From Candidatus Bathyarchaeota archaeon (GTDB taxonomy: Archaea > Thermoproteota > Bathyarchaeia > Bathyarchaeales > Bathycorpusculaceae), in the NCBI GenBank assembly GCA_026014485.1, contig JAOZIE010000001.1:65336-129335 (forward strand): DNA of 64,000 nt, read 5' to 3'. Positions 1-64,000 of this stretch are shown here, one piece after another (position 1 is the stretch's first letter; every line of letters begins with the position of its first letter). Position numbers and translations under genes: made by a program. Below the pieces are notes generated by a model. The model searched no databases, had not been told where the DNA came from, and saw only the letters and a list, made by a program, of their open reading frames with translations.

Positions 1-62
1 TTTTTCTTCATGCACAAGTTTCTTAAGCCCCTGCAGGCAACAGTTAGTTGCAGTGACGGCTT

Positions 63-758
63 ATGGTTGTCGCGGGAAAAATTTTCAAGTTAACCCAACT
101 CATCTCGATGGCGGATGTCGCCTCCAAACTCAACGGTTTCCACGTCGAAGAGGACTTTGAGGAAGGCAACTACAAATTTAAACTAATAACTGAAGTTGTG
201 GGCTTGGAGGCTAAACGGGATGTGCTTAGCGGAACCTACTCAAACGACACCATAACGCACGTTTTCCACCGAGGCACCATGGCGCAGCTGCCCCAAACCG
301 TGGAGGCGACGTTTAGCTTCGCCAAAGCAGAGGACACAACTTTTTTGACGGTTGTGGAGAAGAAGCGAGTAGCCAACTTCATCGCCAACAAGCTCAGCCA
401 AATCCTCTTCGAGAAAGCCGGCGCCATAACAGAAGCAAAAATCACTCCTGAAACGCTCAAGGCATTCCACGACAGAAACCCTGAAGAGACAAAAATCACG
501 TTCTTTGACAACGTGGACATCCCCAACGTTGAGAAGCTGAGTCTCTATGGTCCAGACTTAAACAACACCTCACTGTTTGGGGACTATATGAAGCACGGTA
601 ACCTCTGGTACGTCGTGGGACGCTCCAAAGAAACAGGCTACGTGGTGGGTATAACGCGAGATGCGTCGGTGACGATTTTCAATTTGACAGACAAAAGCAA
701 GTATGTTCAATACGTAGCCAAAGAGATCTACCCCCTGATACGCTCAACCCCCAAATAA
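63..758 (+). CDS. Conserved-looking hypothetical protein, 231 aa
   Basis: The reading frame is open and well coded through a TAA stop, but I do not recognise the family. The protein is soluble in appearance: no signal peptide, no membrane segment and no cysteine cluster. The middle (about residues 90-125) is helical and charged. The C-terminal part holds a short motif of the type WYVVGRSKETGYVVG followed by a beta strand, which resembles a small alpha/beta or Bet v1-like fold, but that is only an impression. No clear ribosome site precedes the ATG. It lies alone, convergent with the metal ATPase that follows on the other strand. Confidence 0.7.
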   Translation: MVVAGKIFKLTQLISMADVASKLNGFHVEEDFEEGNYKFKLITEVVGLEAKRDVLSGTYSNDTITHVFHRGTMAQLPQTVEATFSFAKAEDTTFLTVVEKKRVANFIANKLSQILFEKAGAITEAKITPETLKAFHDRNPEETKITFFDNVDIPNVEKLSLYGPDLNNTSLFGDYMKHGNLWYVVGRSKETGYVVGITRDASVTIFNLTDKSKYVQYVAKEIYPLIRSTPK

Positions 759-821
759 TCTTGCTATTGCTGACGGGTAAATTCTGATGCTGCATAATTT
801 GAATCAAGCAGTTTTAATCCA

Positions 822-2792
822 CTATTTGACTTTTTCCAGCCGTAGCGTGTTTAGCAGCAGCAGCATGGTTACGCCGTCGTCGCCTGCGATGACCGTCGCC
901 AGCAACCCAGTTACGCCGATTACGCCAAGGGCACCCAGAACGAGCTTAATTACCAGTGACGCCGCGATATTTTGTTTGGCGATGCCCATGGTTTTTTCGC
1001 TTAGACGGATAAGGTAGGGTATCTGCGCCAGTTCATCTTTCACCAGCACGATATCTGCGGATTCTAAGGCTACGTCTACGCCTGCGGCGCCCATGGCAAT
1101 GCCAACATCCGAGACTGCAAGTGAAGGCGCATCGTTCACGCCATCCCCCACCATAGCCACCAACCCCTGCGTGGCGGTCTTCTGCTTTAAGTCCTCAACT
1201 ATCCGCAGTTTATCCTCGGGGAACAGCCCCGCGTGCACCTCGTCTATCTGCAAGGTTTCGGCGGTTTCTTTGGCGATTTGGGCGCGGTCGCCAGTAAGCA
1301 TGACGGTTTTTATGCCTGCCCTCTTTAGGGAGTCAATTGCGTGCACTGCGTCTTCTCTGACTTCGTCTACAACGCAGACTGAGGCGAGTCCTTCTTTGCC
1401 TACGGAGATGCAAACTGCGGTGTGGGTGTCGCTTTCGCTGATTTGGTAGGCTTCTTTGCAGTTGCATCCGAACTCCCGCATTAACTCGGGGTTGCCCACC
1501 GCCACGAAGTTGCCGTCCACGTAGCCCACGATGCCTTTGCCGGGCACTTCGGTTACGTCAGTGACCGCAAATTTGCTTATGTCGATGCCTTTTTCGGCTG
1601 CTCGGCGCACGATGGCTTTCGCGACGGGGTGGTTGCTGTACTGGTCGATGGCGGCGGCAAACGCCAACGCTTCTTCCTGTGGGCGCTGAACTGACCGAAT
1701 TTCATGCACTGCAGGTCTGCCCAGCGTAAGCGTGCCTGTTTTGTCGAAAACCACCGTTTTTATGCAGGTGAGCTTTTCAACGAAGACGCCGCCTTTGATG
1801 ATGACTCCGCGTTTAGCTGCGATGGTTATCGCTACGAACACGGTTGCGGGAACTGAAATGATAAAGGCGCTGGGGCAGGAAACCACCAGCAGAATCAGCG
1901 AACGGTAAACCCAAGTTTCATAGCCTCCGCCGAAGAACTGTGGCAACACAGCGGCCACGAAAACCGCGGCAGCGATGACTATGGGAACGTAGATTTTGGC
2001 GAATCGGTCAACAAGTTTCTCGATTGTTGCTTTCCGTTTACCTGATTCGGTGACGAGTTGGACGATGCGGGAAACCAGTGTTTCATCTGCCCTCTTGGTC
2101 ACCACGACCTTCAGCACGCCGCTGGTGCTCAAAGTCCCTGCGTAAACGCAGTCATTTATCCCCTTCAAAACAGGAGTTGACTCGCCAGTCACCAACGCTT
2201 GATCCACGTTCGAGAAGCCCGCCACCACGTTGCCGTCCAAGGGGATTCTTTCGCCGGGCTTCACCAAAATAGTGGTGCCTTCCCCCACGTCGGCGACATC
2301 CACGGTTTCCTCGGAGCCATCGACGAGGATGCGGGCTTTGTCAGGCATGAACCTGCTGAGTTTCTCCACGGTTCTGCGTGCCCGAACCTGAATGTAGCCC
2401 TCAAAGTATTCGGCTATGCAGTAGAGCAGAAGCACCATGGCGGCCTCAAAAAAGTACCCGATGAAAACAGCACCCAAAGCCGCCACTGCCATGAGGAATT
2501 CGACGCTGAATCTGCGCTCCACAAACAACTCGCGTAGCCCCAAGTAGCCGACGTATGCTGCAGCGGCAAACACCATCACGTAGTAGACGAGTTTGCTCAG
2601 GGTTGCAGCCTGATTCAAAACTGGTACGGTGAAGCCCAGCGGAACACCCTGCGCAACAAGGTCCAGTGTGCCCGCGACGAGTATGGTTAGGGCTAACGTA
2701 ACGGCGAGCCCAACCATGACGCGGGGTTCGTCGGCTTCAGCGTGGGCTGCGGAGGGGGTTTCCCTGCAGCTTTTGGCTTCATCAGAAGACAT
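822..2792 (-). CDS. P1B-type heavy-metal-translocating P-type ATPase with CPS motif
   Basis: ATP-driven metal efflux pump of the inner membrane, 656 aa. Visible elements in order: paired N-terminal membrane helices (about 25-130), actuator loop with TGES (202-205), the membrane metal motif C306-P307-S308, phosphorylation site DKTGTLT (D350), the SNHPVAKA nucleotide-site HP motif, and the hinge GDGVNDAP. There is no N-terminal HMA domain and no His-rich tail. Zn/Cd pumps normally carry CPC, so the CPS form makes the substrate uncertain; overall similarity is to CadA/ZntA-like P1B-2 pumps. It is transcribed alone, and an inverted repeat lies directly upstream of its ATG, suggesting control by a metal-sensing repressor. 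Confidence 0.93.
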   Translation of the reverse strand: MSSDEAKSCRETPSAAHAEADEPRVMVGLAVTLALTILVAGTLDLVAQGVPLGFTVPVLNQAATLSKLVYYVMVFAAAAYVGYLGLRELFVERRFSVEFLMAVAALGAVFIGYFFEAAMVLLLYCIAEYFEGYIQVRARRTVEKLSRFMPDKARILVDGSEETVDVADVGEGTTILVKPGERIPLDGNVVAGFSNVDQALVTGESTPVLKGINDCVYAGTLSTSGVLKVVVTKRADETLVSRIVQLVTESGKRKATIEKLVDRFAKIYVPIVIAAAVFVAAVLPQFFGGGYETWVYRSLILLVVSCPSAFIISVPATVFVAITIAAKRGVIIKGGVFVEKLTCIKTVVFDKTGTLTLGRPAVHEIRSVQRPQEEALAFAAAIDQYSNHPVAKAIVRRAAEKGIDISKFAVTDVTEVPGKGIVGYVDGNFVAVGNPELMREFGCNCKEAYQISESDTHTAVCISVGKEGLASVCVVDEVREDAVHAIDSLKRAGIKTVMLTGDRAQIAKETAETLQIDEVHAGLFPEDKLRIVEDLKQKTATQGLVAMVGDGVNDAPSLAVSDVGIAMGAAGVDVALESADIVLVKDELAQIPYLIRLSEKTMGIAKQNIAASLVIKLVLGALGVIGVTGLLATVIAGDDGVTMLLLLNTLRLEKVK

Positions 2793-2842
2793 GTTACTCT
2801 ATAGACCAAAAGAAGCTAAAACGCATATTAATCTATAGTAAC
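2793..2842 (-). promoter_or_regulatory. Inverted repeat at the start of the metal ATPase gene (candidate operator)
   Basis: GTTACTCTATAG (2793-2804) is mirrored by CTATAGTAAC (2833-2842), the second arm lacking two bases of the first. The spacer is AT-rich and includes a possible TATA element (read on the minus strand as attaatatgc). The repeat touches the ATG of the P1B ATPase. The repeat is seen directly; its role as a repressor site is inference. Confidence 0.5.
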
Positions 2843-2935
2843 AGGCAGAAGCGTGTGCCAGTTAATCCGTTGTGGGCGACGGGGGTTGGGAAGCTTTAAA
2901 GATGCCGCAGCGGCTTTTTTTGTGGTGACCTGCCC

Positions 2936-4165
2936 TTGGACATGAAAGCAATTTTTAGTCAAATTGAAGCTCTCAAACCCGAAATGACCATGGCGCTCAT
3001 GCAGCTCATCCGCGTGCCTGCAGTGGGACCTGAAAGCGGAGGCAACGGGGAATCCGCCAAAGCCGAGTTACTCAGTAAGCTGCTTGCCCAAGCGGGTTTT
3101 GACCGTGTGGAACGCGTTGACGCTGACGACACACGTGTATCGTCGGGGAAACGCCCCAACATCGTGGCATACTTCGGCGATAAAGCAGCGGGTGGCAGGC
3201 GGCTGTGGATTGTCACGCATTTGGATGTGGTTCCCGCGGGTGAGGAGTCGCTGTGGAAAATCACCAAGCCGTTTGAGCCGATGCAGCAGGACGGTTGCGT
3301 TTTTGGGCGGGGAAGTGAAGATAACGGGCAGTCGCTGGTAGCATCTGTCTTCGCGGTTAAGGCGCTTGCGCAGTTGGGGGTGACGCCGAATCGGCAGGTG
3401 GCGTTGGCTTTTGTTTCCGATGAGGAACAGGGAAGCGCCATGGGCATAGAGCACCTGCTGGACAGCGGCGTCTTTGGCGGGGACGATTTGGTTGTGGTTC
3501 CCGACAGCGGCAGCGCAGACGGAGGCTTCATTGAAGTCGCCGAAAAAAGCATTCTGTGGTTTAAGGTGGTTACGTTTGGGCGTCAGGCGCACGGCAGCGT
3601 TCCCGACAAAGGCTTAAACGCGCATCGGGTAGGCATGCAGGTCGCGTTGGCGCTGGACACTGAACTGCACCGCAAGTACACCGCGCAAAACAGCTATTTT
3701 TCGGTGCCCTACAGCACGTTTGAGCCCACCAAGAAAGACAAGAACGTGGATACAGTAAACATCATACCAGGTGAAGACACCGTTTACTTTGATTGCAGAG
3801 TGCTGCCTGAATACGACTTGGAAGAAGTGCTGGCTGACGTAAGCAGGGTCACGGGCAGGTTTGAGGCACAGACGGGCGCGAAAATCAAGGTGGAAGTGCT
3901 GCAGAAGCAAGCTGCGCCGCCTATGTTGGACGGGGAAGCTGAGGTTGTGGGTCTCCTCAAGGAAGCGCTGAAACGTGCGAGGGGCGTGGATGCGGTGGTG
4001 GGCGGCATCGGCGGGGGAACCTGTGCGGCTTTCTTCCGCAAGGCAGGTATCCCTGCGGCGGTTTGGAGCACCATCGATGAGGTGGCGCATCAGCCTGACG
4101 AGTACGCGAAAGTGGCGAACCTAGTTGCGGACGCGAAGGTTTTTGCGTTGTTGGCTGTCCTGTAG
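2936..4165 (+). CDS. M20 family metallopeptidase (ArgE/DapE/CPG2-like)
   Basis: Di-zinc hydrolase of the M20 family, which cleaves acyl-amino acids or short peptides in the cytoplasm; 409 aa, normal for the family. Metal-ligand and catalytic motifs are present in order: THLDVVP (His and catalytic Asp), GRGSEDN (bridging Asp), SDEEQGS (catalytic Glu and ligand Glu), VVPDSGS (Asp), and the final ligand His in EVAHQPDEY. The dimerisation (lid) domain lies between, around residues 200-310. I chose the TTG at 2936 because GGTGA (2924-2928) sits 7 nt before it; an in-frame ATG follows at 2942. Annotation databases often call such proteins DapE-like without proof, so the substrate is unknown. Confidence 0.92.
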   Translation: MDMKAIFSQIEALKPEMTMALMQLIRVPAVGPESGGNGESAKAELLSKLLAQAGFDRVERVDADDTRVSSGKRPNIVAYFGDKAAGGRRLWIVTHLDVVPAGEESLWKITKPFEPMQQDGCVFGRGSEDNGQSLVASVFAVKALAQLGVTPNRQVALAFVSDEEQGSAMGIEHLLDSGVFGGDDLVVVPDSGSADGGFIEVAEKSILWFKVVTFGRQAHGSVPDKGLNAHRVGMQVALALDTELHRKYTAQNSYFSVPYSTFEPTKKDKNVDTVNIIPGEDTVYFDCRVLPEYDLEEVLADVSRVTGRFEAQTGAKIKVEVLQKQAAPPMLDGEAEVVGLLKEALKRARGVDAVVGGIGGGTCAAFFRKAGIPAAVWSTIDEVAHQPDEYAKVANLVADAKVFALLAVL

Positions 4166-4242
4166 GGGGTTTGCTTTGGGAAAACGTTTTAAGGCTACAC
4201 TGGGGTGTAATCCCTCAAATCCCTTAACGGAGTGGAGAAAGT

Positions 4243-4938
4243 TTGAACAAGACAGATAAGATAATCAGCCAAGCACGCAAAGAAGACCGCAAAGCGCTGC
4301 TTGAGCCTGAAGCAAAAGCCATCTGCATGGCCTACGGCATACCCGTAACCAAGTTTGATGTAGCAAAAAGCGAGCGGCAAGCCGTCAAGTTCGCACAGGA
4401 AATTGGGTTTCCCATTGTTTTGAAGATTGTTTCTCAGGACATCATCCACAAGTCGGATGCAGGCGGCGTTTTGGTGAACCTGAAAACCGCAGAGGAAGTG
4501 CGGGCGGGCTACAACAAGATTCTAGAGAACGCCGTAAAATACAAGGCAAACGCCAGAATTGAGGGGGTCTTGGTTCAGGAGATGGCTCCACAAGCCACCG
4601 AAGTCATAGTCGGCTCCATTAAGGACCCGCAGTTTGGGCAAACCCTCATGTTCGGGATAGGCGGCATATTTGTTGAACTCCTCAAAGACGTGACTTTTCG
4701 GATTGCACCCATTACGGAGCAGGACGCAGCCGAAATGATTGCAGGCGTGAAGGCTTACCCACTGCTGAATGGCTATCGAGGTTCACAACCAGCAGACGTG
4801 AAATCCATCGTAAACGTGCTACGGGCAGTTTCCAAGCTGGTCATGAACCACCCAGAAATCAAAGAACTCGACCTAAACCCAGTTATGGCATACGAGAAAG
4901 GCACAAAAACCGTCGACGCAAGAATAATCTTAGAATAG
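4243..4938 (+). CDS. acdB: ADP-forming acetyl-CoA synthetase, beta subunit
   Basis: ATP-grasp subunit of the ADP-forming acetate-CoA ligase, which makes ATP and acetate (or another acid) from acyl-CoA, ADP and Pi in archaeal fermentation. The length, 231 aa, is that of stand-alone beta subunits. N-terminal EPEAKAICMAYGIP and FPIVLKIVSQDIIHKSDAGG (the His-containing ATP-grasp core) are characteristic, as is the C-terminal ELDLNPVMAYEKG. The start is TTG, preceded by a GGAG site. The alpha subunit, which carries the CoA-binding domain and phosphohistidine, is not in this window. A possible TATA element (cgttttaagg) lies about 60 nt upstream. Confidence 0.92.
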   Translation: MNKTDKIISQARKEDRKALLEPEAKAICMAYGIPVTKFDVAKSERQAVKFAQEIGFPIVLKIVSQDIIHKSDAGGVLVNLKTAEEVRAGYNKILENAVKYKANARIEGVLVQEMAPQATEVIVGSIKDPQFGQTLMFGIGGIFVELLKDVTFRIAPITEQDAAEMIAGVKAYPLLNGYRGSQPADVKSIVNVLRAVSKLVMNHPEIKELDLNPVMAYEKGTKTVDARIILE

Positions 4939-5023
4939 ATAGAAACACATACTAAGCCACCTTATAGACATATGCTCACTTGAAGCGAACTAAAAGGCGT
5001 GTGTGCTTCATGCTATATTTGTC

Positions 5024-5680
5024 TTAAATCTCGTCAGGTGATTCGGCACTTTTACTCTTTTTTTGACAGTGATTTTGATTCCGCAAGTACTCGTTAGTTT
5101 TTTTCTGTTCGTCTAAGAGCGCTTTCAATATTCTGTTTTCACTACTTTCAAGTAAATAGTCATCAATGAAATCCTTGTGAATTCCCAATACTCTTTTTTG
5201 CAGCATAACATTGTGATAAATGACAAATACGACTATTGAAAAAGTGCCTATAGCCATGGAACTTAATGCTCCATATAAAAGGTTGGTTTTAAGTTGCTGT
5301 GAAAGGGAAGTAAAAGATACAGCCACCAAGGCAATAGCCAACGAGAAGCCAATAGCGATAATAGCTGAAAGAATTGTATTTGCCGTCTCATAATCCCTTT
5401 GGACTTCAAACATTTGAAACTGAAATTCACGCTCGTTATTCTTAGGTTCAGCCAATGTAGTTGAAATAGGGGGTTTCTGATTTTTCCGCTCTTTGAATAT
5501 GTAGAAAAACAGAAAAAGGTAAACTAAAAAAAGTATTAATGTTCCAATCGTTCCCCAAAATGCGTACCAATACTCCGCCCATTTGCTTTGCTGGTAATAA
5601 AACAAACAGTTGTAGAACCCAGTTGCTAATACAGCTACGAGTGCTCCAGCGATAACATTTATCGCATCCCTACTTGTCAT
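5024..5680 (-). CDS. Four-helix membrane protein of unknown function, AT-rich
   Basis: No family is recognised. Four hydrophobic segments are visible at about residues 8-28, 42-66, 102-126 and 138-160. A charged cytoplasmic loop separates the two pairs, and a Lys/Glu/Asn-rich C-terminal tail is likely coiled. The gene is visibly richer in A and T, and in AAA/TTT codons, than its neighbours acdB and the exported protein, and it stands alone. That composition hints at recent acquisition. It could be an effector-type membrane protein of a defence island, but no partner gene supports that. Confidence 0.7.
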   Translation of the reverse strand: MTSRDAINVIAGALVAVLATGFYNCLFYYQQSKWAEYWYAFWGTIGTLILFLVYLFLFFYIFKERKNQKPPISTTLAEPKNNEREFQFQMFEVQRDYETANTILSAIIAIGFSLAIALVAVSFTSLSQQLKTNLLYGALSSMAIGTFSIVVFVIYHNVMLQKRVLGIHKDFIDDYLLESSENRILKALLDEQKKTNEYLRNQNHCQKKSKSAESPDEI

Positions 5681-5777
5681 AGTTTATCATATTTCTATGT
5701 TAAATAGTTTTAAATTTTTGCATTCATCTGCTACATGAAGTTCCAATTGGCATAAAGGTCTGATTTCTATATTGAAG

Positions 5778-5827
5778 TCAGTCTTGACTGAAATACTTAA
5801 AAGTTGATTCTGTTCTACCAGTAGAAC
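5778..5827 (+). promoter_or_regulatory. Promoter with two perfect palindromes flanking a TATA box
   Basis: TCAGTC-tt-GACTGA (5778-5791) and GTTCTAC-ca-GTAGAAC (5812-5827) lie on either side of a TATA-like element, tacttaaaag (5794-5803). A further half site, CTGTTCTAT, follows at 5832-5840. The expected transcription start would fall within or just after the second palindrome, a usual place for archaeal repressor sites. It drives the exported-protein/membrane-HTH operon beginning at 5893. Confidence 0.6.
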
Positions 5828-5892
5828 GTAGCTGTTCTATGACCAGAGCTAAATGCCACATGCAATCAAGAGTTAAAGTGGAGGAACAAAAA

Positions 5893-7044
5893 ATGAAACA
5901 CTCCATAAAACTATTAATCGCGGCAGTTCTTTCGCTTTCAATCGGAATTGCATTTGCATCGCCTTTGATTATATCAGACCTCATCACACCATACCCAAGA
6001 ATACTTCAGGGACCTAAAGCAGAATTCAGCATAGACACAGTTTACGCCAACTTTGAAGTGCAGGAAAACGCCAGCAACATAGTTTCAGGAGACCTAAACC
6101 TGTCCATAGTCGACTACGTAGTTGTCCTAAACGTAACCAACCTCTACGATAAGCCTGCCCGAATTTCCAACGTAAATTTCGTTGCAGCTGAAGAAGTAAC
6201 ATTTGTGCCTTCTCTGGTAGGAGGATTCTCAGTTGGGACTCATGGAAAAAGCGGAGGCGGCGGAAACGGTTTTGTTGAAGGCTTGTGGCTTGACGATGAA
6301 TGGCTCAATGTCACCTGGTTACCCGACGGTCAATTGCCCGATATGCCCTATCTGCCCTTCCTAAACGAAAACATCCCTAAAGTGATACCCGCTTTGTCTG
6401 CTGAAGAGTCTCTCCACGGTCAATGGATAGAAGGTGTCCATGTCTGGGAGTACCACAACATAACCTCAACAAGCGGCGAAATAAACATGACAACATATGA
6501 CTACATCTTCGTAAACGGCACCTGGGTTGACGTCACAGGCAGGGTCAGACCCGACACCGCAAAGCCGTTTGTTCGTGCAAGCGGTATGCTTTTACGTGAA
6601 AGTCTAAGCTTTGACACGGAAGACTACGGAAGTTACAATAATGTAAGCGAGTATGAACAGTACAAAGAGAACTGGGAAGCAAATCCAAGTAAGTACATCG
6701 GTGACCTTCATATTTGGGCTGGCGAAGGCGGATTCGATTGCTACTGGCAACCTGGCGAATCACGGTTGATATATCTAAAGGGAACTTGGGATGTCGGAAT
6801 CGGCTGGTTAGAGCCTTTGAAATCAGGGAAAATCAACATGTACAATTCAGTTTCCAGCTACCTGTATACTATGCAGGAGATGGGAGACAACTACGCAAAT
6901 ACCGCTTTGACGCAGGCTGCCGTCAAGCAAGTTGCAGTGCAAACAACCGCCGAGGGCTACCTATATAACGCCATCTTAGGTGACAATCAAGCTTTCCAAA
7001 TCGACCAGTTCGGAGCAGAAGTCTTCATCAAATCAGGGAGCTAA
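5893..7044 (+). CDS. Exported protein of unknown function
   Basis: 383 aa from the chosen ATG, which follows GTGGAGGAAC by a normal spacing; an upstream in-frame ATG at 5839 would lie inside the operator half site. Residues 1-22 form a signal peptide (KLLIAAVLSLSIGIAFAS). The rest is extracellular in character, with many N-glycosylation sequons (for example NIT, NMT, NGT, NVS) and a Gly-rich stretch near residue 120. There is no C-terminal anchor. No domain family is recognised. It is followed 6 nt after its stop by a membrane winged-helix protein, so the two are probably co-transcribed and functionally linked. Confidence 0.8.
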   Translation: MKHSIKLLIAAVLSLSIGIAFASPLIISDLITPYPRILQGPKAEFSIDTVYANFEVQENASNIVSGDLNLSIVDYVVVLNVTNLYDKPARISNVNFVAAEEVTFVPSLVGGFSVGTHGKSGGGGNGFVEGLWLDDEWLNVTWLPDGQLPDMPYLPFLNENIPKVIPALSAEESLHGQWIEGVHVWEYHNITSTSGEINMTTYDYIFVNGTWVDVTGRVRPDTAKPFVRASGMLLRESLSFDTEDYGSYNNVSEYEQYKENWEANPSKYIGDLHIWAGEGGFDCYWQPGESRLIYLKGTWDVGIGWLEPLKSGKINMYNSVSSYLYTMQEMGDNYANTALTQAAVKQVAVQTTAEGYLYNAILGDNQAFQIDQFGAEVFIKSGS

Positions 7045-7050
7045 AAAAGC

Positions 7051-7524
7051 TTGACTAACGCCGAAACCGAGAATCTGGGAGGAAAAACTCTAAGCGTCTA
7101 CGCCTACGCTGTCAAAGAAGGCAAGCCCGTGGGTCCACGTGAGGTCATGCGGGGCGCGAACCTGAGTAGCCCAAGCGTGGCGTACTGGCATCTGCAGAAG
7201 CTGGAAGCCAACGGGCTATTGGAGAAGAACACCTACGGAGAATACGTCGTCAAAGAGAAGGTAGGCATCAGCGGGCACCTGTGGGTCGGCAGAAACCTCG
7301 TGCCCAGAATGATGTGCTACTCCCTCTTTTTTATGGGCGTCTTAGCCACCGAAATCGTAATCATCGCAAACCAACTACTCGTACAAGGAAAACTGCCCAG
7401 CACAGACATAATCTACTTGGCAATAACAAACGGGACAGCAACATTCCTGTTCTTAGCGGAAGGCTTCTGGCTAAGACAAAGAAACAAACCTGAACAGCAA
7501 AAACTTCACGACAAACAAAACTAA
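7051..7524 (+). CDS. Membrane-anchored winged-helix regulator
   Basis: 157 aa. Residues about 12-70 form a winged helix-turn-helix (GPREVMRGANLSSPSVAYWH is the recognition region, followed by LQKLEANGLLEKN), and two membrane helices follow at about 87-108 and 121-142. Archaeal proteins of this layout are common and are thought to be transcription regulators tied to the membrane. The start is TTG; GGGAG in the end of the upstream gene serves as ribosome site. The tight pairing with the exported protein suggests that the pair senses something outside the cell. The operator palindromes upstream may be its own targets, which is inference. Confidence 0.85.
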   Translation: MTNAETENLGGKTLSVYAYAVKEGKPVGPREVMRGANLSSPSVAYWHLQKLEANGLLEKNTYGEYVVKEKVGISGHLWVGRNLVPRMMCYSLFFMGVLATEIVIIANQLLVQGKLPSTDIIYLAITNGTATFLFLAEGFWLRQRNKPEQQKLHDKQN

Positions 7525-7675
7525 AACAATAAACAACAAACCCAAAAAACCACAACCCGACTTGACGCGGTAATTCACGTTTGTTTGTAGAATGGTTTTG
7601 GAGGGTAAACGGTGTCGTGTGAACCTGCAAATAAGGAGAGAGTAATGTCTGAAGATGAGAGGCGGCGTTTGTCAC

Positions 7676-7999
7676 TTAGGTTTTGGAGACCTGCTGTTTT
7701 TCCCGCTGCTGCCGCATATACTGCTGCCTGTACTCTTCGAATTTTCGCTTCTTGTACAGGTCCATAAATTTGCTGTAGTAGTCTACGGGCTGAAAAACTG
7801 GTGCATAAGCCATCTTTTCTTCTAAACCGCATTTGCAGACGGCGAAGACCTCTTTCTTGTTTGGGTCAGCAAGAATCTGCATCAGTTCTTTTTTGCATTG
7901 GGGGCAGTAGTAGGGTCCGTTAACCATCTGCTTTGCTTCTTTGACTAGAATTTTGATGCGGTTATGCGGGGTCCGATATGACTTTTTTACTGGGCACAT
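7676..7999 (-). CDS. Elf1-like zinc protein (probable transcription elongation factor)
   Basis: 107 aa. A single treble-clef or ribbon zinc site is formed by YYCPQCKKE and AVCKCGLEE, followed by APVFQPVDYYSKFMDLYKK, which matches the layout of Elf1/ELOF1 proteins, where the zinc site precedes a conserved PVDVYxxWID-type segment. The N-terminal region is basic. I placed the start at the ATG at 7997-7999; the upstream 27 codons lack a good ribosome site and look non-coding. Family assignment rests on motif layout only; a generic zinc-ribbon protein is the alternative. Confidence 0.7.
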   Translation of the reverse strand: MCPVKKSYRTPHNRIKILVKEAKQMVNGPYYCPQCKKELMQILADPNKKEVFAVCKCGLEEKMAYAPVFQPVDYYSKFMDLYKKRKFEEYRQQYMRQQREKQQVSKT

Positions 8000-8140
8000 A
8001 TTGAAACTTCTTCCTGAAATGCCATTCTCGCGTACAACAAAGGAGTGGCAGAGACTAAAAGATATACTCTTCTCTGACAAAAACCAGTTTTCAACGCGGG
8101 TTAAGCGGATTTATCGGTTTCAAACAGGATGTCTTTGGTT

Positions 8141-8434
8141 TTAAAAATCAGCTTTTGGGGCATCAACTTTTCGGGAACTGAAAATCTTCATTCTGCCTTG
8201 GCCCTGCTTGCTTAGCAGCCCCATTGAGTGCAGGTCATTTAGGTTTTTGCTCTCAAACGCACGGGACCTTCCAGTTACCCTGCTGACTTGGCTTGCGGTT
8301 CCAGAGCCTAGACTTGACAAGGCGGTGACAGTGGGCAGGAACCTGCTTGACACTTGCACCTGAACTTGAGGCATCCCGCTAACTTTTGCATCAATTACAT
8401 CTAGTCTTTTGAGGACTTTTTCAAAAGCAGCCAT
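8141..8434 (-). CDS. Small winged-helix DNA-binding protein of the MEDS operon
   Basis: 97 aa. The N-terminus is a short amphipathic coiled helix (FEKVLKRLDVIDAKV). The remainder is helix-turn-helix-like (GSGTASQVSRVTGRSRAF, then NLNDLHSMGLLSKQGQGR), resembling MarR/ArsR-type wings. The start overlaps the end of the preceding MEDS gene by 14 nt at the ATG chosen (GTGAG upstream); another ATG is 6 codons earlier. As the last gene of a three-gene operon with two MEDS sensors it is probably the output regulator. In DcmR the HTH and MEDS parts are one protein; here they are split, which is inference from order. Confidence 0.75.
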   Translation of the reverse strand: MAAFEKVLKRLDVIDAKVSGMPQVQVQVSSRFLPTVTALSSLGSGTASQVSRVTGRSRAFESKNLNDLHSMGLLSKQGQGRMKIFSSRKVDAPKADF

Positions 8435-9056
8435 TATTTCGAAGTTTCTCACGTTTTTCCTCGCCTTGCTGCTTTTTTGTTAACAGAAACCGCGGGTGAG
8501 TTTTTAGGAGGTCTGCTAATTCGGTGCAGGTGCATTTCTCCGTGAAGTAACTGCATATTGCGGTCATGCTTCTTCCTGCGATTGCCTTGTTCACAGCTTC
8601 TTCGTATTCAACAAGTCTGCCCCAGAGATCTCTTTCTACCCAAAAGAAATTGCCATTTACGCGTAACCCAGTAAAACCTCGGCGTAGGGCAAGCTGCTCT
8701 TCTTTGAGCCACTCGTTCATTACTTGTTCGCGGTCAAATTCGCCGTCTTTGAGGTACCATTGATCGTAAGGCACGATTTTCATTTGTTCGCTGGAGAGGT
8801 AGTCATCTAGGTTGGGAACAGCCAGTTTGAGTGCGTTTTCAGCTTCTTTAGCCATCAACGGTTTTGAAGTCACCCAGATGCAGGATTCATTTTTCTTTAG
8901 ACCATAAGAGAAATAGGGCACCAGAACAGCCGTCAGTTCTTCTTTAGTGCTGTAAAATTGGCATATGTGGACTGCCTTTGACTGGTTAGAGGGCACAGAT
9001 CCTAAGGCGCTAACATATCCGTTGTTTCTATTTTTGGTGTTTATCATGATGGTCAT
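8421..9056 (-). CDS. MEDS-domain sensor protein (second copy)
   Basis: 211 aa. It matches the MEDS family (methanogen/methylotroph DcmR sensory domain, a RecA-like fold): HICQFYSTKEELTAVLVPYF, then NESCIWVTSKPL, a central IVPYDQWYLKDGEFD, and the C-terminal ICSYFTEKCTC. These domains are thought to bind small hydrocarbon or C1-type ligands in sensing proteins. It is paralogous over its whole length to the gene just upstream. The ATG overlaps the upstream stop (ATGA, 9053-9056), so the two are translationally coupled. The N-terminal 20 residues are variable and may be dispensable. Confidence 0.9.
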   Translation of the reverse strand: MTIMINTKNRNNGYVSALGSVPSNQSKAVHICQFYSTKEELTAVLVPYFSYGLKKNESCIWVTSKPLMAKEAENALKLAVPNLDDYLSSEQMKIVPYDQWYLKDGEFDREQVMNEWLKEEQLALRRGFTGLRVNGNFFWVERDLWGRLVEYEEAVNKAIAGRSMTAICSYFTEKCTCTELADLLKTHPRFLLTKKQQGEEKREKLRNNGCF

Positions 9057-9631
9057 CCTTTAGGCGGGTTATTTTTCGTAACCAAAATTAAGGAGTGATT
9101 CTGGAGTATCTCTGATAGATGATGACATGTGCAAGCTCTACTTGAGTAACTGCACAGGAAAGTCGAGTTGCTGTTCTCTATGGCTTGATTTAGGCGTTTT
9201 TCGTATTCAACAAAAAGCGGCCAAGTGTCTTCCTTGACCCAGAGATTGTTAGCGTTAAACCTTAAGCCAAAGAACCCACGATTTAGGGCTTTTTGCTCTT
9301 CAAGGCGCCATTTTCTCAAGATGCTGTTGGGGTCGAATCGACCATTACTCAAGTAGTACTCGTCGTAGGAAATTATTCTGATTTGTTTTTTGGCAGCATA
9401 TTCATCAAAGTGTGAGACCGCATTTTGAAGAATCGACTTTGCCTCCGCATCACCTAAGAATGGCGAAGTAACCCAAATGCACAACTGGTTCTTAGCTAAG
9501 CCTGATGCGAAGTAAGGCACCAAAATGTCGGCTAAATCTTCTTTGTTTCTGTAAAAGTTACAGAAGTGCCCAAAGTCATTTTTGTTTGAATGATCTGGTT
9601 CACAGCGGTTTACAAGCTTTTGGGTTTGCAA
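9053..9631 (-). CDS. MEDS-domain sensor protein (first copy)
   Basis: 192 aa, same family as the following gene: HFCNFYRNKEDLADILVPYF, NQLCIWVTSPFL, IISYDEYYLSNGRFD, FLCSYSSRACTC. The two proteins align end to end with no large gap, so this is a tandem duplication that has diverged substantially. The start is TTG, with GGAGTGA a few bases upstream and a TATA box about 26 nt upstream. It is the first gene of an operon of two MEDS proteins and one HTH protein. One copy may bind ligand and the other may pair with it as a heterodimer; that is inference. Confidence 0.9.
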   Translation of the reverse strand: MQTQKLVNRCEPDHSNKNDFGHFCNFYRNKEDLADILVPYFASGLAKNQLCIWVTSPFLGDAEAKSILQNAVSHFDEYAAKKQIRIISYDEYYLSNGRFDPNSILRKWRLEEQKALNRGFFGLRFNANNLWVKEDTWPLFVEYEKRLNQAIENSNSTFLCSYSSRACTCHHLSEILQNHSLILVTKNNPPKG

Positions 9632-9651
9632 ACGGTCACTCCACTTGACAA

Positions 9652-9658
9652 TTTATAG
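9652..9658 (-). promoter_or_regulatory. TATA box of the MEDS operon
   Basis: Read on the minus strand the bases are CTATAAAT, about 26 nt before the TTG start of the first MEDS gene. That distance would put the transcript start at or just before the start codon, although a GGAGTGA ribosome site also lies in between. The stretch 9659-9852 upstream holds no convincing gene. Confidence 0.5.
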
Positions 9659-9852
9659 GAGAGGAGAAAAACTCCTTTCTCACTGGCTTTTGGAGAAACT
9701 CCAACAAGGTTGACAACACCTGAGGACATAAACCTGTGTGATTGACTGCAGGATACAACAATTATTAACATAATCCAAAAATCCAAGAGAAAAAAACGCA
9801 TTAACTTCAACTATGAAGAAACATAAAAAAAGGTTCGCAGAGGAAAGAGCGT

Positions 9853-12291
9853 TTAGCGATTAGAAAGGGCATCTTCATTCTTCATCAGCCTAAAAAAGTG
9901 TATCTTCAACTGGTCCGTTACCAAGAAACTAAGCAAGGCATAGCCCCACACGAAACCCGCCAGTCCCCATCCGATTGGCTCCATGAATACCCCGTACACG
10001 GCAAGCATTGTGCCAACTATCTGTGTTGCTTCGGTAATTCCAAAGAGTATCTTTGCGGGGAATGGTCGCTTCCAGAAGTGATGCACCCCAGTACGCGCCA
10101 GATAAATCGTCAGGTGACCCCCAACAGTCATTTTTAAGAAAATCAGCGTCTGCAACGTGGCAAAGCTCAGATGAAACACTTCTAAACCAATTATGAAAAG
10201 CAGAAAGCTTGAAACTACACCTGTCACGCCGAGAAGTGACGCCACAGTTAACACGCCGCGCATATTCCACCGCACAGGCTTCTCTTGCACGCGAACATTA
10301 TCGTAGGCAATGGTCATTATTGGCACGTCATTAAGTAAAGCCAAAATGACAATCATAACAGCTGTAAGGGGGTAAAAGCTGAAGACCAGAATCGAAAGGG
10401 ACAGGAAAATGAGTACACGTGTGGTTTCAGCGATGCGGTATATGGCGTAGTTAGTCATGCGCTCAAAAATCTTGCGGCTCTCTTTAATCGTGTCAATGAT
10501 TACTGAAAGCCCAGGTTTCGTAAGCACAACATCCGCCGCTGACTTCGCCGCGTCCGTAGCGCCTGCAACAGCAACCCCCGCATCAGCCTTCTTCAGCGCA
10601 GGTGCATCATTCACGCCGTCGCCCGTCATGCCCACAATGTGACCGTTCTCCTGAAGAACCTCAACTATATGGTACTTGTGCTCAGGAAACACTTGAGCGA
10701 ACCCGTCGGCGTTTTCAACTATGCCTCTGGCTTCATCTTCGGGCTTACCAACAAAAGAGGATGCCTCAACTATATTTGTGCCCAAGTTTACCTCTTGAGA
10801 AATCTGTTTGGCTATAGCTATGTGGTCTCCTGTAACCATCTTGACGTTAATGCCCATCTTTTGAGCCGTCTTGATGGTTTCCGCAGAGTCATCACGCGGA
10901 GGGTCATAAATAGCCAAAAGCCCCACAAACCGCCAATTACCTTCGGCGTCACCTTTAATCACGCCCAATGCACGCTGCCCTTTGCTGGCAAACCTGACAA
11001 CAGCGCCATTTACTTCAGATTCAAGGTCAGTCTTGTTTGAAACCAGCGACAAAACAACTTGAGGCGCACCCTTGGAAACCTTAAAAGTTTCGCCGCGGTG
11101 GCTCTCCACGGTGGCTTCAGTTCGTTTTGAGACAGGATCAAACGGCTTAAAATCAGTCACGCTGTACTGCGAAAAAGCCTCTTCAGCCACTGATTTAATG
11201 GTTTTGGCTTTAGCGATAACGGCGTCGTCTATGGGGTCATGGTTTTCTTCTCGGGACGCCAACGTGCCATAAAGAAGCGTGTTGTCAATTGTGAATTCGC
11301 CAAAGTTATACACTTCAGCTATGGTGAGTTCATTCTTTGTTATCGTGCCCGTCTTGTCAGAGCACAGCACGTCAACGCCTGCCATTTCCTCGATTGAAAC
11401 CAGCTTGCTCACGATGGCTTCCTTTTTGGCGAGCGCGGTTGCCCCGATAGCCAAAGTAACTGTTAACACGGCAGGTAAGGCTACGGGTATGGCGGCTACA
11501 ACCAGAACCAGCGCAAACTGCAAAAGCTCCAGCAGGTCCGCTTGTCGAAGCAATTCCGCAGCAAAAACCGTTGAAACCATAATTGCCGCCAGAATTATCA
11601 GGTAGTTGCCTATCCTGACTACGGCTTTCTGGAAGTGGCTACGGGTTTTCGCTTCCGCCACCAGCTTAGTTGTTTTGCCAAAGAAGCTGCCTATCCCAGT
11701 CGCCACAACATAAGCATCCATTTCGCCCTGCCGGACAATCGCGCCCGCGTAAGCAATGTCGGAGATGTGTTTCTCGACAGGCAACGATTCACCCGTCAAC
11801 GCCGACTCATCAGCCAACAGGTAATCGCCCTTCATGAGTTTAACATCGGCTGGAACTATGTCGCCGAGTCGAACCCGAACCACATCACCAGGCACAAGCC
11901 CCTTTGAAGGAATCTCTTTCCAGACGCCATCGCGGAGTACACGGGCTTTGGGTGCAAGCCGTTTCTTGAGCAGTTCGATAGCGTTGTCAGCCTTGCGTTC
12001 CTGCAGGAAACCAACAATGGCGTTCACTACCAGCAGGGTAAAGATCATCACAAAATCCTCGTAGTGCTGAATCAGGATGGATAAAACGGCGGCGACTTCA
12101 ATCATCCACGGGATGGGTCCCCAGAAGTAGCTTAGGAACTTGCGAAAAGGACTGACTTTTCTCTCGGGAATCTCGTTAAAGCCGTACTGTCCAAGTTTTG
12201 CGGCTACTTCTTCCGAGGATAATCCAGTCTTGGCGTAAACCGAAAAGGAAGTTTCGGCGTCAGATGACTCGTTTGGATGTTCAGATTCCAC
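9853..12291 (-). CDS. P3A-type plasma-membrane proton-efflux P-type ATPase
   Basis: 812 aa electrogenic H+ pump of the type found in plants, fungi and some archaea. N-terminal cation-ATPase motif (GLSSEEVAAKLGQYGFNEIP), TGES actuator motif (LTGESLPVEK), membrane motif PVALPAVLTVT, phosphorylation site CSDKTGTITKNEL, and hinge MTGDGVNDAPALKKAD are all present, as are about ten membrane helices. The start is GTG. The C-terminus lacks the long autoinhibitory R domain of plant pumps. It stands alone. It would let the cell spend ATP to set membrane potential or internal pH, which fits an organism making ATP by substrate-level steps; that last point is inference. Confidence 0.95.
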   Translation of the reverse strand: MESEHPNESSDAETSFSVYAKTGLSSEEVAAKLGQYGFNEIPERKVSPFRKFLSYFWGPIPWMIEVAAVLSILIQHYEDFVMIFTLLVVNAIVGFLQERKADNAIELLKKRLAPKARVLRDGVWKEIPSKGLVPGDVVRVRLGDIVPADVKLMKGDYLLADESALTGESLPVEKHISDIAYAGAIVRQGEMDAYVVATGIGSFFGKTTKLVAEAKTRSHFQKAVVRIGNYLIILAAIMVSTVFAAELLRQADLLELLQFALVLVVAAIPVALPAVLTVTLAIGATALAKKEAIVSKLVSIEEMAGVDVLCSDKTGTITKNELTIAEVYNFGEFTIDNTLLYGTLASREENHDPIDDAVIAKAKTIKSVAEEAFSQYSVTDFKPFDPVSKRTEATVESHRGETFKVSKGAPQVVLSLVSNKTDLESEVNGAVVRFASKGQRALGVIKGDAEGNWRFVGLLAIYDPPRDDSAETIKTAQKMGINVKMVTGDHIAIAKQISQEVNLGTNIVEASSFVGKPEDEARGIVENADGFAQVFPEHKYHIVEVLQENGHIVGMTGDGVNDAPALKKADAGVAVAGATDAAKSAADVVLTKPGLSVIIDTIKESRKIFERMTNYAIYRIAETTRVLIFLSLSILVFSFYPLTAVMIVILALLNDVPIMTIAYDNVRVQEKPVRWNMRGVLTVASLLGVTGVVSSFLLFIIGLEVFHLSFATLQTLIFLKMTVGGHLTIYLARTGVHHFWKRPFPAKILFGITEATQIVGTMLAVYGVFMEPIGWGLAGFVWGYALLSFLVTDQLKIHFFRLMKNEDALSNR

Positions 12292-12408
12292 TTACGTGCC
12301 TTCTGTATCAAATCAGTACAACAAACAATTTGGGTCTATTTTATTCTTCAATTTGTGTCCCGCGGCGGCTTTTTAATGTTTCTTGAAAACAAGTCAAAAA
12401 CCGTTTTT

Positions 12409-12642
12409 CTACGGTATGTCTGATGATTTTCCCCGAACACAATAGTATTCCAGCTTCAACTTATATTCGGCGGCGACAGGGCAGAAACTGCACATGCAAC
12501 CTGACTGGAGAACCAACTCTTCGGATTCTCCCGTGGAACAGAAGAGGATCCCGCTTAACGGCGAATTCTTATGGCTTGGGCATTCGTTGCAAGCACACAT
12601 CTTTCGGTTTTCGCCGCTGTTAGGCACATCGTTTCCCGTCAA
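12409..12642 (-). CDS. DUF2769 cysteine-rich protein
   Basis: 77 aa with eight cysteines in the pattern of DUF2769: CACNECPSH, LFCSTGES, GCMCSFCPV and YYCVRG. These proteins are found mainly in methanogens and related anaerobic archaea; their role is unknown, and the cysteine pattern suggests a metal centre, probably Fe-S or zinc. The start is TTG at 12642 with GGTGA immediately before it (short spacing); a GTG five codons further in is an alternative. It is not in an operon. Confidence 0.85.
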   Translation of the reverse strand: MTGNDVPNSGENRKMCACNECPSHKNSPLSGILFCSTGESEELVLQSGCMCSFCPVAAEYKLKLEYYCVRGKSSDIP

Positions 12643-12935
12643 ATCACCCGTCTGACTGAGTAGAGTTCTCTTTCAAACCTTGAGTCAAGAGGACTATTTT
12701 TTAACTTAAATCTTTTCTGACCTGAATGGGGAACCTTATCGGTACAGTTGAACAGTTCAGTAACCCGCATTGAAACCGAATTCATCTGCGCAAAAACGGA
12801 AAATGCTGCATCCTGAACCGTTTACCTAAAATGGCAACAGAAGCAACAGTGTGTAGAGCTTTTTTGAGGTACGCTTCAGGCAGATTGCAGAATTAATTAT
12901 ATAGGTGAAGCGTTCAAACAGTAAGTGGCGTCGAA
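12643..12935. other. Intergenic stretch with the permease-operon promoter
   Basis: No gene is seen here. A TATA-like element, attatatagg (12896-12905), lies about 35 nt before the TTG of the small membrane gene and probably drives it together with the amino acid permease. A T-rich element (ttttttaactt, near 12695) could serve the divergent DUF2769 gene. Confidence 0.4.
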
Positions 12936-13172
12936 TTGATCCACAAGAAAATACCATTAAAACTTGTATTTGGAGCAACTCAGACCCTTATTGCCTTTTC
13001 AAGTATAGTTTTGGCTGTGCTTATTGAGTTTGACCTGTTTAACCTTCAAGCTTCAATGAACATTGAAGCGGAAACCCTCAATTTCTATATGCTTGTGCTT
13101 CTCGGTTTAGGGTTTGTTTTGGTGTTAGGAGGACTCTTTTTGGTATACGATTGGTGGGAGACACGCCGATGA
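12936..13172 (+). CDS. Small two-helix membrane protein upstream of permease
   Basis: 78 aa with two hydrophobic segments at about residues 10-32 and 50-71, and the ending YDWWETRR. No family is recognised. It starts with TTG and lies 13 nt upstream of the APC permease gene in the same direction, so it may be a small accessory subunit of that transporter. The coding assignment rests on the consistent membrane-protein pattern and the promoter position. Confidence 0.65.
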   Translation: MIHKKIPLKLVFGATQTLIAFSSIVLAVLIEFDLFNLQASMNIEAETLNFYMLVLLGLGFVLVLGGLFLVYDWWETRR

Positions 13173-13185
13173 GGAGGAAGAGCCC

Positions 13186-14772
13186 ATGAAAAAACCTAAG
13201 CATCTACGTTTTTTTGACATCGTCATAGCGGGGCTCAGCGGAGCCATAGGCTTTGAGATTTTCGTGTTACTCAACTACGCCTATTTTCACCTAGCAGGGT
13301 CAGCCATCATATTCGCTCTTGCATTGGGCGGCGTAATTAACCTGCTAGTTATGTTAAGCTACAGTGAACTTAGCGCAGCCATGCCACTGGTTGGCGGAGA
13401 ATATACCTTTATCAAAACGGCTTACGGCGGCTACGTCGGCTTCATTTTCGGCTGCTTCCGTTGGTTAGCCGCAATCTTTGCAGCGGCATTAGCTGCCGTG
13501 GCGTTTGTTCTGCAACTGGCTTTCCTGTTCTCAGTGGTTTCCCCCCAGCTTCAGATATCCATCTCGAACATGTCTTGGCTTATCGCCGTGTTAGTTGTGG
13601 CGGTTATGGGAGTAACGGAAGTGAGAGGCACCCGAAAAATCGGAAGCTTTGTCGTAATAGCATTCATACTTCTGTTCGCAGGGTTCATAGTCGGCGGATT
13701 CATCCACGGAATAAACACCGTAGACCCGTTTTCGGCGCCTCTGCCCTTGGGGGTGTCGGGGGTTTTCGCGGCAATCGTCTATGTTTTTCCAATGTTTATC
13801 GGAACCAAGGCGCTTGTGGCTAGTGCACCTGACGCTGAAAAACCTGAAAAAGACATCCCGAAAGCCTTGATTTTGTCATCGGTTCTGATAATTCCTCTTT
13901 ACCTGTTGCTGGCTATAGTTGCGGTGGGAACGGTCACGCCCACACAGACCGCGCTGCAGGTTCCTCTTCTAAACTTTGCAGCCAGCAGCATATTCGGCGG
14001 CTACGGCGGCATCGTTTTCGCGGTTGCAGGCATGGCTGCCTGTTTGTCGGCGTTGGGTACAGCGCTTTCAGTGCAGTCAAGCATTGCACGAGGGCTAAGC
14101 AGGGACGGATACTTCCCCAAAATCCTTCTGTCTGTGCACTCCCGATTTGGCACGTTCCACATAGCGGCCATTGTCGGATCCGCTTTGATTATGGCGTTAA
14201 GCGCGTTGGGCGCGGTTCCCTTCCTAGGGTACGCCGCCAGTTTCGGGTCGCTTTTGGTTTTCGCACTCGTAAACATGTCACTTATAAAACTAAGAAAAAC
14301 CAAGCCACACATGGACCGCCCATTCAAAACTCCGCTTTACCCCATCACGCCAATACTTGGAGTGATTTTTTCGGTGGCTCTGCTTGTGGGTCCAGTGATT
14401 TTCGGCGACGGAAACGCTTTGGACGCTTTAACTTCAGGTCTGGGTCTCACAGCCATCGTGTTGGGTTCTTATTACTTGAGGATGGCGGGTAGGTACCGCA
14501 TGCAGATAGCGTTTGGCGGGATAGGAATCGGCGTCGGCATCTCACTTGCGTTGATTTCCATTGCCAATATAGCAGGGCTGTCACAGCCTATTCTTCCCTT
14601 CATACCAAGCTATATCCAACTGCTGTTCTGCATTGTCTTCATTGTAACTGGATACTTCAACTTGAATACAAGAAAAGAGAGGGTAAAAGAAAAAACAGCA
14701 ACAGAGGATGAACAGGAAAAGCCGCTAACGTTGAGGGAGCAGGTGGTTAAAAAACTCAAACTCACTTTCTGA
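13186..14772 (+). CDS. APC superfamily amino acid permease
   Basis: 528 aa secondary transporter of the amino acid-polyamine-organocation family with about 12-14 membrane helices. The first helix has the conserved broken-helix signature (IVIAGLSGAIGFEIFVL). Further family features are YSELSAAMPLVGGEY and the conserved loop KALILSSVLIIP after PEKDIPKA. The ribosome site GAGGAGGAAGAG precedes the ATG. The C-terminal 40 residues are charged and cytoplasmic. The last 48 nt overlap the 3' end of the convergent coiled-coil gene. The transported amino acid cannot be told from sequence. Confidence 0.92.
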   Translation: MKKPKHLRFFDIVIAGLSGAIGFEIFVLLNYAYFHLAGSAIIFALALGGVINLLVMLSYSELSAAMPLVGGEYTFIKTAYGGYVGFIFGCFRWLAAIFAAALAAVAFVLQLAFLFSVVSPQLQISISNMSWLIAVLVVAVMGVTEVRGTRKIGSFVVIAFILLFAGFIVGGFIHGINTVDPFSAPLPLGVSGVFAAIVYVFPMFIGTKALVASAPDAEKPEKDIPKALILSSVLIIPLYLLLAIVAVGTVTPTQTALQVPLLNFAASSIFGGYGGIVFAVAGMAACLSALGTALSVQSSIARGLSRDGYFPKILLSVHSRFGTFHIAAIVGSALIMALSALGAVPFLGYAASFGSLLVFALVNMSLIKLRKTKPHMDRPFKTPLYPITPILGVIFSVALLVGPVIFGDGNALDALTSGLGLTAIVLGSYYLRMAGRYRMQIAFGGIGIGVGISLALISIANIAGLSQPILPFIPSYIQLLFCIVFIVTGYFNLNTRKERVKEKTATEDEQEKPLTLREQVVKKLKLTF

Positions 14773-16353
14773 AAGCCACTCTTTAGTTTTTAACTCTGCC
14801 AAGCCGTTTTTGATTGCTTCAAGTGCTTCTGTTGACTGCAAAAGATTCGCTTTGCTTGAGGCTTCGCTAATTTCGTGGCTGAAGGCAACGTTACTGTCCA
14901 GTAGTCCGATGAAGCCGTTTAGGATAGAGTTCATTTTTTGAGACCGAGGCTGAAGCATCTTGGTTATCTTCATTTTTCCGAAGGCTTTTAGTCGAGCACT
15001 GAAACCGCCGCTGGTTACAAACGAAGGCGCCAAGTACGTGTACCTCTTATTAGATTTGGACTGGTAACAAATCAAGTAAAAAGGCATGTATACAAGCGTG
15101 TTTTCAGCTCGTTTAACTTTAATGCCTAAACTGTCGAATTCGTCTAAAGTTGCCTCTCTCATCTTGGTCAACTTGTCAATCATGCCGCTTATGGCAACGG
15201 TTAGTTCTTCGATTTTTTCCATCTGGCTTTTGCTGATGCCCAACTCGGCGTCGCGGGAAGCCTCAACCTCCAGAAGCCTTTTTTCAGTCGCTTTTAACTT
15301 CACATCAGTTTCCTGTTTCAACTCAAAAAGCGCCTTTTTCTTTCGGTCTTCGATGTCCTGCAATTGAACTTCAAGATCCTTGATTTTGTAGTTTATGTCG
15401 GGTATCTGCTTCTTTAGTTCGCTACGTTTTTCCTTCCAGTGCTGTTCAGTATCATAGTCTTTGTTAACTGCGGAGGTTCGAATTTCGCTTTCGATATGCT
15501 CTATCTCCTCAGTCAAGTCAGTTACCGTTTTTTCAAGGGTGATTTTTTCTTTTTGTATAGCCAAGGTTTCCTGCTCAAAATTGCTCAAGGCACCAGTGAC
15601 TTTTTCGTTGTATTCCTTGTTAACTTCTTCCTTCTCTTTTTCTGACGCTTCAGTAGCTTCTTGAATTTGTCCACTGAACTTTTCCTCAGTTGCCGCAACA
15701 TCCGCACGTAGCAAAACCAGAAACTGCTGCGTCTTAGAGTTCAGAAGCTTAATCACCTCGTTGAGATGCGTAAGTTCCTGAGCAATCTGCTCACGTGAAT
15801 CCTGCAGACCCTTCAGCATCGCCTCAATTTGCGTTGCATTGTAAGCTGGCGAAACCACAACACAGTCAGTCAAGGGGTCAGTAACTAGTTTTGTGTCATA
15901 CAGATAAACCAAAAATTCTTTTGAGAATTCATCATCGAAGACAAGGCCATCTATCTCTTTTGTTTTTTCCCCGTTTGCCGCTTCGAAATAGTTGCGATTG
16001 TCGGAAAGGAAGCTGACGTATGCTTGCCGATTTGTGGAACGCTGGTTCAAATTATTCTCGAACCCGTTCGGGTTAGGAATTGTGGGGTAGGTGATTGTGT
16101 GTGATTTAACATTCAATCCGTCAAGGAGCAAAGTGGCGTCTCTGAAATTCGCTATCCAAAACGGATAATAGAGGCACGCCACAAAAACTATTTTCTCTTT
16201 CGGTTGCTTTCGGAAAAATCCGCCGCCGTCTTCCCGACCTGCTTCGGTTAGGCAGAAAACTACGGCTTTTTCAACGTCCCCGCTCAATGTTCCGCTTTCG
16301 GGAGGCAAATAAGAGGCAAATGGCAAAAGAGCCTTCTGTGTATTTTCAGTCAC
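14725..16353 (-). CDS. Large coiled-coil protein of unknown function
   Basis: 542 aa, no recognised family. The N-terminal 180 residues look globular (VFVACLYYPFWIANF, TITYPTIPNPNGF). Residues about 185-405 are a long coiled coil rich in Glu/Lys with heptad-like spacing. The C-terminal 130 residues are again globular (LVYMPFYLICYQSKSNKRYT). There is no signal peptide or membrane segment. The layout of globular ends joined by a coiled coil recalls SMC-like or tethering proteins, but no Walker motifs are visible. Its last 48 nt are shared with the 3' end of the permease gene on the other strand. Confidence 0.8.
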   Translation of the reverse strand: MTENTQKALLPFASYLPPESGTLSGDVEKAVVFCLTEAGREDGGGFFRKQPKEKIVFVACLYYPFWIANFRDATLLLDGLNVKSHTITYPTIPNPNGFENNLNQRSTNRQAYVSFLSDNRNYFEAANGEKTKEIDGLVFDDEFSKEFLVYLYDTKLVTDPLTDCVVVSPAYNATQIEAMLKGLQDSREQIAQELTHLNEVIKLLNSKTQQFLVLLRADVAATEEKFSGQIQEATEASEKEKEEVNKEYNEKVTGALSNFEQETLAIQKEKITLEKTVTDLTEEIEHIESEIRTSAVNKDYDTEQHWKEKRSELKKQIPDINYKIKDLEVQLQDIEDRKKKALFELKQETDVKLKATEKRLLEVEASRDAELGISKSQMEKIEELTVAISGMIDKLTKMREATLDEFDSLGIKVKRAENTLVYMPFYLICYQSKSNKRYTYLAPSFVTSGGFSARLKAFGKMKITKMLQPRSQKMNSILNGFIGLLDSNVAFSHEISEASSKANLLQSTEALEAIKNGLAELKTKEWLSESEFEFFNHLLPQR

Positions 16354-16501
16354 TTTTGTAACCCTTTTAGTAACTTACTATTTGAGTGCATTGTGGATTT
16401 ATAATTTGCGAAGATACGACCACTCAGGGTATTTGTGACCCAGCAAAAACGATTTAACCAAGGTGTATCCAATTATCTTTGAGTATTTTGGTGGAGTCTG
16501 C

Positions 16502-16837
16502 TTGGCTGACGACGAAGACAAAAAAGCGGAGATAACCGTTAAAGCGCCCTCTAAGTCAGTGGTTGCCCCCGAAAAAAAAGCTGAAAGAGCTGCGGAGCGA
16601 GCATTGGAGGAGGAACGCTACAATGTGCTACAGGTGCCCAAAAAAGTCGGCAAGTACCTTGGATTCGCGTCAGTTCTCTTGGGAGCCGCTCTGTTTATTC
16701 TTCTTGCTTACGGCAGCTTAACTGGCCAAAGCTTGATGTTTCTGTCAGCCAGTTCCGCGTGGTCCATCGTGGGGCTGTGGATTGTCGTGGGCTCAGTCAG
16801 TGTTGTTACGGGTTTTCTCCTGATTGGAAGCGAGTGA
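16502..16837 (+). CDS. Small membrane protein with charged cytoplasmic N-terminus
   Basis: 111 aa. I chose TTG at 16502 because GGTGGAG (16489-16495) sits 6 nt before it; an in-frame GTG at 16463 would add 13 residues without a ribosome site. The first 55 residues are strongly charged (Lys/Glu/Ala-rich), then two hydrophobic segments follow at about 60-82 and 88-108. No family is recognised. Its 3' end overlaps that of the next gene on the opposite strand by 45 nt. Confidence 0.65.
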   Translation: MADDEDKKAEITVKAPSKSVVAPEKKAERAAERALEEERYNVLQVPKKVGKYLGFASVLLGAALFILLAYGSLTGQSLMFLSASSAWSIVGLWIVVGSVSVVTGFLLIGSE

Positions 16838-17062
16838 CAACACAATCTCTCTGTTCCTTAAAATCAGCAGAAGGCCACAGCCGACATCTAACGCCGCCAC
16901 AGCAAAAGCAGCAGCTAATGCAAAATCATTTTGGAAGACCAGAGCCAAATCTACGGTGCCAGTTAAAGTTAGAATAGCACAGGATAAAACAGCTAAGCCA
17001 ATGAAAGAAACGAATCCGCCTAACGCAATTTTTAGCCGCTGAGGAGATGAAAGCTTGGACAT
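16793..17062 (-). CDS. Small two-helix membrane protein
   Basis: 89 aa with two hydrophobic segments (about residues 11-35 and 45-68) and a polar tail. No family is recognised. It mirrors the size and topology of the convergent neighbour, and the two overlap tail to tail by 45 nt. A GTG/ATG pair and a weak GGCGATG site precede it. The coding assignment is moderate because the overlap region could favour either strand. Confidence 0.5.
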   Translation of the reverse strand: MSKLSSPQRLKIALGGFVSFIGLAVLSCAILTLTGTVDLALVFQNDFALAAAFAVAALDVGCGLLLILRNREIVLSLASNQEKTRNNTD

Positions 17063-17234
17063 CACATCGCCTATAGGAATATGAGAAGAAGCAAGAATTA
17101 ACTCTTTTGACCGCGAGAGATCACGGTAAGCGGATTTCTCTATTTGATGCAGCCCTTTTGAGGCTTAGGCAACTGAGTTGTGAAGAAAACAAAAGAAAAA
17201 GACTGGTCTAAGAGAGGAAATTTGTTGGAGAAGG

Positions 17235-17423
17235 TTAGACGGTGCGTTCTCTGAGCAGCGTCTTGGTTTGCCACTTGTAGTGGCGTATGGTGGTTGTTTC
17301 GCCGTAGCCGCATGCTGCGCAGCGTTTGTCCCGTACGTGGTATGCTCTTCTTCCGCATCGCCTGCATTTTATGTGGACAACTTTGCCTTGGCGTTTGCCC
17401 ATTGATGGAGTGCCTTTGCCCAT
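17235..17423 (-). CDS. rpl37e: Ribosomal protein eL37
   Basis: 62 aa large-subunit protein shared by archaea and eukaryotes. The N-terminus [14 protein letters not shown] and the four-cysteine zinc site ([10 protein letters not shown] and CAACGYG) are diagnostic, as is the basic C-terminus. It follows the LSm gene by 10 nt in the same direction, the conserved archaeal arrangement, so one promoter upstream of LSm probably serves both. Confidence 0.97.
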
Positions 17424-17433
17424 TTATGTCACC

Positions 17434-17661
17434 TTACCGTGGTGGGGGAGAAATCAGTACCACGTTGTCTCCGCGTACGATTATCAAGCCGAGTTTTCGT
17501 TGGCTTTCAACGTCTGTAGTGTCTTCTGTTTCTTCTAGGACTAGGTTAAGGTGCTGGTCAAAGCCCTTTAGTCTTCCGCGTAGGCTTTTTCCACCTTTTA
17601 GCCGAACTAGCACGATTTTGCCGATGTTCTGCTCAAGGATTTCTGTTGTCATTTCGCTCAT
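17434..17661 (-). CDS. Sm-like RNA-binding protein (LSm/SmAP)
   Basis: 75 aa Sm-fold protein that forms a heptameric ring binding U-rich RNA. Sm1 motif: GKIVLVRLKGGKSLRGRLKGF followed by the D-x-H-x-N-L pattern (DQHLNLVLEE). Sm2: GLIIVRGDNVVLI. I chose the internal ATG (MSEMTTEIL) because the 28 codons before it lie in the promoter, where a TATA-like tttaagtata is about 30 nt upstream. It is coupled to eL37 downstream. Confidence 0.95.
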   Translation of the reverse strand: MSEMTTEILEQNIGKIVLVRLKGGKSLRGRLKGFDQHLNLVLEETEDTTDVESQRKLGLIIVRGDNVVLISPPPR

Positions 17662-17982
17662 AATCGAACCTTCGTATGAGAGTATTCTTCTTCTATACTT
17701 AAACTTAACCAATTTAAACCTTTGGAAAAACTTTGGAGATGTCACCCGCGCAAAAACTCTCTTTTTTCTTTGCTGTTAGCAAGGGCACCTACCTCCTAAG
17801 AAATATTCGACTGGTATATCGACCCCGAAGGATACGATTTGTAAGTTGTAAACGGTCGGTTGCTTCCCTACTATTCCAGCCCGAGCCAGCGGCATGAGGA
17901 AGAGAAAGGTTCCCTCCACAAATCTGACCACAAACATCACTCGACAGGTTCGCCCAGAGTTCAAATCAACGCTAACGCTTGG

Positions 17983-20154
17983 CTATTGCTTTTTGTTTTT
18001 TCTGGTCAGAACAAACATTAACGCAACAGTGGTCACCAGAACCACAACCACAATGTCAATCAGGATTATTGTCGTACCGTTTAGGATCGGCTGGGCTGGA
18101 GAAGGCGAGGGTGCAGTTGTCTTTGCCGGTGAAGCTGAAGGCGAGGGGCGTAAGGTAGACGGCTGAGAAGGTTCAGGAGTAATCTCCGGCGGCAGGGACG
18201 GCGAAGGCGTAGGCGTTTGGGTGTCTGTGGGAGTGTTCGTAAGCGTAGGTGTAGGAGTTTGAAGGAGCGTTGATGTTGGCGTGGAGGGAGGGGTTAGTAT
18301 TGTGGTTGGCGAGGGATTTGTGGTTGGTGTCGGTGTGGCTGTGGGCTGCGGCGTCGGGACTGAGCTGGGCGAATAGGTGGGAATGGTTGTTGCGGTGCGC
18401 GTTGGAGTTGTATTCGGGGTGGGAGTCTGTGATGGTGATGGTATCGAAGTCGGGGTGGGCGAAGTCGTTGACGTTGGAGTTGGCGTCTGACGCATAGTCG
18501 GCAGAGGAACAGGCGACGGCTGAACGTTCGAAGGTAAATCATATTTTGCGGTAGCCATAACCAATGCGGGGTCTCCGAGCAAAATCATGGCCTCGACAAT
18601 GTTTAGGGCGTCAAAGAAGAACAGCGCTTTGCCTATGCTATAGTTGGCTGCAGGAAGCCAGGACTGCCCATCGCCATTGTTGTAATTGTAGGTTGAATAA
18701 TAAACCTGAAGGGCGTAAGGGCTGGGGCTAGTACCCGATACGATGGCAACAGATCCGCCAGCGTCCCTTGCCAACAGTTGAACGGCCAAACTCTGCTCTC
18801 CGTTTGCTCCATAATCAAATTTTCCTCCATAACAAACAGCTGCGAAGATAACGGGCAGTCTTGTGTTGTTTAGGAGGGTTACATCTGAGTACATGAAATG
18901 TTGTGTGCTGTTTATTTCGAGAAGGTAAGCGGTTCCGTGGATAATCATCGAGAGGCTTCCTACGCCGGTATTAATAACATCAGCAAGTGACTGGATGGAG
19001 AGATTTCCTGGATTGCCTAGGATGATTTTGGGTCTCAAGTCACACGTGTGTCTGTCCCATTTGATTGCATGATTGGGATACCAACCTTCTCCCGCAGCCA
19101 TCGCGTTCGTCCGAACCCACTCTCCGGGATCGGTCTCTTGTTCATAAGCTATTGTTTTGTTTACAAGATTGCCTACTTGCATAGCATCATCAAAAGGGAA
19201 TCGACCCAAAATGAAGTCTGGGAAGTCAAAACTGGCTTTATTCGGCAACGAAAAGGAGAAGTTTTCAGGTGCTTGTTCTAGCAACGAATAATAGTAGTCA
19301 CCTGTTTGTTCATGGTCCACTATTTGATCACCAGAAAGCTCGTGAGCCGTGTAGGCGATGGGAGGAACCGAAGCAGTATTTCCAACAAGAAGCACGTACT
19401 TCATGTGCCAATGGTTAAACGCGTCCCTGAGAAACTCTATGGTTCTTAACTGAGTTGAGTTGCCTTCGTAGGTTGAGTCCACATCCTGAATAGAGACAAA
19501 AAATGTGCTTAGCCCTTGTTGGCTTTTCAGTACCATCAGAGGGTAAAGAGGCTCAAACATATCTTGACTGGCTACAATCAGATAATCTACTTGTTGATCA
19601 GGCAATTGGTAAGCTTGGGTTTTGTTCACTGGCAAAATGGGATATCCTTTCCAACCGTCACAGTTTTGAAGATTTCCAAAGGCTATGCCTGGCGTGGTGT
19701 AACCTGCTAAGGGAAGAGAGTTTAGTCGTTGCATGATAGCGTCAGCAAGCTCGTCGCTGGTGCAGGGTGAATATTGGACTGCATTTCGTCTTACTTTTAC
19801 ATCGACGTTAATGGTCATGTGAAAATAATCCGGGTTGCCATTAAAAGTGAGAGCTGCTTGGGCAAACCTGTAACACCTTAGGCTGTATGTCCCCGAATAC
19901 GTTAGAGTCACATTTTTCATTCCTTCAGAGAAGCCTGAAAGCATAAAGGAGGTCACGGATGCATCAGGTGGAATTAGCACGTTAAGAAGTGCTCCTGAAA
20001 GTAGGATTGCTTTGCTGTTTGACTGGAATGTTATTTTGTAAGACTCAAAGGTCTCTCCTTGTGTAGTGACAACAGGAACTGAGAACAGAAGAAACGAATT
20101 TGAAATCAGCACTCCACATATTACTATTGACAAAAAAGAACGGTGGCTGCTCAT
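17983..20154 (-). CDS. Cell-surface C25 (gingipain-like) cysteine protease with Pro/Ser/Thr stalk and membrane anchor
   Basis: 723 aa. A signal peptide spans about residues 1-32. An immunoglobulin-like or prodomain region leads to a caspase-like fold of family C25: catalytic His in MIIHGTA (H406) and Cys in FAAVCYGGKF (C441), with upstream YVLLVGNTASVPP and ILGRFPFDD and downstream LLGDPAL typical of the family. Residues about 540-680 are a low-complexity Pro/Ser/Thr stalk, probably glycosylated. A membrane helix near 690-715 ends in RKNKKQ. The enzyme would face outward and digest proteins at the surface. It is transcribed alone. C25 homologues are known in many sediment archaea, where they are proposed for scavenging detrital protein. 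Confidence 0.9.
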   Translation of the reverse strand: MSSHRSFLSIVICGVLISNSFLLFSVPVVTTQGETFESYKITFQSNSKAILLSGALLNVLIPPDASVTSFMLSGFSEGMKNVTLTYSGTYSLRCYRFAQAALTFNGNPDYFHMTINVDVKVRRNAVQYSPCTSDELADAIMQRLNSLPLAGYTTPGIAFGNLQNCDGWKGYPILPVNKTQAYQLPDQQVDYLIVASQDMFEPLYPLMVLKSQQGLSTFFVSIQDVDSTYEGNSTQLRTIEFLRDAFNHWHMKYVLLVGNTASVPPIAYTAHELSGDQIVDHEQTGDYYYSLLEQAPENFSFSLPNKASFDFPDFILGRFPFDDAMQVGNLVNKTIAYEQETDPGEWVRTNAMAAGEGWYPNHAIKWDRHTCDLRPKIILGNPGNLSIQSLADVINTGVGSLSMIIHGTAYLLEINSTQHFMYSDVTLLNNTRLPVIFAAVCYGGKFDYGANGEQSLAVQLLARDAGGSVAIVSGTSPSPYALQVYYSTYNYNNGDGQSWLPAANYSIGKALFFFDALNIVEAMILLGDPALVMATAKYDLPSNVQPSPVPLPTMRQTPTPTSTTSPTPTSIPSPSQTPTPNTTPTRTATTIPTYSPSSVPTPQPTATPTPTTNPSPTTILTPPSTPTSTLLQTPTPTLTNTPTDTQTPTPSPSLPPEITPEPSQPSTLRPSPSASPAKTTAPSPSPAQPILNGTTIILIDIVVVVLVTTVALMFVLTRKNKKQ
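18090..18520. repeat. Low-complexity Pro/Ser/Thr-coding tract
   Basis: Imperfect short tandem units coding for TPTP, SPTP and PSPS-type repeats on the minus strand make up the stalk of the C25 protease. The plus strand is strikingly G/T-rich as a result. Such tracts vary in length between strains by slippage. Confidence 0.85.
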
Positions 20155-20620
20155 AGTTATCTCTTTACAATTGAATATCTATAAAAGTGTTCGTACAAGA
20201 CGTCGGGCAAAAATACAAATGGGCAGCCTATACGAATCAAATACGAACTTAACCCAGTTTTCATTCCAACACTTGAAGAAATAAATGAATGCTTTAGTGA
20301 ATGCCGCAAGCAAAAGAATTGCAGCTTTCCTGCAAGTCGCTTTAACAACTGGCGCTCATGTTGGAGAGACCTAAACGTCAATGGAACCGACATCGACCGC
20401 AAAAGATGCACAATTAGAATATGACGCTGAAAAAGGGTCAATAAATAGAATGATTAAGGTACCTCAGAAGACTATTGCAATGATTAGCGTAGGTTTCCAA
20501 AAAGTACAGTCTTTGCAGACTTAACGCGTGTAAACCTTGTCTAAGCGGGGAAAGCAGGGTGTTGGTGTAATGCCTATTAGGCTGGATACTAACTGTTGAA
20601 AACATACACTGGCTGTAAGG
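20155..20620. other. Intergenic stretch with a possible gene remnant
   Basis: There is no intact gene. On the plus strand a frame without a usable start codon is open from 20185 to a TGA at 20422-20424. It encodes a protein-like sequence containing PVFIPTLEEINECFSECRKQ and NNWRSCWRDLNVNG. It may be the decayed 3' end of a lost gene, or chance. The right part holds the presumed promoter of uppP. Confidence 0.3.
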
Positions 20621-21427
20621 GTGCAGGATTTGCTGATATCGCTGTTTCAGACCTTAATCTTGGGGTTAATTCAGGGCATCTCTGAGTGGTTGCCTATCAG
20701 CAGCACTGCACACTTGAAGCTTGCAGGCGAGTTCGTGGGTTTAACGGTGACGCCGCTGTTAAACATCATTTTGCATTTGGGGACTTTGTCGGCTTTGGTG
20801 TTCTTTTTCAGAAAAGAAATCAAGGGTCTTCTTGTGGCGCTGGCGCATCTGGATTTCAAGTCCGAGGACGGAATGCTTATACCCCGAATAGTTGTGGCAA
20901 CCATACCCACAGCCATAATCGGGTTATCCTACAACCAGTTCCTGCAGGACAACCTTGGAACAATCCCCATAATCGCAGCTACTTTTCTGGTGGGCGCCAC
21001 ATTCGTGTATTCAACCAAGTTCTCAAAGGAAACCCAAGAAGGCTTACCCTACAAAATTGCGCTTCTGCTTGGCATCGCACAGGGCTTCGCCATTTTCCCT
21101 GGGCTTTCCCGAAGCGGCGTAACCATCTCCGCTGCGTTGCTGCTTGGGCTTAAGCGGCGTAAGGCCTTCAAGTTCTCGTTTCTGCTTTCCATACCTGCAA
21201 TCATAGGCGACTTCGGCGTGGAAGCCTACGGACAGTGGCATCTGCTTTCAGCGTCGGGGTTAACTGGAGTTGATGTTGCCGCGGGATTTGCGGTTGCTGC
21301 GGTAGCAGGCTATTTCGCGTTGAAGATACTTTCCAGAATTGTTCAGGGCAAAAAGCTACATTACTTCGCTTTCTACACTTGGACTTTAGGCATCGCTTTG
21401 CTGCTCTGGACGGTTCTTTCGCTCTAA
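20621..21427 (+). CDS. uppP: Undecaprenyl-diphosphatase family protein (UppP/BacA)
   Basis: 268 aa integral membrane phosphatase of polyprenyl diphosphates. Motif 1, LGLIQGISEWLPISSTAHL, and motif 2, FPGLSRSGVTISAALLLG, contain the catalytic Glu/His and PGxSRSGxT residues. About eight membrane helices are visible. In archaea the substrate is probably dolichyl diphosphate, recycled for N-glycosylation or S-layer sugar transfer, which suits the many sequon-bearing exported proteins in this window. The start is GTG. It is monocistronic and convergent with DUF357. Confidence 0.95.
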   Translation: MQDLLISLFQTLILGLIQGISEWLPISSTAHLKLAGEFVGLTVTPLLNIILHLGTLSALVFFFRKEIKGLLVALAHLDFKSEDGMLIPRIVVATIPTAIIGLSYNQFLQDNLGTIPIIAATFLVGATFVYSTKFSKETQEGLPYKIALLLGIAQGFAIFPGLSRSGVTISAALLLGLKRRKAFKFSFLLSIPAIIGDFGVEAYGQWHLLSASGLTGVDVAAGFAVAAVAGYFALKILSRIVQGKKLHYFAFYTWTLGIALLLWTVLSL

Positions 21428-21536
21428 AAAGGTTACCCAAAACATGTTTGACCCGTTTTTGCGGCTTCGGATAGAACACGGTTAATGGCGCGTCTGCGTC
21501 TTTGGGGACCCGCAAAACAAGAAGGGTAAAGCCTGC

Positions 21537-21800
21537 TTATGGCGCGGATGGAATTTTGACTGCGCCAATCAGCTTAAGCGCATCCAGCAGTCCTTCACAG
21601 TATGCAATAGATGTGAGGCTGGTCTCAAACTTTTTCTGGTTTCTGAAGTATTTGGCGTCGTCCAAGTAAGCCGTCACATAACCCAAGATTTCGGTTATGC
21701 AGACCTCGCTTACGTTGATTTCGCCGTTGGTACGCTGCATGTCTTTGACGGTTTTTTCCATGGCGCCGATGTACTTCTCGGATAGGGCTTGGGCGCTCAT
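21537..21800 (-). CDS. DUF357 protein coupled to diphthine synthase
   Basis: 87 aa all-helical protein: KYIGAMEKTVKDMQ, YVTAYLDDAKYFRNQKKFET and SIAYCEGLLDALKLIG match DUF357, an archaeal family commonly encoded beside diphthamide or translation genes. Its ATG overlaps the stop of dphB (ATGA), so translation is coupled. The function is unknown; the neighbourhood suggests a role with DphB or EF2 modification, which is inference. Confidence 0.88.
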   Translation of the reverse strand: MSAQALSEKYIGAMEKTVKDMQRTNGEINVSEVCITEILGYVTAYLDDAKYFRNQKKFETSLTSIAYCEGLLDALKLIGAVKIPSAP

Positions 21801-22597
21801 TTTGCTAGGCTCCGAAGTTTTGTGGGGGCACCCGCAAACGCGATGAGGGCGTCGGCTTCCGTGAAGTGTAGTTGTCCGGGGAAAATCAGGGTCATGGGGG
21901 GTTGGCCGAAATCAAAGTTTGCCAGTTCCCTTAGGAAGTCGGCTTTTAGCGTGGGCTGATTGCTTCCTGCTCGGGCAAGTCCCACTGCAAGTGCGTCGTC
22001 TGCGGCTATGCCCTGCTGCTTCTTTTCCTCGATGCCCTGAAGCAGTCCCAAAGCTTCCCTGATGGTCATGAACCTTCTTTCGGTTGCGTTCAAGTCCAGC
22101 AGGCAAAGCGTGTGCATGCCCAGCTGTTTGTTCTGGGCGATGACGTTGTAGGGGGTTTCGCTGAAATTCTCGGGGAAGGGGATGGTGACGGTTTTGCCGA
22201 ACTTGTAATTGTGCAAACCAGAAACTCCAATTATCGCAGAGATTATGCTGGCGCCGTGAACAACACGTGTAGGCAAGCTACGTTTGGCGGCTTCGACGCG
22301 CAGGGTCACGTGGGTAGTGGCGATGAAGGGGTCACCTGGAACCAGAAAAACCGCTTTGCCAGCTTCTGCAGCATCGAAAAGAAGCCTGCCGTTCTCCTCC
22401 TCCAAGTTGCGCCTTGAAAGAACCTGAATTGGTTTACCCACGAGGTTTTCAAGGTTTCGCAGCGAAAAATCAGGCAGCAAACTCGTATAGAGCTCGATGA
22501 AAACGTGGTCTGCAGATTGGGCTTCCTGCAAACCCTGCAGGGTGATGCCGTTTTCGTCGTTTAACCCTAAGCCGACAAAGACAAGTTCACGCAACAA
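21797..22597 (-). CDS. dphB: Diphthine synthase
   Basis: 266 aa SAM-dependent methyltransferase of the tetrapyrrole methylase fold. It methylates the EF2 histidine adduct in diphthamide synthesis. Visible: N-terminal ELVFVGLGLNDENGIT, FIELYTSLLPD, the PGDPFIATTHVTLRVEAAKR motif, and the C-terminal PPMTLIFPGQLHFTEADAL. The reading frame runs open 64 codons further upstream, but I placed the start at the TTG at 22595-22597. GAGGGA lies 6 nt before it, and the resulting length is normal for DphB. The upstream codons are Lys/Pro-rich and unlike the family. Confidence 0.95.
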   Translation of the reverse strand: MLRELVFVGLGLNDENGITLQGLQEAQSADHVFIELYTSLLPDFSLRNLENLVGKPIQVLSRRNLEEENGRLLFDAAEAGKAVFLVPGDPFIATTHVTLRVEAAKRSLPTRVVHGASIISAIIGVSGLHNYKFGKTVTIPFPENFSETPYNVIAQNKQLGMHTLCLLDLNATERRFMTIREALGLLQGIEEKKQQGIAADDALAVGLARAGSNQPTLKADFLRELANFDFGQPPMTLIFPGQLHFTEADALIAFAGAPTKLRSLAK

Positions 22598-22933
22598 ATT
22601 TCCCTCAAAAAAACATTCGGGGCTGAATGACTTAAACCGTTCGTTCCAAAAAGACCCAGACACCTCTTCAACCCCCCTCAAAAGCTGAAAAAGGCGGGGT
22701 TTCTTGAAATGGTGCAATGGGGGTTTGTTTTGGGGTTTTAAGCGCTTGGGTTCCTGTTGCGGTTTTGGGTAGAATTTTCTATTTTCCATGTTGGTTTGAC
22801 TTTGGAATTTGCCAATAGCGACCTCCCCCTATAGTTTTCTGCCTCGAATCGCTATAGGCTCCAAATCTGCCTGTGCGTTTAAAGTTCGCAAGATAACTCT
22901 TTATCCTGCGCAAGTAACATACATTAGATTAAC
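22598..22933. other. Divergent intergenic region between dphB and hicB
   Basis: No gene is seen. On the minus strand the dphB frame stays open through 22789, but the translation is not family-like. A TATA-like ctctttatcc (22899-22908) precedes the hicB-type gene. Confidence 0.4.
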
Positions 22934-23125
22934 ATGTCTGCCCCGAAACCAGAAAAATTCACAGTCCTCGTAAAAGCCATCCAAGAAGGCGGCTATAGCG
23001 CACACTGCGTAGAAGTCCCCGTGTCATGTCAAGGCAAAACGAAGGAAGAAGCACTAAAAAACATCAAAGAAGCAATAGAAAGTCTGGGATGGAAACTAAA
23101 CAAGACACCTAATTCACAAACTTAA
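22934..23125 (+). CDS. HicB-family (UPF0150) small protein without HicA
   Basis: 63 aa with the partial RNase-H-like HicB fold: FTVLVKAIQEGGYSAHCVEVP, then CQGKTKEEALKNIKEAI. HicB proteins are antitoxins that bind the HicA mRNA interferase, but no HicA-like double-stranded RNA-binding gene lies on either side. Solitary HicB-like proteins of this size are frequent in archaea and may have another role. It is an isolated gene with its own promoter. Confidence 0.85.
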   Translation: MSAPKPEKFTVLVKAIQEGGYSAHCVEVPVSCQGKTKEEALKNIKEAIESLGWKLNKTPNSQT

Positions 23126-23324
23126 CGGCGCCATTTGGCGGCTTTGAAGGCGCGCCGTTTGTTTATAGTGATGCAGCGTCCTTTGGAGTTTGCTTGCGTG
23201 CTCTGGAAATTTGTCAGTTGGTTTTAGGCTTTTGCGCTTCTATCTGTCGGGGTAGGGTGGTTTAAATTTCCACTTAAAATTCTTAAGGTCAGACAACCCT
23301 TCTTTTTAAAGGGTGCTTGGCAAA

Positions 23325-24185
23325 ATGAAGAAACTCACAAAGGTCAGCTTCAGCAACCTTGACAAAGTCCTTTTTCCGCAGTTGTGCGTTACTAAGGCGC
23401 GATTCATCGAGTACTACATCAAGATGGCGCCCCAGATGTTGCCGTTTCTCAAGGACCGCCCGCTGGTGCTAACGCGGTACCCTGAAGGGGTTGATAAGCA
23501 GGGCTTCTACGCCAAGAACGCGCCCAACGGCATGCCCGACTGGGTCCAGACCGCCAAGTTGTACTCGCAAACGGCGCGGCGCAACGTGAACTACATCATC
23601 TGCAACGATGTGGACACGTTGATTTGGCTGGCGAATCTGGCGGCAATCGAAATCCATATACCCCTATCAAGGGTGGATGAGCGTGAGAAGCCTGATTTTG
23701 CTTTTTTTGACTTGGATCCTGAGCCGCCTGCAACGTTTGGTGACGCCGTTGAGATTGCGTTTCTGCTCAAGGAGAAGCTTGACCAGCTTGGGCTTAGGTC
23801 TTACGTGAAAACCTCAGGAAAAAAGGGGCTCCACATTCTTGTTCCTGTAGTGCGACAGTACACGTTTAAGGAGACCCGCGCCTTTGTCCACGCCCTCGGC
23901 ATACAGCTTATGAAGCAGAACAGCAAGGTTGTCTCTGAATTCGCCGACACCAAGAAACCTGACAGGGTGTTTGTGGATTACACGCAGAACAGCCACGGCA
24001 GAACCATGGTTTGTCCCTACAGCCTGCGGGTAACCGCTGACGCCACGGTTTCTACGCCGATAGAGTGGAGTGCGTTGAGGAAAAAGTTAAAGCCTTCAGA
24101 CTTCACTATTCACAGTGTCCTTGAGTTGCCAAAAGCCCCGTGGAAGGACATTTTTGAGAACCGACAAAAACTGGAGGCAAAGTAA
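23325..24185 (+). CDS. NHEJ polymerase/primase (LigD Pol-domain protein)
   Basis: 286 aa stand-alone version of the archaeo-eukaryotic-primase-type Pol domain of LigD, which fills gaps and adds nucleotides during end joining. Visible family motifs: N-terminal KVSFSNLDKVLFPQ, LTRYPEGVDKQGFYAKNAP, catalytic Asp pair FFDLDPEPP, TSGKKGLHILVPV, and DRVFVDYTQNSHGRTMVCPY with the third metal Asp. I chose the ATG at 23325; a GTG at 23313 adds four residues. Its stop is followed after 1 nt by the TTG of Ku. It heads the NHEJ operon. Confidence 0.95.
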   Translation: MKKLTKVSFSNLDKVLFPQLCVTKARFIEYYIKMAPQMLPFLKDRPLVLTRYPEGVDKQGFYAKNAPNGMPDWVQTAKLYSQTARRNVNYIICNDVDTLIWLANLAAIEIHIPLSRVDEREKPDFAFFDLDPEPPATFGDAVEIAFLLKEKLDQLGLRSYVKTSGKKGLHILVPVVRQYTFKETRAFVHALGIQLMKQNSKVVSEFADTKKPDRVFVDYTQNSHGRTMVCPYSLRVTADATVSTPIEWSALRKKLKPSDFTIHSVLELPKAPWKDIFENRQKLEAK

Positions 24186-24186
24186 C

Positions 24187-25059
24187 TTGGAGAAAAAACC
24201 GCGCCACCCCAAAAAGCAGGAAGCTGTCAAAGCCCAAAAATCCGCCGAAAAAACAGCAGAGAACCCCTCAATGGGGAAGAGGGCGCCTTCAAGAAGACCC
24301 ATGTGGACGGGAAGCGTAACCATCGGCTTAATTAACGTTCCAGTTAAGCTTTACCCGATGATTTACGACCGCGGGGTCTCCTTTCATTTCCTGCATAAAA
24401 CCGACAACCACCCGCTGCGGTACCAAAAAATCTGCACTAAAGACAACGCGGTGGTGCCGTGGTCTGAAGTGGCAAAGGGCTACGAGGTCAGCAAGGGCCA
24501 GTACGTGGTTTTTGGGCAAGAAGAGTTAGACGCGGTTAAACCTGAATCGGATAAGCGCATACGCATCAGCAAATTCGTGGATTACTTCAGCGTGGACCCC
24601 GTTTACTTTTCCAGCACGTACGCTTTGATGCCTGACAAAAGCGGCGATGCCTACAGTCTGCTGCTGCAGGTGTTGGAGAAAATGGGCAAAGCCGCCGCGG
24701 GCAGAATCACATTGCGCACAAAAGAGTACCCCGCGTTGGTACACGCATACAAGGGCGCGTTGGTGTTGACTACGTTGCGGTACGGCTATGACGTGGTGGA
24801 TCCAAGCGGTTTTGAAGAGCTTGGTGAACTTACTGCTCCAGAAAAAGCCGAGTTAGAACTCGCCAAGAAAATCATCACTGACCTGTCAGGAGAATTCGAC
24901 ATAAACGAGTATAAGGATACTTACCGCGAAAAAGTTGAAGCGCTAATCCAAAAGAAACTCAAAGGCGAAACAATCACCGTTGAGAAGCCGCCTAAAGAAG
25001 AAATCAAAGGGTTAATGGCGGCGTTGCAGGAGACCCTTAAGCAGTTGGAAAAGAAATGA
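24187..25059 (+). CDS. ku: Ku DNA end-binding protein
   Basis: 290 aa homodimeric Ku-core protein of bacterial type. The core begins at RPMWTGSVTIGLINVPVKLY, followed by YQKICTKDNAVVPWSEVAKGYE, YFSVDPVYFSSTYALMPDK and ALVHAYKGALVLTTLRYGYD, all in the expected order. I chose TTG at 24187 because GGAGG (24173-24177) lies 9 nt before it. The 30-residue N-terminal Lys/Ala-rich extension ahead of the core is unusual; an ATG at 24271 would remove it. The C-terminus overlaps the ligase start (ATGA). The C-terminal tail is short. Confidence 0.95.
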   Translation: MEKKPRHPKKQEAVKAQKSAEKTAENPSMGKRAPSRRPMWTGSVTIGLINVPVKLYPMIYDRGVSFHFLHKTDNHPLRYQKICTKDNAVVPWSEVAKGYEVSKGQYVVFGQEELDAVKPESDKRIRISKFVDYFSVDPVYFSSTYALMPDKSGDAYSLLLQVLEKMGKAAAGRITLRTKEYPALVHAYKGALVLTTLRYGYDVVDPSGFEELGELTAPEKAELELAKKIITDLSGEFDINEYKDTYREKVEALIQKKLKGETITVEKPPKEEIKGLMAALQETLKQLEKK

Positions 25060-26468
25060 CCACCCGCCACCGATACAAGCCTATGCTTGCCAAAGAAGCC
25101 AAAGCGCCATTCACGGATATAGACTGGATTTTTGAGGTTAAATGGGACGGCTTCCGAGCCTTAGCCTACATAGCCCACGGCGCAGTCAGCTTGCGTAGCC
25201 GAAACAACAAGGAGTTACTTGGCAACTTCCCTGAACTACAGGAGCTAACCCAGCAATCCAAACGCATGATTCTGGACGGCGAAATAGTTCTCCTCAACAA
25301 GGGCAAAGTCGATTTTCAAACGCTGCTGGAACGGGGTCAAGCCACCGCCCCAACCGACATCACCCTCAAAGCCACACGTTCACCCGCCGTTTACGTAGTT
25401 TTTGACATCTTAGAAAAGGACGGAAAGCCGCTGGCGCATTTGCCTTTGATGGAGCGGAAAAGAATCCTCAAAGAATCCCTTCGAGAAACCAAACATGTTT
25501 TGCTGTCAGATTACGTGGAGGAGGAAGGCGAAGCATACTATGAGGCGGCTATACAAAAGGACTTAGAGGGGGTTGTAGCAAAAAGAAAAGGCAGCGCCTA
25601 CACGGCAGGCTTGCGAAGTGGCGACTGGCTGAAAATCAAGAAGCGCCGCAGCTGCGACTGCGTCATCTTCGGCTACACACAGGGCACAGGCACAAGAGCA
25701 AACACGTTTGGCGCCCTAATGCTTGGACTCTACGGCAAAAAGGAGCAAGCGGTTTTCGTGGGGAAAGTGGGCACAGGCTTCTTGCAGGCTACCCTAAAGA
25801 CCCTTTTGGCGGAATTCAAAAAAATAGAAACCGACACGGCGCCCTTCGAGGCAGACGTTGCCGAGAAAGTAACATGGCTTAAGCCCGTGCTGGTCTGCGA
25901 GGTAGCCTACCAAGTAGTCACGAGAGATGGGCGGCTGCGGATGCCCCGTTTTCTGCGGCTCCGAAAGGACAAGCAACCCAAAGACTGCACCCTAGACCAG
26001 CTTGGGGAGGCGAAGGCGCTTTTGGAATATACGGCTAAACGCAACTTTGCTAAAACGGCTGAACCCAAACCTGAAACGCCAAGCAACAACGAAACCAGCA
26101 AAATTTTCGTCATCCAAGAGCACCATGCCCGACGGTTGCACTATGATTTCAGGCTGGAACGCGGCGGCGTCCTCAAAAGTTGGGCAGTCCCCAAAGGCAT
26201 ACCCGCGTCGCCTGACGAGAAACGGCTGGCAGTGCAGGTGGAAGACCACCCCACCGAATACGCCCAGTTCGAAGGTGAAATTCCCAAGGGCGAGTACGGT
26301 GCAGGCAGGGTCATCATCTGGGATAAGGGCACGTATAAGACGAAGGTTTGGAGCGAGAAAATGGTGGAGGTCGTTTTGGCTGGCGAGAAGTTGAAGGGGC
26401 GCTACGTGCTGGTTCCGCTCAAGAAGGCAGGTGAAAAGAATTGGCTGATGCTCAAAGCCAAAGATTAG
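25056..26468 (+). CDS. ATP-dependent DNA ligase fused to 3'-phosphoesterase domain (Lig-PE)
   Basis: 470 aa. Residues about 1-325 are a LigD-type ligase: nucleotidyl lysine in EVKWDGFRA (K29), LDGEIV, YVVFDILEKDG, EGVVAKRKGSAY and WLKIKKRRSCDCV, then the OB-fold domain. Residues about 345-470 are the PE domain: IQEHHARRLHYDFRLERGG, WAVPKGIP, VEDHPTEYAQFEGEIPKGEY and GRVIIWDKG. Bacterial LigD also contains Pol; here Pol is separate, so the enzyme is Lig-PE with PE at the C-terminus. It is translationally coupled to Ku upstream, and its last 28 nt overlap the DUF72 gene. Confidence 0.95.
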   Translation: MTTRHRYKPMLAKEAKAPFTDIDWIFEVKWDGFRALAYIAHGAVSLRSRNNKELLGNFPELQELTQQSKRMILDGEIVLLNKGKVDFQTLLERGQATAPTDITLKATRSPAVYVVFDILEKDGKPLAHLPLMERKRILKESLRETKHVLLSDYVEEEGEAYYEAAIQKDLEGVVAKRKGSAYTAGLRSGDWLKIKKRRSCDCVIFGYTQGTGTRANTFGALMLGLYGKKEQAVFVGKVGTGFLQATLKTLLAEFKKIETDTAPFEADVAEKVTWLKPVLVCEVAYQVVTRDGRLRMPRFLRLRKDKQPKDCTLDQLGEAKALLEYTAKRNFAKTAEPKPETPSNNETSKIFVIQEHHARRLHYDFRLERGGVLKSWAVPKGIPASPDEKRLAVQVEDHPTEYAQFEGEIPKGEYGAGRVIIWDKGTYKTKVWSEKMVEVVLAGEKLKGRYVLVPLKKAGEKNWLMLKAKD

Positions 26469-27241
26469 CCGCAGAACTGCATGTGGGCACGATGGGCTGG
26501 AGCTACAGCTTCTGGAAAGGCAACTTCTACCCCAAGGAATTGGCGTCGAAGGATTTTCTGGCGTATTACGCGAAGCATTTGGGCACGGTGGAGGTGGACA
26601 GCACCTTCTACCGCATCCCCCGAACACAAACCATAACAGAGTGGCATCAGCAAACGCCCAACGGCTTTTTGTTCTCGCTCAAGTTCCCCCAGAAAATCAC
26701 CCACATCAAAATGCTCCAGAACTGCGAAGAAGAAACCCAAGTTTTCCTTGAACGCGCCGACTTGCTGGGGGAAAAACTGGGGGTTTTGCTGCTTCAGTTT
26801 CCGCCGATGTTTAGGCAGCGGCATTTCCCGCTTTTAGCTGCTTACCTGAAGGCTCTGCCGAAACGGTATCGTTACGCCGTGGAAGTGCGAAACAAGTCCC
26901 TGCTCACCAAAGAACTCTATGGGCTTCTGAAAGAGCAGGGTGTAGCGTTGGTTTGGGTGGACGCCGCCAAAATGCCTCTTGCAGCGGAGGTTACCGCGGA
27001 TTTTTTGTATGTGCGTTGGGAAGGCGACCGCAAAGCAGTCATGGGAACCACAGGCAAAACCGAAACCGACCGAGCCAAAGAAATTCAGGTATGGACGAAG
27101 CGGGTGCAGCCGTTCTGGGAAAAGCATATACCTGTTTTCGGCTACTTCAGCAAATACTACTCGGGAAACCCAACAGGCGACGCTCAAGAATTCCTAAAAC
27201 AAGCCCATCTGTTGGCTTCGCCGCGTCAAGAAGCCTTATAA
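26441..27241 (+). CDS. DUF72 (YecE-like) TIM-barrel protein
   Basis: 266 aa. Family motifs: VGTMGWSYSFWKGNFYP, EVDSTFYRIP, FLFSLKFPQKITH, LLLQFPPMF, YAVEVRNKSLL and the C-terminal VFGYFSKYYSGN. The enzyme activity of the family is unknown. TTG at 26441 lies inside the ligase gene, with GGTGA upstream; the conserved part begins about 13 residues in, so a GTG at 26482 could also be used. Overlap with the NHEJ ligase suggests that DUF72 belongs to the repair operon, perhaps acting on damaged ends; that link is inference. Confidence 0.92.
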   Translation: MADAQSQRLAAELHVGTMGWSYSFWKGNFYPKELASKDFLAYYAKHLGTVEVDSTFYRIPRTQTITEWHQQTPNGFLFSLKFPQKITHIKMLQNCEEETQVFLERADLLGEKLGVLLLQFPPMFRQRHFPLLAAYLKALPKRYRYAVEVRNKSLLTKELYGLLKEQGVALVWVDAAKMPLAAEVTADFLYVRWEGDRKAVMGTTGKTETDRAKEIQVWTKRVQPFWEKHIPVFGYFSKYYSGNPTGDAQEFLKQAHLLASPRQEAL

Positions 27242-27243
27242 AG
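27236..27243 (+). promoter_or_regulatory. TATA box of the zinc-ribbon gene
   Basis: TTATAAAG overlaps the stop codon of the DUF72 gene and lies about 32 nt before the ATG at 27275. This predicts a nearly leaderless transcript and marks the end of the NHEJ operon. Confidence 0.5.
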
Positions 27244-27274
27244 CAACTGTAGATACCCTTGAAAAGTGATTAAC

Positions 27275-27955
27275 ATGCCTTACTGCGAAAAATGTGGCGC
27301 TGAAGTAAACGCCGACTCAAACTTCTGCCGTAACTGTGGCGCACCCCAAAACAAAACGCCAGTTCAAGCACCAGCCGCGGCTCCTCAACCAACCCCTGTT
27401 CAGAATGTCACCCCAGCACCAGCGCAGGCACCTGCCCAAGCTGCTGATTCGGAACCCGTTTTAGGTGTGTTGCTGCTTAGAAAGCCTAAGTCGTTTGGGC
27501 GATACGATACCTTCACGGGAGTCGTTACGGCTCAGAGGCTGATTTTTGCTCAAATGACCAATGACATGCTTAAAGACGCCATACAGCAAGCCCGTGACCA
27601 AGCCAAAGCGGAAGGCAAAGGCTTCTGGGGTCAATGGGGCGACCAGATGAAAGCGTCGTTTGGCTACACGCAAAGGTACCTGTCGATGGCGCCTTCTGCC
27701 GCGTTAGCTGAAACAGCGGGCAACTTTGACGTAAAACACGGTGCCGTGCGGGAAGTTAAGCTGAAACTCAAAGACGTCAACCAAGGAAACATGGAAAGCC
27801 ACGAGTTCGAACTGGAAATCCAATCCGCCGCGGGAAAATTTGGGTTCCGCATGGACGAAAACAAAGACTGCGTGCAGCTTCTAAAGCAGGTGTACGGCGA
27901 ACGCGTCAAGATGCCCCGAGGCTACTTTGGGCACGGCTTCAAAATCGGGTTCTAA
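27275..27955 (+). CDS. Zinc-ribbon protein with Pro/Ala linker and C-terminal beta-rich domain
   Basis: 226 aa. An N-terminal double-CxxC zinc ribbon (YCEKCGAE, FCRNCGAPQ) is followed by a Pro/Ala/Gln linker (about 30-62). A domain of about 150 residues follows (VLGVLLLRKPKSFGRYDTFT, VREVKLKLKDVN), which looks like a PH- or GRAM-like beta sandwich; this is an impression only. There are no membrane helices. The start is ATG at 27275; a GTG three codons earlier is possible. Such zinc-ribbon plus PH-like proteins are widespread in archaea, with unknown function. Confidence 0.8.
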   Translation: MPYCEKCGAEVNADSNFCRNCGAPQNKTPVQAPAAAPQPTPVQNVTPAPAQAPAQAADSEPVLGVLLLRKPKSFGRYDTFTGVVTAQRLIFAQMTNDMLKDAIQQARDQAKAEGKGFWGQWGDQMKASFGYTQRYLSMAPSAALAETAGNFDVKHGAVREVKLKLKDVNQGNMESHEFELEIQSAAGKFGFRMDENKDCVQLLKQVYGERVKMPRGYFGHGFKIGF

Positions 27956-27973
27956 ACCCGCCTCTTTCCTTTT

Positions 27974-28414
27974 TTAGTTTTTTCGGGTAAGGTATTGTTT
28001 TCGGATTTGCGGAGTCAGCAAGTACAGCATCAGCAAAATACTGTACGGTATCTCGCCTAACCCTGCAACTTTCGGAATCCCTGGGATGCTTGGCAAAGCC
28101 AGCAGCGTCAAAGAATCCGCAATGATTATGAATAATGCCACGGCAACGGTTCCCAGCCAGCCCCAGCTTTTCTGAAGCCAAAGTCCCGTTGTAAAAAGCA
28201 AGGTTGACGCGCCAAAGCTGATTGTGTAGATGCTGTAAATTGCGGTTGAAGACGGGGACCCCAAAAAGGCGAGGGTATCCTGCGCTGAGAGCAGCCAGAA
28301 ACCGAACCCGACATGGACGAATCCGATTAGGAGTTGGACAGCAACCAAAACCAGCACGCCCAATGTTCTGCCCTTGTAGTTGAGTGGCATCCGTGTGGTT
28401 CCCATTTTGCTCAT
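27974..28414 (-). CDS. Four-helix membrane protein (DUF4383-like layout)
   Basis: 146 aa with hydrophobic segments at about residues 16-42, 55-75, 83-105 and 120-138. The layout and motifs such as GFVHVGFGFWLL recall small integral membrane families, but I cannot assign one firmly. The ATG at 28414 is chosen; a GTG two codons earlier is possible. It is convergent with the zinc-ribbon gene, separated by 18 nt that are T-rich on both strands. Confidence 0.7.
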   Translation of the reverse strand: MSKMGTTRMPLNYKGRTLGVLVLVAVQLLIGFVHVGFGFWLLSAQDTLAFLGSPSSTAIYSIYTISFGASTLLFTTGLWLQKSWGWLGTVAVALFIIIADSLTLLALPSIPGIPKVAGLGEIPYSILLMLYLLTPQIRKQYLTRKN

Positions 28415-28495
28415 CGCCACATCAACTGGGCTAACTGTGCTTTATCTCGTTTTCCGTGGGCAACAAAAGAGCAGGAAAGAAAAAGCTGCGGTTTG

Positions 28496-28933
28496 TTATA
28501 CGAAGTTGAGTTCGAAGCTTATCGGGACGTTTTCGCCCCATGACTGCCGTAGCGGACAAATCTTCTGCGCCATGCCATAGACGGTGGTGGCTTTTTTTCG
28601 GTCGTGTTCGGTGTCGTTTTCCAGCCTGACCTCCATCACGAAGTGCACGTCGGTGAAAATCAGTTTCTCCATGCCCTCCACGTTCATTTTCACTTCCGCT
28701 TTGGTGGCGAGGTTTTTCAATCCGAGTTGGCTGTTTTTGGCGATTAACAGGAACAGTGTGTTCATGCAGGATGCCAACGCCGCGGCGAAAATCTCTTCGG
28801 GAACACAGAAGCCTTCTTTGCCGCCAAACGACGGAGGCGGGCTGACGGTGGCTATGTGTTTGCCTTTCACGGACAAGTCGCATTCGGTGCCGCTTTTCCA
28901 AGTGGCGGTTCCTTCAAAATTCATTTCTGGCAT
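28496..28933 (-). CDS. OsmC/Ohr family peroxiredoxin-like protein
   Basis: 145 aa. The two redox cysteines are visible in ALASCMNTLF and KICPLRQS, with the family order of N-terminal beta strands, central helix with the first Cys, and second helix with the second Cys. OsmC proteins reduce organic hydroperoxides using thiols. ATG at 28933 is chosen because AAGGTG lies 6 nt upstream and a TATA element (tctatataag) just before that. It is divergent from the Rieske protein gene. Confidence 0.92.
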   Translation of the reverse strand: MPEMNFEGTATWKSGTECDLSVKGKHIATVSPPPSFGGKEGFCVPEEIFAAALASCMNTLFLLIAKNSQLGLKNLATKAEVKMNVEGMEKLIFTDVHFVMEVRLENDTEHDRKKATTVYGMAQKICPLRQSWGENVPISFELNFV

Positions 28934-29058
28934 AAAAAACACCTTATATAGAATAATGAATCAACAGGCAGATTTAACAGTTACGGCAGCATGACAGGCA
29001 ACGGTTTTATCTTTGAATCACCATAGAATACAACGGTTTTTGGAGGTGAACAAACCAA

Positions 29059-29364
29059 ATGACACTTGTCAACGTGGCTCTTGCCGCGGATATGAAACCT
29101 AACCAGATGAAAGCCGTCAAAATCAACGACAAATCCATCCTGCTTGTGAACCTTGAAGGCGCCTACTACGCCATCGGAGATAAATGTACCCACAGGGGAT
29201 GCAGCCTCTCCAAAGGCAAACTCGAAGGCGAAATGGTGCAGTGCCCCTGCCACAAATCAAAGTTCAACGTTAAAACAGGCGAAGTAGTTGGGGGACCCGC
29301 CAAGGCTGCTGAGCCCAAATACGAAGTTAAAGTTGAAGACGGAAAACTCTTCATAAACGCATAA
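29059..29364 (+). CDS. Rieske-type [2Fe-2S] ferredoxin
   Basis: 101 aa soluble Rieske domain. Cluster ligands are in CTHRGCSLS (Cys, His) and QCPCHKSKF (Cys, His), the C-x-H and C-x2-H pattern. It resembles NirD/ArsA-type or dioxygenase ferredoxins. TTTGGAGGTGAAC is a strong ribosome site. It is a single gene between OsmC and a VOC protein, all small redox or detoxification genes, so it may carry electrons in stress defence; this is inference. Confidence 0.95.
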   Translation: MTLVNVALAADMKPNQMKAVKINDKSILLVNLEGAYYAIGDKCTHRGCSLSKGKLEGEMVQCPCHKSKFNVKTGEVVGGPAKAAEPKYEVKVEDGKLFINA

Positions 29365-29387
29365 ACCCCTGCGGAAACAGCTGAATG

Positions 29388-29777
29388 TTAGCTTCGTTGA
29401 ATCAACTCGATGAGGGTGCCGTCTGGGTCTTCCACGAAGGCAATCAGGTTACCCGTCGGAGTCAGCCTGAAAGGCTCGTCGGTTATGGTGACGCCAGCCG
29501 CACGCATCGCCTCAAGGGTTTTGTTCATGTCTTTAACTTCGAAGGCTAAATGGTCAAACACGCGGTCTTCGTAGTCAGCTTGAATGAACCGTTTCTGGTC
29601 ACGGTAACACGTCAACTCAACCGCGGCGCCCTCAGAGTCAGGGTTCTGCAGAAAAGCAATTTCCGAGTTGGTTTGAGCGATTTCTCGGCGGCGGACAAGC
29701 TTGAGCCCAAGCAGTTTAGTGTAGAACTCGATTGAGCGGTCCATGTTGCTGGTTCGAACGCTGGCGTGAACAAACAT
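29388..29777 (-). CDS. VOC superfamily protein (glyoxalase I-like)
   Basis: 129 aa with two beta-alpha-beta-beta-beta units. The N-terminal VHASVRTSNMDRSIEFYTKL and GLKLVRRREI match lactoylglutathione lyase-like proteins. HLAFEVKDMNKTLEAM and FVEDPDGTLIELIQ form the second half. Metal ligands would be the first His, the His of HLAFEV and the Glu of LIELI. Many archaeal members are annotated as glyoxalase without evidence; methylmalonyl-CoA epimerase is an alternative, though the LVRRRE segment favours glyoxalase. Confidence 0.9.
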   Translation of the reverse strand: MFVHASVRTSNMDRSIEFYTKLLGLKLVRRREIAQTNSEIAFLQNPDSEGAAVELTCYRDQKRFIQADYEDRVFDHLAFEVKDMNKTLEAMRAAGVTITDEPFRLTPTGNLIAFVEDPDGTLIELIQRS

Positions 29778-29931
29778 GCTTTTTCCTCCTACTAAGCCTT
29801 TGACTGAATCTGCTTTAAAGAATCTTGCGTCTAAAAGGCGGCTACGAACCTTAGTTTTGGCGGTAAACCAAGAAATAGACTTAAATCTGCCTTTCTGTCC
29901 CTTGCTGAAGGTAAGGTCAGCGGACTAAGTT

Positions 29932-30927
29932 ATGTCGAATATTCATATTATTGAAACTAACAAGCTTACGTGTTCATTCAATGGCTTAAAAGCAGTGGAT
30001 AATCTAGACGTAACCGTGGATTCAGGGGAAATTTTTGGGTTGCTGGGTCCCAACGGGGCAGGCAAAACCACTACCATCAGCATGCTCTGCACTATCCTGA
30101 AGCCTACAGGCGGCTACGCCAAAGTGAACGGTTATGACATCGTTAAAGAAGCCATGCAGGTTCGCCGAAGCATCGGCATCGTTTTTCAGGACCCAAGCAT
30201 AGATGACCGCCTCACGGGTAGAGAGAACCTGTACATGCACGCAAACCTCTTTGGGGTTCCTTCAAGCGAGCAGAAGCAACGCATAGACAGCATTCTTAAG
30301 CTGGTGGAGTTGGAGGATCGCGCAGACGACTTGATGCGGACATACAGTGGAGGCATGAGGCGTAGGCTGGAGTTGGGACGCGGCTTAATCCACTACCCAA
30401 AGGTGCTGTTTCTGGATGAACCCACCGTCGGCTTGGACCCGCAAACCCGCGACCACATCTGGAAATACATCAAAGAACTCAAAAACACCCACGACATAAC
30501 CATCGTTTTAACCACGCACTACATGGATGAAGCCGAGAGGCTGTGTGACCGCATCGGCATCATGGACCACGGCAAAATAATCGCGTTGGATACGCCGTCT
30601 AAGCTGAAGGAGACGTTGGAAGGCGACGTGATTACGGTGAAAGCCGCCCAAATTGATGAGCTCACCGCGTTGCTTGCGGAGAAGTTGGGGCTCATGCAAA
30701 GCGTAATCGTTGACGGCGCCTTGGAGATTACAGTGCGGGGTGGAAGAGCCATTATGCCGCGTATCATGGAGGTTGCGGCTGACAACAAAATCTTCATAGA
30801 CTCAATTCTTCTGCGGGAACCAAATCTGGAAGATGTTTTCCTGCATTATACAGGTAGAAACATACGTGCGGATAACACCCGAGAGCTCCATGGGTTTGCG
30901 GCTATTCAACGGAGGAAGATACGTTGA
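29932..30927 (+). CDS. ABC transporter ATP-binding protein (DrrA-like)
   Basis: 331 aa. Walker A GPNGAGKTTT, Q-loop VFQDPSID, signature YSGGMRRRLELG, Walker B VLFLDEPTVGLD and switch His in LTTHYMDEAE are all present. The C-terminal 100 residues form the DrrA-type accessory domain (EDVFLHYTGRNIR). Such proteins energise export of drugs or lipids. It overlaps its permease by 4 nt. Confidence 0.95.
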   Translation: MSNIHIIETNKLTCSFNGLKAVDNLDVTVDSGEIFGLLGPNGAGKTTTISMLCTILKPTGGYAKVNGYDIVKEAMQVRRSIGIVFQDPSIDDRLTGRENLYMHANLFGVPSSEQKQRIDSILKLVELEDRADDLMRTYSGGMRRRLELGRGLIHYPKVLFLDEPTVGLDPQTRDHIWKYIKELKNTHDITIVLTTHYMDEAERLCDRIGIMDHGKIIALDTPSKLKETLEGDVITVKAAQIDELTALLAEKLGLMQSVIVDGALEITVRGGRAIMPRIMEVAADNKIFIDSILLREPNLEDVFLHYTGRNIRADNTRELHGFAAIQRRKIR

Positions 30928-31694
30928 GTCAAGCCCGCGGATTATACACGCTTTGGCTACGGGAAGTCAAACGCTTCCTGCGGGACCGCACACGCGTCAT
31001 CAGCAGCTTTGTTCAACCCATCCTGTGGCTGGTGATTTTCGGCGCAGGCTTTGGCATGCACTTTTCCATCCCAGGCATCAACTACCAGCAGTACCTGTTC
31101 CCAGGCATCATCGGACAGACCCTGCTGTTCACATCCATGTTCATGGGCATCTCCGTCATATGGGACCGCGAATTCGGATTCATGAAAGAAATCATGGTGG
31201 CGCCCATTTCGCGTTTCTCGCTTTTCCTAGGCAAAATGCTTGGCGACAGCTCCGACGCGCTAATTCAAGGCATAATTGTGCTGGTTATAGGTACAGTGCT
31301 GGGCATAAGCGTGAACCCAATGGGTTTCCTGCTGATTTTACCCATCATGCTACTCATAACCTTCGGCTTAGTCAGCATAGGACTAATAATCGCCAGCTTC
31401 ATGGGCAGCCTAGAAAGCTTTGGCGCCATCCAGACCTTCATAAACCTGCCAATTTTCTTCCTAAGCGGCGCATTATTCCCCGTAAATGGTCCACTGGCTC
31501 AGGGGGTCCCAGGCTGGATGCAGACAGCATCAGTGTTTAACCCGTTAACTTACGGAGTGGACGCGTTACGGCAAGCGCTCTTAGGCGGGTCGTACGTGGC
31601 TCTTCAGCCGCTGTGGGTAAACATAACCGTGATTTGCGGTTTTGACATCGCAATGATTGCAGTCGGCACATGGGCATTCACCCGAATGAAATAG
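30924..31694 (+). CDS. ABC-2 type permease (DrrB-like)
   Basis: 256 aa with six membrane helices. The cytoplasmic N-terminus LYTLWLREVKRFLRDRTRV, the conserved loop WDREFGFMKEIMVAPISR and the ending FNPLTYGVDALRQ are diagnostic of the ABC-2 DrrB family. The TTG start overlaps the TGA of the ATPase gene. Together they form a two-gene exporter of unknown substrate. Confidence 0.95.
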   Translation: MSQARGLYTLWLREVKRFLRDRTRVISSFVQPILWLVIFGAGFGMHFSIPGINYQQYLFPGIIGQTLLFTSMFMGISVIWDREFGFMKEIMVAPISRFSLFLGKMLGDSSDALIQGIIVLVIGTVLGISVNPMGFLLILPIMLLITFGLVSIGLIIASFMGSLESFGAIQTFINLPIFFLSGALFPVNGPLAQGVPGWMQTASVFNPLTYGVDALRQALLGGSYVALQPLWVNITVICGFDIAMIAVGTWAFTRMK

Positions 31695-31847
31695 CACAAG
31701 CCCCTGTAGAGAAAACAGCAAAGGCGCCTAAAAGCAGGCTGCTTTCCTGTTCCCCCCTTTTCCTTTGCTCTGTCGCGTGTTCAGGCGTCTTTTCAGGTCA
31801 AAAACCCTTTAAGCAGAGTCAACCATAATAATATGTGGTGATGAATG

Positions 31848-32147
31848 ATGCTTTTTAGAAGAATACGGCGCTTAATTTCACTCGCGGCTATTGGAGCTGT
31901 CGGGTCAATCGTGATTTTGTTCAACCCAGCCTACATTACGCTGGCTATGTTCAGCATGCTGGTCATACTTATGATAGCAAGAAACATGAACTTCTACAAG
32001 ATAGCTATGATGCTAAAGCGGTACGCGCGGGAAGCTTCAAAACTTCGGTCAGAAATCCACCTGAGACTCCACACGGGATTCAAAGACTACAGCACCACGC
32101 TGGATGACCAAACGCGAGCGGGCAAAACCACAGGGTACGTTCGATAA
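31848..32147 (+). CDS. Small membrane protein of unknown function
   Basis: 99 aa. A basic N-terminus (FRRIRRLIS) is followed by two closely spaced hydrophobic segments (about 12-30 and 32-50) and a charged cytoplasmic C-terminus. Three in-frame or near ATGs cluster at the start; GGTG lies just upstream. No family is recognised. Confidence 0.6.
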   Translation: MLFRRIRRLISLAAIGAVGSIVILFNPAYITLAMFSMLVILMIARNMNFYKIAMMLKRYAREASKLRSEIHLRLHTGFKDYSTTLDDQTRAGKTTGYVR

Positions 32148-32328
32148 GCAACAGTCCACTCACCAGTTCGCACCCTTGCTTTGCTTGGGGAATTAGCAGT
32201 TGACCAAAAGCTATCAGTGAGAACGCTGATTTTGACGGGAGCAACGGGAATCTAGCGGCAGCCGCTTGGAACAAACAAAAAGGCGCCGATTCGGCAACTC
32301 AAAAGAAAAGGTGAAGCCGCTTTTGCGG

Positions 32329-32613
32329 TTACTTGTTGGTCAGTTCATTAATTTGCTGTTCCATCATGTGTCCACGGCAGTAAACCAAAGCTGTCTTTAC
32401 GCCGGGCACATTCAGGGCAGCGGTTTTGATGTCAGTGGCGAGCCTAAATGCGATGGGGCAGAAAGGGCTAGTGGGAACAAATTCGACCCTGACAACTCCT
32501 GGTTCGTCCTCTTTCACCGCAGTTATCATATGCATTTCAGCAAAGCTTTGTCCCGTCTCGGGGTCTTGAACCTTGCCAACTTCTCCGCGGACTTCATCTT
32601 CAAGTGCCGTCAT
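32329..32613 (-). CDS. DUF59 (MIP18-like) iron-sulfur assembly protein
   Basis: 94 aa. EVGKVQDPETGQSFAEMHMI is the usual N-terminal DUF59 motif, in which the cysteine and Asp-Pro region vary; FVPTSPFCPIAFRLATDIK supplies the conserved Cys for cluster or target binding. MIP18/SufT-type proteins help deliver Fe-S clusters to apo-proteins. ATG at 32611-32613 follows GGGGAAGG. It is divergent from the HIT gene. Confidence 0.88.
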   Translation of the reverse strand: MTALEDEVRGEVGKVQDPETGQSFAEMHMITAVKEDEPGVVRVEFVPTSPFCPIAFRLATDIKTAALNVPGVKTALVYCRGHMMEQQINELTNK

Positions 32614-32724
32614 GAACCTTCCCCGTGATTTTCTTCTTTTGGTGATATTGGCGGGGCAACAAATATAAAACTGTTGCAATCGCCTTATGCCTATTGAACA
32701 TGCATTGTTAACAGGGGAAAACGT

Positions 32725-33138
32725 ATGAGTGAGAGCTGCATTTTCTGCAAAATCGTCCGTAAAGAAGCACCCGCCGCCGTCGTCTACGAGGACGAGCAGA
32801 TTTTGGCATTCATGGATATCCGACCCGTTAGTGAAGGGCACACTCTTGTCATTCCTAAGCAGCACTGTGAAGACATCTTTGACACGCCCCAAGACCTGTT
32901 GGCGGCTACCCATAGAGTCACCCAGAAAATTGCATCTGCAGCAAAAAAAGCTACAAACGCCGATGGCATAAGCATTGTCCAGCAGAATGGGGTAGCAGCG
33001 GGACAAGACATTTTCCATTTGCATGTTCACATTATCCCACGGTTTCAAGGTAGACCGATGCCCCGTTTTGAAGATTTGACGGTGGTTGACAGAGAGGTAT
33101 TGAACAGGACCGCTGAAAGGGTAAAACAGTACGTGTAG
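32725..33138 (+). CDS. HIT family (histidine triad) hydrolase
   Basis: 137 aa, Hint-type nucleotide phosphoramidase or nucleotidyl hydrolase. N-terminal zinc-type CIFCKIV, then the EGHTLVIPKQH segment, GQDIFHLHVHIIPRF with the HxHxH triad. It belongs to the Hint branch and acts on AMP-lysine-type adducts or related nucleotides. It is a single gene. Confidence 0.96.
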   Translation: MSESCIFCKIVRKEAPAAVVYEDEQILAFMDIRPVSEGHTLVIPKQHCEDIFDTPQDLLAATHRVTQKIASAAKKATNADGISIVQQNGVAAGQDIFHLHVHIIPRFQGRPMPRFEDLTVVDREVLNRTAERVKQYV

Positions 33139-33459
33139 TTCGCGAAGTTAATGGCTAAACGTTTTTTTGTGTTTTTTTGGCGTTTTCAGTAGTTGTTTAG
33201 TTGCTGTTTTGCCGTTTTGTGTATGTTTGTTGTACAGTTTGTTTTTGTATGTTGATTACGTATCTTGAATCGTGCTTTTCGTTAGTGTTTAGGCTTTGAG
33301 TATGTTTAGGATGCGTGTTTGTGGGGGTTTGGGTATGTTTTGTTATGCTTGGGTTATGTGTATAGGTTTATATTGCTCTTTATAGAGTATAAAGACGTAA
33401 TATATGTCTGAAAAAGACACATTGTACACCTGTAGAACAGAACAACAGGAGACAAAACC
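33139..33459. promoter_or_regulatory. G/T-rich tract and padR promoter with several inverted repeats
   Basis: 33160-33370 is strongly G/T-rich on the plus strand, with no gene on either strand. Then CTTTATA-gag-TATAAAG (33378-33394) forms a perfect palindrome over the TATA region. Alternating half sites follow: AGAC (33393), GTCT (33406) and AGAC (33415). TGTACA at 33424-33429 is itself palindromic, and GTAGAACAG (33432-33440) is the exact complement of a sequence in the 5812-5827 palindrome. This suggests autoregulation by PadR. Confidence 0.55.
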
Positions 33460-33867
33460 GTGACAAAGAACTATCAAAAAGAGATCCAAACAAAACTCAC
33501 CAAAGGGCTACTCGACATGATCATCCTGCAATTCCTCGACCAAGAACCCATGCACGGATACCAACTCATCACAAAAATCCGCAAAGGCTTCGGCGTTTAC
33601 TTCGGACCAAGCACAGTTTACCCTCTACTTGGCGCTTTGGAAAAGAAAGGCTACATAACAAGCGCCTGGAACATGGAAACCGAAAGACCACGAAAAGTCT
33701 ATTCGCTCACCAAAGAAGGCGAAACAGTGCTGAATTTCACAGAAGGTTCCCTGAACCTAATATGCAGAACCCTGTCCAACGACACTAAAACCAAAATCGA
33801 ATCAATCCCAGTCAACTCCACAGACCTACAAATCCCAAAGAAACCCTTCGAGTACGCTTCAATCTGA
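33460..33867 (+). CDS. PadR family transcriptional regulator
   Basis: 135 aa. The wing and recognition helix are visible: LLDMIILQFLDQEPMHGYQL, FGPSTVYPLLGALEKKGYI and RPRKVYSLTKEGE are diagnostic of PadR. The C-terminal region is short, as in the PadR-s1 type, with a Pro/Lys tail. Start GTG with CAGGAG 8 nt upstream. PadR repressors bind small molecules or sense stress and usually control an adjacent exporter; here no exporter is adjacent, and the palindromes upstream suggest self-control. Confidence 0.93.
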   Translation: MTKNYQKEIQTKLTKGLLDMIILQFLDQEPMHGYQLITKIRKGFGVYFGPSTVYPLLGALEKKGYITSAWNMETERPRKVYSLTKEGETVLNFTEGSLNLICRTLSNDTKTKIESIPVNSTDLQIPKKPFEYASI

Positions 33868-33903
33868 GCAACCAACAGAAAAAAGCTGCATCAAGCTGCC
33901 AGA

Positions 33904-34077
33904 CTACGGTCTGACACATTCAGCTTTCGGTCTGTAGGGCCTTTTGGTTGTCCGCCTGCGCTTATGGTATGCGCACTCGGTTACCCGCATCAGTAGCCAA
34001 CCTTTATCTTGGTAGATGCAGCCGCATGGCAGCTTCATAAGGTTGCTTTTTTGTGGAGTTTTTTGCGGTTTACTCAT
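33904..34077 (-). CDS. Microprotein of 57 aa with CGC...CxxH zinc-type motif
   Basis: A short gene. It encodes MSKPQKTPQKSNLMK, then LPCGCIYQDKGWLLMRVTEC and AYHKRRRTTKRP, ending KAECVRP. The CGC and C-x2-H pattern with a beta hairpin between them is typical of small zinc-binding proteins of archaea and phages. A purine-rich ribosome site, GGAAGGAAAGA, precedes the ATG by a few bases. The strongly basic tail suggests nucleic acid binding. Function is unknown. It lies between padR and the dockerin-like gene. Confidence 0.65.
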   Translation of the reverse strand: MSKPQKTPQKSNLMKLPCGCIYQDKGWLLMRVTECAYHKRRRTTKRPYRPKAECVRP

Positions 34078-34179
34078 GTCTCTTTCCTTCCAAGGTTCAA
34101 AGTTTGCGGGGAGTATAATTTACGGAGTATAAACATAAAAGTTCTCTTAAATAAAAAAGGAGTAGGGTTAAGACGGTTT

Positions 34180-35010
34180 TTACGAGTTCAAGTTTGCGGC
34201 AGCCGTTGCTAAGTCGCATATGTCAACTCTGTAGTTGAAGTTATAGTCCATGTTTTGGTTGTAGTTGCCCCATCCGGGAGAAGCCCCAAAGGCGGTAACG
34301 ATGGTTGAAACGTCGGCTTTAGTCAAGGTTGCAAAGTTGTCGCTATTGTTGATTTTGAAGGGGTTGAACATCTTTGTCGTTATTTTTTGAACCCGCACTG
34401 AGCCATTCAACGAGTCGTCTATGCCTGTTATTGTGAGGGTGAAGTTGCCTTCGCCGCTGGCTATTTTGAATTCTCCGTAGGCGTTGGTGACTAAGGCAAC
34501 TGCGTCTTGACTGCGGTGGAACCCTGTGATGCTGCCTGAACTGTCGGTAGTCACGGTGAAGCTAGAAGTCACGTTGTATACGCTCCAAGTGCCGTTCAGG
34601 AAGAAGCTGTATCCAGTAACGTTTAAGGATGAAACTGAAGCGTTGGTAAGTCTAGCGGTGTAGAAGTTGTAGGTGAAGTTTTCTCTGTCTCTGACCGCGT
34701 TAATTGCCCTAGAAGTGTTGGTTGTCCACATTGCCGTGGCAGAAGAACCTTGACGGATATCAGTGTTGTTAACTACGACTGTTCGCGACTGAACCTGGAT
34801 GGTGCCTGTTACGTTGGTGTCGCCCCACATTGAAATGAAACCGTCTAAACGGACAAAACTCTGCTGCGTTGCGGCGGCATGAGAATTGCCATTACCCATA
34901 TTCTGGAAGGCTTTCCAATGCATGAAGGGCATAGCATAGGCGCTGGCTGCTAAGCTCAGAATGCTCACTGCGATTATTGCGCTCAATATTATGGCTGGAA
35001 TTTTCTTCAT
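34180..35010 (-). CDS. Exported protein with C-terminal dockerin-like domain
   Basis: 276 aa. Signal peptide at residues 1-26 (KKIPAIILSAIIAVSILSLA). The middle is beta-rich with many sequons. The C-terminal 50 residues resemble a type I dockerin: a degenerate first repeat (TKADVSTIVTAFGASPG) and a second repeat with an EF-hand-like loop, DYNFNYRVDICD (Asp1, Asn3, Asn5, Asp9, Asp12), followed by LATAAANL. AGAGGAAAT precedes the ATG. It is divergent from a membrane sensor and a cohesin-like gene, which makes a functional pair likely. Confidence 0.8.
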   Translation of the reverse strand: MKKIPAIILSAIIAVSILSLAASAYAMPFMHWKAFQNMGNGNSHAAATQQSFVRLDGFISMWGDTNVTGTIQVQSRTVVVNNTDIRQGSSATAMWTTNTSRAINAVRDRENFTYNFYTARLTNASVSSLNVTGYSFFLNGTWSVYNVTSSFTVTTDSSGSITGFHRSQDAVALVTNAYGEFKIASGEGNFTLTITGIDDSLNGSVRVQKITTKMFNPFKINNSDNFATLTKADVSTIVTAFGASPGWGNYNQNMDYNFNYRVDICDLATAAANLNS

Positions 35011-35351
35011 TTTTATTTCCTCTTCTGATTTGCCATCACAACCTATCCCCGAGGGGAAATAAAAGCGTTTCTAAGCCCCTTTTTAGATAATAACCTCTAA
35101 AACAGTTTATTTCTGTTTAGAAAAGTTTATTCAGGTTCATAAACGGTTTTAAAGCTGAAATTAAAAGGCGATTACCCTCATAAACGGTTACCGCGGTATT
35201 TAGAAGAAAACCCGAGCCCTCCCGATGAAGTCAAAGCCGCAAACTTGCTAATTTCGCCTTCGCCGCAGCAACAGTTTTCGCGTTGGCAAGCAACGTACAC
35301 GTTCCAATTCTTAAATAAGGTACCCCGCCAATTGTAAAATAAAGGAAAAAC
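35011..35351. promoter_or_regulatory. Divergent intergenic region with a 12-bp direct repeat
   Basis: TCATAAACGGTT occurs at 35137-35148 and again at 35178-35189, 41 bp apart and in the same orientation, about four helical turns. TCCCC-ga-GGGGA (35046-35057, approximately) forms a short palindrome near the dockerin gene. No gene is seen. A regulator, perhaps the membrane-bound winged-helix protein downstream, could bind the repeats. Confidence 0.45.
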
Positions 35352-36305
35352 ATGAAACCTCGCTCCATAATTGTCGCTTTCGCTTTATGCACCATACTGC
35401 TTTCAGCCATTCCAGTTTACATGGCACACGCCGAGAACTATGTGCAGTACGAAATCAAAGTTAACCTCGACGGTTCAGCTGACTGGGTCATCACGCAGGC
35501 GGCAGACCTAAACGGAACAGTCGAAACATGGAACGTTTTCCAACAGAAAATCACAGTTGTCGTTGAAGCTTCAGCGAATTTGACCCAGAGGCAAATGGGC
35601 ATAGACCCCGATTCGCTGCAGATGAGCACCATTTGGGAAACGCAGTCCCACACCACCGAATACCAATTCACATGGCTAAACTTCTCCATAATCCAAGAGG
35701 AACAAATAATATTCGGAGATGTTTTCCGAACCAGCGGGTTCTTCAGCCAACTTTACGGTGACGGCGTACTTGAGGTATCATATCCATCGAACTACACCGT
35801 CCAGTCGGTTTCTCCGCAGCCAAACGGAGGCAGCAGCACCCCTCAAACCCTGAATTGGCTGGGAACCCAATTCTTCGTCAACGGAAACCCCAACATTGAA
35901 CTGGCAGCATCCTCGCTCTCGCCCAGCCCCGACCAAAACGAAAACAACACAGGAGGGCAACTTATCGTCCTGATAGGCGTAGTTATTGCGGTTGCAGTCG
36001 CTGCTTCTTTGGCAGGTTTCTACTTGAACAGACGGCGCCGAAACAAAAACGTTGAAGCAAACAATGCAAAACCCCGTGTGGACCCACCTGTAATCGAGTC
36101 AGAAGAGGAAAAAATTCTAAAACTCATCCAAGCAAAGGGCGGCAGCATGTACCAATCCGACATAACCGACCAGTGCAGGTTCTCTAAAGCCAAAACAAGT
36201 ATACTTTTAACTGCCTTAGAAAAGAAGGGTGTTGTGACAAGGTATAAGAAGGGGCGAGATAAGATAGTGACCCTGATTGTGCAGGGCAAAGGTGAAAATT
36301 CGTGA
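35352..36305 (+). CDS. Transmembrane one-component regulator: exported sensor plus cytoplasmic winged helix
   Basis: 317 aa. Signal-like helix at about 1-26, an extracytoplasmic beta-rich region of about 170 residues with sequons (VQYEIKVNLDGSADWVITQA), a membrane helix at about 200-222, and a cytoplasmic winged helix at about 245-312 (EEEKILKLIQAKGGSMYQSD, then FSKAKTSILLTALEKKGVVT). This type of protein is known in archaea as a membrane-bound MarR-like regulator with an outer sensor domain. The GTGA at its end overlaps the start of the cohesin-like gene, so the two are coupled. Confidence 0.85.
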   Translation: MKPRSIIVAFALCTILLSAIPVYMAHAENYVQYEIKVNLDGSADWVITQAADLNGTVETWNVFQQKITVVVEASANLTQRQMGIDPDSLQMSTIWETQSHTTEYQFTWLNFSIIQEEQIIFGDVFRTSGFFSQLYGDGVLEVSYPSNYTVQSVSPQPNGGSSTPQTLNWLGTQFFVNGNPNIELAASSLSPSPDQNENNTGGQLIVLIGVVIAVAVAASLAGFYLNRRRRNKNVEANNAKPRVDPPVIESEEEKILKLIQAKGGSMYQSDITDQCRFSKAKTSILLTALEKKGVVTRYKKGRDKIVTLIVQGKGENS

Positions 36306-36967
36306 AGGCGAAATGGTATGTTCTCACGATAGCAGTTTTCTGTGTTTTGCTTGTTTTCGCTCAAACGCAGACAGCAAACGCGCAGGCTTCTTCGAATACG
36401 ATTGTAAGCTTGGTTCCTGCCCAAAGCTCCGCTGTTGAAGGCGAAGCCCTCACAGTTAATGTTACAATCAGCAACGTGGAGAACCTCTACGGCTTAGACT
36501 TAGAAGTTGGCTGGAACAACTCCGTCCTTGAGCTGGTCAGCGCCACCCCCCATCTGGGCTCAGGCGCCATGCCAGACGGAGTTCTTTACGGCAACCAAGT
36601 AAGCAGCGACATAACGGAAGGCGACGTTTACGTCAACACATCTTTGTCAACAGCAAACACATACCACCTGTTTGCCACATCCGTGGCTCCAGCATCCTCC
36701 TTCAACGGCAGCGGAACAATAGCCACACTGGTATTCAACGTAACTCAAGGGGGACACTCGGAGCTGACTTTACAGAGCGAACTTGCCGACCACCCCTTAC
36801 CCGAAGAAACAAACTCTGAACTCATAGCCCACACGGATATCGGCGGCTCAGTTGACGCAACAGTGATTCCTGAATTCCCCCAAGTAGCCACGGTGGCATC
36901 ACTGCTGATCGCAGTTACAGTTGCGTTGATGGCGTCCAAGAAAAAACTTCAACAAAGCAGCAACTAA
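36302..36967 (+). CDS. Exported cohesin-like protein with PEF-CTERM tail
   Basis: 221 aa. Signal peptide at 1-28. Residues about 33-150 match a cohesin-type beta sandwich: GEALTVNVTISNVENLYGLD, LEVGWNNSVLELVSATPHL, GTIATLVFNVTQGGHSELTL. The tail has PEFP (about residue 190), a membrane helix and a Lys-rich end (SKKKLQ), the layout of PEF-CTERM substrates processed by an archaeosortase. The start is GTG, overlapping the stop of the membrane regulator. Pairing with the dockerin-like protein upstream is inferred from position. Confidence 0.85.
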   Translation: MKAKWYVLTIAVFCVLLVFAQTQTANAQASSNTIVSLVPAQSSAVEGEALTVNVTISNVENLYGLDLEVGWNNSVLELVSATPHLGSGAMPDGVLYGNQVSSDITEGDVYVNTSLSTANTYHLFATSVAPASSFNGSGTIATLVFNVTQGGHSELTLQSELADHPLPEETNSELIAHTDIGGSVDATVIPEFPQVATVASLLIAVTVALMASKKKLQQSSN

Positions 36968-37043
36968 AAGAGAAAAAGGCGGCTGCGTCTCTGAACAGCA
37001 GTTTCTCGCGACAGGTTTGGGGTTATTTGACTTGTCTTTGAAG

Positions 37044-39092
37044 TTAAATGTTCGTTGCGATTCTTCCTCGGGTGTAGGGGATAAACTCCCTGATGTTTTC
37101 TATGGAGGTTTTGCCCATCCTTTGCCGCTGTTCCTTGGGCAGCTTCAGTGTTAAAGACCGCAGAACCTGCTTTAGGAACTCCTTGCCTGTCAGGTCGCCT
37201 GGAACAAGAGCAACGTAAGCTTTCGCCTTAGCCTTCACTGCCTCCACGGGGCCACCGAAAAACGTGGCTTCGTCGCCTTCGGCAACACCCACGGCTAACC
37301 GCAGCGGTACGCCCCGCATCCAGTTCCTTTTTCCAACAACCGCAAACGCGCCGTGGGGCACGAATTCTCCTGAGGGACCACTCTTGCTGAGCTGCTCGGG
37401 CTTCACCCAGTAAACGTCAACAGAACCCATGCTTTCGCGCCAACCTCTGGAAAACGCAGCTGCGAATTCCGCCGCCTCCCGCAGAGTTGCCTCGCTTGGT
37501 TCTTTGCCTTCGGTTTTAACAACGGCGAAGGGTGCACCGACAATTTCCGCGTGGAAAACCACATCTAAGGCGTCAGTGTGCTTCTTGACCAGCACCTCGT
37601 TGCTAACCACGTCTTTGCCTGCGACCACCAAAAAGCCCTCGCTGGAGATGAACCACCTGAACTTCTCAAACCACTCCTTTGCGGCTACTTTTCGGGTGGC
37701 AAGCTCCTCTATGGCTTCAGCGGGCGCAGCAGACTGTAGGGCTTCAACCTTGCTAAGCTGCTTTTCGATGCTGACTAATTTTTTGTGGGACTCTTCTAAG
37801 GCTGCAGAGACGCCTGCCATCTTTTGTTTTTCTTTTTTGCTTCGGTCGTAGTATTCTGCGGCGTTTTCGTAGAGGTTTCTGCGCAGGCTGAGACTTAAGG
37901 GCAGCTCGTCCACGCGGAGGTTTATGGATAAGTTGCGTCCGTCAAAAGATTCAAAGAAAGCCTCAGGTAGTCTGCCTTCCTTTTTAGCTGCCGCAACCTC
38001 CGAGGTCACGCGGCCAAGGTCGTTTCCTGTTCGCCAAGCAGAGGAAAACTTCTCCAGCAGACCCTCAAGCTCGCCTAAATGCACGTATATTGTGTCGCCT
38101 ATGGTTTTGTCGCGCACCCGTTTGCGGTCATCTTCGCGCAGTGCCTCTTCTTGGTCGGCAATCATTCTGTGGAGCCGCTGGGATTCCCGTTTAAATTGGG
38201 TGACATCTATACCTGCTACTGCCTTTTCAGCAGCCGTGACTCGCACATAAAACTCATCCAGCGCCTCACTGAAACTGGAGTAACTCTGCGTTTTGAAGCC
38301 TTCATAGCGCTTTAGCCTGAGGGGAGTTACATCCACAAAGCCATCTGAATCATCAAGAACGATGCTGGGTTCAAGGTTCCCGCCTGAAACCGCTGAAAGT
38401 AAATCTTGAAGGGCACCAAAGACAGCGTCAACATCCACGTTTGTCAAAGCGCTGCATTGTTTGGTCTTTTCTACTTTGGCTCTCTGCAGAAGCTCCTCCG
38501 CGTATAAGCCGCCTACACCCAGCAAACGAACGATGGCTCGGACAACTTCAGCGTTATCCGCAGCTTTCAGCCCCTCCTCCAACTCTTCTTTGGTGATTTT
38601 AAAGGGGTTCTTGGCGGCTGAAGGTGGAGGCTGGTAGGCTTCGTTGCGGACAATATTGCGGTCACGCATCCGCTTAAAAAGCAGTGCCTGCAGGATAGCG
38701 CCGTTTTCTCCCACTAAGATTATGTTGCCTTCGCCGAAAAGCTCCAGAACAAGCTTGAGTGCGCCTTCTTTGGCTTTGAACTGCAAGGTGACAACGCGTT
38801 CAAATTCGTACTGCTCCACGCTCTTTATCCATGCCCCCGGCAGGTACTTGCGCAGGCTCATGCAGAAAGCAGGGGGCGTTTTTGGCTTCTCCAGCGTGTA
38901 GCTGGTTAAGTGAAGTCGTCTGCCCGCTTCCAGAACCAACTGTATAGGCTGCTCGTTTGCCTTGTGAAGCTTAAAAAGCAGCGTTTTTGCATCCAGTTGA
39001 TAGACGTTGTTTACTCTGGCGTCTATCAGCTTATCTTTCAGCTCGTTGACTGTAGCGTAAACGTCAAAGCTCGTGAAATCCTTCTTTGGCAA
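37044..39092 (-). CDS. rqcH: RqcH / NEMF-type ribosome quality-control protein (NFACT)
   Basis: 682 aa. N-terminal NFACT-N domain (TSFDVYATVNELKDKLIDAR, then VLEAGRRLHLTSYTLEKP), helix-hairpin-helix and coiled coil (about 290-470), NFACT-R at about 480-600 (WFEKFRWFISSEGFLVVAGK, then FVPHGAFAVVGKRNWMRGVP). These proteins bind the 60S/50S-nascent-chain-tRNA complex and, in bacteria and probably archaea, add alanine tails. The fold is also called FbpA in older annotation. Start ATG. It is a single gene. Confidence 0.95.
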   Translation of the reverse strand: MPKKDFTSFDVYATVNELKDKLIDARVNNVYQLDAKTLLFKLHKANEQPIQLVLEAGRRLHLTSYTLEKPKTPPAFCMSLRKYLPGAWIKSVEQYEFERVVTLQFKAKEGALKLVLELFGEGNIILVGENGAILQALLFKRMRDRNIVRNEAYQPPPSAAKNPFKITKEELEEGLKAADNAEVVRAIVRLLGVGGLYAEELLQRAKVEKTKQCSALTNVDVDAVFGALQDLLSAVSGGNLEPSIVLDDSDGFVDVTPLRLKRYEGFKTQSYSSFSEALDEFYVRVTAAEKAVAGIDVTQFKRESQRLHRMIADQEEALREDDRKRVRDKTIGDTIYVHLGELEGLLEKFSSAWRTGNDLGRVTSEVAAAKKEGRLPEAFFESFDGRNLSINLRVDELPLSLSLRRNLYENAAEYYDRSKKEKQKMAGVSAALEESHKKLVSIEKQLSKVEALQSAAPAEAIEELATRKVAAKEWFEKFRWFISSEGFLVVAGKDVVSNEVLVKKHTDALDVVFHAEIVGAPFAVVKTEGKEPSEATLREAAEFAAAFSRGWRESMGSVDVYWVKPEQLSKSGPSGEFVPHGAFAVVGKRNWMRGVPLRLAVGVAEGDEATFFGGPVEAVKAKAKAYVALVPGDLTGKEFLKQVLRSLTLKLPKEQRQRMGKTSIENIREFIPYTRGRIATNI

Positions 39093-39272
39093 CAGCTTTC
39101 ACCTTGCAACCTATATCTTGTAGAGACGGTAAATAACCTTCTCGCGCAAAAAAGCGTTTTTTAACCTGCGGGCAGGCGGAAGAAATAGTTAAATAATTCC
39201 TAAACTCTGAAGCTAGTGTAGTTTTAGCCGCTATATTTTCTTTTAAACAGGCGGAGCTATTGAGGTCAACTA

Positions 39273-39893
39273 ATGAATAGACCTGAGATTATCATTCAAC
39301 TGCATAAACCCAGCGTTAGTGAAAAACTGTTTTTCGTTCTTTCAGGTGCCATAGTAAGTGTTCCTCTGACGCTTTTTTTGATGCAGAATTTCGGTGCCCC
39401 CCTCGTGTCTGGCTTCTCTGGATTTGTCATCACCGTTGTAACCATAGCCATCCTTACACCGTTCATAGAGGAGTTCGCAAAAGTGTTTCCGCTGTTCTAC
39501 CGCCACGGAGAAACCCAGCGGTCCATCTTCACCCTTGCGTTGTGCGTTGGGTTAGGTTTTGGCATAGTCGAGTTCTTAACTTATGTCTTCAGCTACGGAG
39601 CAAACTTAATTCCCAACAGGATACCCGGATTGCTTTTCCATCCAGCTAGCACCTCAATAACCGCGTATGGAATTGCAACCCACAAACCCCTGCCGTACTA
39701 TCTGGCGGCGGTTTCCCTTCACTTCTCCAACAACTTCTTTGTGGTTGTTGCGCCCACGGTGCCCTCCTCGGTGGTTGTTTTAGCCATTACCGTCTTCGTT
39801 TCATGGATGCTGCATGGAAGAGCCAAAGAAAAATTCATTGAAAACGATTACGCCACAGTCAAAAAGATGGTAAGTCCAGAAGAAATCAGTTAA
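39273..39893 (+). CDS. PrsW-family intramembrane metalloprotease
   Basis: 206 aa with about six membrane helices. Motifs: FIEEFAKVFPLFY (the EExxK site), GLGFGIVEFLTYV (Glu), LLFHPASTSITAYG (His) and AVSLHFSNNFFV (His), the conserved set of the PrsW/CPBP-like (M82) family. Such enzymes cleave membrane-bound substrates such as anti-sigma factors in bacteria; the archaeal target is unknown. A TATA-like element lies in the 100 nt upstream. Start ATG. Confidence 0.9.
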   Translation: MNRPEIIIQLHKPSVSEKLFFVLSGAIVSVPLTLFLMQNFGAPLVSGFSGFVITVVTIAILTPFIEEFAKVFPLFYRHGETQRSIFTLALCVGLGFGIVEFLTYVFSYGANLIPNRIPGLLFHPASTSITAYGIATHKPLPYYLAAVSLHFSNNFFVVVAPTVPSSVVVLAITVFVSWMLHGRAKEKFIENDYATVKKMVSPEEIS

Positions 39894-39973
39894 ACAGAAA
39901 AAGCCTCGGCACACGCCTTATACAGAGTACTCCATAACGCGAGTAACATATGACAGGGCGTTTCTGGTGGGGG

Positions 39974-40459
39974 CTATGGGTTTTGGCGGATGTAATCGAG
40001 TTTCTGTTTAGTGTGATTCTCAACTGTGACGGCGCCGACAAACGGTTCACCCAACGCGTTCACAACTTCTTCCTGCTTGGTCCAAAGCAGCCCCTTACTC
40101 TGGACAGTGATTCCGTGCGCGCTAAACATCCCAGCCAAAGTCACGCTGTCACCTGCACACACATCTAAGTCAGCGGGGTACTTGACAAGAATTTCTGTAC
40201 CCATCCGGTCTTTCAGGTAAAAGTACGTTGCCGAAGCAGTTGTTTCAACGGTTGTGGGCAAGTTCAGGAACCATGTGCTGACGGTCTGCTCGTCCATCTC
40301 GTCAAGGCTCACCACCGAAACAACGGATCCCTGCAAAAGAACCGCTTTCGTGTTGTAGGCTTCCTGCTGGGAAAGAAGTACACCAACGCGGATTCTTTCA
40401 GGGCTCATCTGGGCATATATCTGGTCAACTTCCTGCTGAACGAAAAGCGGCAACTTCAC
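39974..40459 (-). CDS. OB-fold-like protein of unknown function
   Basis: 161 aa. Helical N-terminus (VQQEVDQIYAQMSPERIRVG) followed by a beta-rich core that reads like an OB fold (GSVVSVVS, TYFYLKDRMGTEILVKYPAD, GDSVTLAGMFSAHGITVQSK). It may bind nucleic acid. No membrane segment. GTG start with AGGTG 6 nt upstream. I do not recognise the family. Confidence 0.65.
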   Translation of the reverse strand: MKLPLFVQQEVDQIYAQMSPERIRVGVLLSQQEAYNTKAVLLQGSVVSVVSLDEMDEQTVSTWFLNLPTTVETTASATYFYLKDRMGTEILVKYPADLDVCAGDSVTLAGMFSAHGITVQSKGLLWTKQEEVVNALGEPFVGAVTVENHTKQKLDYIRQNP

Positions 40460-40810
40460 ACGCTACACCTGCAACATAGTTTGGTTCAACCATAAAGAAA
40501 ACACAGATATAAGAAATTGCCTGAAGCCCTAGAAAACACCAAAACAGGGGGCACCACCCATTTTCACCCAAATAGCCCCGTTTCCACCCATTTCCAGACA
40601 CAACCAAAACCCGAATCCAGTTCTGAATCAAAAAAGCAACGTTTAGCAGACGCTACTGAAAACGAGGGGGATAGCATATAGAAGCGCCAAAGAGACAAAC
40701 AACAGTAGGGTAACATTGGGCGCAGCGTGTTTTCTTTAACAATCTTTTTAGCACCCAAACTCAACATTTACGTTCTGGGAAAAAAGTTGGCGCAATCGGG
40801 CAAACGGCAG
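40460..40810. other. Intergenic stretch upstream of tiaS with short direct repeats
   Basis: CCACCCATTT occurs at 40554-40563 and 40584-40593, 30 bp apart, in a C/A-rich stretch. No gene is supported: frames open here on either strand are short and unlike proteins. A promoter for tiaS is expected at about 40740-40780 (ctttttagc). Confidence 0.35.
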
Positions 40811-42145
40811 ATGCATATAGGCTTTGACGACACAGACAGCACAAAGCAGGGATGCACCACATACGTTGCCGCATTGCTCATTGAAGAATTGGAGAAGCTG
40901 GGCGTAACCTTTCTGGATTATCCCAGTTTAGTCAGGCTTAACCCTAATGTGCCGTGGAAAACCCGCGGAAACGGCGCCCTTTGCCTCAGAATCGAGTACC
41001 CGCAGGAGTTAGAAGCAAAAATCAAAGAGACCACAGAGGATTTGGTGGAAGCGCACTCTGACATAGATTGGAAGGGGACAGACCCCGGAATCGTCTTTTT
41101 GTGCTCCAATGAAATCCCGCAGGAAATTACGGCGTTCGCCAAAAAAGCGGAAACAACCGTCGTGACCCTCAAAGAAGCCCTAAAACTCATCTGCAAGTTC
41201 CACGCAGAAGCATTCGGCTACAACACGCAACGAGGAATCATCGGCGCGCTGGCAGCCATCGGGGAAACCTTCAACGAAGACTACACATTCGAAGCCATCG
41301 CTTACCGCACACCAGAAAACTTGGGCACTAAACGCAGAGTAAACGAAGAATCCATCTTCCAAATGGATCACGCCCTGAAGCCGTACACCTTCAACAACGT
41401 CGATTCCGAAACGGGCAGAGTTGTGATTACGCCACGGGGACCAGACCCAATCCTGTTTGGCATCCGAGGCGAAACACCTGAAACCGTCAAAAAAGCTTTG
41501 GCGCTGGTTAAGCCGCTTGAACCTGTGGAGCGGTGGGTGATTTTTCGCAGCAACCAAGGCACAGACATGCACCTCTCGCACATCAAAACGCTCAGTGAAG
41601 CGCAGCCCTACAGCAGCATAGTCGCCAAAGCCACGGTTTCGCGGCAACCCGAAATTGTTCCTGTCCGCCACGTGATTTTCGCCGTCAAAGACCAAACGGC
41701 AGAAGTGGATTGCGCAGCCTTCGAACCCACAGGCGAACTCCGCAAAATCGCAAGGCAACTGGTGGTCGGCGACGAAATCCAAGTTTACGGCGCAGCACGC
41801 AAGCCGCATGCGGACAAACCCTTAACGGTGAATTTGGAAAAAATCAACGTGCTCAAACTCGCAGAACAAACACAGAAGCAGAACCCAGTGTGTCCAAACT
41901 GTGGCAGACGCCTAAAATCCATGGGTAAAAACCAAGGCTTCCGATGCGAAAAATGTAAGACAAAATTCAAAGACCTCCAAAAAACCGCAGTTGCCCAAGA
42001 ACGCAGTTTGAAAACAGGCTTATACGTGACTTCCACGCGTTCGCAGCGTCACTTGACTAAGCCGCTTAGGCGTTACGGACTGGAAAAACACGGCAAACCC
42101 ACAGAAAAGCTCGTTGCAGAATGGCACTCTGACGCGTCAGTGTAG
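40811..42145 (+). CDS. tiaS: tRNA(Ile2) 2-agmatinylcytidine synthetase
   Basis: 444 aa archaeal enzyme that attaches agmatine to C34 of tRNA-Ile(CAU) using ATP, letting it read AUA. The N-terminal MHIGFDDTDSTKQGC is the family signature; NVPWKTRGNGALCLRIEY follows. An OB-fold region precedes the C-terminal zinc ribbon CPNCGRRLK and CEKCKTKF. I chose the ATG at 40811, where the family begins, rather than the open frame 28 codons upstream. It precedes alaS; both serve translation. Confidence 0.96.
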   Translation: MHIGFDDTDSTKQGCTTYVAALLIEELEKLGVTFLDYPSLVRLNPNVPWKTRGNGALCLRIEYPQELEAKIKETTEDLVEAHSDIDWKGTDPGIVFLCSNEIPQEITAFAKKAETTVVTLKEALKLICKFHAEAFGYNTQRGIIGALAAIGETFNEDYTFEAIAYRTPENLGTKRRVNEESIFQMDHALKPYTFNNVDSETGRVVITPRGPDPILFGIRGETPETVKKALALVKPLEPVERWVIFRSNQGTDMHLSHIKTLSEAQPYSSIVAKATVSRQPEIVPVRHVIFAVKDQTAEVDCAAFEPTGELRKIARQLVVGDEIQVYGAARKPHADKPLTVNLEKINVLKLAEQTQKQNPVCPNCGRRLKSMGKNQGFRCEKCKTKFKDLQKTAVAQERSLKTGLYVTSTRSQRHLTKPLRRYGLEKHGKPTEKLVAEWHSDASV

Positions 42146-42230
42146 TTGGGTTTTTGGGCGAAATGCTTTAAATCCCGCAAGCTGTAAACCACAAGAAACA
42201 AAAACCCAAAGCTATAAAGGTGCCTTAGAA

Positions 42231-45035
42231 ATGTCGAAACGTTTCCCAGCTGAAGATTATGCTTTACCGTTTTTCAAGCAAGAAGGCTTCATACGCAAGC
42301 AATGCCCAAAATGCGGCGAATACTTCTGGACTCAAAATGCCCAGATGGAAACCTGCGGCGAAGCAGGCAGCGACGAATGCGGATGCTACACTTTCATTGG
42401 CGAGCCCGCAGCCAAAAAGCCGTTTTCCCTGCCAGAAATGCGCGAAGCCTTCCTGAGCTTCTTTGAGAAGAACGGGCATACACGCGTTAAGCCTTACCCA
42501 GTGGTTGCGCGGTGGAGAAGCGACATCTACCTTACCCATGCAAGCATCATAGATTTCCAGCCATACGTTACCGAAGGTATTGCGCCGCCACCTGCAAATC
42601 CGCTGGTGATTTCCCAGCCCAGCATACGACTCACAGACATACCGAATACGGGTCCAACGTTTGGCAGGCACCTCACGATTTTCGAGATGGGTGGTGCACA
42701 TGCCTTCAACTACCCCGACAAGGAGGTTTACTGGAAAGACCAGACTGTCCGCTACCACCACGAGTTCGCAACCGAAGCTCTGGGGATTCCCTCCGAAGAA
42801 GTGGTTTACAAGGAGGATGTGTGGATTGGCGGCGGAAATGCAGGTCCCGACGTGGAATGCATTGTTCGCGGCTTAGAAGTGGGCACGCTTGTGTTCATGC
42901 AGTACAAGGTTGTCGGCGAAGAATTCGTGAAGCTACCAATTCGCACGGTAGACACGGGTTATGGTATTGACCGTTTTGCGTGGATTAGTCAAGGCACGCC
43001 GAGCTTGTTCCAAGCCATCTACGGCGACATGCTGGACAAGGTTTACTCGATGGCGGGGATATCCAAAGTTGACAACCAGTTCCTTACGCGGGTAGGAAAA
43101 TACTCAGGGCTGGTTAACGTTGACAAAACCGCAAACAGGATGGTTCTTCGAAAGCGGGTGTCGCAGCTCACAGGCATCGACTTAACCACGTTAGAGAAAG
43201 AGCTTATCCCCATCGAAAACGCTTGGGCACTCACAGACCACACCAAAACCCTGTGCTTCATGCTTTCAGAGGGCGTGGTTCCCAGCAACATCCAAGAGGG
43301 CTACCTTGCGCGGCTGCTTTTCCGCAGGGCATACCGCCTTGCACGCGGCTTAAACATGGACATCGACCGACTCTACGACATTGTGGATTTGCAGGTGGAT
43401 AAGTGGGGCAGAGATTTCCCGCAGATAAAAGCGATGCACGGCGAAATCGTGGAGATGCTGAAGATGGAGCAGGAAAAGTTTGAGGACACCCTAAAACGGG
43501 GTGAAGGCATGGTTAAACGCATCGCAGCAGACCTTAAAGCAAAAGGAATAAGCCAGATTTCTAACGAGACGCTGTCGGAGCTGTATGATTCGCATGGGTT
43601 GCCTCCTGAAATCGTAAAGCAAGCCGCTGAGGCAGAGGGCGTTGCAGTTGAGGTTCCTGAAAACTTTTATTCGTTGGTGGCTAATCGGCACATGCAGGCA
43701 AACAAGCCCACCGAAGAAGATACCGTTGCGGAACACAGCTTAGAGGTTGCCGTACAGGGTTTACCGCCGACCGAGCTTGTTTATTATCCTGAACCGTACA
43801 CTCGGGAATGGAACGCCAAAGTCCTCAAAATCGTGAATTCAGAATACGCTGTTCTAGATAGGACATGTTTTTATCCTGAAGGCGGAGGGCAACCCGCTGA
43901 CCATGGCTACTTCGCGTATGGCGGTGGCGTGCAGGCGGAGGTTGTTGATGTCCAGAAGGTTGGCAGAGTCGTCTTACACAAAATCAAAACGGAAAATGCC
44001 TTGCCCAGTGAAGGTACAACCGTTAAGGGCATTTTGGATTGGGAGCGGCGTCACGCGTTAATGAAGGCACACACGGGAACACACTTGGTTAACGGTGCAG
44101 CACGCAGAGTTCTGGGCGAGCACGTTTGGCAGAGCGGCACGCAGAAAGGGCTTGAAAGCACCAGACTGGATATTTCGCATTACCGCAGGTTGACGCCTGA
44201 AGAAGTGAACCGAATCGAGGTTTTAGCCAACGAAGCCATTTTAGCTAACATGCCAGTGGAGACAACGTGGTTTCCCCGAAACGAAGCTGAAGCGCGTTAC
44301 GGCTTCCGCCTATACCAAGGGGGAGCAGTTCCAGGCAAAGAAATCCGTGTAGTGAAAACGGGCAACTGGGACGTGGAAGCCTGCGCGGGAACACACCTGA
44401 AAAGCACAGGAGAAATAGGCTACCTAAAAATCCTCAGCACTGAACGCGTGCAGGATGGGGTGGAGCGGCTGGTTTACGCGGTTGGTATAGCTGCGGTCAA
44501 AGCGGTTCAGCGGCAGGAAACGCTTCTGCGCAAAGTAGCTGAAACGTTAAATGCTCCCTTAGAGAAGCTGGACAAAACAGCGGAACGAACGGTAAAGGAG
44601 CTTAAGGAAGCTAACTCTGAGAAGAAGAAGCTGCTAAAGGAGCTTGCAGCAAAGGAAAGCGGTGCACTGGCGGAAACGGTAGCGGAAACTGAAGACGTAA
44701 ACGGCGTGAAACTGGTTAAACGGGACTTCGGCGAGGAAACCGACGTGAACCGCATGGTGCAGACAGCCAGCGAAATCATCAAACGCAACGAAGCCACAGC
44801 AACAGTTTTCTATGGTGCAGACCAGAAAACAGCCCGCATAATGGTTATGGCGGGAGCGGAAGCAGTAGCAAAAGGCGTCAACGCAGGCGCAATCGTGAAG
44901 TTGGCAGCCCCAATTTTCGGCGGTGGCGGCGGGGGAAGAGCCAATTTTGCGCAAGGCGGAGGAACCAAACCTGACAAACTCGCTGAGGCGGTTAAAGCTG
45001 CGGAGGACGCAATAAAAAAGCAGCTGACACCATAG
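42231..45035 (+). CDS. alaS: Alanyl-tRNA synthetase (archaeal type)
   Basis: 934 aa. Archaeal N-terminal zinc-containing extension (QCPKCGEYFWTQN), class II catalytic core (PVVARWRSDIYLTHASIIDF, then GRHLTIFEMGGAHAFN, then GYGIDRFAW), editing domain with HTGTHLVNGA and CAGTHL (HxxxH and CxxxH), and the C-terminal dimerisation part ending in GGGGGRANFAQGGG. I chose the ATG at 42231, which gives the normal family start; the reading frame is open 39 codons upstream inside tiaS. TATA (gctttaaatc) lies about 65 nt upstream. Confidence 0.98.
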   Translation: MSKRFPAEDYALPFFKQEGFIRKQCPKCGEYFWTQNAQMETCGEAGSDECGCYTFIGEPAAKKPFSLPEMREAFLSFFEKNGHTRVKPYPVVARWRSDIYLTHASIIDFQPYVTEGIAPPPANPLVISQPSIRLTDIPNTGPTFGRHLTIFEMGGAHAFNYPDKEVYWKDQTVRYHHEFATEALGIPSEEVVYKEDVWIGGGNAGPDVECIVRGLEVGTLVFMQYKVVGEEFVKLPIRTVDTGYGIDRFAWISQGTPSLFQAIYGDMLDKVYSMAGISKVDNQFLTRVGKYSGLVNVDKTANRMVLRKRVSQLTGIDLTTLEKELIPIENAWALTDHTKTLCFMLSEGVVPSNIQEGYLARLLFRRAYRLARGLNMDIDRLYDIVDLQVDKWGRDFPQIKAMHGEIVEMLKMEQEKFEDTLKRGEGMVKRIAADLKAKGISQISNETLSELYDSHGLPPEIVKQAAEAEGVAVEVPENFYSLVANRHMQANKPTEEDTVAEHSLEVAVQGLPPTELVYYPEPYTREWNAKVLKIVNSEYAVLDRTCFYPEGGGQPADHGYFAYGGGVQAEVVDVQKVGRVVLHKIKTENALPSEGTTVKGILDWERRHALMKAHTGTHLVNGAARRVLGEHVWQSGTQKGLESTRLDISHYRRLTPEEVNRIEVLANEAILANMPVETTWFPRNEAEARYGFRLYQGGAVPGKEIRVVKTGNWDVEACAGTHLKSTGEIGYLKILSTERVQDGVERLVYAVGIAAVKAVQRQETLLRKVAETLNAPLEKLDKTAERTVKELKEANSEKKKLLKELAAKESGALAETVAETEDVNGVKLVKRDFGEETDVNRMVQTASEIIKRNEATATVFYGADQKTARIMVMAGAEAVAKGVNAGAIVKLAAPIFGGGGGGRANFAQGGGTKPDKLAEAVKAAEDAIKKQLTP

Positions 45036-45155
45036 GTTGCGCTCTACAGGTCACACGAAAATAAACTCCGCAGAATCAGAAGCCAGCTTGGGAAAACAAA
45101 AATGGAAAATAGGCACACCTACCCCCCACAAGAATGCTGCTATTCAGCCGTATGG

Positions 45156-45413
45156 TTACGTTTCAATTCCCGCTTTCTGCAGTACCTTAGCAACCTCTTC
45201 GGGCTTTAACTTTGAAAGAATTACTGTCTGAAATTCACCGACCTCAAGCGTGGCAGGAATTGGGATGGTGGCTGCACCTGCAACCTTTCGCCCCTTTAAA
45301 TCGCACATTTCAAAGTATATCTGCTTTGACTCAGCACTGTCTGCCGCTAGATAGTCAGTTTTCTTTTGTGCAACAATCCGCAGAATAGACCAATCAGGTA
45401 CATGTTGACTCAA
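45156..45413 (-). CDS. Small hypothetical protein
   Basis: 85 aa. TTG start at 45411-45413 with TAGGAGG 7 nt upstream, which makes this start convincing although the frame is open 31 codons further up. The sequence VPDWSILRIVAQKKTDYLA, then PATLEVGEFQTVILSKLKPE looks like a small alpha/beta or beta-barrel protein. No family recognised; no membrane helix. It is divergent from the COG1395 regulator and may be its target. Confidence 0.6.
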   Translation of the reverse strand: MSQHVPDWSILRIVAQKKTDYLAADSAESKQIYFEMCDLKGRKVAGAATIPIPATLEVGEFQTVILSKLKPEEVAKVLQKAGIET

Positions 45414-45507
45414 CTCATGCCTCCTACAACTGCTATTCCCCTGCAGGTATATTTGAAAAATGTTATAAGCTTTCACCAAAAAACCCACTTTTGCTAACCT
45501 AAACACC

Positions 45508-45613
45508 GTTATGTTTAGTTTTGCATAACAATACTTTCAAGAAGTTGAAAAATTGAGTCTTAAAGAAGACATGAAAACCGTTTTGCTTCTAAGCATTTGT
45601 TTTATGAAAGTAT
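45508..45613. promoter_or_regulatory. Divergent promoter region with two inverted repeats
   Basis: GTTATG (45508-45513) is mirrored by CATAAC (45524-45529). ATACTTTCA (45531-45539) is mirrored exactly by TGAAAGTAT (45605-45613), the latter next to the TATA-like element ttatttatat of the COG1395 regulator. The nine-base inverted arms 65 bp apart suggest a looped or dual-site operator. Confidence 0.45.
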
Positions 45614-45659
45614 TATTTATATTTCTTGATGACATGCATTTTCTTGGGGGTTGCAGTTC

Positions 45660-46607
45660 GTGAATCACTGGGAAATGGAAAACGTAGTGACGTTAGGAGT
45701 CGCATTGAAAAGTGCAGGCTTTGACGTTTCCCAGATTTGTTGCTCTAGACAGAGCTGCTTTGATTTAGTCGCCAAAAAAGGCGAACGCGCCGCTTTAGTG
45801 AAGGCCCATTCAGAAGTTGGCAGGTTATCGATTCAAGATTGGCGGGAACTCAAGGTAATCGCTGAACGGGTCTCCGCAGCTTCCTTAGTGGTTAGCCAAA
45901 GAACACACGACCACCTGCTTGAAGACGACACAGTTTACATGCGATACTCGGTTTTTGTAGTCACAGCAAAAACGCTGCGTAATGTAGCAGTAGAAACAGC
46001 TTTTCCGTTGATTTACGCGGGTCCAGGTGGATACTCAGTGGAAGTAGACGGCGAATTAGTGGAGAAACGACGCAAAGAGCTGGGTCTCTCTGTGGGTCAA
46101 CTGGCTGAAATGGTTGGAGTTTCACGCAGAACCCTTTACGGTTACGAACGGGGCATGACCAAAGCGTCTGTGGGTTCAGCCTACAACCTTGCTAAGGCAC
46201 TTGGTGTTCCAATAGCTAAACCAATTGATGTTTTGCAGCCTACTGAGAAGCAACGTCAATGCCTTCTACGAAAGTCCAAAAAAGCTTTGGAGGAGCAGCG
46301 TATGCTTCGCAGAGTTTTCCGCAACTTCACCTGCTGCGATTTCACCCAAGTACATCGGGCACCTTTCGACTTCATTGTAAACGTGCCTAATGAAAGACTG
46401 GTGATTTTGGGTGCAGTTGCTGCTGACGTTAACGAGCGGTTTCTTGATGAACGTGTAGAGGAAATCTTGAGCATATGCAGGGTCATCGGGGCTTACCCAG
46501 TTTTAGTCACGGAGAGAGCTAAACCGTTAGCAAAAGACATTCTATGTGTGAGTTCAGAAGAGTTGGCAAAGATGCATTCTCCAGAAGAGTTGATTGCCAG
46601 CGTTTAG
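45660..46607 (+). CDS. COG1395 HTH-type transcriptional regulator
   Basis: 315 aa archaeal regulator with an N-terminal restriction-endonuclease-like region (VTLGVALKSAGFDVSQICCS, then VKAHSEVGRLSIQDWRELKV), a central XRE-type helix-turn-helix (KRRKELGLSVGQLAEMVGVS, then RRTLYGYERGMTKAS) and a C-terminal globular part. I chose GTG at 45660 with GGGGGT upstream; TTG at 45651 would leave no spacing. It overlaps rnhB by 4 nt at the 3' end, convergently. Role unknown; the nearby palindromes suggest self-control. Confidence 0.9.
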   Translation: MNHWEMENVVTLGVALKSAGFDVSQICCSRQSCFDLVAKKGERAALVKAHSEVGRLSIQDWRELKVIAERVSAASLVVSQRTHDHLLEDDTVYMRYSVFVVTAKTLRNVAVETAFPLIYAGPGGYSVEVDGELVEKRRKELGLSVGQLAEMVGVSRRTLYGYERGMTKASVGSAYNLAKALGVPIAKPIDVLQPTEKQRQCLLRKSKKALEEQRMLRRVFRNFTCCDFTQVHRAPFDFIVNVPNERLVILGAVAADVNERFLDERVEEILSICRVIGAYPVLVTERAKPLAKDILCVSSEELAKMHSPEELIASV

Positions 46608-47266
46608 AAGAGCTTCTGCTGCTCTGTTCCCTGACAGGCTTTAGCCTGCTTGGCGGGTTTCCACGATTTCCTCACACACTCAGGAAAATCCTCATGTGTT
46701 TTGAGCCATTCTTTGAGGAATCTGCTGGTTTTTGGGTCGGTGAGGTATCCTGTGCCGAAATCTCCATGCTCGCTGCGTAGCGCTTCCACGGTTCTGTCGC
46801 GTTCGACCTTGGCAAGAACGCTGGCGGCGGAAACAATCGGGTAGGTTCGGTCTGCTTTGTGCTCGCTGACTATACGCGTTTTAAAAGTTGACGCCTCCAA
46901 AATATGCTGACCAAACCGTTCCTCAAAAACATCAGCTGCATCAACGTAGGCTACGTCTGGCTCTAAGGCAGTTACAATTTGCCCCATAGTCTGGGCTTCG
47001 AGCCTGTTGAGCTTGAAGAGGCGCCTTTTGGATTCCACGGCTTGGTCGATTTCCATCGGCGAAACCTTCAACAGGACATGTTTTTGGGATAAGCGGATAA
47101 TTTCAGGAACCAAAGATTCACGTTTTTTTGCAGTTAAAACCTTGGAGTCCTTCACGCCCAAAGCAGTAAGCGCAGAAAGGTTTTCTTGAGTCACAGCTAA
47201 ACCCGCGACAACTAAGGGACCGATTACGCAGCCTCTTCCTGCTTCGTCAATGCCAGCAACTAGCAC
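46604..47266 (-). CDS. rnhB: Ribonuclease HII
   Basis: 220 aa. Removes RNA from RNA-DNA hybrids and ribonucleotides from DNA. GIDEAGRGCVIGPLVVAG has the catalytic Asp7 and Glu8; VAYVDAADVFEE and ADRTYPIVSAASVLAKVERD contain the further acidic residues. GTG start with AAGGAG upstream. Length is usual. It is convergent with the COG1395 gene by 4 nt. Confidence 0.97.
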   Translation of the reverse strand: MLVAGIDEAGRGCVIGPLVVAGLAVTQENLSALTALGVKDSKVLTAKKRESLVPEIIRLSQKHVLLKVSPMEIDQAVESKRRLFKLNRLEAQTMGQIVTALEPDVAYVDAADVFEERFGQHILEASTFKTRIVSEHKADRTYPIVSAASVLAKVERDRTVEALRSEHGDFGTGYLTDPKTSRFLKEWLKTHEDFPECVRKSWKPAKQAKACQGTEQQKLF

Positions 47267-47337
47267 GCAACTTTTTCTCCTTGCTGATGAAGGCTAAGGT
47301 TTTCTTGCCTATAACGTTTTCACAAAACGGGGTTTTG

Positions 47338-48036
47338 CTAGGGTTGTTCAAGTTTGGGGTCAATTTTATGCCAGACTTTGCCTTTCACACTGGCAAAACA
47401 TGTTAAACCTGTAATCAGCAACGTGCCAATCTGAATTAGGTTAGCGGGAGTCAGCCAGTTAAGGTTAGAGGCTACCGAGAGGCTTACAGCTAATGCGATG
47501 TATAGGGGAGCAAAACCCAGCAGGAACTGCGTTGCATTGATTAGTTTTCGCCCCGCATGAGCTTTCTGTTTTAACCATCTTAAACTGCGGAAGGTGACCC
47601 TGTGCACGTCAGGCAAGTCGTCAAGAACCAACGTTAAGCCACCTAAGAAAAAGAACTTGCCGGCGTTTACTGAAACGTCAGGTGTACTTAAGAAGAACAC
47701 ACTAAGAACAGAAATCGGCGTGAAAAAGATCAGCCATGCCGCTGAAGCCACCAGAACAAAGAAGCCGTAGACATAATGATGGAACCACAATCTACCAGTG
47801 TGAACCTTGCCCACGTAGGCTGCTGGAAAGATGTTTATGATTGCAGCTGCGATTGCAAGCCAATAGATGTTTCCATCTGCAAGGTATGGCGCAAAAGGTT
47901 CCCATTGAGGATATACCCTGTAGAAGCCAGATAAGATGCCGACCGCACAGGTTATGGTTAAGAGAGCGTTGAAAATAAGCGCGACGCTGAAGATTTTTCT
48001 TCCGTAGACGGCTATTGCGCGATGCATTGGTTTCAT
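47338..48036 (-). CDS. Six-helix membrane protein of unknown function
   Basis: 232 aa with hydrophobic segments at about residues 14-38, 55-75, 84-108, 120-135, 172-190 and 198-215. HRVTFRSLRWLKQKA is a charged cytoplasmic loop. FLGGLTLVLDDLPDVHRV may be a conserved acidic site. I do not recognise the family. Start ATG. Confidence 0.75.
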   Translation of the reverse strand: MKPMHRAIAVYGRKIFSVALIFNALLTITCAVGILSGFYRVYPQWEPFAPYLADGNIYWLAIAAAIINIFPAAYVGKVHTGRLWFHHYVYGFFVLVASAAWLIFFTPISVLSVFFLSTPDVSVNAGKFFFLGGLTLVLDDLPDVHRVTFRSLRWLKQKAHAGRKLINATQFLLGFAPLYIALAVSLSVASNLNWLTPANLIQIGTLLITGLTCFASVKGKVWHKIDPKLEQP

Positions 48037-48226
48037 TATACCCCTTTAAGAAACTCAAACTGCCCAACGCTTGAGTACCATAACCTTTTGTGACACCATA
48101 CCTTTAATTCTGTTGCGGTAATCCACGATGAAAAAACCGATATAAAACCTGAAATTAACCGCTGAACCCGTTCTGCCCAGAAAAAACGGCAAAATCAACT
48201 GTGCATATCAGAGGGGTGCTTTGCCG

Positions 48227-49003
48227 TTAGAGGTCTTTGGCGTAGAAGCATATCTTGTGGTCAACTGCGAACCCGATTTTCTGATATAGCCGCTCTGCGT
48301 TTCCTTTGCACTCCGCCTGCAACGTATGAACGCTGTTTCCAGCAAGAACAGAATCATTGAGGGCGTAAAGTGTTAAAGCGGTTCCCACACCTTGCCCCCT
48401 ATAGCGGGGCAACGTTCCCACGTCAAATATGCCACCAACGTTCCCCGCAGAAAACAATGCGCAAGTCCCCACAGGCTCGTCCCCGACGTACCCCAAATAG
48501 AACCGCCAGCCCACCCGCATACACTCATGAGTGAACTCATCAAAGGCTTTCCCCCACTCTGGCGGCATCTCGAAAACTTCAAAGAGCAACCTGTTAAGAA
48601 CCGCTACCTCTGCCTCGGAAACAACCTGCTTTACTGCAGAAGTAGGATTCACTGTTTGCTCTTGCACACGGATACCTTGATACACCATTACTGACTGCTC
48701 GCCTTTTGATTCAAAACCTGCATCTGCCAGCAGAGACGTAAAGTCACTTGGACGAGTCAACGGGGAAACCCGAAAACAAACAAACGACACCCCTTCTGAA
48801 CGGAAATGCTCTTCAACCCCTTTTATTAAGGGACCGCAGAGTTCTTTTTTGGCATCGACGTTTGCTGCGTGGTTTATGACGTATAGCGGAACTTTTGGAA
48901 TGCAAACCACGGTTGCGCCGTCAAGCTTTTTTGAAGGGAAAGCCGAAATGAGGTCTAGCCAGAATGATTCAAGTCTTTCAGCGTTAACCATACTGCCGCA
49001 CAT
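48227..49003 (-). CDS. GNAT family N-acetyltransferase
   Basis: 258 aa with two GNAT-like halves; the C-terminal half has the acetyl-CoA loop (GTLPRYRGQGVGTALTLYAL) and the ending AERLYQKIGFAVDHKICFYA. The N-terminal half is degenerate. The substrate is unknown. ATG at 49003 is given; a second ATG four codons on (48991) is about as likely, since neither has a clear ribosome site. Confidence 0.9.
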   Translation of the reverse strand: MCGSMVNAERLESFWLDLISAFPSKKLDGATVVCIPKVPLYVINHAANVDAKKELCGPLIKGVEEHFRSEGVSFVCFRVSPLTRPSDFTSLLADAGFESKGEQSVMVYQGIRVQEQTVNPTSAVKQVVSEAEVAVLNRLLFEVFEMPPEWGKAFDEFTHECMRVGWRFYLGYVGDEPVGTCALFSAGNVGGIFDVGTLPRYRGQGVGTALTLYALNDSVLAGNSVHTLQAECKGNAERLYQKIGFAVDHKICFYAKDL

Positions 49004-49365
49004 GCCTGATATTTCACTGTTTCAGGATATAAAGGAAACAGCCAACGCCCGTGTGCCGCAATCAAGGCGTTCTTTGCAAATGTGATGTTGATTGTTTGGC
49101 TTGGCAGAAGCCTATCAAAATACTTAATAGGCTCCATTAAATTTTCTGATAGAGCGGGGAATCGTGCTGAACCACAAATTACGGTTAAACGTGATTACCA
49201 GCCTCATAACAGGTCAAGACGCAAACAAAGGACCAGAAAAAAGCTCCGAAAAGAATGCTGTCCCTGTTTTGACCTGTTTTCTAGACCAACCATGTAAGAT
49301 AACCCTTCAGAGAACAAAGGAAACAAACAAGGGGTTTCCGAAAGAAAGTAGGGGAAGTAGTTGTT
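49004..49365. other. Long leader region upstream of the fwdB-type gene
   Basis: An AT-rich TATA-like element, atacttaatagg (49119-49130), lies about 240 nt before the ATG of the fwdB-type gene, so the transcript may have a long 5' untranslated leader. No gene is supported; an open frame starting at 49082 is Lys/Arg-rich and unlike proteins. I saw no known riboswitch. Confidence 0.35.
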
Positions 49366-50868
49366 ATGACTGTTGTTAAATCAGTTGTTTGTCCAATATG
49401 CGGCTGCTTATGTGACGACTTAGAAGTAACAGTGGAGAATAACGAAATTGTCAAAATGAAGAATGGCTGCGCGGTTTGTGAAGCTAAAATGGTTCACGGA
49501 TACAAAAGCGAGCGCATCCTAAAACCAATGATACGAAAAAACGGCAAATTAATCCCCGTAACAATGGACGAAGCAATCCAAAAAGCAGCCCAAATCCTCA
49601 CCGACGCCAGGTACCCCTTGCTGTTCGGCTGGGAGTGCTGCACTAGCGAAACGCAACGCCTCGGCGTCGAATTGGCAGAAGAATTAGGCTCCGCATTGGA
49701 TAACGTCTGCAGCATTTGCCATGGCCCATCCATGATGGCGACCCAAGAAGCAGGCTTACCAAGCAGCACTTTGGGGCAGGTCAGACACCGCGCGGATTTA
49801 ATCATTTACTGGGGATGCAATCCTTGGGCTTCGCACCCAAGGCACGTAGAAAGATACACAGCTTTTCCTGAAGGCAGATTCGAAAAAAGCGAGTGGACCA
49901 ACTTCATACAGAAAGTGAAGGGTGCCTCAAGCAGGAAAAAACTTGACGCAGTTATGAAAAGAAAAATGCTCCATTATCAGCCTCCTGCGCGCCCCCAAGT
50001 TTGCAGTGTTGATGCTCCGCCTAAGGCTATTCAGAAGATGGGGCGTAAAATGATTGTCTTTGATGTGAGGAAGACTATGACTGCTGAGGCTGCGGATTAT
50101 TTTGTTCAGGTGGAGCCGAATAAGGACTACGAAATATTTGAAGCTCTTCGATGCCTAATTAACGACCAAGAATTAGATGTTGAGAAAGTCGGCGGAGTCC
50201 CAGTTGAATACTTAACTGAAATCGCACATGCCATGGTTAACTGCGAGTTCGGCGCCATTTTCTTTGGTCTTGGCTTAACTGCGACCGCAGGCAGATTCAG
50301 AAACATCGAAATAGCCATCAAATTAACACGTGACCTTAACAGTAAAACCAAATTTGTCATCATGCCCATGCGCGGACACTTCAACATTACAGGGGCAAAC
50401 GTAGTTGCAGGCTGGCAAACAGGCTACCCCTACGCACTTGACTTCTCCCAAGGCTACCCACAATACAACCCCGGCGAATTCACAACCATCGACCTGCTCA
50501 GACGCGGCGACAACGACGCAACCCTAGTCATCTCGTCAGACCCAGGCGCGCACTTCCCAAAAGCATCAATTCAACAAATGGTGAAGCACCCGCTGATAGT
50601 CATCAACCCCGACATGAACTGCACTTCAAGACTAGGCGATGTGTTGTTCCCGACACAATGGGGCGGCATAGAATACGAGGGCACCGCCTACCGCATGGAC
50701 CTTGTGCCGATTAGGCTACGCAAAGTTGTGGAGCCCCCACCAGGAATCCCCCATGATGAAGAAATCCTCAGCAAAATACTGGACGAAGTCAGAGCGATCA
50801 AGGCAAAAAAAGCAGGGAAAAAGGCAAAGACGGCAAAAATAGTGGAAATACAAACGAAAAAACATTAA
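49366..50868 (+). CDS. fwdB: Formylmethanofuran dehydrogenase subunit B, orphan
   Basis: 500 aa catalytic subunit that binds the Mo/W bis-pterin cofactor and reduces CO2 to formate for formylmethanofuran, or the reverse. N-terminal [4Fe-4S] cysteines are C9, C12, C16 and C35/C38; SICHGPSMMATQEAG carries the metal-ligand Cys118, the known position. Length exceeds the usual by about 60 residues: an insertion at about 168-222 (KSEWTNFIQKVKGASSRKKL, then QPPARPQVC) and a Lys-rich tail. No other fwd subunit is in the window. AAGTAGGGGAAGT is the ribosome site. Confidence 0.92.
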   Translation: MTVVKSVVCPICGCLCDDLEVTVENNEIVKMKNGCAVCEAKMVHGYKSERILKPMIRKNGKLIPVTMDEAIQKAAQILTDARYPLLFGWECCTSETQRLGVELAEELGSALDNVCSICHGPSMMATQEAGLPSSTLGQVRHRADLIIYWGCNPWASHPRHVERYTAFPEGRFEKSEWTNFIQKVKGASSRKKLDAVMKRKMLHYQPPARPQVCSVDAPPKAIQKMGRKMIVFDVRKTMTAEAADYFVQVEPNKDYEIFEALRCLINDQELDVEKVGGVPVEYLTEIAHAMVNCEFGAIFFGLGLTATAGRFRNIEIAIKLTRDLNSKTKFVIMPMRGHFNITGANVVAGWQTGYPYALDFSQGYPQYNPGEFTTIDLLRRGDNDATLVISSDPGAHFPKASIQQMVKHPLIVINPDMNCTSRLGDVLFPTQWGGIEYEGTAYRMDLVPIRLRKVVEPPPGIPHDEEILSKILDEVRAIKAKKAGKKAKTAKIVEIQTKKH

Positions 50869-50942
50869 AACAAAATAATAAGCACATAACACTTCTTTCT
50901 TTTCTTATTTGCTTCGAAGAAATGCTCTGCAGTTGCAGCCAT

Positions 50943-51413
50943 TTAAAACTTTAAGGTTGCTCTCAACCTTTTGGGGTTAAGTAAAAGGTCAAGCCCGTCT
51001 GTGGCGCTTGTTACCTGCAGGTCAGCGGCAAGCAAAGTTTCAACGGCGCAGCCTTCGTTTCCCAAAACGATTATACCCAGCCTTGCAGCCTTCAGCATGT
51101 CCTTGTCATTGAGTCCATTACCCAAAGCCACAACCCTCTGGGCGCCCAGTTTGGCTACAAATTCGGCTTTTTGAGCCGCCATATCCTTCTCCTCCAAAAC
51201 GTGCAGAACACAATCGACGTCCCTCAATTGTTCTTTGGCTTTTCCGAACTCATCCGAAGTTACAATAAACAGCTGCAAAGACTTTGAGAGGGCATTTAGT
51301 TTCTGTTTTACCTCCAAAGGCAGATTACCATCCAAAGCCAACGTTCCATTAAAATCCGAAACTAAATAGTCCAGTTTCATTAAGCCAAAACCCGGCACAT
51401 CAATCTCCAACAC
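50943..51413 (-). CDS. Soluble P-type ATPase-like HAD phosphatase (COG4087)
   Basis: 156 aa. The core HAD motifs are LVSDFNGTLALDGNLP (first Asp, with Asn in place of the second), LQLFIVTSDEFGKA, and RVVALGNGLNDKDML. These are the archaeal stand-alone proteins related to the P-type ATPase phosphorylation domain. The substrate is unknown. GTG start with GAGGG upstream; ATG eleven codons on is an alternative. Confidence 0.9.
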   Translation of the reverse strand: MLEIDVPGFGLMKLDYLVSDFNGTLALDGNLPLEVKQKLNALSKSLQLFIVTSDEFGKAKEQLRDVDCVLHVLEEKDMAAQKAEFVAKLGAQRVVALGNGLNDKDMLKAARLGIIVLGNEGCAVETLLAADLQVTSATDGLDLLLNPKRLRATLKF

Positions 51414-51680
51414 GACAACAACCCTCTCTTGTTCAAAGCAACCTAATAGCCTAAAGGTTAAACGTAGTCTAAAATAAGCATTTTTGGAGAATTGTGCGGT
51501 TAGCGAGCAGGGTTTGAAAAGAAATGAGCCTTCGTAAAAAAGCGATCACTTGCTTCCTAAATCCGTAGACCTGCAAAAAGACTTGGCAAACTCGATTTAT
51601 CGGACTCAGTTAAAAAATTCTGGTCTGAAAATTGGTAAATAGATTAATATGTTAACAGACAACTTTTTTTCTGAGCTGCT

Positions 51681-52928
51681 ATGAATAGTAAACTGTTCGT
51701 GGTTGCATTCCTCGCTTCAGCACTCTGCTTATCCCTGACTGCATATTCACCGGTTGGTTGTGCAGAAGTCAGTGATTCACCTGTTTTGCTTTGGAGTTAT
51801 GCTTTGCCTAAATATCTTTTTTATCCTTCTGGGCATGCTCCTGTTCAGAATTTTTCTCAGCCTTTTGGAACACCTGTGTTTGCTAACGGGACCCTCTACG
51901 TTATTTCTCCCAGTGAGGGAGGGCCAGATAGCGGCATATACGCTTTTGATGCGGTGACTGGTAGTCAGCTTTGGAACAAAACGGGGTTGGATCTTATTGA
52001 TCCGCCAGTTATTAGAAATGGCGTAATTTACATAAGTGTTCGGCAAAGCGGTGTCATAGCCCTTAATGAACATACTGGCGAAGACCTTTGGAGCTTTACG
52101 GTGGGTGGAATTGTTTGTCCGCCTGTAGTTGTTGATGATTTGCTTTACATGGGTTCTTTAGGAAACGTTTATGCTTTCAATATGTCCAGCGGTAGTATAC
52201 TGTGGAACGCCAGCGAAATAAACGCTCAACTTTTCGGCACCTTTTATGGTGGCACATACGCCACTGGCATGCTTTACGTGGGTTCATCTGACTTCAACCT
52301 GTATGCTTTTAACGCTTCTGATGGCAGAAAAATCTGGAATTTCACCACAGGCGGCATTATTGGTCGTGTGCCTGCGGTTGTTGGTGGGGTTGTGTATTTT
52401 GGTTCTGTGGATGGTTTTGTTTATGCGTTAGACGCTATCAGTGGAGAAAAACTTTGGAGTTACAATACAATCGGGAAGGTCGGGTCGATTCCTGCTGTCA
52501 CCAACGGGGTTGTGTATGTCGGCTCATATAGTGGCATATTTTATGCGTTCAACAGCACTAGTGGAGAAGTTTTATGGGCTTACGATGCTGGCGAAAGCAT
52601 ATCAGTGTCGCCTATAGTGATGGATGGACAAGTTTACGTTTGCCCTCTGTATGGGCCTTTGTATACCCTTAACGTAACCAACGGGTCTCAAGTCTGGAAT
52701 TACACGGTTTCCGGCATGATTCGATATTCTTCGCCTGCAGTGGTCAACGGCGTACTCTACCTAGGCACAAGTGGACACCTCTATGCGTTGAGCCTTCCCC
52801 AATTGTTTCCTTCGCCGTCTCCTTCGCCGTCCATCCCGGAATTTCCTTCTTGGCTCATAATCCCTGCCGCTACCGCTGTAGGACTGGTTTTAGCTCTCAA
52901 AAGAAAAACAACAGCCCACATAAAATGA
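51681..52928 (+). CDS. Exported PQQ-like beta-propeller with PEF-CTERM tail
   Basis: 415 aa. Signal peptide at 1-28. Repeats of the type VYVGSYSGIFYAFNSTSGEV and VYFGSVDGFVYALDAISGEK give a seven- to eight-bladed PQQ-type propeller, with no catalytic residues or cofactor site identified. The C-terminal end has a Pro/Ser linker, IPEFPSW, a membrane helix and a basic end (LKRKTTAHIK), as in PEF-CTERM proteins. It probably binds ligand or protein at the surface. Confidence 0.88.
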   Translation: MNSKLFVVAFLASALCLSLTAYSPVGCAEVSDSPVLLWSYALPKYLFYPSGHAPVQNFSQPFGTPVFANGTLYVISPSEGGPDSGIYAFDAVTGSQLWNKTGLDLIDPPVIRNGVIYISVRQSGVIALNEHTGEDLWSFTVGGIVCPPVVVDDLLYMGSLGNVYAFNMSSGSILWNASEINAQLFGTFYGGTYATGMLYVGSSDFNLYAFNASDGRKIWNFTTGGIIGRVPAVVGGVVYFGSVDGFVYALDAISGEKLWSYNTIGKVGSIPAVTNGVVYVGSYSGIFYAFNSTSGEVLWAYDAGESISVSPIVMDGQVYVCPLYGPLYTLNVTNGSQVWNYTVSGMIRYSSPAVVNGVLYLGTSGHLYALSLPQLFPSPSPSPSIPEFPSWLIIPAATAVGLVLALKRKTTAHIK

Positions 52929-52980
52929 GTTAACGTCCTTGTTCTATATGGGTCCAGTTAAGGTTTTGTGATTTTGCTCT

Positions 52981-52998
52981 TTCGGCTGCAACGCCGAA
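52981..52998. terminator. Perfect hairpin between convergent gene ends
   Basis: TTCGGC-tgcaac-GCCGAA, a six-base stem with a six-base loop, lies between the end of the propeller gene and the 3' end of the tRNA-Tyr gene on the other strand. No strong T tract follows on either strand. It may act as a bidirectional terminator or be chance. Confidence 0.3.
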
Positions 52999-53059
52999 GG
53001 TACACCTTTTGGAAAATTGTTGGTCGGGAGAGCAGGATTTGAACCTGCGACAGCTCGGT

Positions 53060-53106
53060 ATCTGTGGCCTGCACAGGCTTGAATGAAGCCCACCGTGGGT
53101 AGACCT
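53060..53106 (-). other. Canonical tRNA-Tyr intron (47 nt, position 37/38)
   Basis: The bulge-helix-bulge is visible: helix CTGT (positions 32-35) pairs with ACAG near the intron 3' end, the bulges are AG|A and AT|A, and the inner helix is GGTC with GGCC. The intron contains three small hairpins. This fixes both splice sites. Confidence 0.9.
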
Positions 53107-53113
53107 CTACAGC

Positions 53114-53143
53114 GTCTCCGCGGGCTAAGCGTGTTAGCCAGCT
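53114..53143 (-). other. Noncanonical tRNA-Tyr intron (30 nt, position 30/31)
   Basis: The helix CTCT in the 5' exon pairs with GGAG near the intron 3' end (one G-U pair), the bulges are CG|A and AC|G, and the inner hairpin is GC-t-GGCTAA with a CACGC loop and TTAGCC-c-GC. This is a full bulge-helix-bulge in the anticodon stem. Confidence 0.85.
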
Positions 53144-53337
53144 CGAGAGCTCTGCCAGGCTGAGCTACCTCCCGCTGAAACCTTAAAGGTGAAGAAAAGG
53201 AATTTATGCTTTGTGGCATTTCTCTTGCTGTTCGCTTTCTAAGCCCTGCTTTTGACGGCGTACCGCTTCCTGTAAGGTTACTTTTCAACACTCTTATAGG
53301 TGACTTTGCTTAGGTAATTTTGCAGGAGTGCGGCGTT

Positions 53338-53760
53338 TTGTTTGTTCCATTCATTGGAGATTTGACGCTTCTGAATGTGCTGGTTTTGGTGGTGGGGCTT
53401 GTTATACTTTGGGTAATTGTCTCCATACCCGTGTACATAGCAGGCAAAATCGTGACTGGAGGCGAATCCACCCTCGGCGACGCCATGGGCGCTACACTTT
53501 TTGGTCCCACAATTTACACAGCAACCTTGCTCGCTATGAATTTGCTGTTAGGCTCAGTTGTAGGTTCAGAAGGATACATTTGGGCGCTGGTTTTGGCGTT
53601 CATTGCTTGGGTCTGGGTGTTCAAAGCCAGCTTTCACACGGGCTGGCTAAGCGCGCTGTCAATCGCCGTACTGGCCATCCTTGTGTTTGTGGTTATAAGC
53701 TTACTTTTCGGTGCATTGCTAGGCGTGATGGTTCCAGCACCGTTTTTCCCTCGCTTCTAA
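53338..53760 (+). CDS. Four-helix membrane protein of unknown function
   Basis: 140 aa with hydrophobic segments at about 8-32, 48-72, 78-98 and 105-130; GKIVTGGESTLGDAMGATLF is the only polar loop and may be a conserved glycine-rich site. TTG at 53338 is chosen because AGGAG precedes it; a TTG six codons earlier (53320) is possible. It lies divergent from tRNA-Tyr. Family not recognised. Confidence 0.7.
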   Translation: MFVPFIGDLTLLNVLVLVVGLVILWVIVSIPVYIAGKIVTGGESTLGDAMGATLFGPTIYTATLLAMNLLLGSVVGSEGYIWALVLAFIAWVWVFKASFHTGWLSALSIAVLAILVFVVISLLFGALLGVMVPAPFFPRF

Positions 53761-53858
53761 AAAACAAAAATGAAGACCCGCAAGGTAGAGTTGAAGCAAA
53801 ACCAGCCATAGTCTTTCGTTGGAAAGCGGAAACGCAGGTTCCTTTGTTTTCTGCAGGG

Positions 53859-54257
53859 TCAGCCTTTATATGGGGGCGCATTTTTCAGCGCATCCAGAAG
53901 GGTCTGCACTTTAAGCGTGGACAACTCGCATTTTTCGGGGTTAACCAAAAACGGAAAGCGTTCATTAGCGTCGCTTATAATGTGGAGGTTTTCCCACTCA
54001 AGCTTTATGTTTTCTGAGGCTGAGTGCTCATCGATTTCGCTGCGCCACGCGCCCGTTTCTATCCGTTTGGCGCCTTCACTTGCCGCGGTGAAGGGACCGA
54101 CAAGAGTTCGGTTTTCCGGGTTATACATGAAAAGCACCGCCCCCCGCTTTATGGTTGATACAGCCTCTTTTTTGCTGTCCGCGCAGGTGAATAGTCTTTT
54201 GCTGACGCATTGAGCCAAAGTAGCCTTACCACAAAAAAGAACATAACCAGAATACAT
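53859..54257 (-). CDS. DCD/EVE-like domain protein
   Basis: 132 aa single domain. YVLFCGKATLAQCVSKRLF, then VLFMYNPENRTLVGPFTAAS, then RIETGAWR follow the order of the plant DCD (development and cell death) domain, which has FMCN...EC...LF, LFLY...L.G.F.A.S.G and a following polar strand. The PUA/EVE-like fold of the relatives binds modified nucleic acid or proteins. The match is by eye and not certain. Start ATG, no clear ribosome site, so the message may be leaderless. Confidence 0.65.
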   Translation of the reverse strand: MYSGYVLFCGKATLAQCVSKRLFTCADSKKEAVSTIKRGAVLFMYNPENRTLVGPFTAASEGAKRIETGAWRSEIDEHSASENIKLEWENLHIISDANERFPFLVNPEKCELSTLKVQTLLDALKNAPPYKG

Positions 54258-54455
54258 GATAAAAGAGTACGCGCGCAGGTTAATAAGAATAACGAGCCAG
54301 TTTTCGCCTTATCTTTTGCCTTCAACCCGCAGTTACCCTGCAAATCCCCAAAGAATCTACCCTCCTCTACGTGAGGGGTAGGCGTAGGAATAATCTGGGA
54401 GCATTAACACTTTTAAGAACCCTTGCAGGAATATTCTACTTGCGAGGGATACTTC

Positions 54456-54944
54456 TTGATTGAGGAACATGTGAAAATTTTAAAGTTTATGAACGAGATG
54501 ACAGGGCGCGTGGACATGAACGAGTTTGCAGAGAAAACGGGCATAGAATCCAGCCAAATCGTTACGTTCATGACGGAACTTGCCGAGATGGGTTTTCTTA
54601 AGAAAGTCGGACGAGGATTCGTCTTAACCGAAAAAGGAAGAAACGTGCTTAAAGCCGCCGTACCTCTTCCGTGGGATAAACGATTCAACTTTTACACAGC
54701 AATAGACCAACCTGCGGGTGTGTCTGCGGGGAAAATCAGCGAGTTTTATGATTTAATCGGTAAGGTGGATGCGGCGTCGTTGGAGTTCCATATGGGCAGA
54801 GGCGACTTTGAAAGCTGGTTCCAAACCACCGTGGCAGACGCAACGGTCGCAGAGAAGCTGTCAGAAATCAAAACGGCAGATGTGAAGGGTGAAGAACTCA
54901 GGAAGGCGCTGGCTGAAGCATTAAAAGACAGGTATAGCCTTTAA
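54456..54944 (+). CDS. Winged-helix plus DUF5752 protein
   Basis: 162 aa. N-terminal winged helix (FMNEMTGRVDMNEFAEKTGI, then GFLKKVGRGFVLTEKGRNVL) and a C-terminal DUF5752 region (RFNFYTAIDQPAGVSAGKIS, then SLEFHMGRGDFESWFQ, and GEELRKAL). The DUF occurs in archaea with unknown function. TTG at 54456 is chosen because GAGGGA lies 7 nt before it; a TTG 11 codons upstream is weaker. It converges with trmO. Confidence 0.85.
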   Translation: MIEEHVKILKFMNEMTGRVDMNEFAEKTGIESSQIVTFMTELAEMGFLKKVGRGFVLTEKGRNVLKAAVPLPWDKRFNFYTAIDQPAGVSAGKISEFYDLIGKVDAASLEFHMGRGDFESWFQTTVADATVAEKLSEIKTADVKGEELRKALAEALKDRYSL

Positions 54945-54951
54945 GCTGCGG

Positions 54952-55428
54952 CTAAAGCTGCGGCTCGTTCTTTTTTTCTGCATCGAGTTTTCGCCACCAA
55001 TTTGGAACTTTAGGTTCTTTGATTATAGCCCAATAGTCGTATGGTTTAATATCCAACACAGGGGAGCCGTTGTAGGCGTCTAAACCGCGTATGGTTAGCA
55101 CGTTTCCTTTAACCTTGAGGAGTTCAACCACTGTTAAGCCGATGGGGTTGGGGCGATGATTCGTTCTAGCCGCAAAAACGCCCACTAGGGGCAGGTCGGC
55201 TCTGCCCCGCGGATGAACCTTCAGGGTCATGCGGTTTTCTTCTGGAACTTCATGCAGCCAAAACAGCACATACAGGTGAGAATAGTCGGCTACGCCGTCC
55301 AAAGCCGCGGAAAACTCGGGCTGAATCTCGATTTCGCAGATGCGGTTTTTTTCCTTCACTTCGGCGTGGCTGGCTTGCGTTCGCACGTAGCCCACGGGCT
55401 TCATTGTTACTTTCTGTTGAGAAGTCAT
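54952..55428 (-). CDS. trmO: tRNA (N6-threonylcarbamoyladenosine-37) N6-methyltransferase (TrmO/TsaA family)
   Basis: 158 aa. Beta-barrel methyltransferase of the UPF0066/TsaA family, which methylates t6A37. GYVRTQASHAEVK, IEIQPEFSAALDGVADYSHL, and the signature GVFAARTNHRPNPIGLTVVE and LDIKPYD are all visible. Archaeal members are annotated by analogy; activity on a given tRNA is not proved here. ATG follows GCGGAG. It shares a 68-nt divergent promoter region with the glycerophosphodiesterase gene. Confidence 0.93.
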   Translation of the reverse strand: MTSQQKVTMKPVGYVRTQASHAEVKEKNRICEIEIQPEFSAALDGVADYSHLYVLFWLHEVPEENRMTLKVHPRGRADLPLVGVFAARTNHRPNPIGLTVVELLKVKGNVLTIRGLDAYNGSPVLDIKPYDYWAIIKEPKVPNWWRKLDAEKKNEPQL

Positions 55429-55496
55429 CTTGCTCCGCTCTCAAGGTTTCATGGGCAAGTGAAAATATATAAGTTTTCAACAACCAGCACAACAGT

Positions 55497-56156
55497 ATGA
55501 TTAAGGTTGGGCACCGAGGCGCCAGAGCCTACGAACCTGAAAACACGCTGCGAAGCTTTCAAAAGGCAATAGAGTTGGGCGTAGATGCTGTTGAGTTGGA
55601 TGTCAGGAAAACCAAGGACTGCGTTATTGTGGTCAGTCACGACGCAGAAGTCAAGCGGGCAACAAACGGTGAAGGCGCAGTTAGCGACCTTACACTCAAA
55701 GAGATAAAAGCCCTGTCCACTGTGAAAAACGAGAAAATTCCCACGTTCGAAGAAGCGCTGGACTTCTTGAAGGGGAAAGTGACGGTTTTTGTTGAATTGA
55801 AGGAAGTGGGCTTGGAGGCGCAGGTTTTGGCGCTGGTTAAAGAGAGGGGGCTTGAGAAGAGCGTTGTTTTGGTTAGCTTCCTTGAGGATGCGTTGAGTAG
55901 GGTCAGGGAGCTTGATTCCGAAATTGAAACGGGTTTAATCTACGTCAAACACAAAAACCCCATAAAAGCCGCTTTGGAACTGAAGACGCAGTGGCTGGTG
56001 GCGCTTTACCGTTTTACGCATACCGCAAACGTGTAGAAAGCCCATGAAAACGGCTTGAAAATTCTGGTTTGGACCGTGAACACGCCCAAGGAAGCTGCTG
56101 AGATGGCAAAGAAAGGCGTGGATGGCATTGCCAGCGACAAACCCGATATCCTATAA
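55497..56156 (+). pseudogene. Glycerophosphodiester phosphodiesterase interrupted by in-frame TAG
   Basis: 219 codons plus stop, with a TAG at codon 180 (56034-56036). Before it: IKVGHRGARAYEPENTLRSF (catalytic His and Glu), VELDVRKTKDCVIVVSHDAE. After it, in the same frame, follows KAHENGLKILVWTVNTPKEA and GVDGIASDKPDIL, the normal end of the family. TATATAAG (55466-55473) sits 28 nt before the ATG, so the promoter is intact and the message leaderless. The TAG could be a CAG-to-TAG (or AAG-to-TAG) nonsense change, an assembly error, or readthrough; the first product would lack the last helix and strand. Confidence 0.9.
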
Positions 56157-56335
56157 ATAGAAAAACCAGTCGGGTTGATGAGCAAAATTTTACGTCTATG
56201 CCAAAGAAACAAAGGATACTACTATACGTGATATATGCTTCAAATGGAAAGAGTAATTATAAATCTTAACTGCCAAGGTGGTTTTGGTGGAAGGGAGAAA
56301 GGAGAAGCTTCCATCACCCAATTTTTGGCTTCGCT

Positions 56336-56785
56336 TCAAAGAACCATGCCGTCCAGCGGCATATTGTTGGCTGTGTAACGTCCCATCGCTTCCAAGATTT
56401 CTTCGCTGACTGTTTTTTTGCCTAAATTCCGCAGAAAATCCGAAGCCACCACGATGCCGACCAGCTTTTTTTCTTTGACAACGGGTAGTCTGCGGACTTT
56501 GTTTGTGGACATTACCCGCGCGGCATCTTTCAGTGACATTTTTGGCTCCACCGTCACTAGTTTGCGGGTCATTATCTCAAAGACCTTAACGGTGTAGGGC
56601 AACTTTTTGGCTACGATTCTGCGCACAATGTCTCTTTCCGTAATCATCCCCACTGGCGCGTCACCCTGCACGATAATGAGGCAGCCGATTTCCTTGGAGG
56701 CCATGAGTTCAGCAGCTTCAAAAACGGTTTTGTCCGCATCGACGGTGACAACATTTTTTGTCATTATGTCTTTCACAGAGGGCAT
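56336..56785 (-). CDS. CBS-domain pair protein
   Basis: 149 aa with two CBS motifs: DIMTKNVVTVDADKTVFEAA with GMITERDIVRRIV, and EIMTRKLVTVEPKMSLKDAA with GIVVASDFLRNL. Such proteins bind adenine nucleotides or SAM and act as energy sensors. No fused domain. Start ATG. It is divergent from the cupin gene. Confidence 0.95.
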   Translation of the reverse strand: MPSVKDIMTKNVVTVDADKTVFEAAELMASKEIGCLIIVQGDAPVGMITERDIVRRIVAKKLPYTVKVFEIMTRKLVTVEPKMSLKDAARVMSTNKVRRLPVVKEKKLVGIVVASDFLRNLGKKTVSEEILEAMGRYTANNMPLDGMVL

Positions 56786-56925
56786 ACGCTCACTGAAGTA
56801 AACATCCAGATAAAAGTGTTGTTGATTTTAGCTCTGCACTAACAGGAAGCACCTCAAAGGAAAAGGCAAAACAAAAACACAGAAAAACAAAAACAGTATA
56901 AACCACCAAACCTTACACGAAATCT

Positions 56926-57300
56926 ATGAAGCCGAAAATCGTGAAAGCCAACACCCTCAAGGAGTACATGATGCCTGAGCGCTGCTACATTTATGAGAAT
57001 TGGGGATGGGTTTCCGCCAAAGACAAAGACCTGTCTATTGCGCGTGCAAGGATACCCCCAGGCGTAACCTCCAAAGCCCACCACCTAGAGGGCGTGCAGG
57101 AGATATACCTCATCACCCAAGGAAAAGGCAGAGTCTACGTCGGCGACCTAGAACCCACAGAAGTCACCCAAGGCGATGTCGTTGTCATCCCAGCGGGCAT
57201 TAGCCAAAAAATTGCCAACATCAGCGAAACAGACCTGATTTTCTACTGCATCTGCACTCCCAGCTTCACAGAAAGCTGCTACCGCGACGAAGAAGCATAA
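56926..57300 (+). CDS. Cupin-domain protein
   Basis: 124 aa single cupin. Metal-site motif 1 is HHLEGVQEIYLITQGKGRVY (His, His, Glu pattern; the first His lies in KAHH) and motif 2 is GDVVVIPAGISQKI, where the usual His is replaced by Gln. Such proteins can be isomerases or dioxygenases; the reaction is unknown. Start ATG. Confidence 0.92.
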   Translation: MKPKIVKANTLKEYMMPERCYIYENWGWVSAKDKDLSIARARIPPGVTSKAHHLEGVQEIYLITQGKGRVYVGDLEPTEVTQGDVVVIPAGISQKIANISETDLIFYCICTPSFTESCYRDEEA

Positions 57301-57369
57301 AGTTCACGCTGAAGCCTTCTCTCTTGGGAGTTCGTCGACTTGCAGCTGGAAAAAGAAAACTTGCTGAAC

Positions 57370-57407
57370 CCCCCCCAAAAAAAAAGGCGGTTTCTGGGGG
57401 ATACCTA
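57370..57407. terminator. C/A homopolymer hairpin downstream of cupin gene
   Basis: A run of nine C is followed by nine A, then GGCGG, and a TTTCTGGGGG arm that pairs with the C-A run. It lies about 70 nt after the cupin stop in a 220-nt gap. The hairpin may end transcription, and the homopolymers are prone to length errors in sequencing. Confidence 0.35.
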
Positions 57408-57521
57408 ACGCTCTAAGAAAAAAGAAAGCGACGGCGATGGCGTTTCTGGTTGCACAGTTTTTCTTGACACGAACTTTCTTTACAAAAACGCTTTTACCCC
57501 CAGCCATCTAACCTACAGTTG

Positions 57522-58979
57522 ATGCCTATGAATGGGAAACGACTGCCCGTTTGGGCAACTGCTGTGCTGCTGATAATTACCGTGGCGTTTTCTGCTTTTG
57601 TTTCGCCAAGTTTTGGTGCCTCAACTTGGAACTCTCAAGTTGTAGACCTAACCGCATATAGAGCCGAACTCTCGTTGGCTTTGGACGCTACGGGAAACCC
57701 TCACATAGCATACATTGCCACCGAGACTGGTTCTTACTACACTCCGCCCCTACGTTTTCTCCTCAAGTTTGCAAGCTGGAACGGCTCAACCTGGGACATC
57801 CAGACAATAGATGCTGACAACGCTTCCACAATTGGCTTAAGCAGCCTAACATTTGACTCCGAAAACCATGCCCACATAGTATACTTCTCCCAAGTTACCT
57901 ACCCCAACGGTGGACTAATGAAATACGCCCATTGGACAGGCAGCAACTGGAGCATACAAACAGTTGACACAGGAGCCCGAGCAGCCATAGCCATAGACTC
58001 ATCAGACAAACCCCATATTGCATATGCAGGAGAAGATGGGCTGCTCAAATACGCCAGCTGGAATGGCATTAACTGGACTATACAAATAGTTGACCCACAG
58101 TCAAATCGTCCGCCAATGGCCTTCAACCGAGGCATAGGCTCCGACCAATATTTAGCAATAGACTCCAGCGATAAACCATTCATCGTCTACGCCGTCAATT
58201 CAACAGTAAAACTTGCCGTGGGAAACCAGTCAGGCTGGACCATCCAAGAACTGATTTCAAACGAGACCCTGCAACTCGGCAACATAGTTTTAGATTCATG
58301 TGGCAACCCGCACTTCACATACGTTCTTGGTCTAGGGAATTACTCTTTGTTCTATACTTTCTGGAACGGTTCAAACTGGTCAACACAAAAAGTAAGCAGG
58401 GTTAATGGTAGCAGTGATGGTAGTTACATAGCTTTGGATTCTGAGAACAACCCCCGTATAACTTACATTGGTAGTGCCAGCCCCAATTATTATGCTGTAC
58501 GTTACGTTAAGTGGGTGGGTTCTGAGTGGGAGATTCAAACCGCTGCAGAAATGGGGTCTACAGATTACGTTGCGCCTTTGGCTCTTGACTCAATGGGTAA
58601 TCCCCATATTGGTTATCTAACTCTTCGCAATACAGGCTATTCTTGGGTTGACGCTACACTACACTATGTAACTTCGAATCATTCGATTCCAGTTTCAACT
58701 CCAAGCCCTGAACCTTCACCTTCATCCTCTAACTCGCCGTCTGTTGTAACTTCATCTCCTGCGCCTTTGCTTTCTCCTGTTTTGACTGAGACTGCTACGC
58801 CAAAGCCAACTGTGGTTGCTTCGCCTTCATTGACGGAATCGTCTTTGCCCTCTCCAACGGTCTCTCCCTCTTTCCTGAGCGGAACAGACGTTGCCGTCAT
58901 TGTTGTTGTGGTTCTGGCAGTTGCTGCCGTTGTGGTAGTTTTAGTTCTGAAAAAACGGAAGCTGTCTGACGGGTTATGA
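57522..58979 (+). CDS. Exported beta-propeller-like repeat protein with Ser/Pro stalk and membrane anchor
   Basis: 485 aa. Signal peptide at about 1-33. Seven repeats of a motif like LALDSMGNPHIGYL alternate with motifs like MKYAHWTGSNWSIQTVD, spaced 45-60 residues, which fits a seven-bladed propeller. A Ser/Pro/Thr stalk follows (about 395-455), then a membrane helix and a basic end KKRKL. It resembles other bathyarchaeal surface proteins; ligand unknown. ATG at 57522 is chosen; a TTG one codon earlier and an ATG two codons on are also possible. Confidence 0.85.
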   Translation: MPMNGKRLPVWATAVLLIITVAFSAFVSPSFGASTWNSQVVDLTAYRAELSLALDATGNPHIAYIATETGSYYTPPLRFLLKFASWNGSTWDIQTIDADNASTIGLSSLTFDSENHAHIVYFSQVTYPNGGLMKYAHWTGSNWSIQTVDTGARAAIAIDSSDKPHIAYAGEDGLLKYASWNGINWTIQIVDPQSNRPPMAFNRGIGSDQYLAIDSSDKPFIVYAVNSTVKLAVGNQSGWTIQELISNETLQLGNIVLDSCGNPHFTYVLGLGNYSLFYTFWNGSNWSTQKVSRVNGSSDGSYIALDSENNPRITYIGSASPNYYAVRYVKWVGSEWEIQTAAEMGSTDYVAPLALDSMGNPHIGYLTLRNTGYSWVDATLHYVTSNHSIPVSTPSPEPSPSSSNSPSVVTSSPAPLLSPVLTETATPKPTVVASPSLTESSLPSPTVSPSFLSGTDVAVIVVVVLAVAAVVVVLVLKKRKLSDGL

Positions 58980-59093
58980 ACCAGAAACGTGTTTGACCCG
59001 CCTCCACTTAGCTGAATGAAAAAGGCTTCCTGCTGAACCCATACATTGACCAGACCGCATCAACCATCTGGTTTTTCCCCCTGTTCTATGCAT

Positions 59094-60191
59094 TCATGAG
59101 CTTTGATGTCTTCTTCTGAGCGCTAATGCCGTTGCAATAGCTGTTGTTGAGGCGGTTACTGCAACGGCTACTATGGCAATAATGTAGTCTTTTGTGCGTG
59201 GTGTTTCCAAATTGGGAGACGGGGACGGGCTTGTTCTGGGTTCGGCTAAGAACTCTTGCAGCACTCCAAACGCGGGTCTAGCTACGTCGCCTACAAGTCC
59301 AAATCTGCCGTAGGCAATGGCAGAGTCCACAAGAGAGTACCAGAAAAAGCGGTCCACCGTCCCTTGGAAAAAGTCCAGCGCGTCAGTCATGTACTGGGCT
59401 TGTCCCAATTCCCCTTCAACTTCTGCCTTTTGCCCAGTCTCTGTAAGCCAATACTGCAGGTCGCCTTTGGCGTGGAATAGGTTCTTGTAGAAGGTTATGG
59501 ACTCGCTGTAATTGCCCCAAACGGTCGGTTGATTTGCGCCCCATGGGTAGCCGTGGAAGGATATTGCGTCGCCGTAGTCGGTTATGTTCTTGGCGGCAAG
59601 CAACGTCGCAAAGTTTTTGGAGATTTCCAGGTTGGGGTCTTGACCTGAGTACAGGGTTAAGCCGCCGAAGAGCACAATCGTGGCTTGCGGGTTGTATTGG
59701 TGGATGATTTGCGATGCTGTCTGAACCATCGAGAAGTAGAGGTCGGCTAGGGTATTCAAGTTCTCGGGCTCGGAGACGTTTAGCCCCCATAGCGGGTATT
59801 GTGTTGAGACAGGTTCATTCCAGATTTCCCATGCGTCAACAAATGGAAATGTGGAGGCATAATACTGGACTTTGTCTTGCCATTCTTGGAGCGTAAAATT
59901 TATGGTGGGCAAAGAATGGAACAGTTGGTTATAAAGTACTGCAAGTATCTTTTGGTTTTGCGTTTTTATGCGCTGAAAAGCTTCAAGAGAATTATCTGAG
60001 GCTTCTATGCGCACCCAACCCACTCCACTATTGTTGGCTATCTCTGCAACAGAAACTGAAAAGCCGTGAACGCATACACCTGCCCAATCACGCTTGGAAT
60101 CTTGAGCATAGGCGGAGTTGGAACTTGACAGAAAAAACGGCAAAAGAAACATAACCATGAGTGCGACGCAGACTGCCTGTTTCTTAGCCAT
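59094..60191 (-). CDS. Exported clan GH-A glycoside hydrolase-like protein with membrane anchor
   Basis: 365 aa. Signal peptide at 1-29. A TIM-barrel with acid/base Glu in AWEIWNEPVS (E126) and nucleophile Glu in YWLTETGQKA (E251), as in GH5/GH39-type enzymes. ISFHGYPWGA supplies the usual His-Gly motif. A short Pro/Ser linker leads to a membrane helix and RRRHQSS. The substrate is unknown; an extracellular polysaccharide is likely. It is divergent from the ABC operon. Confidence 0.88.
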   Translation of the reverse strand: MAKKQAVCVALMVMFLLPFFLSSSNSAYAQDSKRDWAGVCVHGFSVSVAEIANNSGVGWVRIEASDNSLEAFQRIKTQNQKILAVLYNQLFHSLPTINFTLQEWQDKVQYYASTFPFVDAWEIWNEPVSTQYPLWGLNVSEPENLNTLADLYFSMVQTASQIIHQYNPQATIVLFGGLTLYSGQDPNLEISKNFATLLAAKNITDYGDAISFHGYPWGANQPTVWGNYSESITFYKNLFHAKGDLQYWLTETGQKAEVEGELGQAQYMTDALDFFQGTVDRFFWYSLVDSAIAYGRFGLVGDVARPAFGVLQEFLAEPRTSPSPSPNLETPRTKDYIIAIVAVAVTASTTAIATALALRRRHQSS

Positions 60192-60443
60192 ACCCTTAGT
60201 TAGGTATTTGCGCCTTTATGCTTTTGTAATTCTCAGCAGGAAAGGGCAGAGTCTAGGTTGGCGATATAGAACGATGAAAAAGACGCTTGTCGACTTGCCG
60301 CGTGGAAAAAGAAAAAAGTATACGGAAAGTGGATGTCCAAGGCAGGGCAATTAACATCTTTAGTCGCAAAGAATTCTTCGGAAATGTTACAGAGTCAAAA
60401 CATCAAAAAGAGTTAAATGTAAATTTCGCCAAATAGGACGAAT

Positions 60444-61370
60444 ATGCAAGTTGTTGTGGCGAATAACCTCTGTAAAAGCTATGGCGGCTTAAAAGCGGTT
60501 AACAATTTGAACTTAGCCATAAATGAGGGCACAATAACTGGACTCATTGGGTCAAACGGTGCAGGAAAAACCACGACGATAAAGATGATTTTAGGTATTC
60601 TCAAACCCACTAGCGGAAAAGTAGAGGTGTTTGACCAAAATCCTTGGGATAACCTAAACATACGCCCGCTCATAGGCATCGTCCACGAAAAGGCTTTCTT
60701 TCCTGCCCACCAGAAAACCCAAGACTATCTAGAAAGAACCTGCCGAATCTTTGGCGTCTCCGAGATGCGTGCTCTGGAAGTCTTAAAACTAATTGGTCTT
60801 GAGGACGCCCGCAGTCGTCCAATCAAGGCACTTTCCGCAGGTATGCTGCAAAAGTTCGCCATCGCTCACGCCTTAATTCACAAACCTCGATTCATAATAG
60901 GAGACGAAATGACCGCGAACCTTGACCCCCAAGCGCGCAGTTCACTTTTTAAACTCATTTTGAGCCTGAACAAAGAAGATAAAATAACTTTTCTTATATC
61001 CTCACATATACTCCCAGAACTAAGTCAAATCTGTGACTCGGTTGTGGTCATGAATCGCGGAGAAGCACTGGCGAACGGAAAATTAGAGGAACTTTACCAG
61101 AAATTCGCTACTAGCGTCGTGAGGATTTCAACGGATGAACCCGAAAAACTCGCAGAGGAACTGCGAAGCCTCGACTATGTGGAAAAAGCAGACACGGACA
61201 TTCGCGGAATTAGTGTCCAAATCCAACCAGGTAAAGAGCAGACCTTTTATGAGGATGCCGCGAAATTGGCAATAAAAATTAAAGTGCGAATTTCTGGAAT
61301 CGATAATAGGAACTCAATGGATGAGTTGTACAATAAAATCGTTGGCAACAGCCAAATGGGGAAGACATAG
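60444..61370 (+). CDS. ABC transporter ATP-binding protein with altered Walker B
   Basis: 308 aa. Walker A GSNGAGKTTT, signature LSAGMLQKFAIAH, switch His in SSHILPELSQ. Walker B reads FIIGDEMTANLDP, with Glu kept but Met in place of the usual Pro after it. The C-terminal 90 residues form a DrrA-like accessory domain. Its stop abuts the permease start with no gap. Confidence 0.95.
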   Translation: MQVVVANNLCKSYGGLKAVNNLNLAINEGTITGLIGSNGAGKTTTIKMILGILKPTSGKVEVFDQNPWDNLNIRPLIGIVHEKAFFPAHQKTQDYLERTCRIFGVSEMRALEVLKLIGLEDARSRPIKALSAGMLQKFAIAHALIHKPRFIIGDEMTANLDPQARSSLFKLILSLNKEDKITFLISSHILPELSQICDSVVVMNRGEALANGKLEELYQKFATSVVRISTDEPEKLAEELRSLDYVEKADTDIRGISVQIQPGKEQTFYEDAAKLAIKIKVRISGIDNRNSMDELYNKIVGNSQMGKT

Positions 61371-62180
61371 ATGGCGGATGTTAAGGGCAGAGCATTTCTT
61401 GAAGTGTTGTCCTCTGCTCTGCATGAAGACTACAGGTTTCCACTTCTGGAAATTTTTACGTTCCTCTATGTGGTAAGTTCTTTTGTTCTACCGAGTTTTG
61501 CGGCCGTAGCCTCTTTACAAAACCTTTCAGGCGCAAACATTGCGTACCAGCTTACAAGCGGTCTTCTCAATGTGCCGCTCTTTGTTTTTGTAATTTTGAT
61601 TTTCAAAAATATCGCATACGGTCTTGGAAGTGACATAGAAAAAGGTGTTCTTCAAACATATTTTTCGTATCCTATTAAGAGAAGCCGGATTTTAACCGCA
61701 AAACTTCTGTCGGCACTCGGGGTGGCAGTGGTTCTGTTTCTGGTGTGTCAGCTTTCAGCCCTCTACATTTTAGCTCCTGACATAATATGGCCAAACTTGG
61801 GAACCGTGCTTCTAACGTACGCCGCTGGTTTAAGCTATCCGCTTATAATCGCCGGTGTTTTGCTTTTGTTAACGCTATTTGTTCGAAGGGGTGGCGTTAC
61901 CTTGGTTGTCGGCATTATTCTTTACTTCGCCCTTTCAATCGCATCAGGAATTGTATCTTTCACAGCAAACTCGTTGAAATCGGCGGCTCTTCTTCAGGGA
62001 TTCTCAATTATCTCCCCGCAAACTGCTATGAACGCATACTATTCAAGGTCCCAGCTATTTAGGGAGTATTGGAACCCAACTTTCTCCGAAGTAGCGCTCT
62101 ACATTGGAGTTAGTTACGCAATCATTGCAGTTATTTTTGGAGTCAGCTACTACTATTTCAGCAGGAGGCTCAACCTTTGA
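61371..62180 (+). CDS. ABC-2 family permease
   Basis: 269 aa with six membrane helices; the loop DIEKGVLQTYFSYPIKRSRI is the usual amphipathic ABC-2 element, and SIISPQTAMNAYYSRSQLF lies outside. It follows the ATPase directly and overlaps the next gene by 4 nt, so all three are one operon. Substrate unknown. Confidence 0.9.
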   Translation: MADVKGRAFLEVLSSALHEDYRFPLLEIFTFLYVVSSFVLPSFAAVASLQNLSGANIAYQLTSGLLNVPLFVFVILIFKNIAYGLGSDIEKGVLQTYFSYPIKRSRILTAKLLSALGVAVVLFLVCQLSALYILAPDIIWPNLGTVLLTYAAGLSYPLIIAGVLLLLTLFVRRGGVTLVVGIILYFALSIASGIVSFTANSLKSAALLQGFSIISPQTAMNAYYSRSQLFREYWNPTFSEVALYIGVSYAIIAVIFGVSYYYFSRRLNL

Positions 62181-62785
62181 GACGAGGGTTACTTTTGGCA
62201 GGTCGCATAGGAACAGTATTGATGGCGTTTGGCTTAGCACTGCTTCTAGTCTCGTTCATTCCGCCAGTAAGAGCAAATAGCTTTAGCGGTACCGGTCCAT
62301 ATATAACCGCACAGTCATTTCAAACATTTATACCCACGATGCCGGTGTTAACAAATTTTACATCCGATCGATCTTTTTTGACCACTTTGAACCCCCAGCA
62401 ACAATTGGAAATTTCATTAACGTGCAACGGTACCATAGACATTTACCTTCTCAAAACCGACAAAGACAGCTTTTTGGCCAACTTTGAAAATGGAAGAAGC
62501 GTTTCCGCACTCGAAAGCTACTTGCAGACACACACCGAACTGATTGGTTTACAGGACAAAATAAGCTTAAGCGGGAAAGTAAACTACATCCCCACCGAAG
62601 TCATCAACGCAACAGTCATCTTGTCTAACCCTAGCCAGAATACAGTTGCCATCCACAATGAAGGAGGCACCATTTTTAGTCTGCTTATTCCTGGGCTTAA
62701 GGCTCAGATGTTGGCGGTCTATATCATCCCAATCGGATTGCTGTTGACTTTGTTTTCACGCTTAACCCGACGGAAGTTTCGGTAA
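62177..62785 (+). CDS. Exported or membrane protein third in the ABC operon
   Basis: 202 aa. N-terminal membrane helix at about 10-33 (VLMAFGLALLLVSFIPPVRA), an outside domain of about 120 residues with beta strands, and a second helix near 170-192. TTG start overlaps the permease stop. It may be an accessory subunit that binds the transported substrate; this is inference. Family not recognised. Confidence 0.75.
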   Translation: MRRGLLLAGRIGTVLMAFGLALLLVSFIPPVRANSFSGTGPYITAQSFQTFIPTMPVLTNFTSDRSFLTTLNPQQQLEISLTCNGTIDIYLLKTDKDSFLANFENGRSVSALESYLQTHTELIGLQDKISLSGKVNYIPTEVINATVILSNPSQNTVAIHNEGGTIFSLLIPGLKAQMLAVYIIPIGLLLTLFSRLTRRKFR

Positions 62786-62906
62786 TGGCTGTTTTAACCT
62801 TCTGCTGTAGCCGTTTATGGTGTCTTTGGCTTTCACTTTCTTTTTGAGACCTAAAAATACCGCTAATGTTAGAGGCAACTCAAAAGAGGGCGGGCGGGGG
62901 TAAAAG

Positions 62907-62981
62907 TGGACCGGGCGGGATTTGAACCCGCGGCTTCCGCGTTGCGAACGCGGCGATCATACCAGGCTGATCTACCGGCCC
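62907..62981 (-). tRNA. tRNA-Ala(CGC)
   Basis: 75 nt without intron. Acceptor GGGCCGG/CCGGTCC has the G3-U70 pair that marks tRNA-Ala, D arm GATC/GATC, anticodon stem CCGCG/CGCGG with loop TTCGCAA (anticodon CGC), T arm GCGGG/CCCGC, A73. CCA is not encoded, in contrast to tRNA-Tyr. It lies about 70 nt after the end of ileS on the same strand and could be co-transcribed. Confidence 0.95.
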
Positions 62982-63050
62982 ATGTCTGTGGTGGTGTCTT
63001 CTGGAAGAGATTGTGGAGGGGAAGTAAAGGGTTTTGGTTTGAAGCTTTGT

Positions 63051-64000
63051 TTAGTGGATGGCTATGCTGATTTTTTTGCCGTCTAGTTCGGTTTCGTGCC
63101 ATTGTGCGTCTATTTCGGTTTTGTTTGTGTGAAGGTAAACTTTTCGGGTCCGCACTAAGGCAGCCATTTCGTCCAAGTAGGGTTTGAGTAGGGTTCTGTT
63201 TTCTTCGTTGAGTTCTGCGATGTGTGCGCTTTCCAAGATGTCGGTGGGCATGAAGCCAAGTTCTTTGCGTAGTGCTTGTACGCGTCGGGCTAAGTCGCGC
63301 ATTATCCCCTCGCCCAACAGTTGGTCGTCACGTTGCCCGCTGATGAACACGGTTACGTCGTCTTCCACTGCGGAGACCCAATCACCATTTGCCGTGTGTT
63401 CTGGGGCGGCAGAGGCGTATTGGACGCCTTTGAAGTTAGTCATCTCCAAGAACAGGTCTTCCAAGTTCTGTAGCGCCCCCGTCACGTTTGAAGGAGCCAC
63501 AACAACTACGGTTCGGAGGGGCCAGCGGCGTTTAAGCTTGGCGGTTTGCCGTGCAGCATTCACGAGGGACACACACTTGAAGAGGGTATCAAAGTCTGCT
63601 TCGACGGCGGGGTTGCGCAGGGCAGGGTTGGGTTGGGGCCACGCTTCAAAGTTTACAGATTCGGGCAGTTTGGGGTTTAGTCGGCGGTAAACCTTCTGGT
63701 GAAGTGCCTCGCTGATGTGGGGTGTAACGGGATTAAACAGCAAAGTAACCGTCTTCAAAGCGTCGTGAAGCACCGCATAGATTGCTTGCCGCCTCTGCTG
63801 CGTTTCAGGCTCATCCGTCCACAGTTCCTTGCGTATCATAGGCACGTAGAGTCGGCTGAGCGTTTCAATCACGAAATCCTCAAGGACAGCAACGGCGGCG
63901 TTGAACTGGCATGCCTCCAGCTTCTGGTTGTACTCTTCGATTTTCGCCTGCATTTTAGAAAGCAGCCAGCGGTCAGGGTTGCTCAGCAAGCCGTTTTCGA
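63051..64000 (-). CDS. ileS: Isoleucyl-tRNA synthetase, C-terminal part (5' end outside window)
   Basis: 316 codons of the C-terminal part, continuing past the window edge. The first part (NPDRWLLSKMQAKIEEYNQK, then RLYVPMIRKELWTDE, and TPHISEALHQKVY) is the anticodon-binding domain of class Ia enzymes. The rest (RRWPLRTVVVVAP, then RRVQALRKELGFMPTD) fits the end of archaeal IleS. The catalytic core and editing domain are not in the window. Confidence 0.93.
   Translation of the reverse strand, partial: ENGLLSNPDRWLLSKMQAKIEEYNQKLEACQFNAAVAVLEDFVIETLSRLYVPMIRKELWTDEPETQQRRQAIYAVLHDALKTVTLLFNPVTPHISEALHQKVYRRLNPKLPESVNFEAWPQPNPALRNPAVEADFDTLFKCVSLVNAARQTAKLKRRWPLRTVVVVAPSNVTGALQNLEDLFLEMTNFKGVQYASAAPEHTANGDWVSAVEDDVTVFISGQRDDQLLGEGIMRDLARRVQALRKELGFMPTDILESAHIAELNEENRTLLKPYLDEMAALVRTRKVYLHTNKTEIDAQWHETELDGKKISIAIH

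Follow-up and report, generated by a model that had tools for sequence, protein, structure and literature searches.

We identified a three-gene module in Bathyarchaeia in which a gene for a secreted dockerin-like protein (P0001) lies divergently to a gene for a single-pass membrane regulator with a winged helix (P0002), which is in turn followed by a gene for an exported cohesin protein (P0003). The region between the divergent genes carries a candidate operator made of GTTYA units at an exact 10-bp period. Judged from sequence and predicted structure, the three genes and the operator-like array are kept together and copied together, and they have a common promoter architecture. We somewhat favor reading the whole as a self-contained regulatory module for surface proteins, in which the array would control the dockerin gene, the cohesin would tether the dockerin-like protein, and cohesin occupancy would feed back on expression. 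The module was found in a 64,000-nucleotide stretch of contig JAOZIE010000001.1 of a Candidatus Bathyarchaeota archaeon, which we refer to as the window. Its features are listed in Table 1.

Table 1. Features of the module, in positions of the window
Feature	Position	Strand	Description and basis
Secreted dockerin-like protein P0001	34180-35010	-	276 aa; signal peptide, beta-barrel-like domain, dockerin-like C-terminus; ORF, AlphaFold2, family profile
Dockerin-like segment of P0001, aa 222-274	34189-34347	-	First F-hand loop degenerate; alignment, profiles
Second F-hand loop of P0001	34213-34248	-	D-Y-N-F-N-Y-R-V-D-I-C-D; alignment of 27 homologues
Beta-barrel-like domain of P0001, aa 49-213	34372-34866	-	AlphaFold2
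Core promoter of the dockerin gene	35056-35085	-	TATA box TTTTAT at 35064-35059, BRE-like GAAACGC upstream; conserved; transcription start of the gene predicted near 35034
Candidate operator, four GTTYA units	35105-35144	+	Exact 10-bp period; begins 46 bp away from the TATA box of the dockerin gene
12-bp repeat TCATAAACGGTT, first copy	35137-35148	+	Overlaps array unit 4
12-bp repeat TCATAAACGGTT, second copy	35178-35189	+	Not conserved among relatives
TATA box CTTAAATA of the regulator-cohesin operon	35310-35317	+	Similar box in many relatives
Single-pass membrane regulator P0002	35352-36305	+	317 aa; signal peptide, DUF7345, TM helix, DUF7343; Pfam, AlphaFold2, Foldseek
Outer sensor domain of P0002, aa 30-186	35439-35909	+	DUF7345 match at aa 64-148; Pfam, AlphaFold2
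TM helix of P0002, aa 203-233	35958-36050	+	Basic RRRR stretch at end; AlphaFold2, alignment
Cytoplasmic DUF7343 winged helix of P0002, aa 250-308	36099-36275	+	Pfam, AlphaFold2, Foldseek
Exported cohesin protein P0003	36302-36967	+	221 aa; GTG start, 4-bp overlap with the P0002 stop
Cohesin domain of P0003, aa 41-159	36422-36778	+	Pfam PF00963, profile match to structures
PEF-CTERM-like anchor of P0003	36866-36964	+	IPEFP, hydrophobic/TM stretch and basic tail; sequence, alignment

The three open reading frames described in the first-pass annotation are present in the window, and a check of their translations and coordinates left them unchanged. Searches for the module covered 60 relatives, GTDB species genomes, 257 Bathyarchaeia and 398 genomes of the phylum. 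The exact order, with the dockerin-like gene on one strand and the regulator and cohesin genes diverging from it on the other, occurs as 22 triples in 19 Bathyarchaeia genomes, three of which carry two modules. Five rearranged forms are present in five further genomes, which brings the total to 27 loci in 24 Bathyarchaeia genomes. In three of these forms (L116, L117 and L096) the cohesin gene is located behind the dockerin gene, another is arranged tail to tail (L097), and the last contains a fusion gene and extra cohesins (L118). The modules are found across genera, in some two dozen species of uncultured Bathyarchaeia, and the genes flanking them vary between the genomes whose loci were compared. 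In the search of 398 genomes of the phylum, all full-length relatives of P0001 that were seen had the gene order of the window. Moreover, the P0003 cohesin is the sole PF00963 match in the 2.37-Mb genome from which the window derives, so chance adjacency is very unlikely. Considering both this uniqueness and the recurrence of the order in 22 modules, the arrangement appears to be far beyond chance. The first-pass annotation would have given up its proposal if relatives had no conserved gene neighborhood; the 22 exact triples show that they do.

In each of the three protein trees, the second modules of the genomes with two copies (G171, G164 and G175) group as a single clade, with support of 100/100, 100/100 and 98/93. 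The three genes were therefore duplicated or transferred whole, as one unit.

A GTTYA array at a 10-bp period is common to all of the module intergenic regions. In the window, the four units read GTTTATTTCT GTTTAGAAAA GTTTATTCAG GTTCATAAAC from 35105 to 35144. Among 100 units, the five positions carry G in 98, T in 100, T in 93, C or T in 96 and A in 92. The best four-unit score is 15-20 of a possible 20 in all of the first 17 loci, 14 of the 17 regions score above every one of 500 dinucleotide shuffles, and the mean score is 18.6 at a period of 10 versus 12.4-14.1 at the other periods tried (6-15), although these statistics come from related, non-independent loci and from a unit that was defined on the loci scored. 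In the paralogous modules unit 2 is absent, and units 1, 3 and 4 are in register.

Safer arguments for the array are its fixed spacing in loci added later and its genome-wide uniqueness. Measured from the TATA box of the dockerin gene, which reads ATAAAA on the plus strand, the array starts at a distance of 46 bp in 21 of the 27 loci, at 36 bp, or one unit less, in three and at 44 bp in two. The 46-bp rule emerged from the first 17 loci; among seven loci added afterwards (L168 and L174-L179), six have the 46-bp distance and the remaining one has no matching TATA box. The array pattern, with up to one mismatch allowed, has a single match in the genome of the window, and this four-unit search thus revealed no further regulon members there. 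Across 101 genomes, the module accounts for all six perfect matches and for eight of the twelve matches overall. The other four each contain one mismatch and are treated as background, given that the reversed pattern used as a control yields one match.

The first-pass annotation had pointed to the 12-bp repeats between the genes as the targets of the regulator. Both copies exist, but the second is not conserved, and only the copy that overlaps the array sits at a conserved position. We therefore rejected the repeats as the operator; the conserved element is the GTTYA array. From its placement and conservation, the candidate operator belongs to the promoter of the dockerin gene and not to both genes, and it very probably regulates that gene.

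The description of P0002 as a membrane winged-helix regulator, also taken from the first-pass annotation, was borne out by Pfam and AlphaFold2, which predict DUF7345 on the outside, a TM helix and DUF7343 on the inside. DUF7345 is matched at 3.5e-12 (47.1 bits, cut-off 27.5) and DUF7343 at 5.1e-16 (58.7 bits, cut-off 27.6). The model has a mean pLDDT of 82, the outer domain is a beta structure and the modelled winged helix spans aa 251-308. Foldseek comparison with known structures gives clear winged-helix and MarR-type matches, and the matches of the outer domain are weak. With a DUF7343/MarR-type winged helix and a TM helix in one protein, P0002 has the makeup that defines a transmembrane transcription regulator. 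A search of the open-licence literature for DUF7343 returned nothing.

The regulator also occurs as a natural fusion with a cohesin. In one Bathyarchaeia genome (G027, JASEET010000004.1) the regulator gene, at 7722-8606 of locus L093 and equally at 4446-5330 of L118, encodes a protein of 294 amino acids with a cohesin (aa 41-167, 1.7e-10) in place of the outer DUF7345, followed by a TM helix and DUF7343 (aa 230-288, 1.1e-16). The divergent dockerin-like gene is retained at this locus, as is a 10-bp array with a score of 18 of 20 that is located 44 bp from ATAAAC. The fusion links the cohesin to the regulator family independently of gene order, albeit in one genome.

P0002 is probably the protein that binds the array, because the array is local, single-copy and co-conserved with it. 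The cytoplasmic winged helix would bind the four GTTYA units head to tail, with several adjacent P0002 subunits lined up along one face of the DNA helix to match the 10-bp period. Bound P0002 would control transcription of the divergent dockerin gene. Judging only by the position of the array, which is upstream of the BRE and TATA box rather than over them, P0002 is somewhat likelier to act as an activator than as a repressor. Outside the cell, the secreted barrel protein would be tethered at the membrane, with its dockerin held in the PEF-anchored cohesin that is encoded in the operon of the regulator. The weakest step is that the outer domain of P0002 would distinguish an occupied cohesin from a free one, and we suggest only tentatively that cohesin-dockerin docking outside the archaeal cell may be the signal itself. 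Such a feedback loop would match the supply of dockerin protein to the cohesin sites, with that supply set by regulators clustered on a four-site, one-face array. In one lineage the cohesin has itself become the outer domain of the regulator.

A competing account shares the first half of this scheme. P0002 would control the dockerin gene via the array, but DUF7345 would sense another cue such as a sugar, a peptide or the state of the envelope, and the cohesin and dockerin would be output only, a pair for surface display that this external cue turns on. This is a serious possibility, although we judge it to fall short of probable. It explains the gene order and the array equally well. Furthermore, DUF7345 is conserved and is also present in DUF7345-DUF7343 regulators of Methanosarcinales (L119 and L115) that have no cohesin or dockerin neighbors, which means that a cohesin is not necessarily what the outer domain reads, and the comparable clostridial sensor reads substrate rather than a complex (PMC4711584). 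However, the outer domain of the G027 protein is a cohesin, for which the likely input is a dockerin protein. The placement of the cohesin gene in the operon of the regulator, rather than under the array-controlled promoter, is likewise that of a receptor.

A different factor could bind the GTTYA units. If the array were served by a regulator encoded elsewhere, for example a PadR protein, the membrane winged-helix protein would have other targets; we consider this improbable. A PadR gene (33460-33867; PF03551, 3.4e-18) does adjoin the dockerin gene in the window and in three relatives, but there is no PadR gene beside the other modules, though the array is present there, and the PadR neighbor was rejected as the array regulator since it is not conserved with the array. 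In addition, the array is perfect only at the module in the 101 genomes and single-copy in its own, which is the pattern of the site of a local regulator. Binding by P0002 remains our preferred assignment.

P0001 is conserved at all 27 loci. Its barrel-like domain is predicted to consist of eight long strands, with block-mean pLDDT mostly about 80-95. This domain has no PDB match at E < 1e-3, although there are weak barrel or calycin-like matches, and neither Pfam nor structure comparison of the barrel revealed an enzyme domain. The dockerin-like segment is poorly modelled, as two helices with block-mean pLDDT of 44-57.

The naming of P0001 as a dockerin in the first-pass annotation holds in part. 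On its own, the protein does not match the Pfam dockerin family PF00404 at E 0.1 and matches no dockerin in the PDB. In contrast, PF00404 matches are found in three of 12 family members (best 2.3e-6), and a profile of the family matches type II X-dockerin structures (2b59_B, 9.9e-9; 5k39_B, 1.4e-8; 3kcp_A, 3.4e-8). A profile built from the divergent clade of P0001 alone still matches a dockerin structure at 7.4e-4. An alignment of 27 homologues shows good conservation of the second F-hand loop, with the calcium-ligand pattern D-x-N-x-N-x-x-V-D-I-x-D in the window, and the canonical pattern is largely kept throughout. The ligands of the first loop have been lost in the clade of the window; this loop is better kept in L113, L114, L116 and L118, and related clades retain two loops. 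With loop 2 canonical and loop 1 degenerate, P0001 lacks the two F-hands of a standard dockerin. We therefore call it dockerin-like: by these comparisons it is a dockerin by descent that falls short of strict PF00404 membership.

The same features raise the question of whether P0001 docks at all. Its dockerin could have decayed, leaving the three genes as a neutral remnant of an earlier surface-complex locus, as the degenerate first loop and the missing match for P0001 alone might suggest. This is quite unlikely. The second loop shows good conservation, both loops occur in related clades, and the gene order, promoter and array have been kept while protein identity has dropped to as low as 30-50%, unlike what a relic would show.

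The identity of P0003 as a cohesin is secure, as the first-pass annotation had proposed: the protein matches PF00963 at 2e-8 with 35 bits, above the gathering cut-off of 24.1, and by profile it matches the cohesin structures of ScaB and of the SdbA type (type II). We consider it fairly likely that P0001 binds P0003. The reported overlap between the start of the cohesin gene and the stop of the regulator gene was likewise confirmed. The C-terminal PEF motif was read from the sequence and is conserved in the cohesin alignment, and no NCBIfam PEF-CTERM match was obtained; the genome contains two exosortase/archaeosortase genes (PF09721). It also encodes about two dockerin candidates besides P0001, with three dockerin matches elsewhere that are weak to moderate, and at least one dockerin protein other than P0001 (on contig C9 of G000) could likewise occupy the P0003 cohesin.

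A small cellulosome-like complex, with the cohesin anchoring a set of degradative enzymes, is highly unlikely and was rejected: some outgroup relatives have several cohesin domains at the corresponding locus, but a cellulosome is defined by a multi-cohesin scaffoldin and dockerin-bearing enzymes, and this genome has one cohesin gene with one domain match and only those few other dockerin candidates, while the array-controlled protein P0001 lacks an enzyme domain.

Cohesin-dockerin pairs serve as assembly glue. The module would tie a minimal pair, one cohesin and one dockerin-like protein, to a one-component membrane regulator by operon, operator and fusion. If this is true, it is one of the rare cases in archaea in which a regulator can be named from sequence along with its candidate operator and its target gene, and the host group is a major and uncultured one. 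We found no description of a cohesin-dockerin-regulator module in the open-licence literature, which is an incomplete set, and no such module in its titles and abstracts on Bathyarchaeia or Bathyarchaeota and cohesin.

Several known systems share parts of the proposed scheme. Transmembrane transcription regulators are widespread and mostly single pass, and like P0002 they carry a DNA-binding domain and a TM helix in one protein; the text of their survey makes no mention of cohesin (PMC10269533), and the outer cohesin domain and the cohesin operon partner are new here. ArnR and ArnR1, the membrane-bound one-component activators of Sulfolobus, resemble P0002 as archaeal membrane-anchored HTH regulators that act on the promoter of a surface structure through upstream boxes (PMC6396743). 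In ArnR, however, an N-terminal HTH is combined with a HAMP-like region, a sensing portion and a pair of C-terminal TM helices (PMC6396743), whereas P0002 has an outer DUF7345, one TM helix and a C-terminal DUF7343, and ArnR involves neither cohesin nor dockerin.

The RsgI/SigI systems of Clostridium thermocellum are membrane biomass sensors in which polysaccharide is sensed via carbohydrate-binding outer modules, and they too combine a membrane sensor that has an outer binding domain with control of cohesin-dockerin system genes (PMC4711584). RsgI, however, is an anti-sigma factor. The cytoplasmic part of P0002 is DUF7343 by Pfam rather than an RsgI_N anti-sigma domain; P0002 employs a winged helix without a sigma factor, and DUF7345 or a cohesin serves as the outer module. 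Cooperative binding to direct repeats, as proposed for the array, is known for BldC (PMC5859096) and for PhoP of M. tuberculosis (PMC4832192). Both are soluble proteins whose domains are unrelated or only broadly related to those of P0002, and the PhoP repeats have an 11-bp period (PMC4832192) where that of the module is exactly 10.

By profile, the type II cohesin-X-dockerin pairs 2b59, 3kcp and 5k39 are the nearest solved structures for the P0001 dockerin, and type II pairs are also among the nearest for the P0003 cohesin; this is the anchor-type pair found in CipA/SdbA. P0001 differs from the type II X-dockerins in its degenerate loop 1, in a barrel-like upstream domain instead of an X module, and in its low identity to them. 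Noncellulosomal cohesins and dockerins are known from archaea, including Archaeoglobus and ANME, and their role has been called unclear (PMC9012536). We found none described with a coupled regulator or operator. The remark in the first-pass annotation that archaeal examples are poorly described is a fair one. These proteins resemble those of the module in combining cohesin and dockerin modules without a cellulosome (PMC9012536), and the module gives such an archaeal noncellulosomal pair a testable role.

The core promoter of the dockerin gene is conserved as AATAAAAGCNTTTCTRAGC, a stretch longer than a plain BRE/TATA, and its GGCTYAG portion may be an additional site. A PadR-family regulator gene lies convergent with the dockerin gene, a neighbour retained only in three close relatives. 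The source genome also encodes, on contig C9, a further dockerin protein with repeats, an Ig-like domain and a two-loop dockerin, which is a possible second ligand for the single cohesin of this genome.

Coordinates of the features described
Feature	Genome	Location	Length
PadR-family gene	G000	window 33460-33867
Dockerin core promoter	G000	window 35056-35085
Further dockerin protein	G000	L124:4510-6180	556 aa
Apparently broken regulator gene	G163	L112:5001-5807
Second regulator	G051	L115:3993-4997
Fusion regulator	G027	L093:7722-8606 (same gene as L118:4446-5330)
Multi-cohesin protein	G039	L096:4109-5836	575 aa

In one natural fusion regulator, cohesin, transmembrane helix and DUF7343 are joined; this is a domain swap, with cohesin in place of DUF7345. 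A second regulator of the DUF7345-DUF7343 type in G051 has no neighbouring cohesin, dockerin or array. The regulator gene of the module on G163 contig C71 is apparently broken, its match being split and containing stop codons, through either mutation or assembly error; the adjoining genes appear intact.

Three genomes (G171, G164 and G175) each carry a second, paralogous module (L177, L178 and L179), in which the candidate operator array has three sites and unit 2 is missing. These modules are suited to tests of pair specificity.

Behind the G039 dockerin gene is a protein with several cohesin matches, which is scaffoldin-like. Large multiple-cohesin scaffoldins are said to be absent from archaea having cohesin/dockerin domains (PMC9012536).
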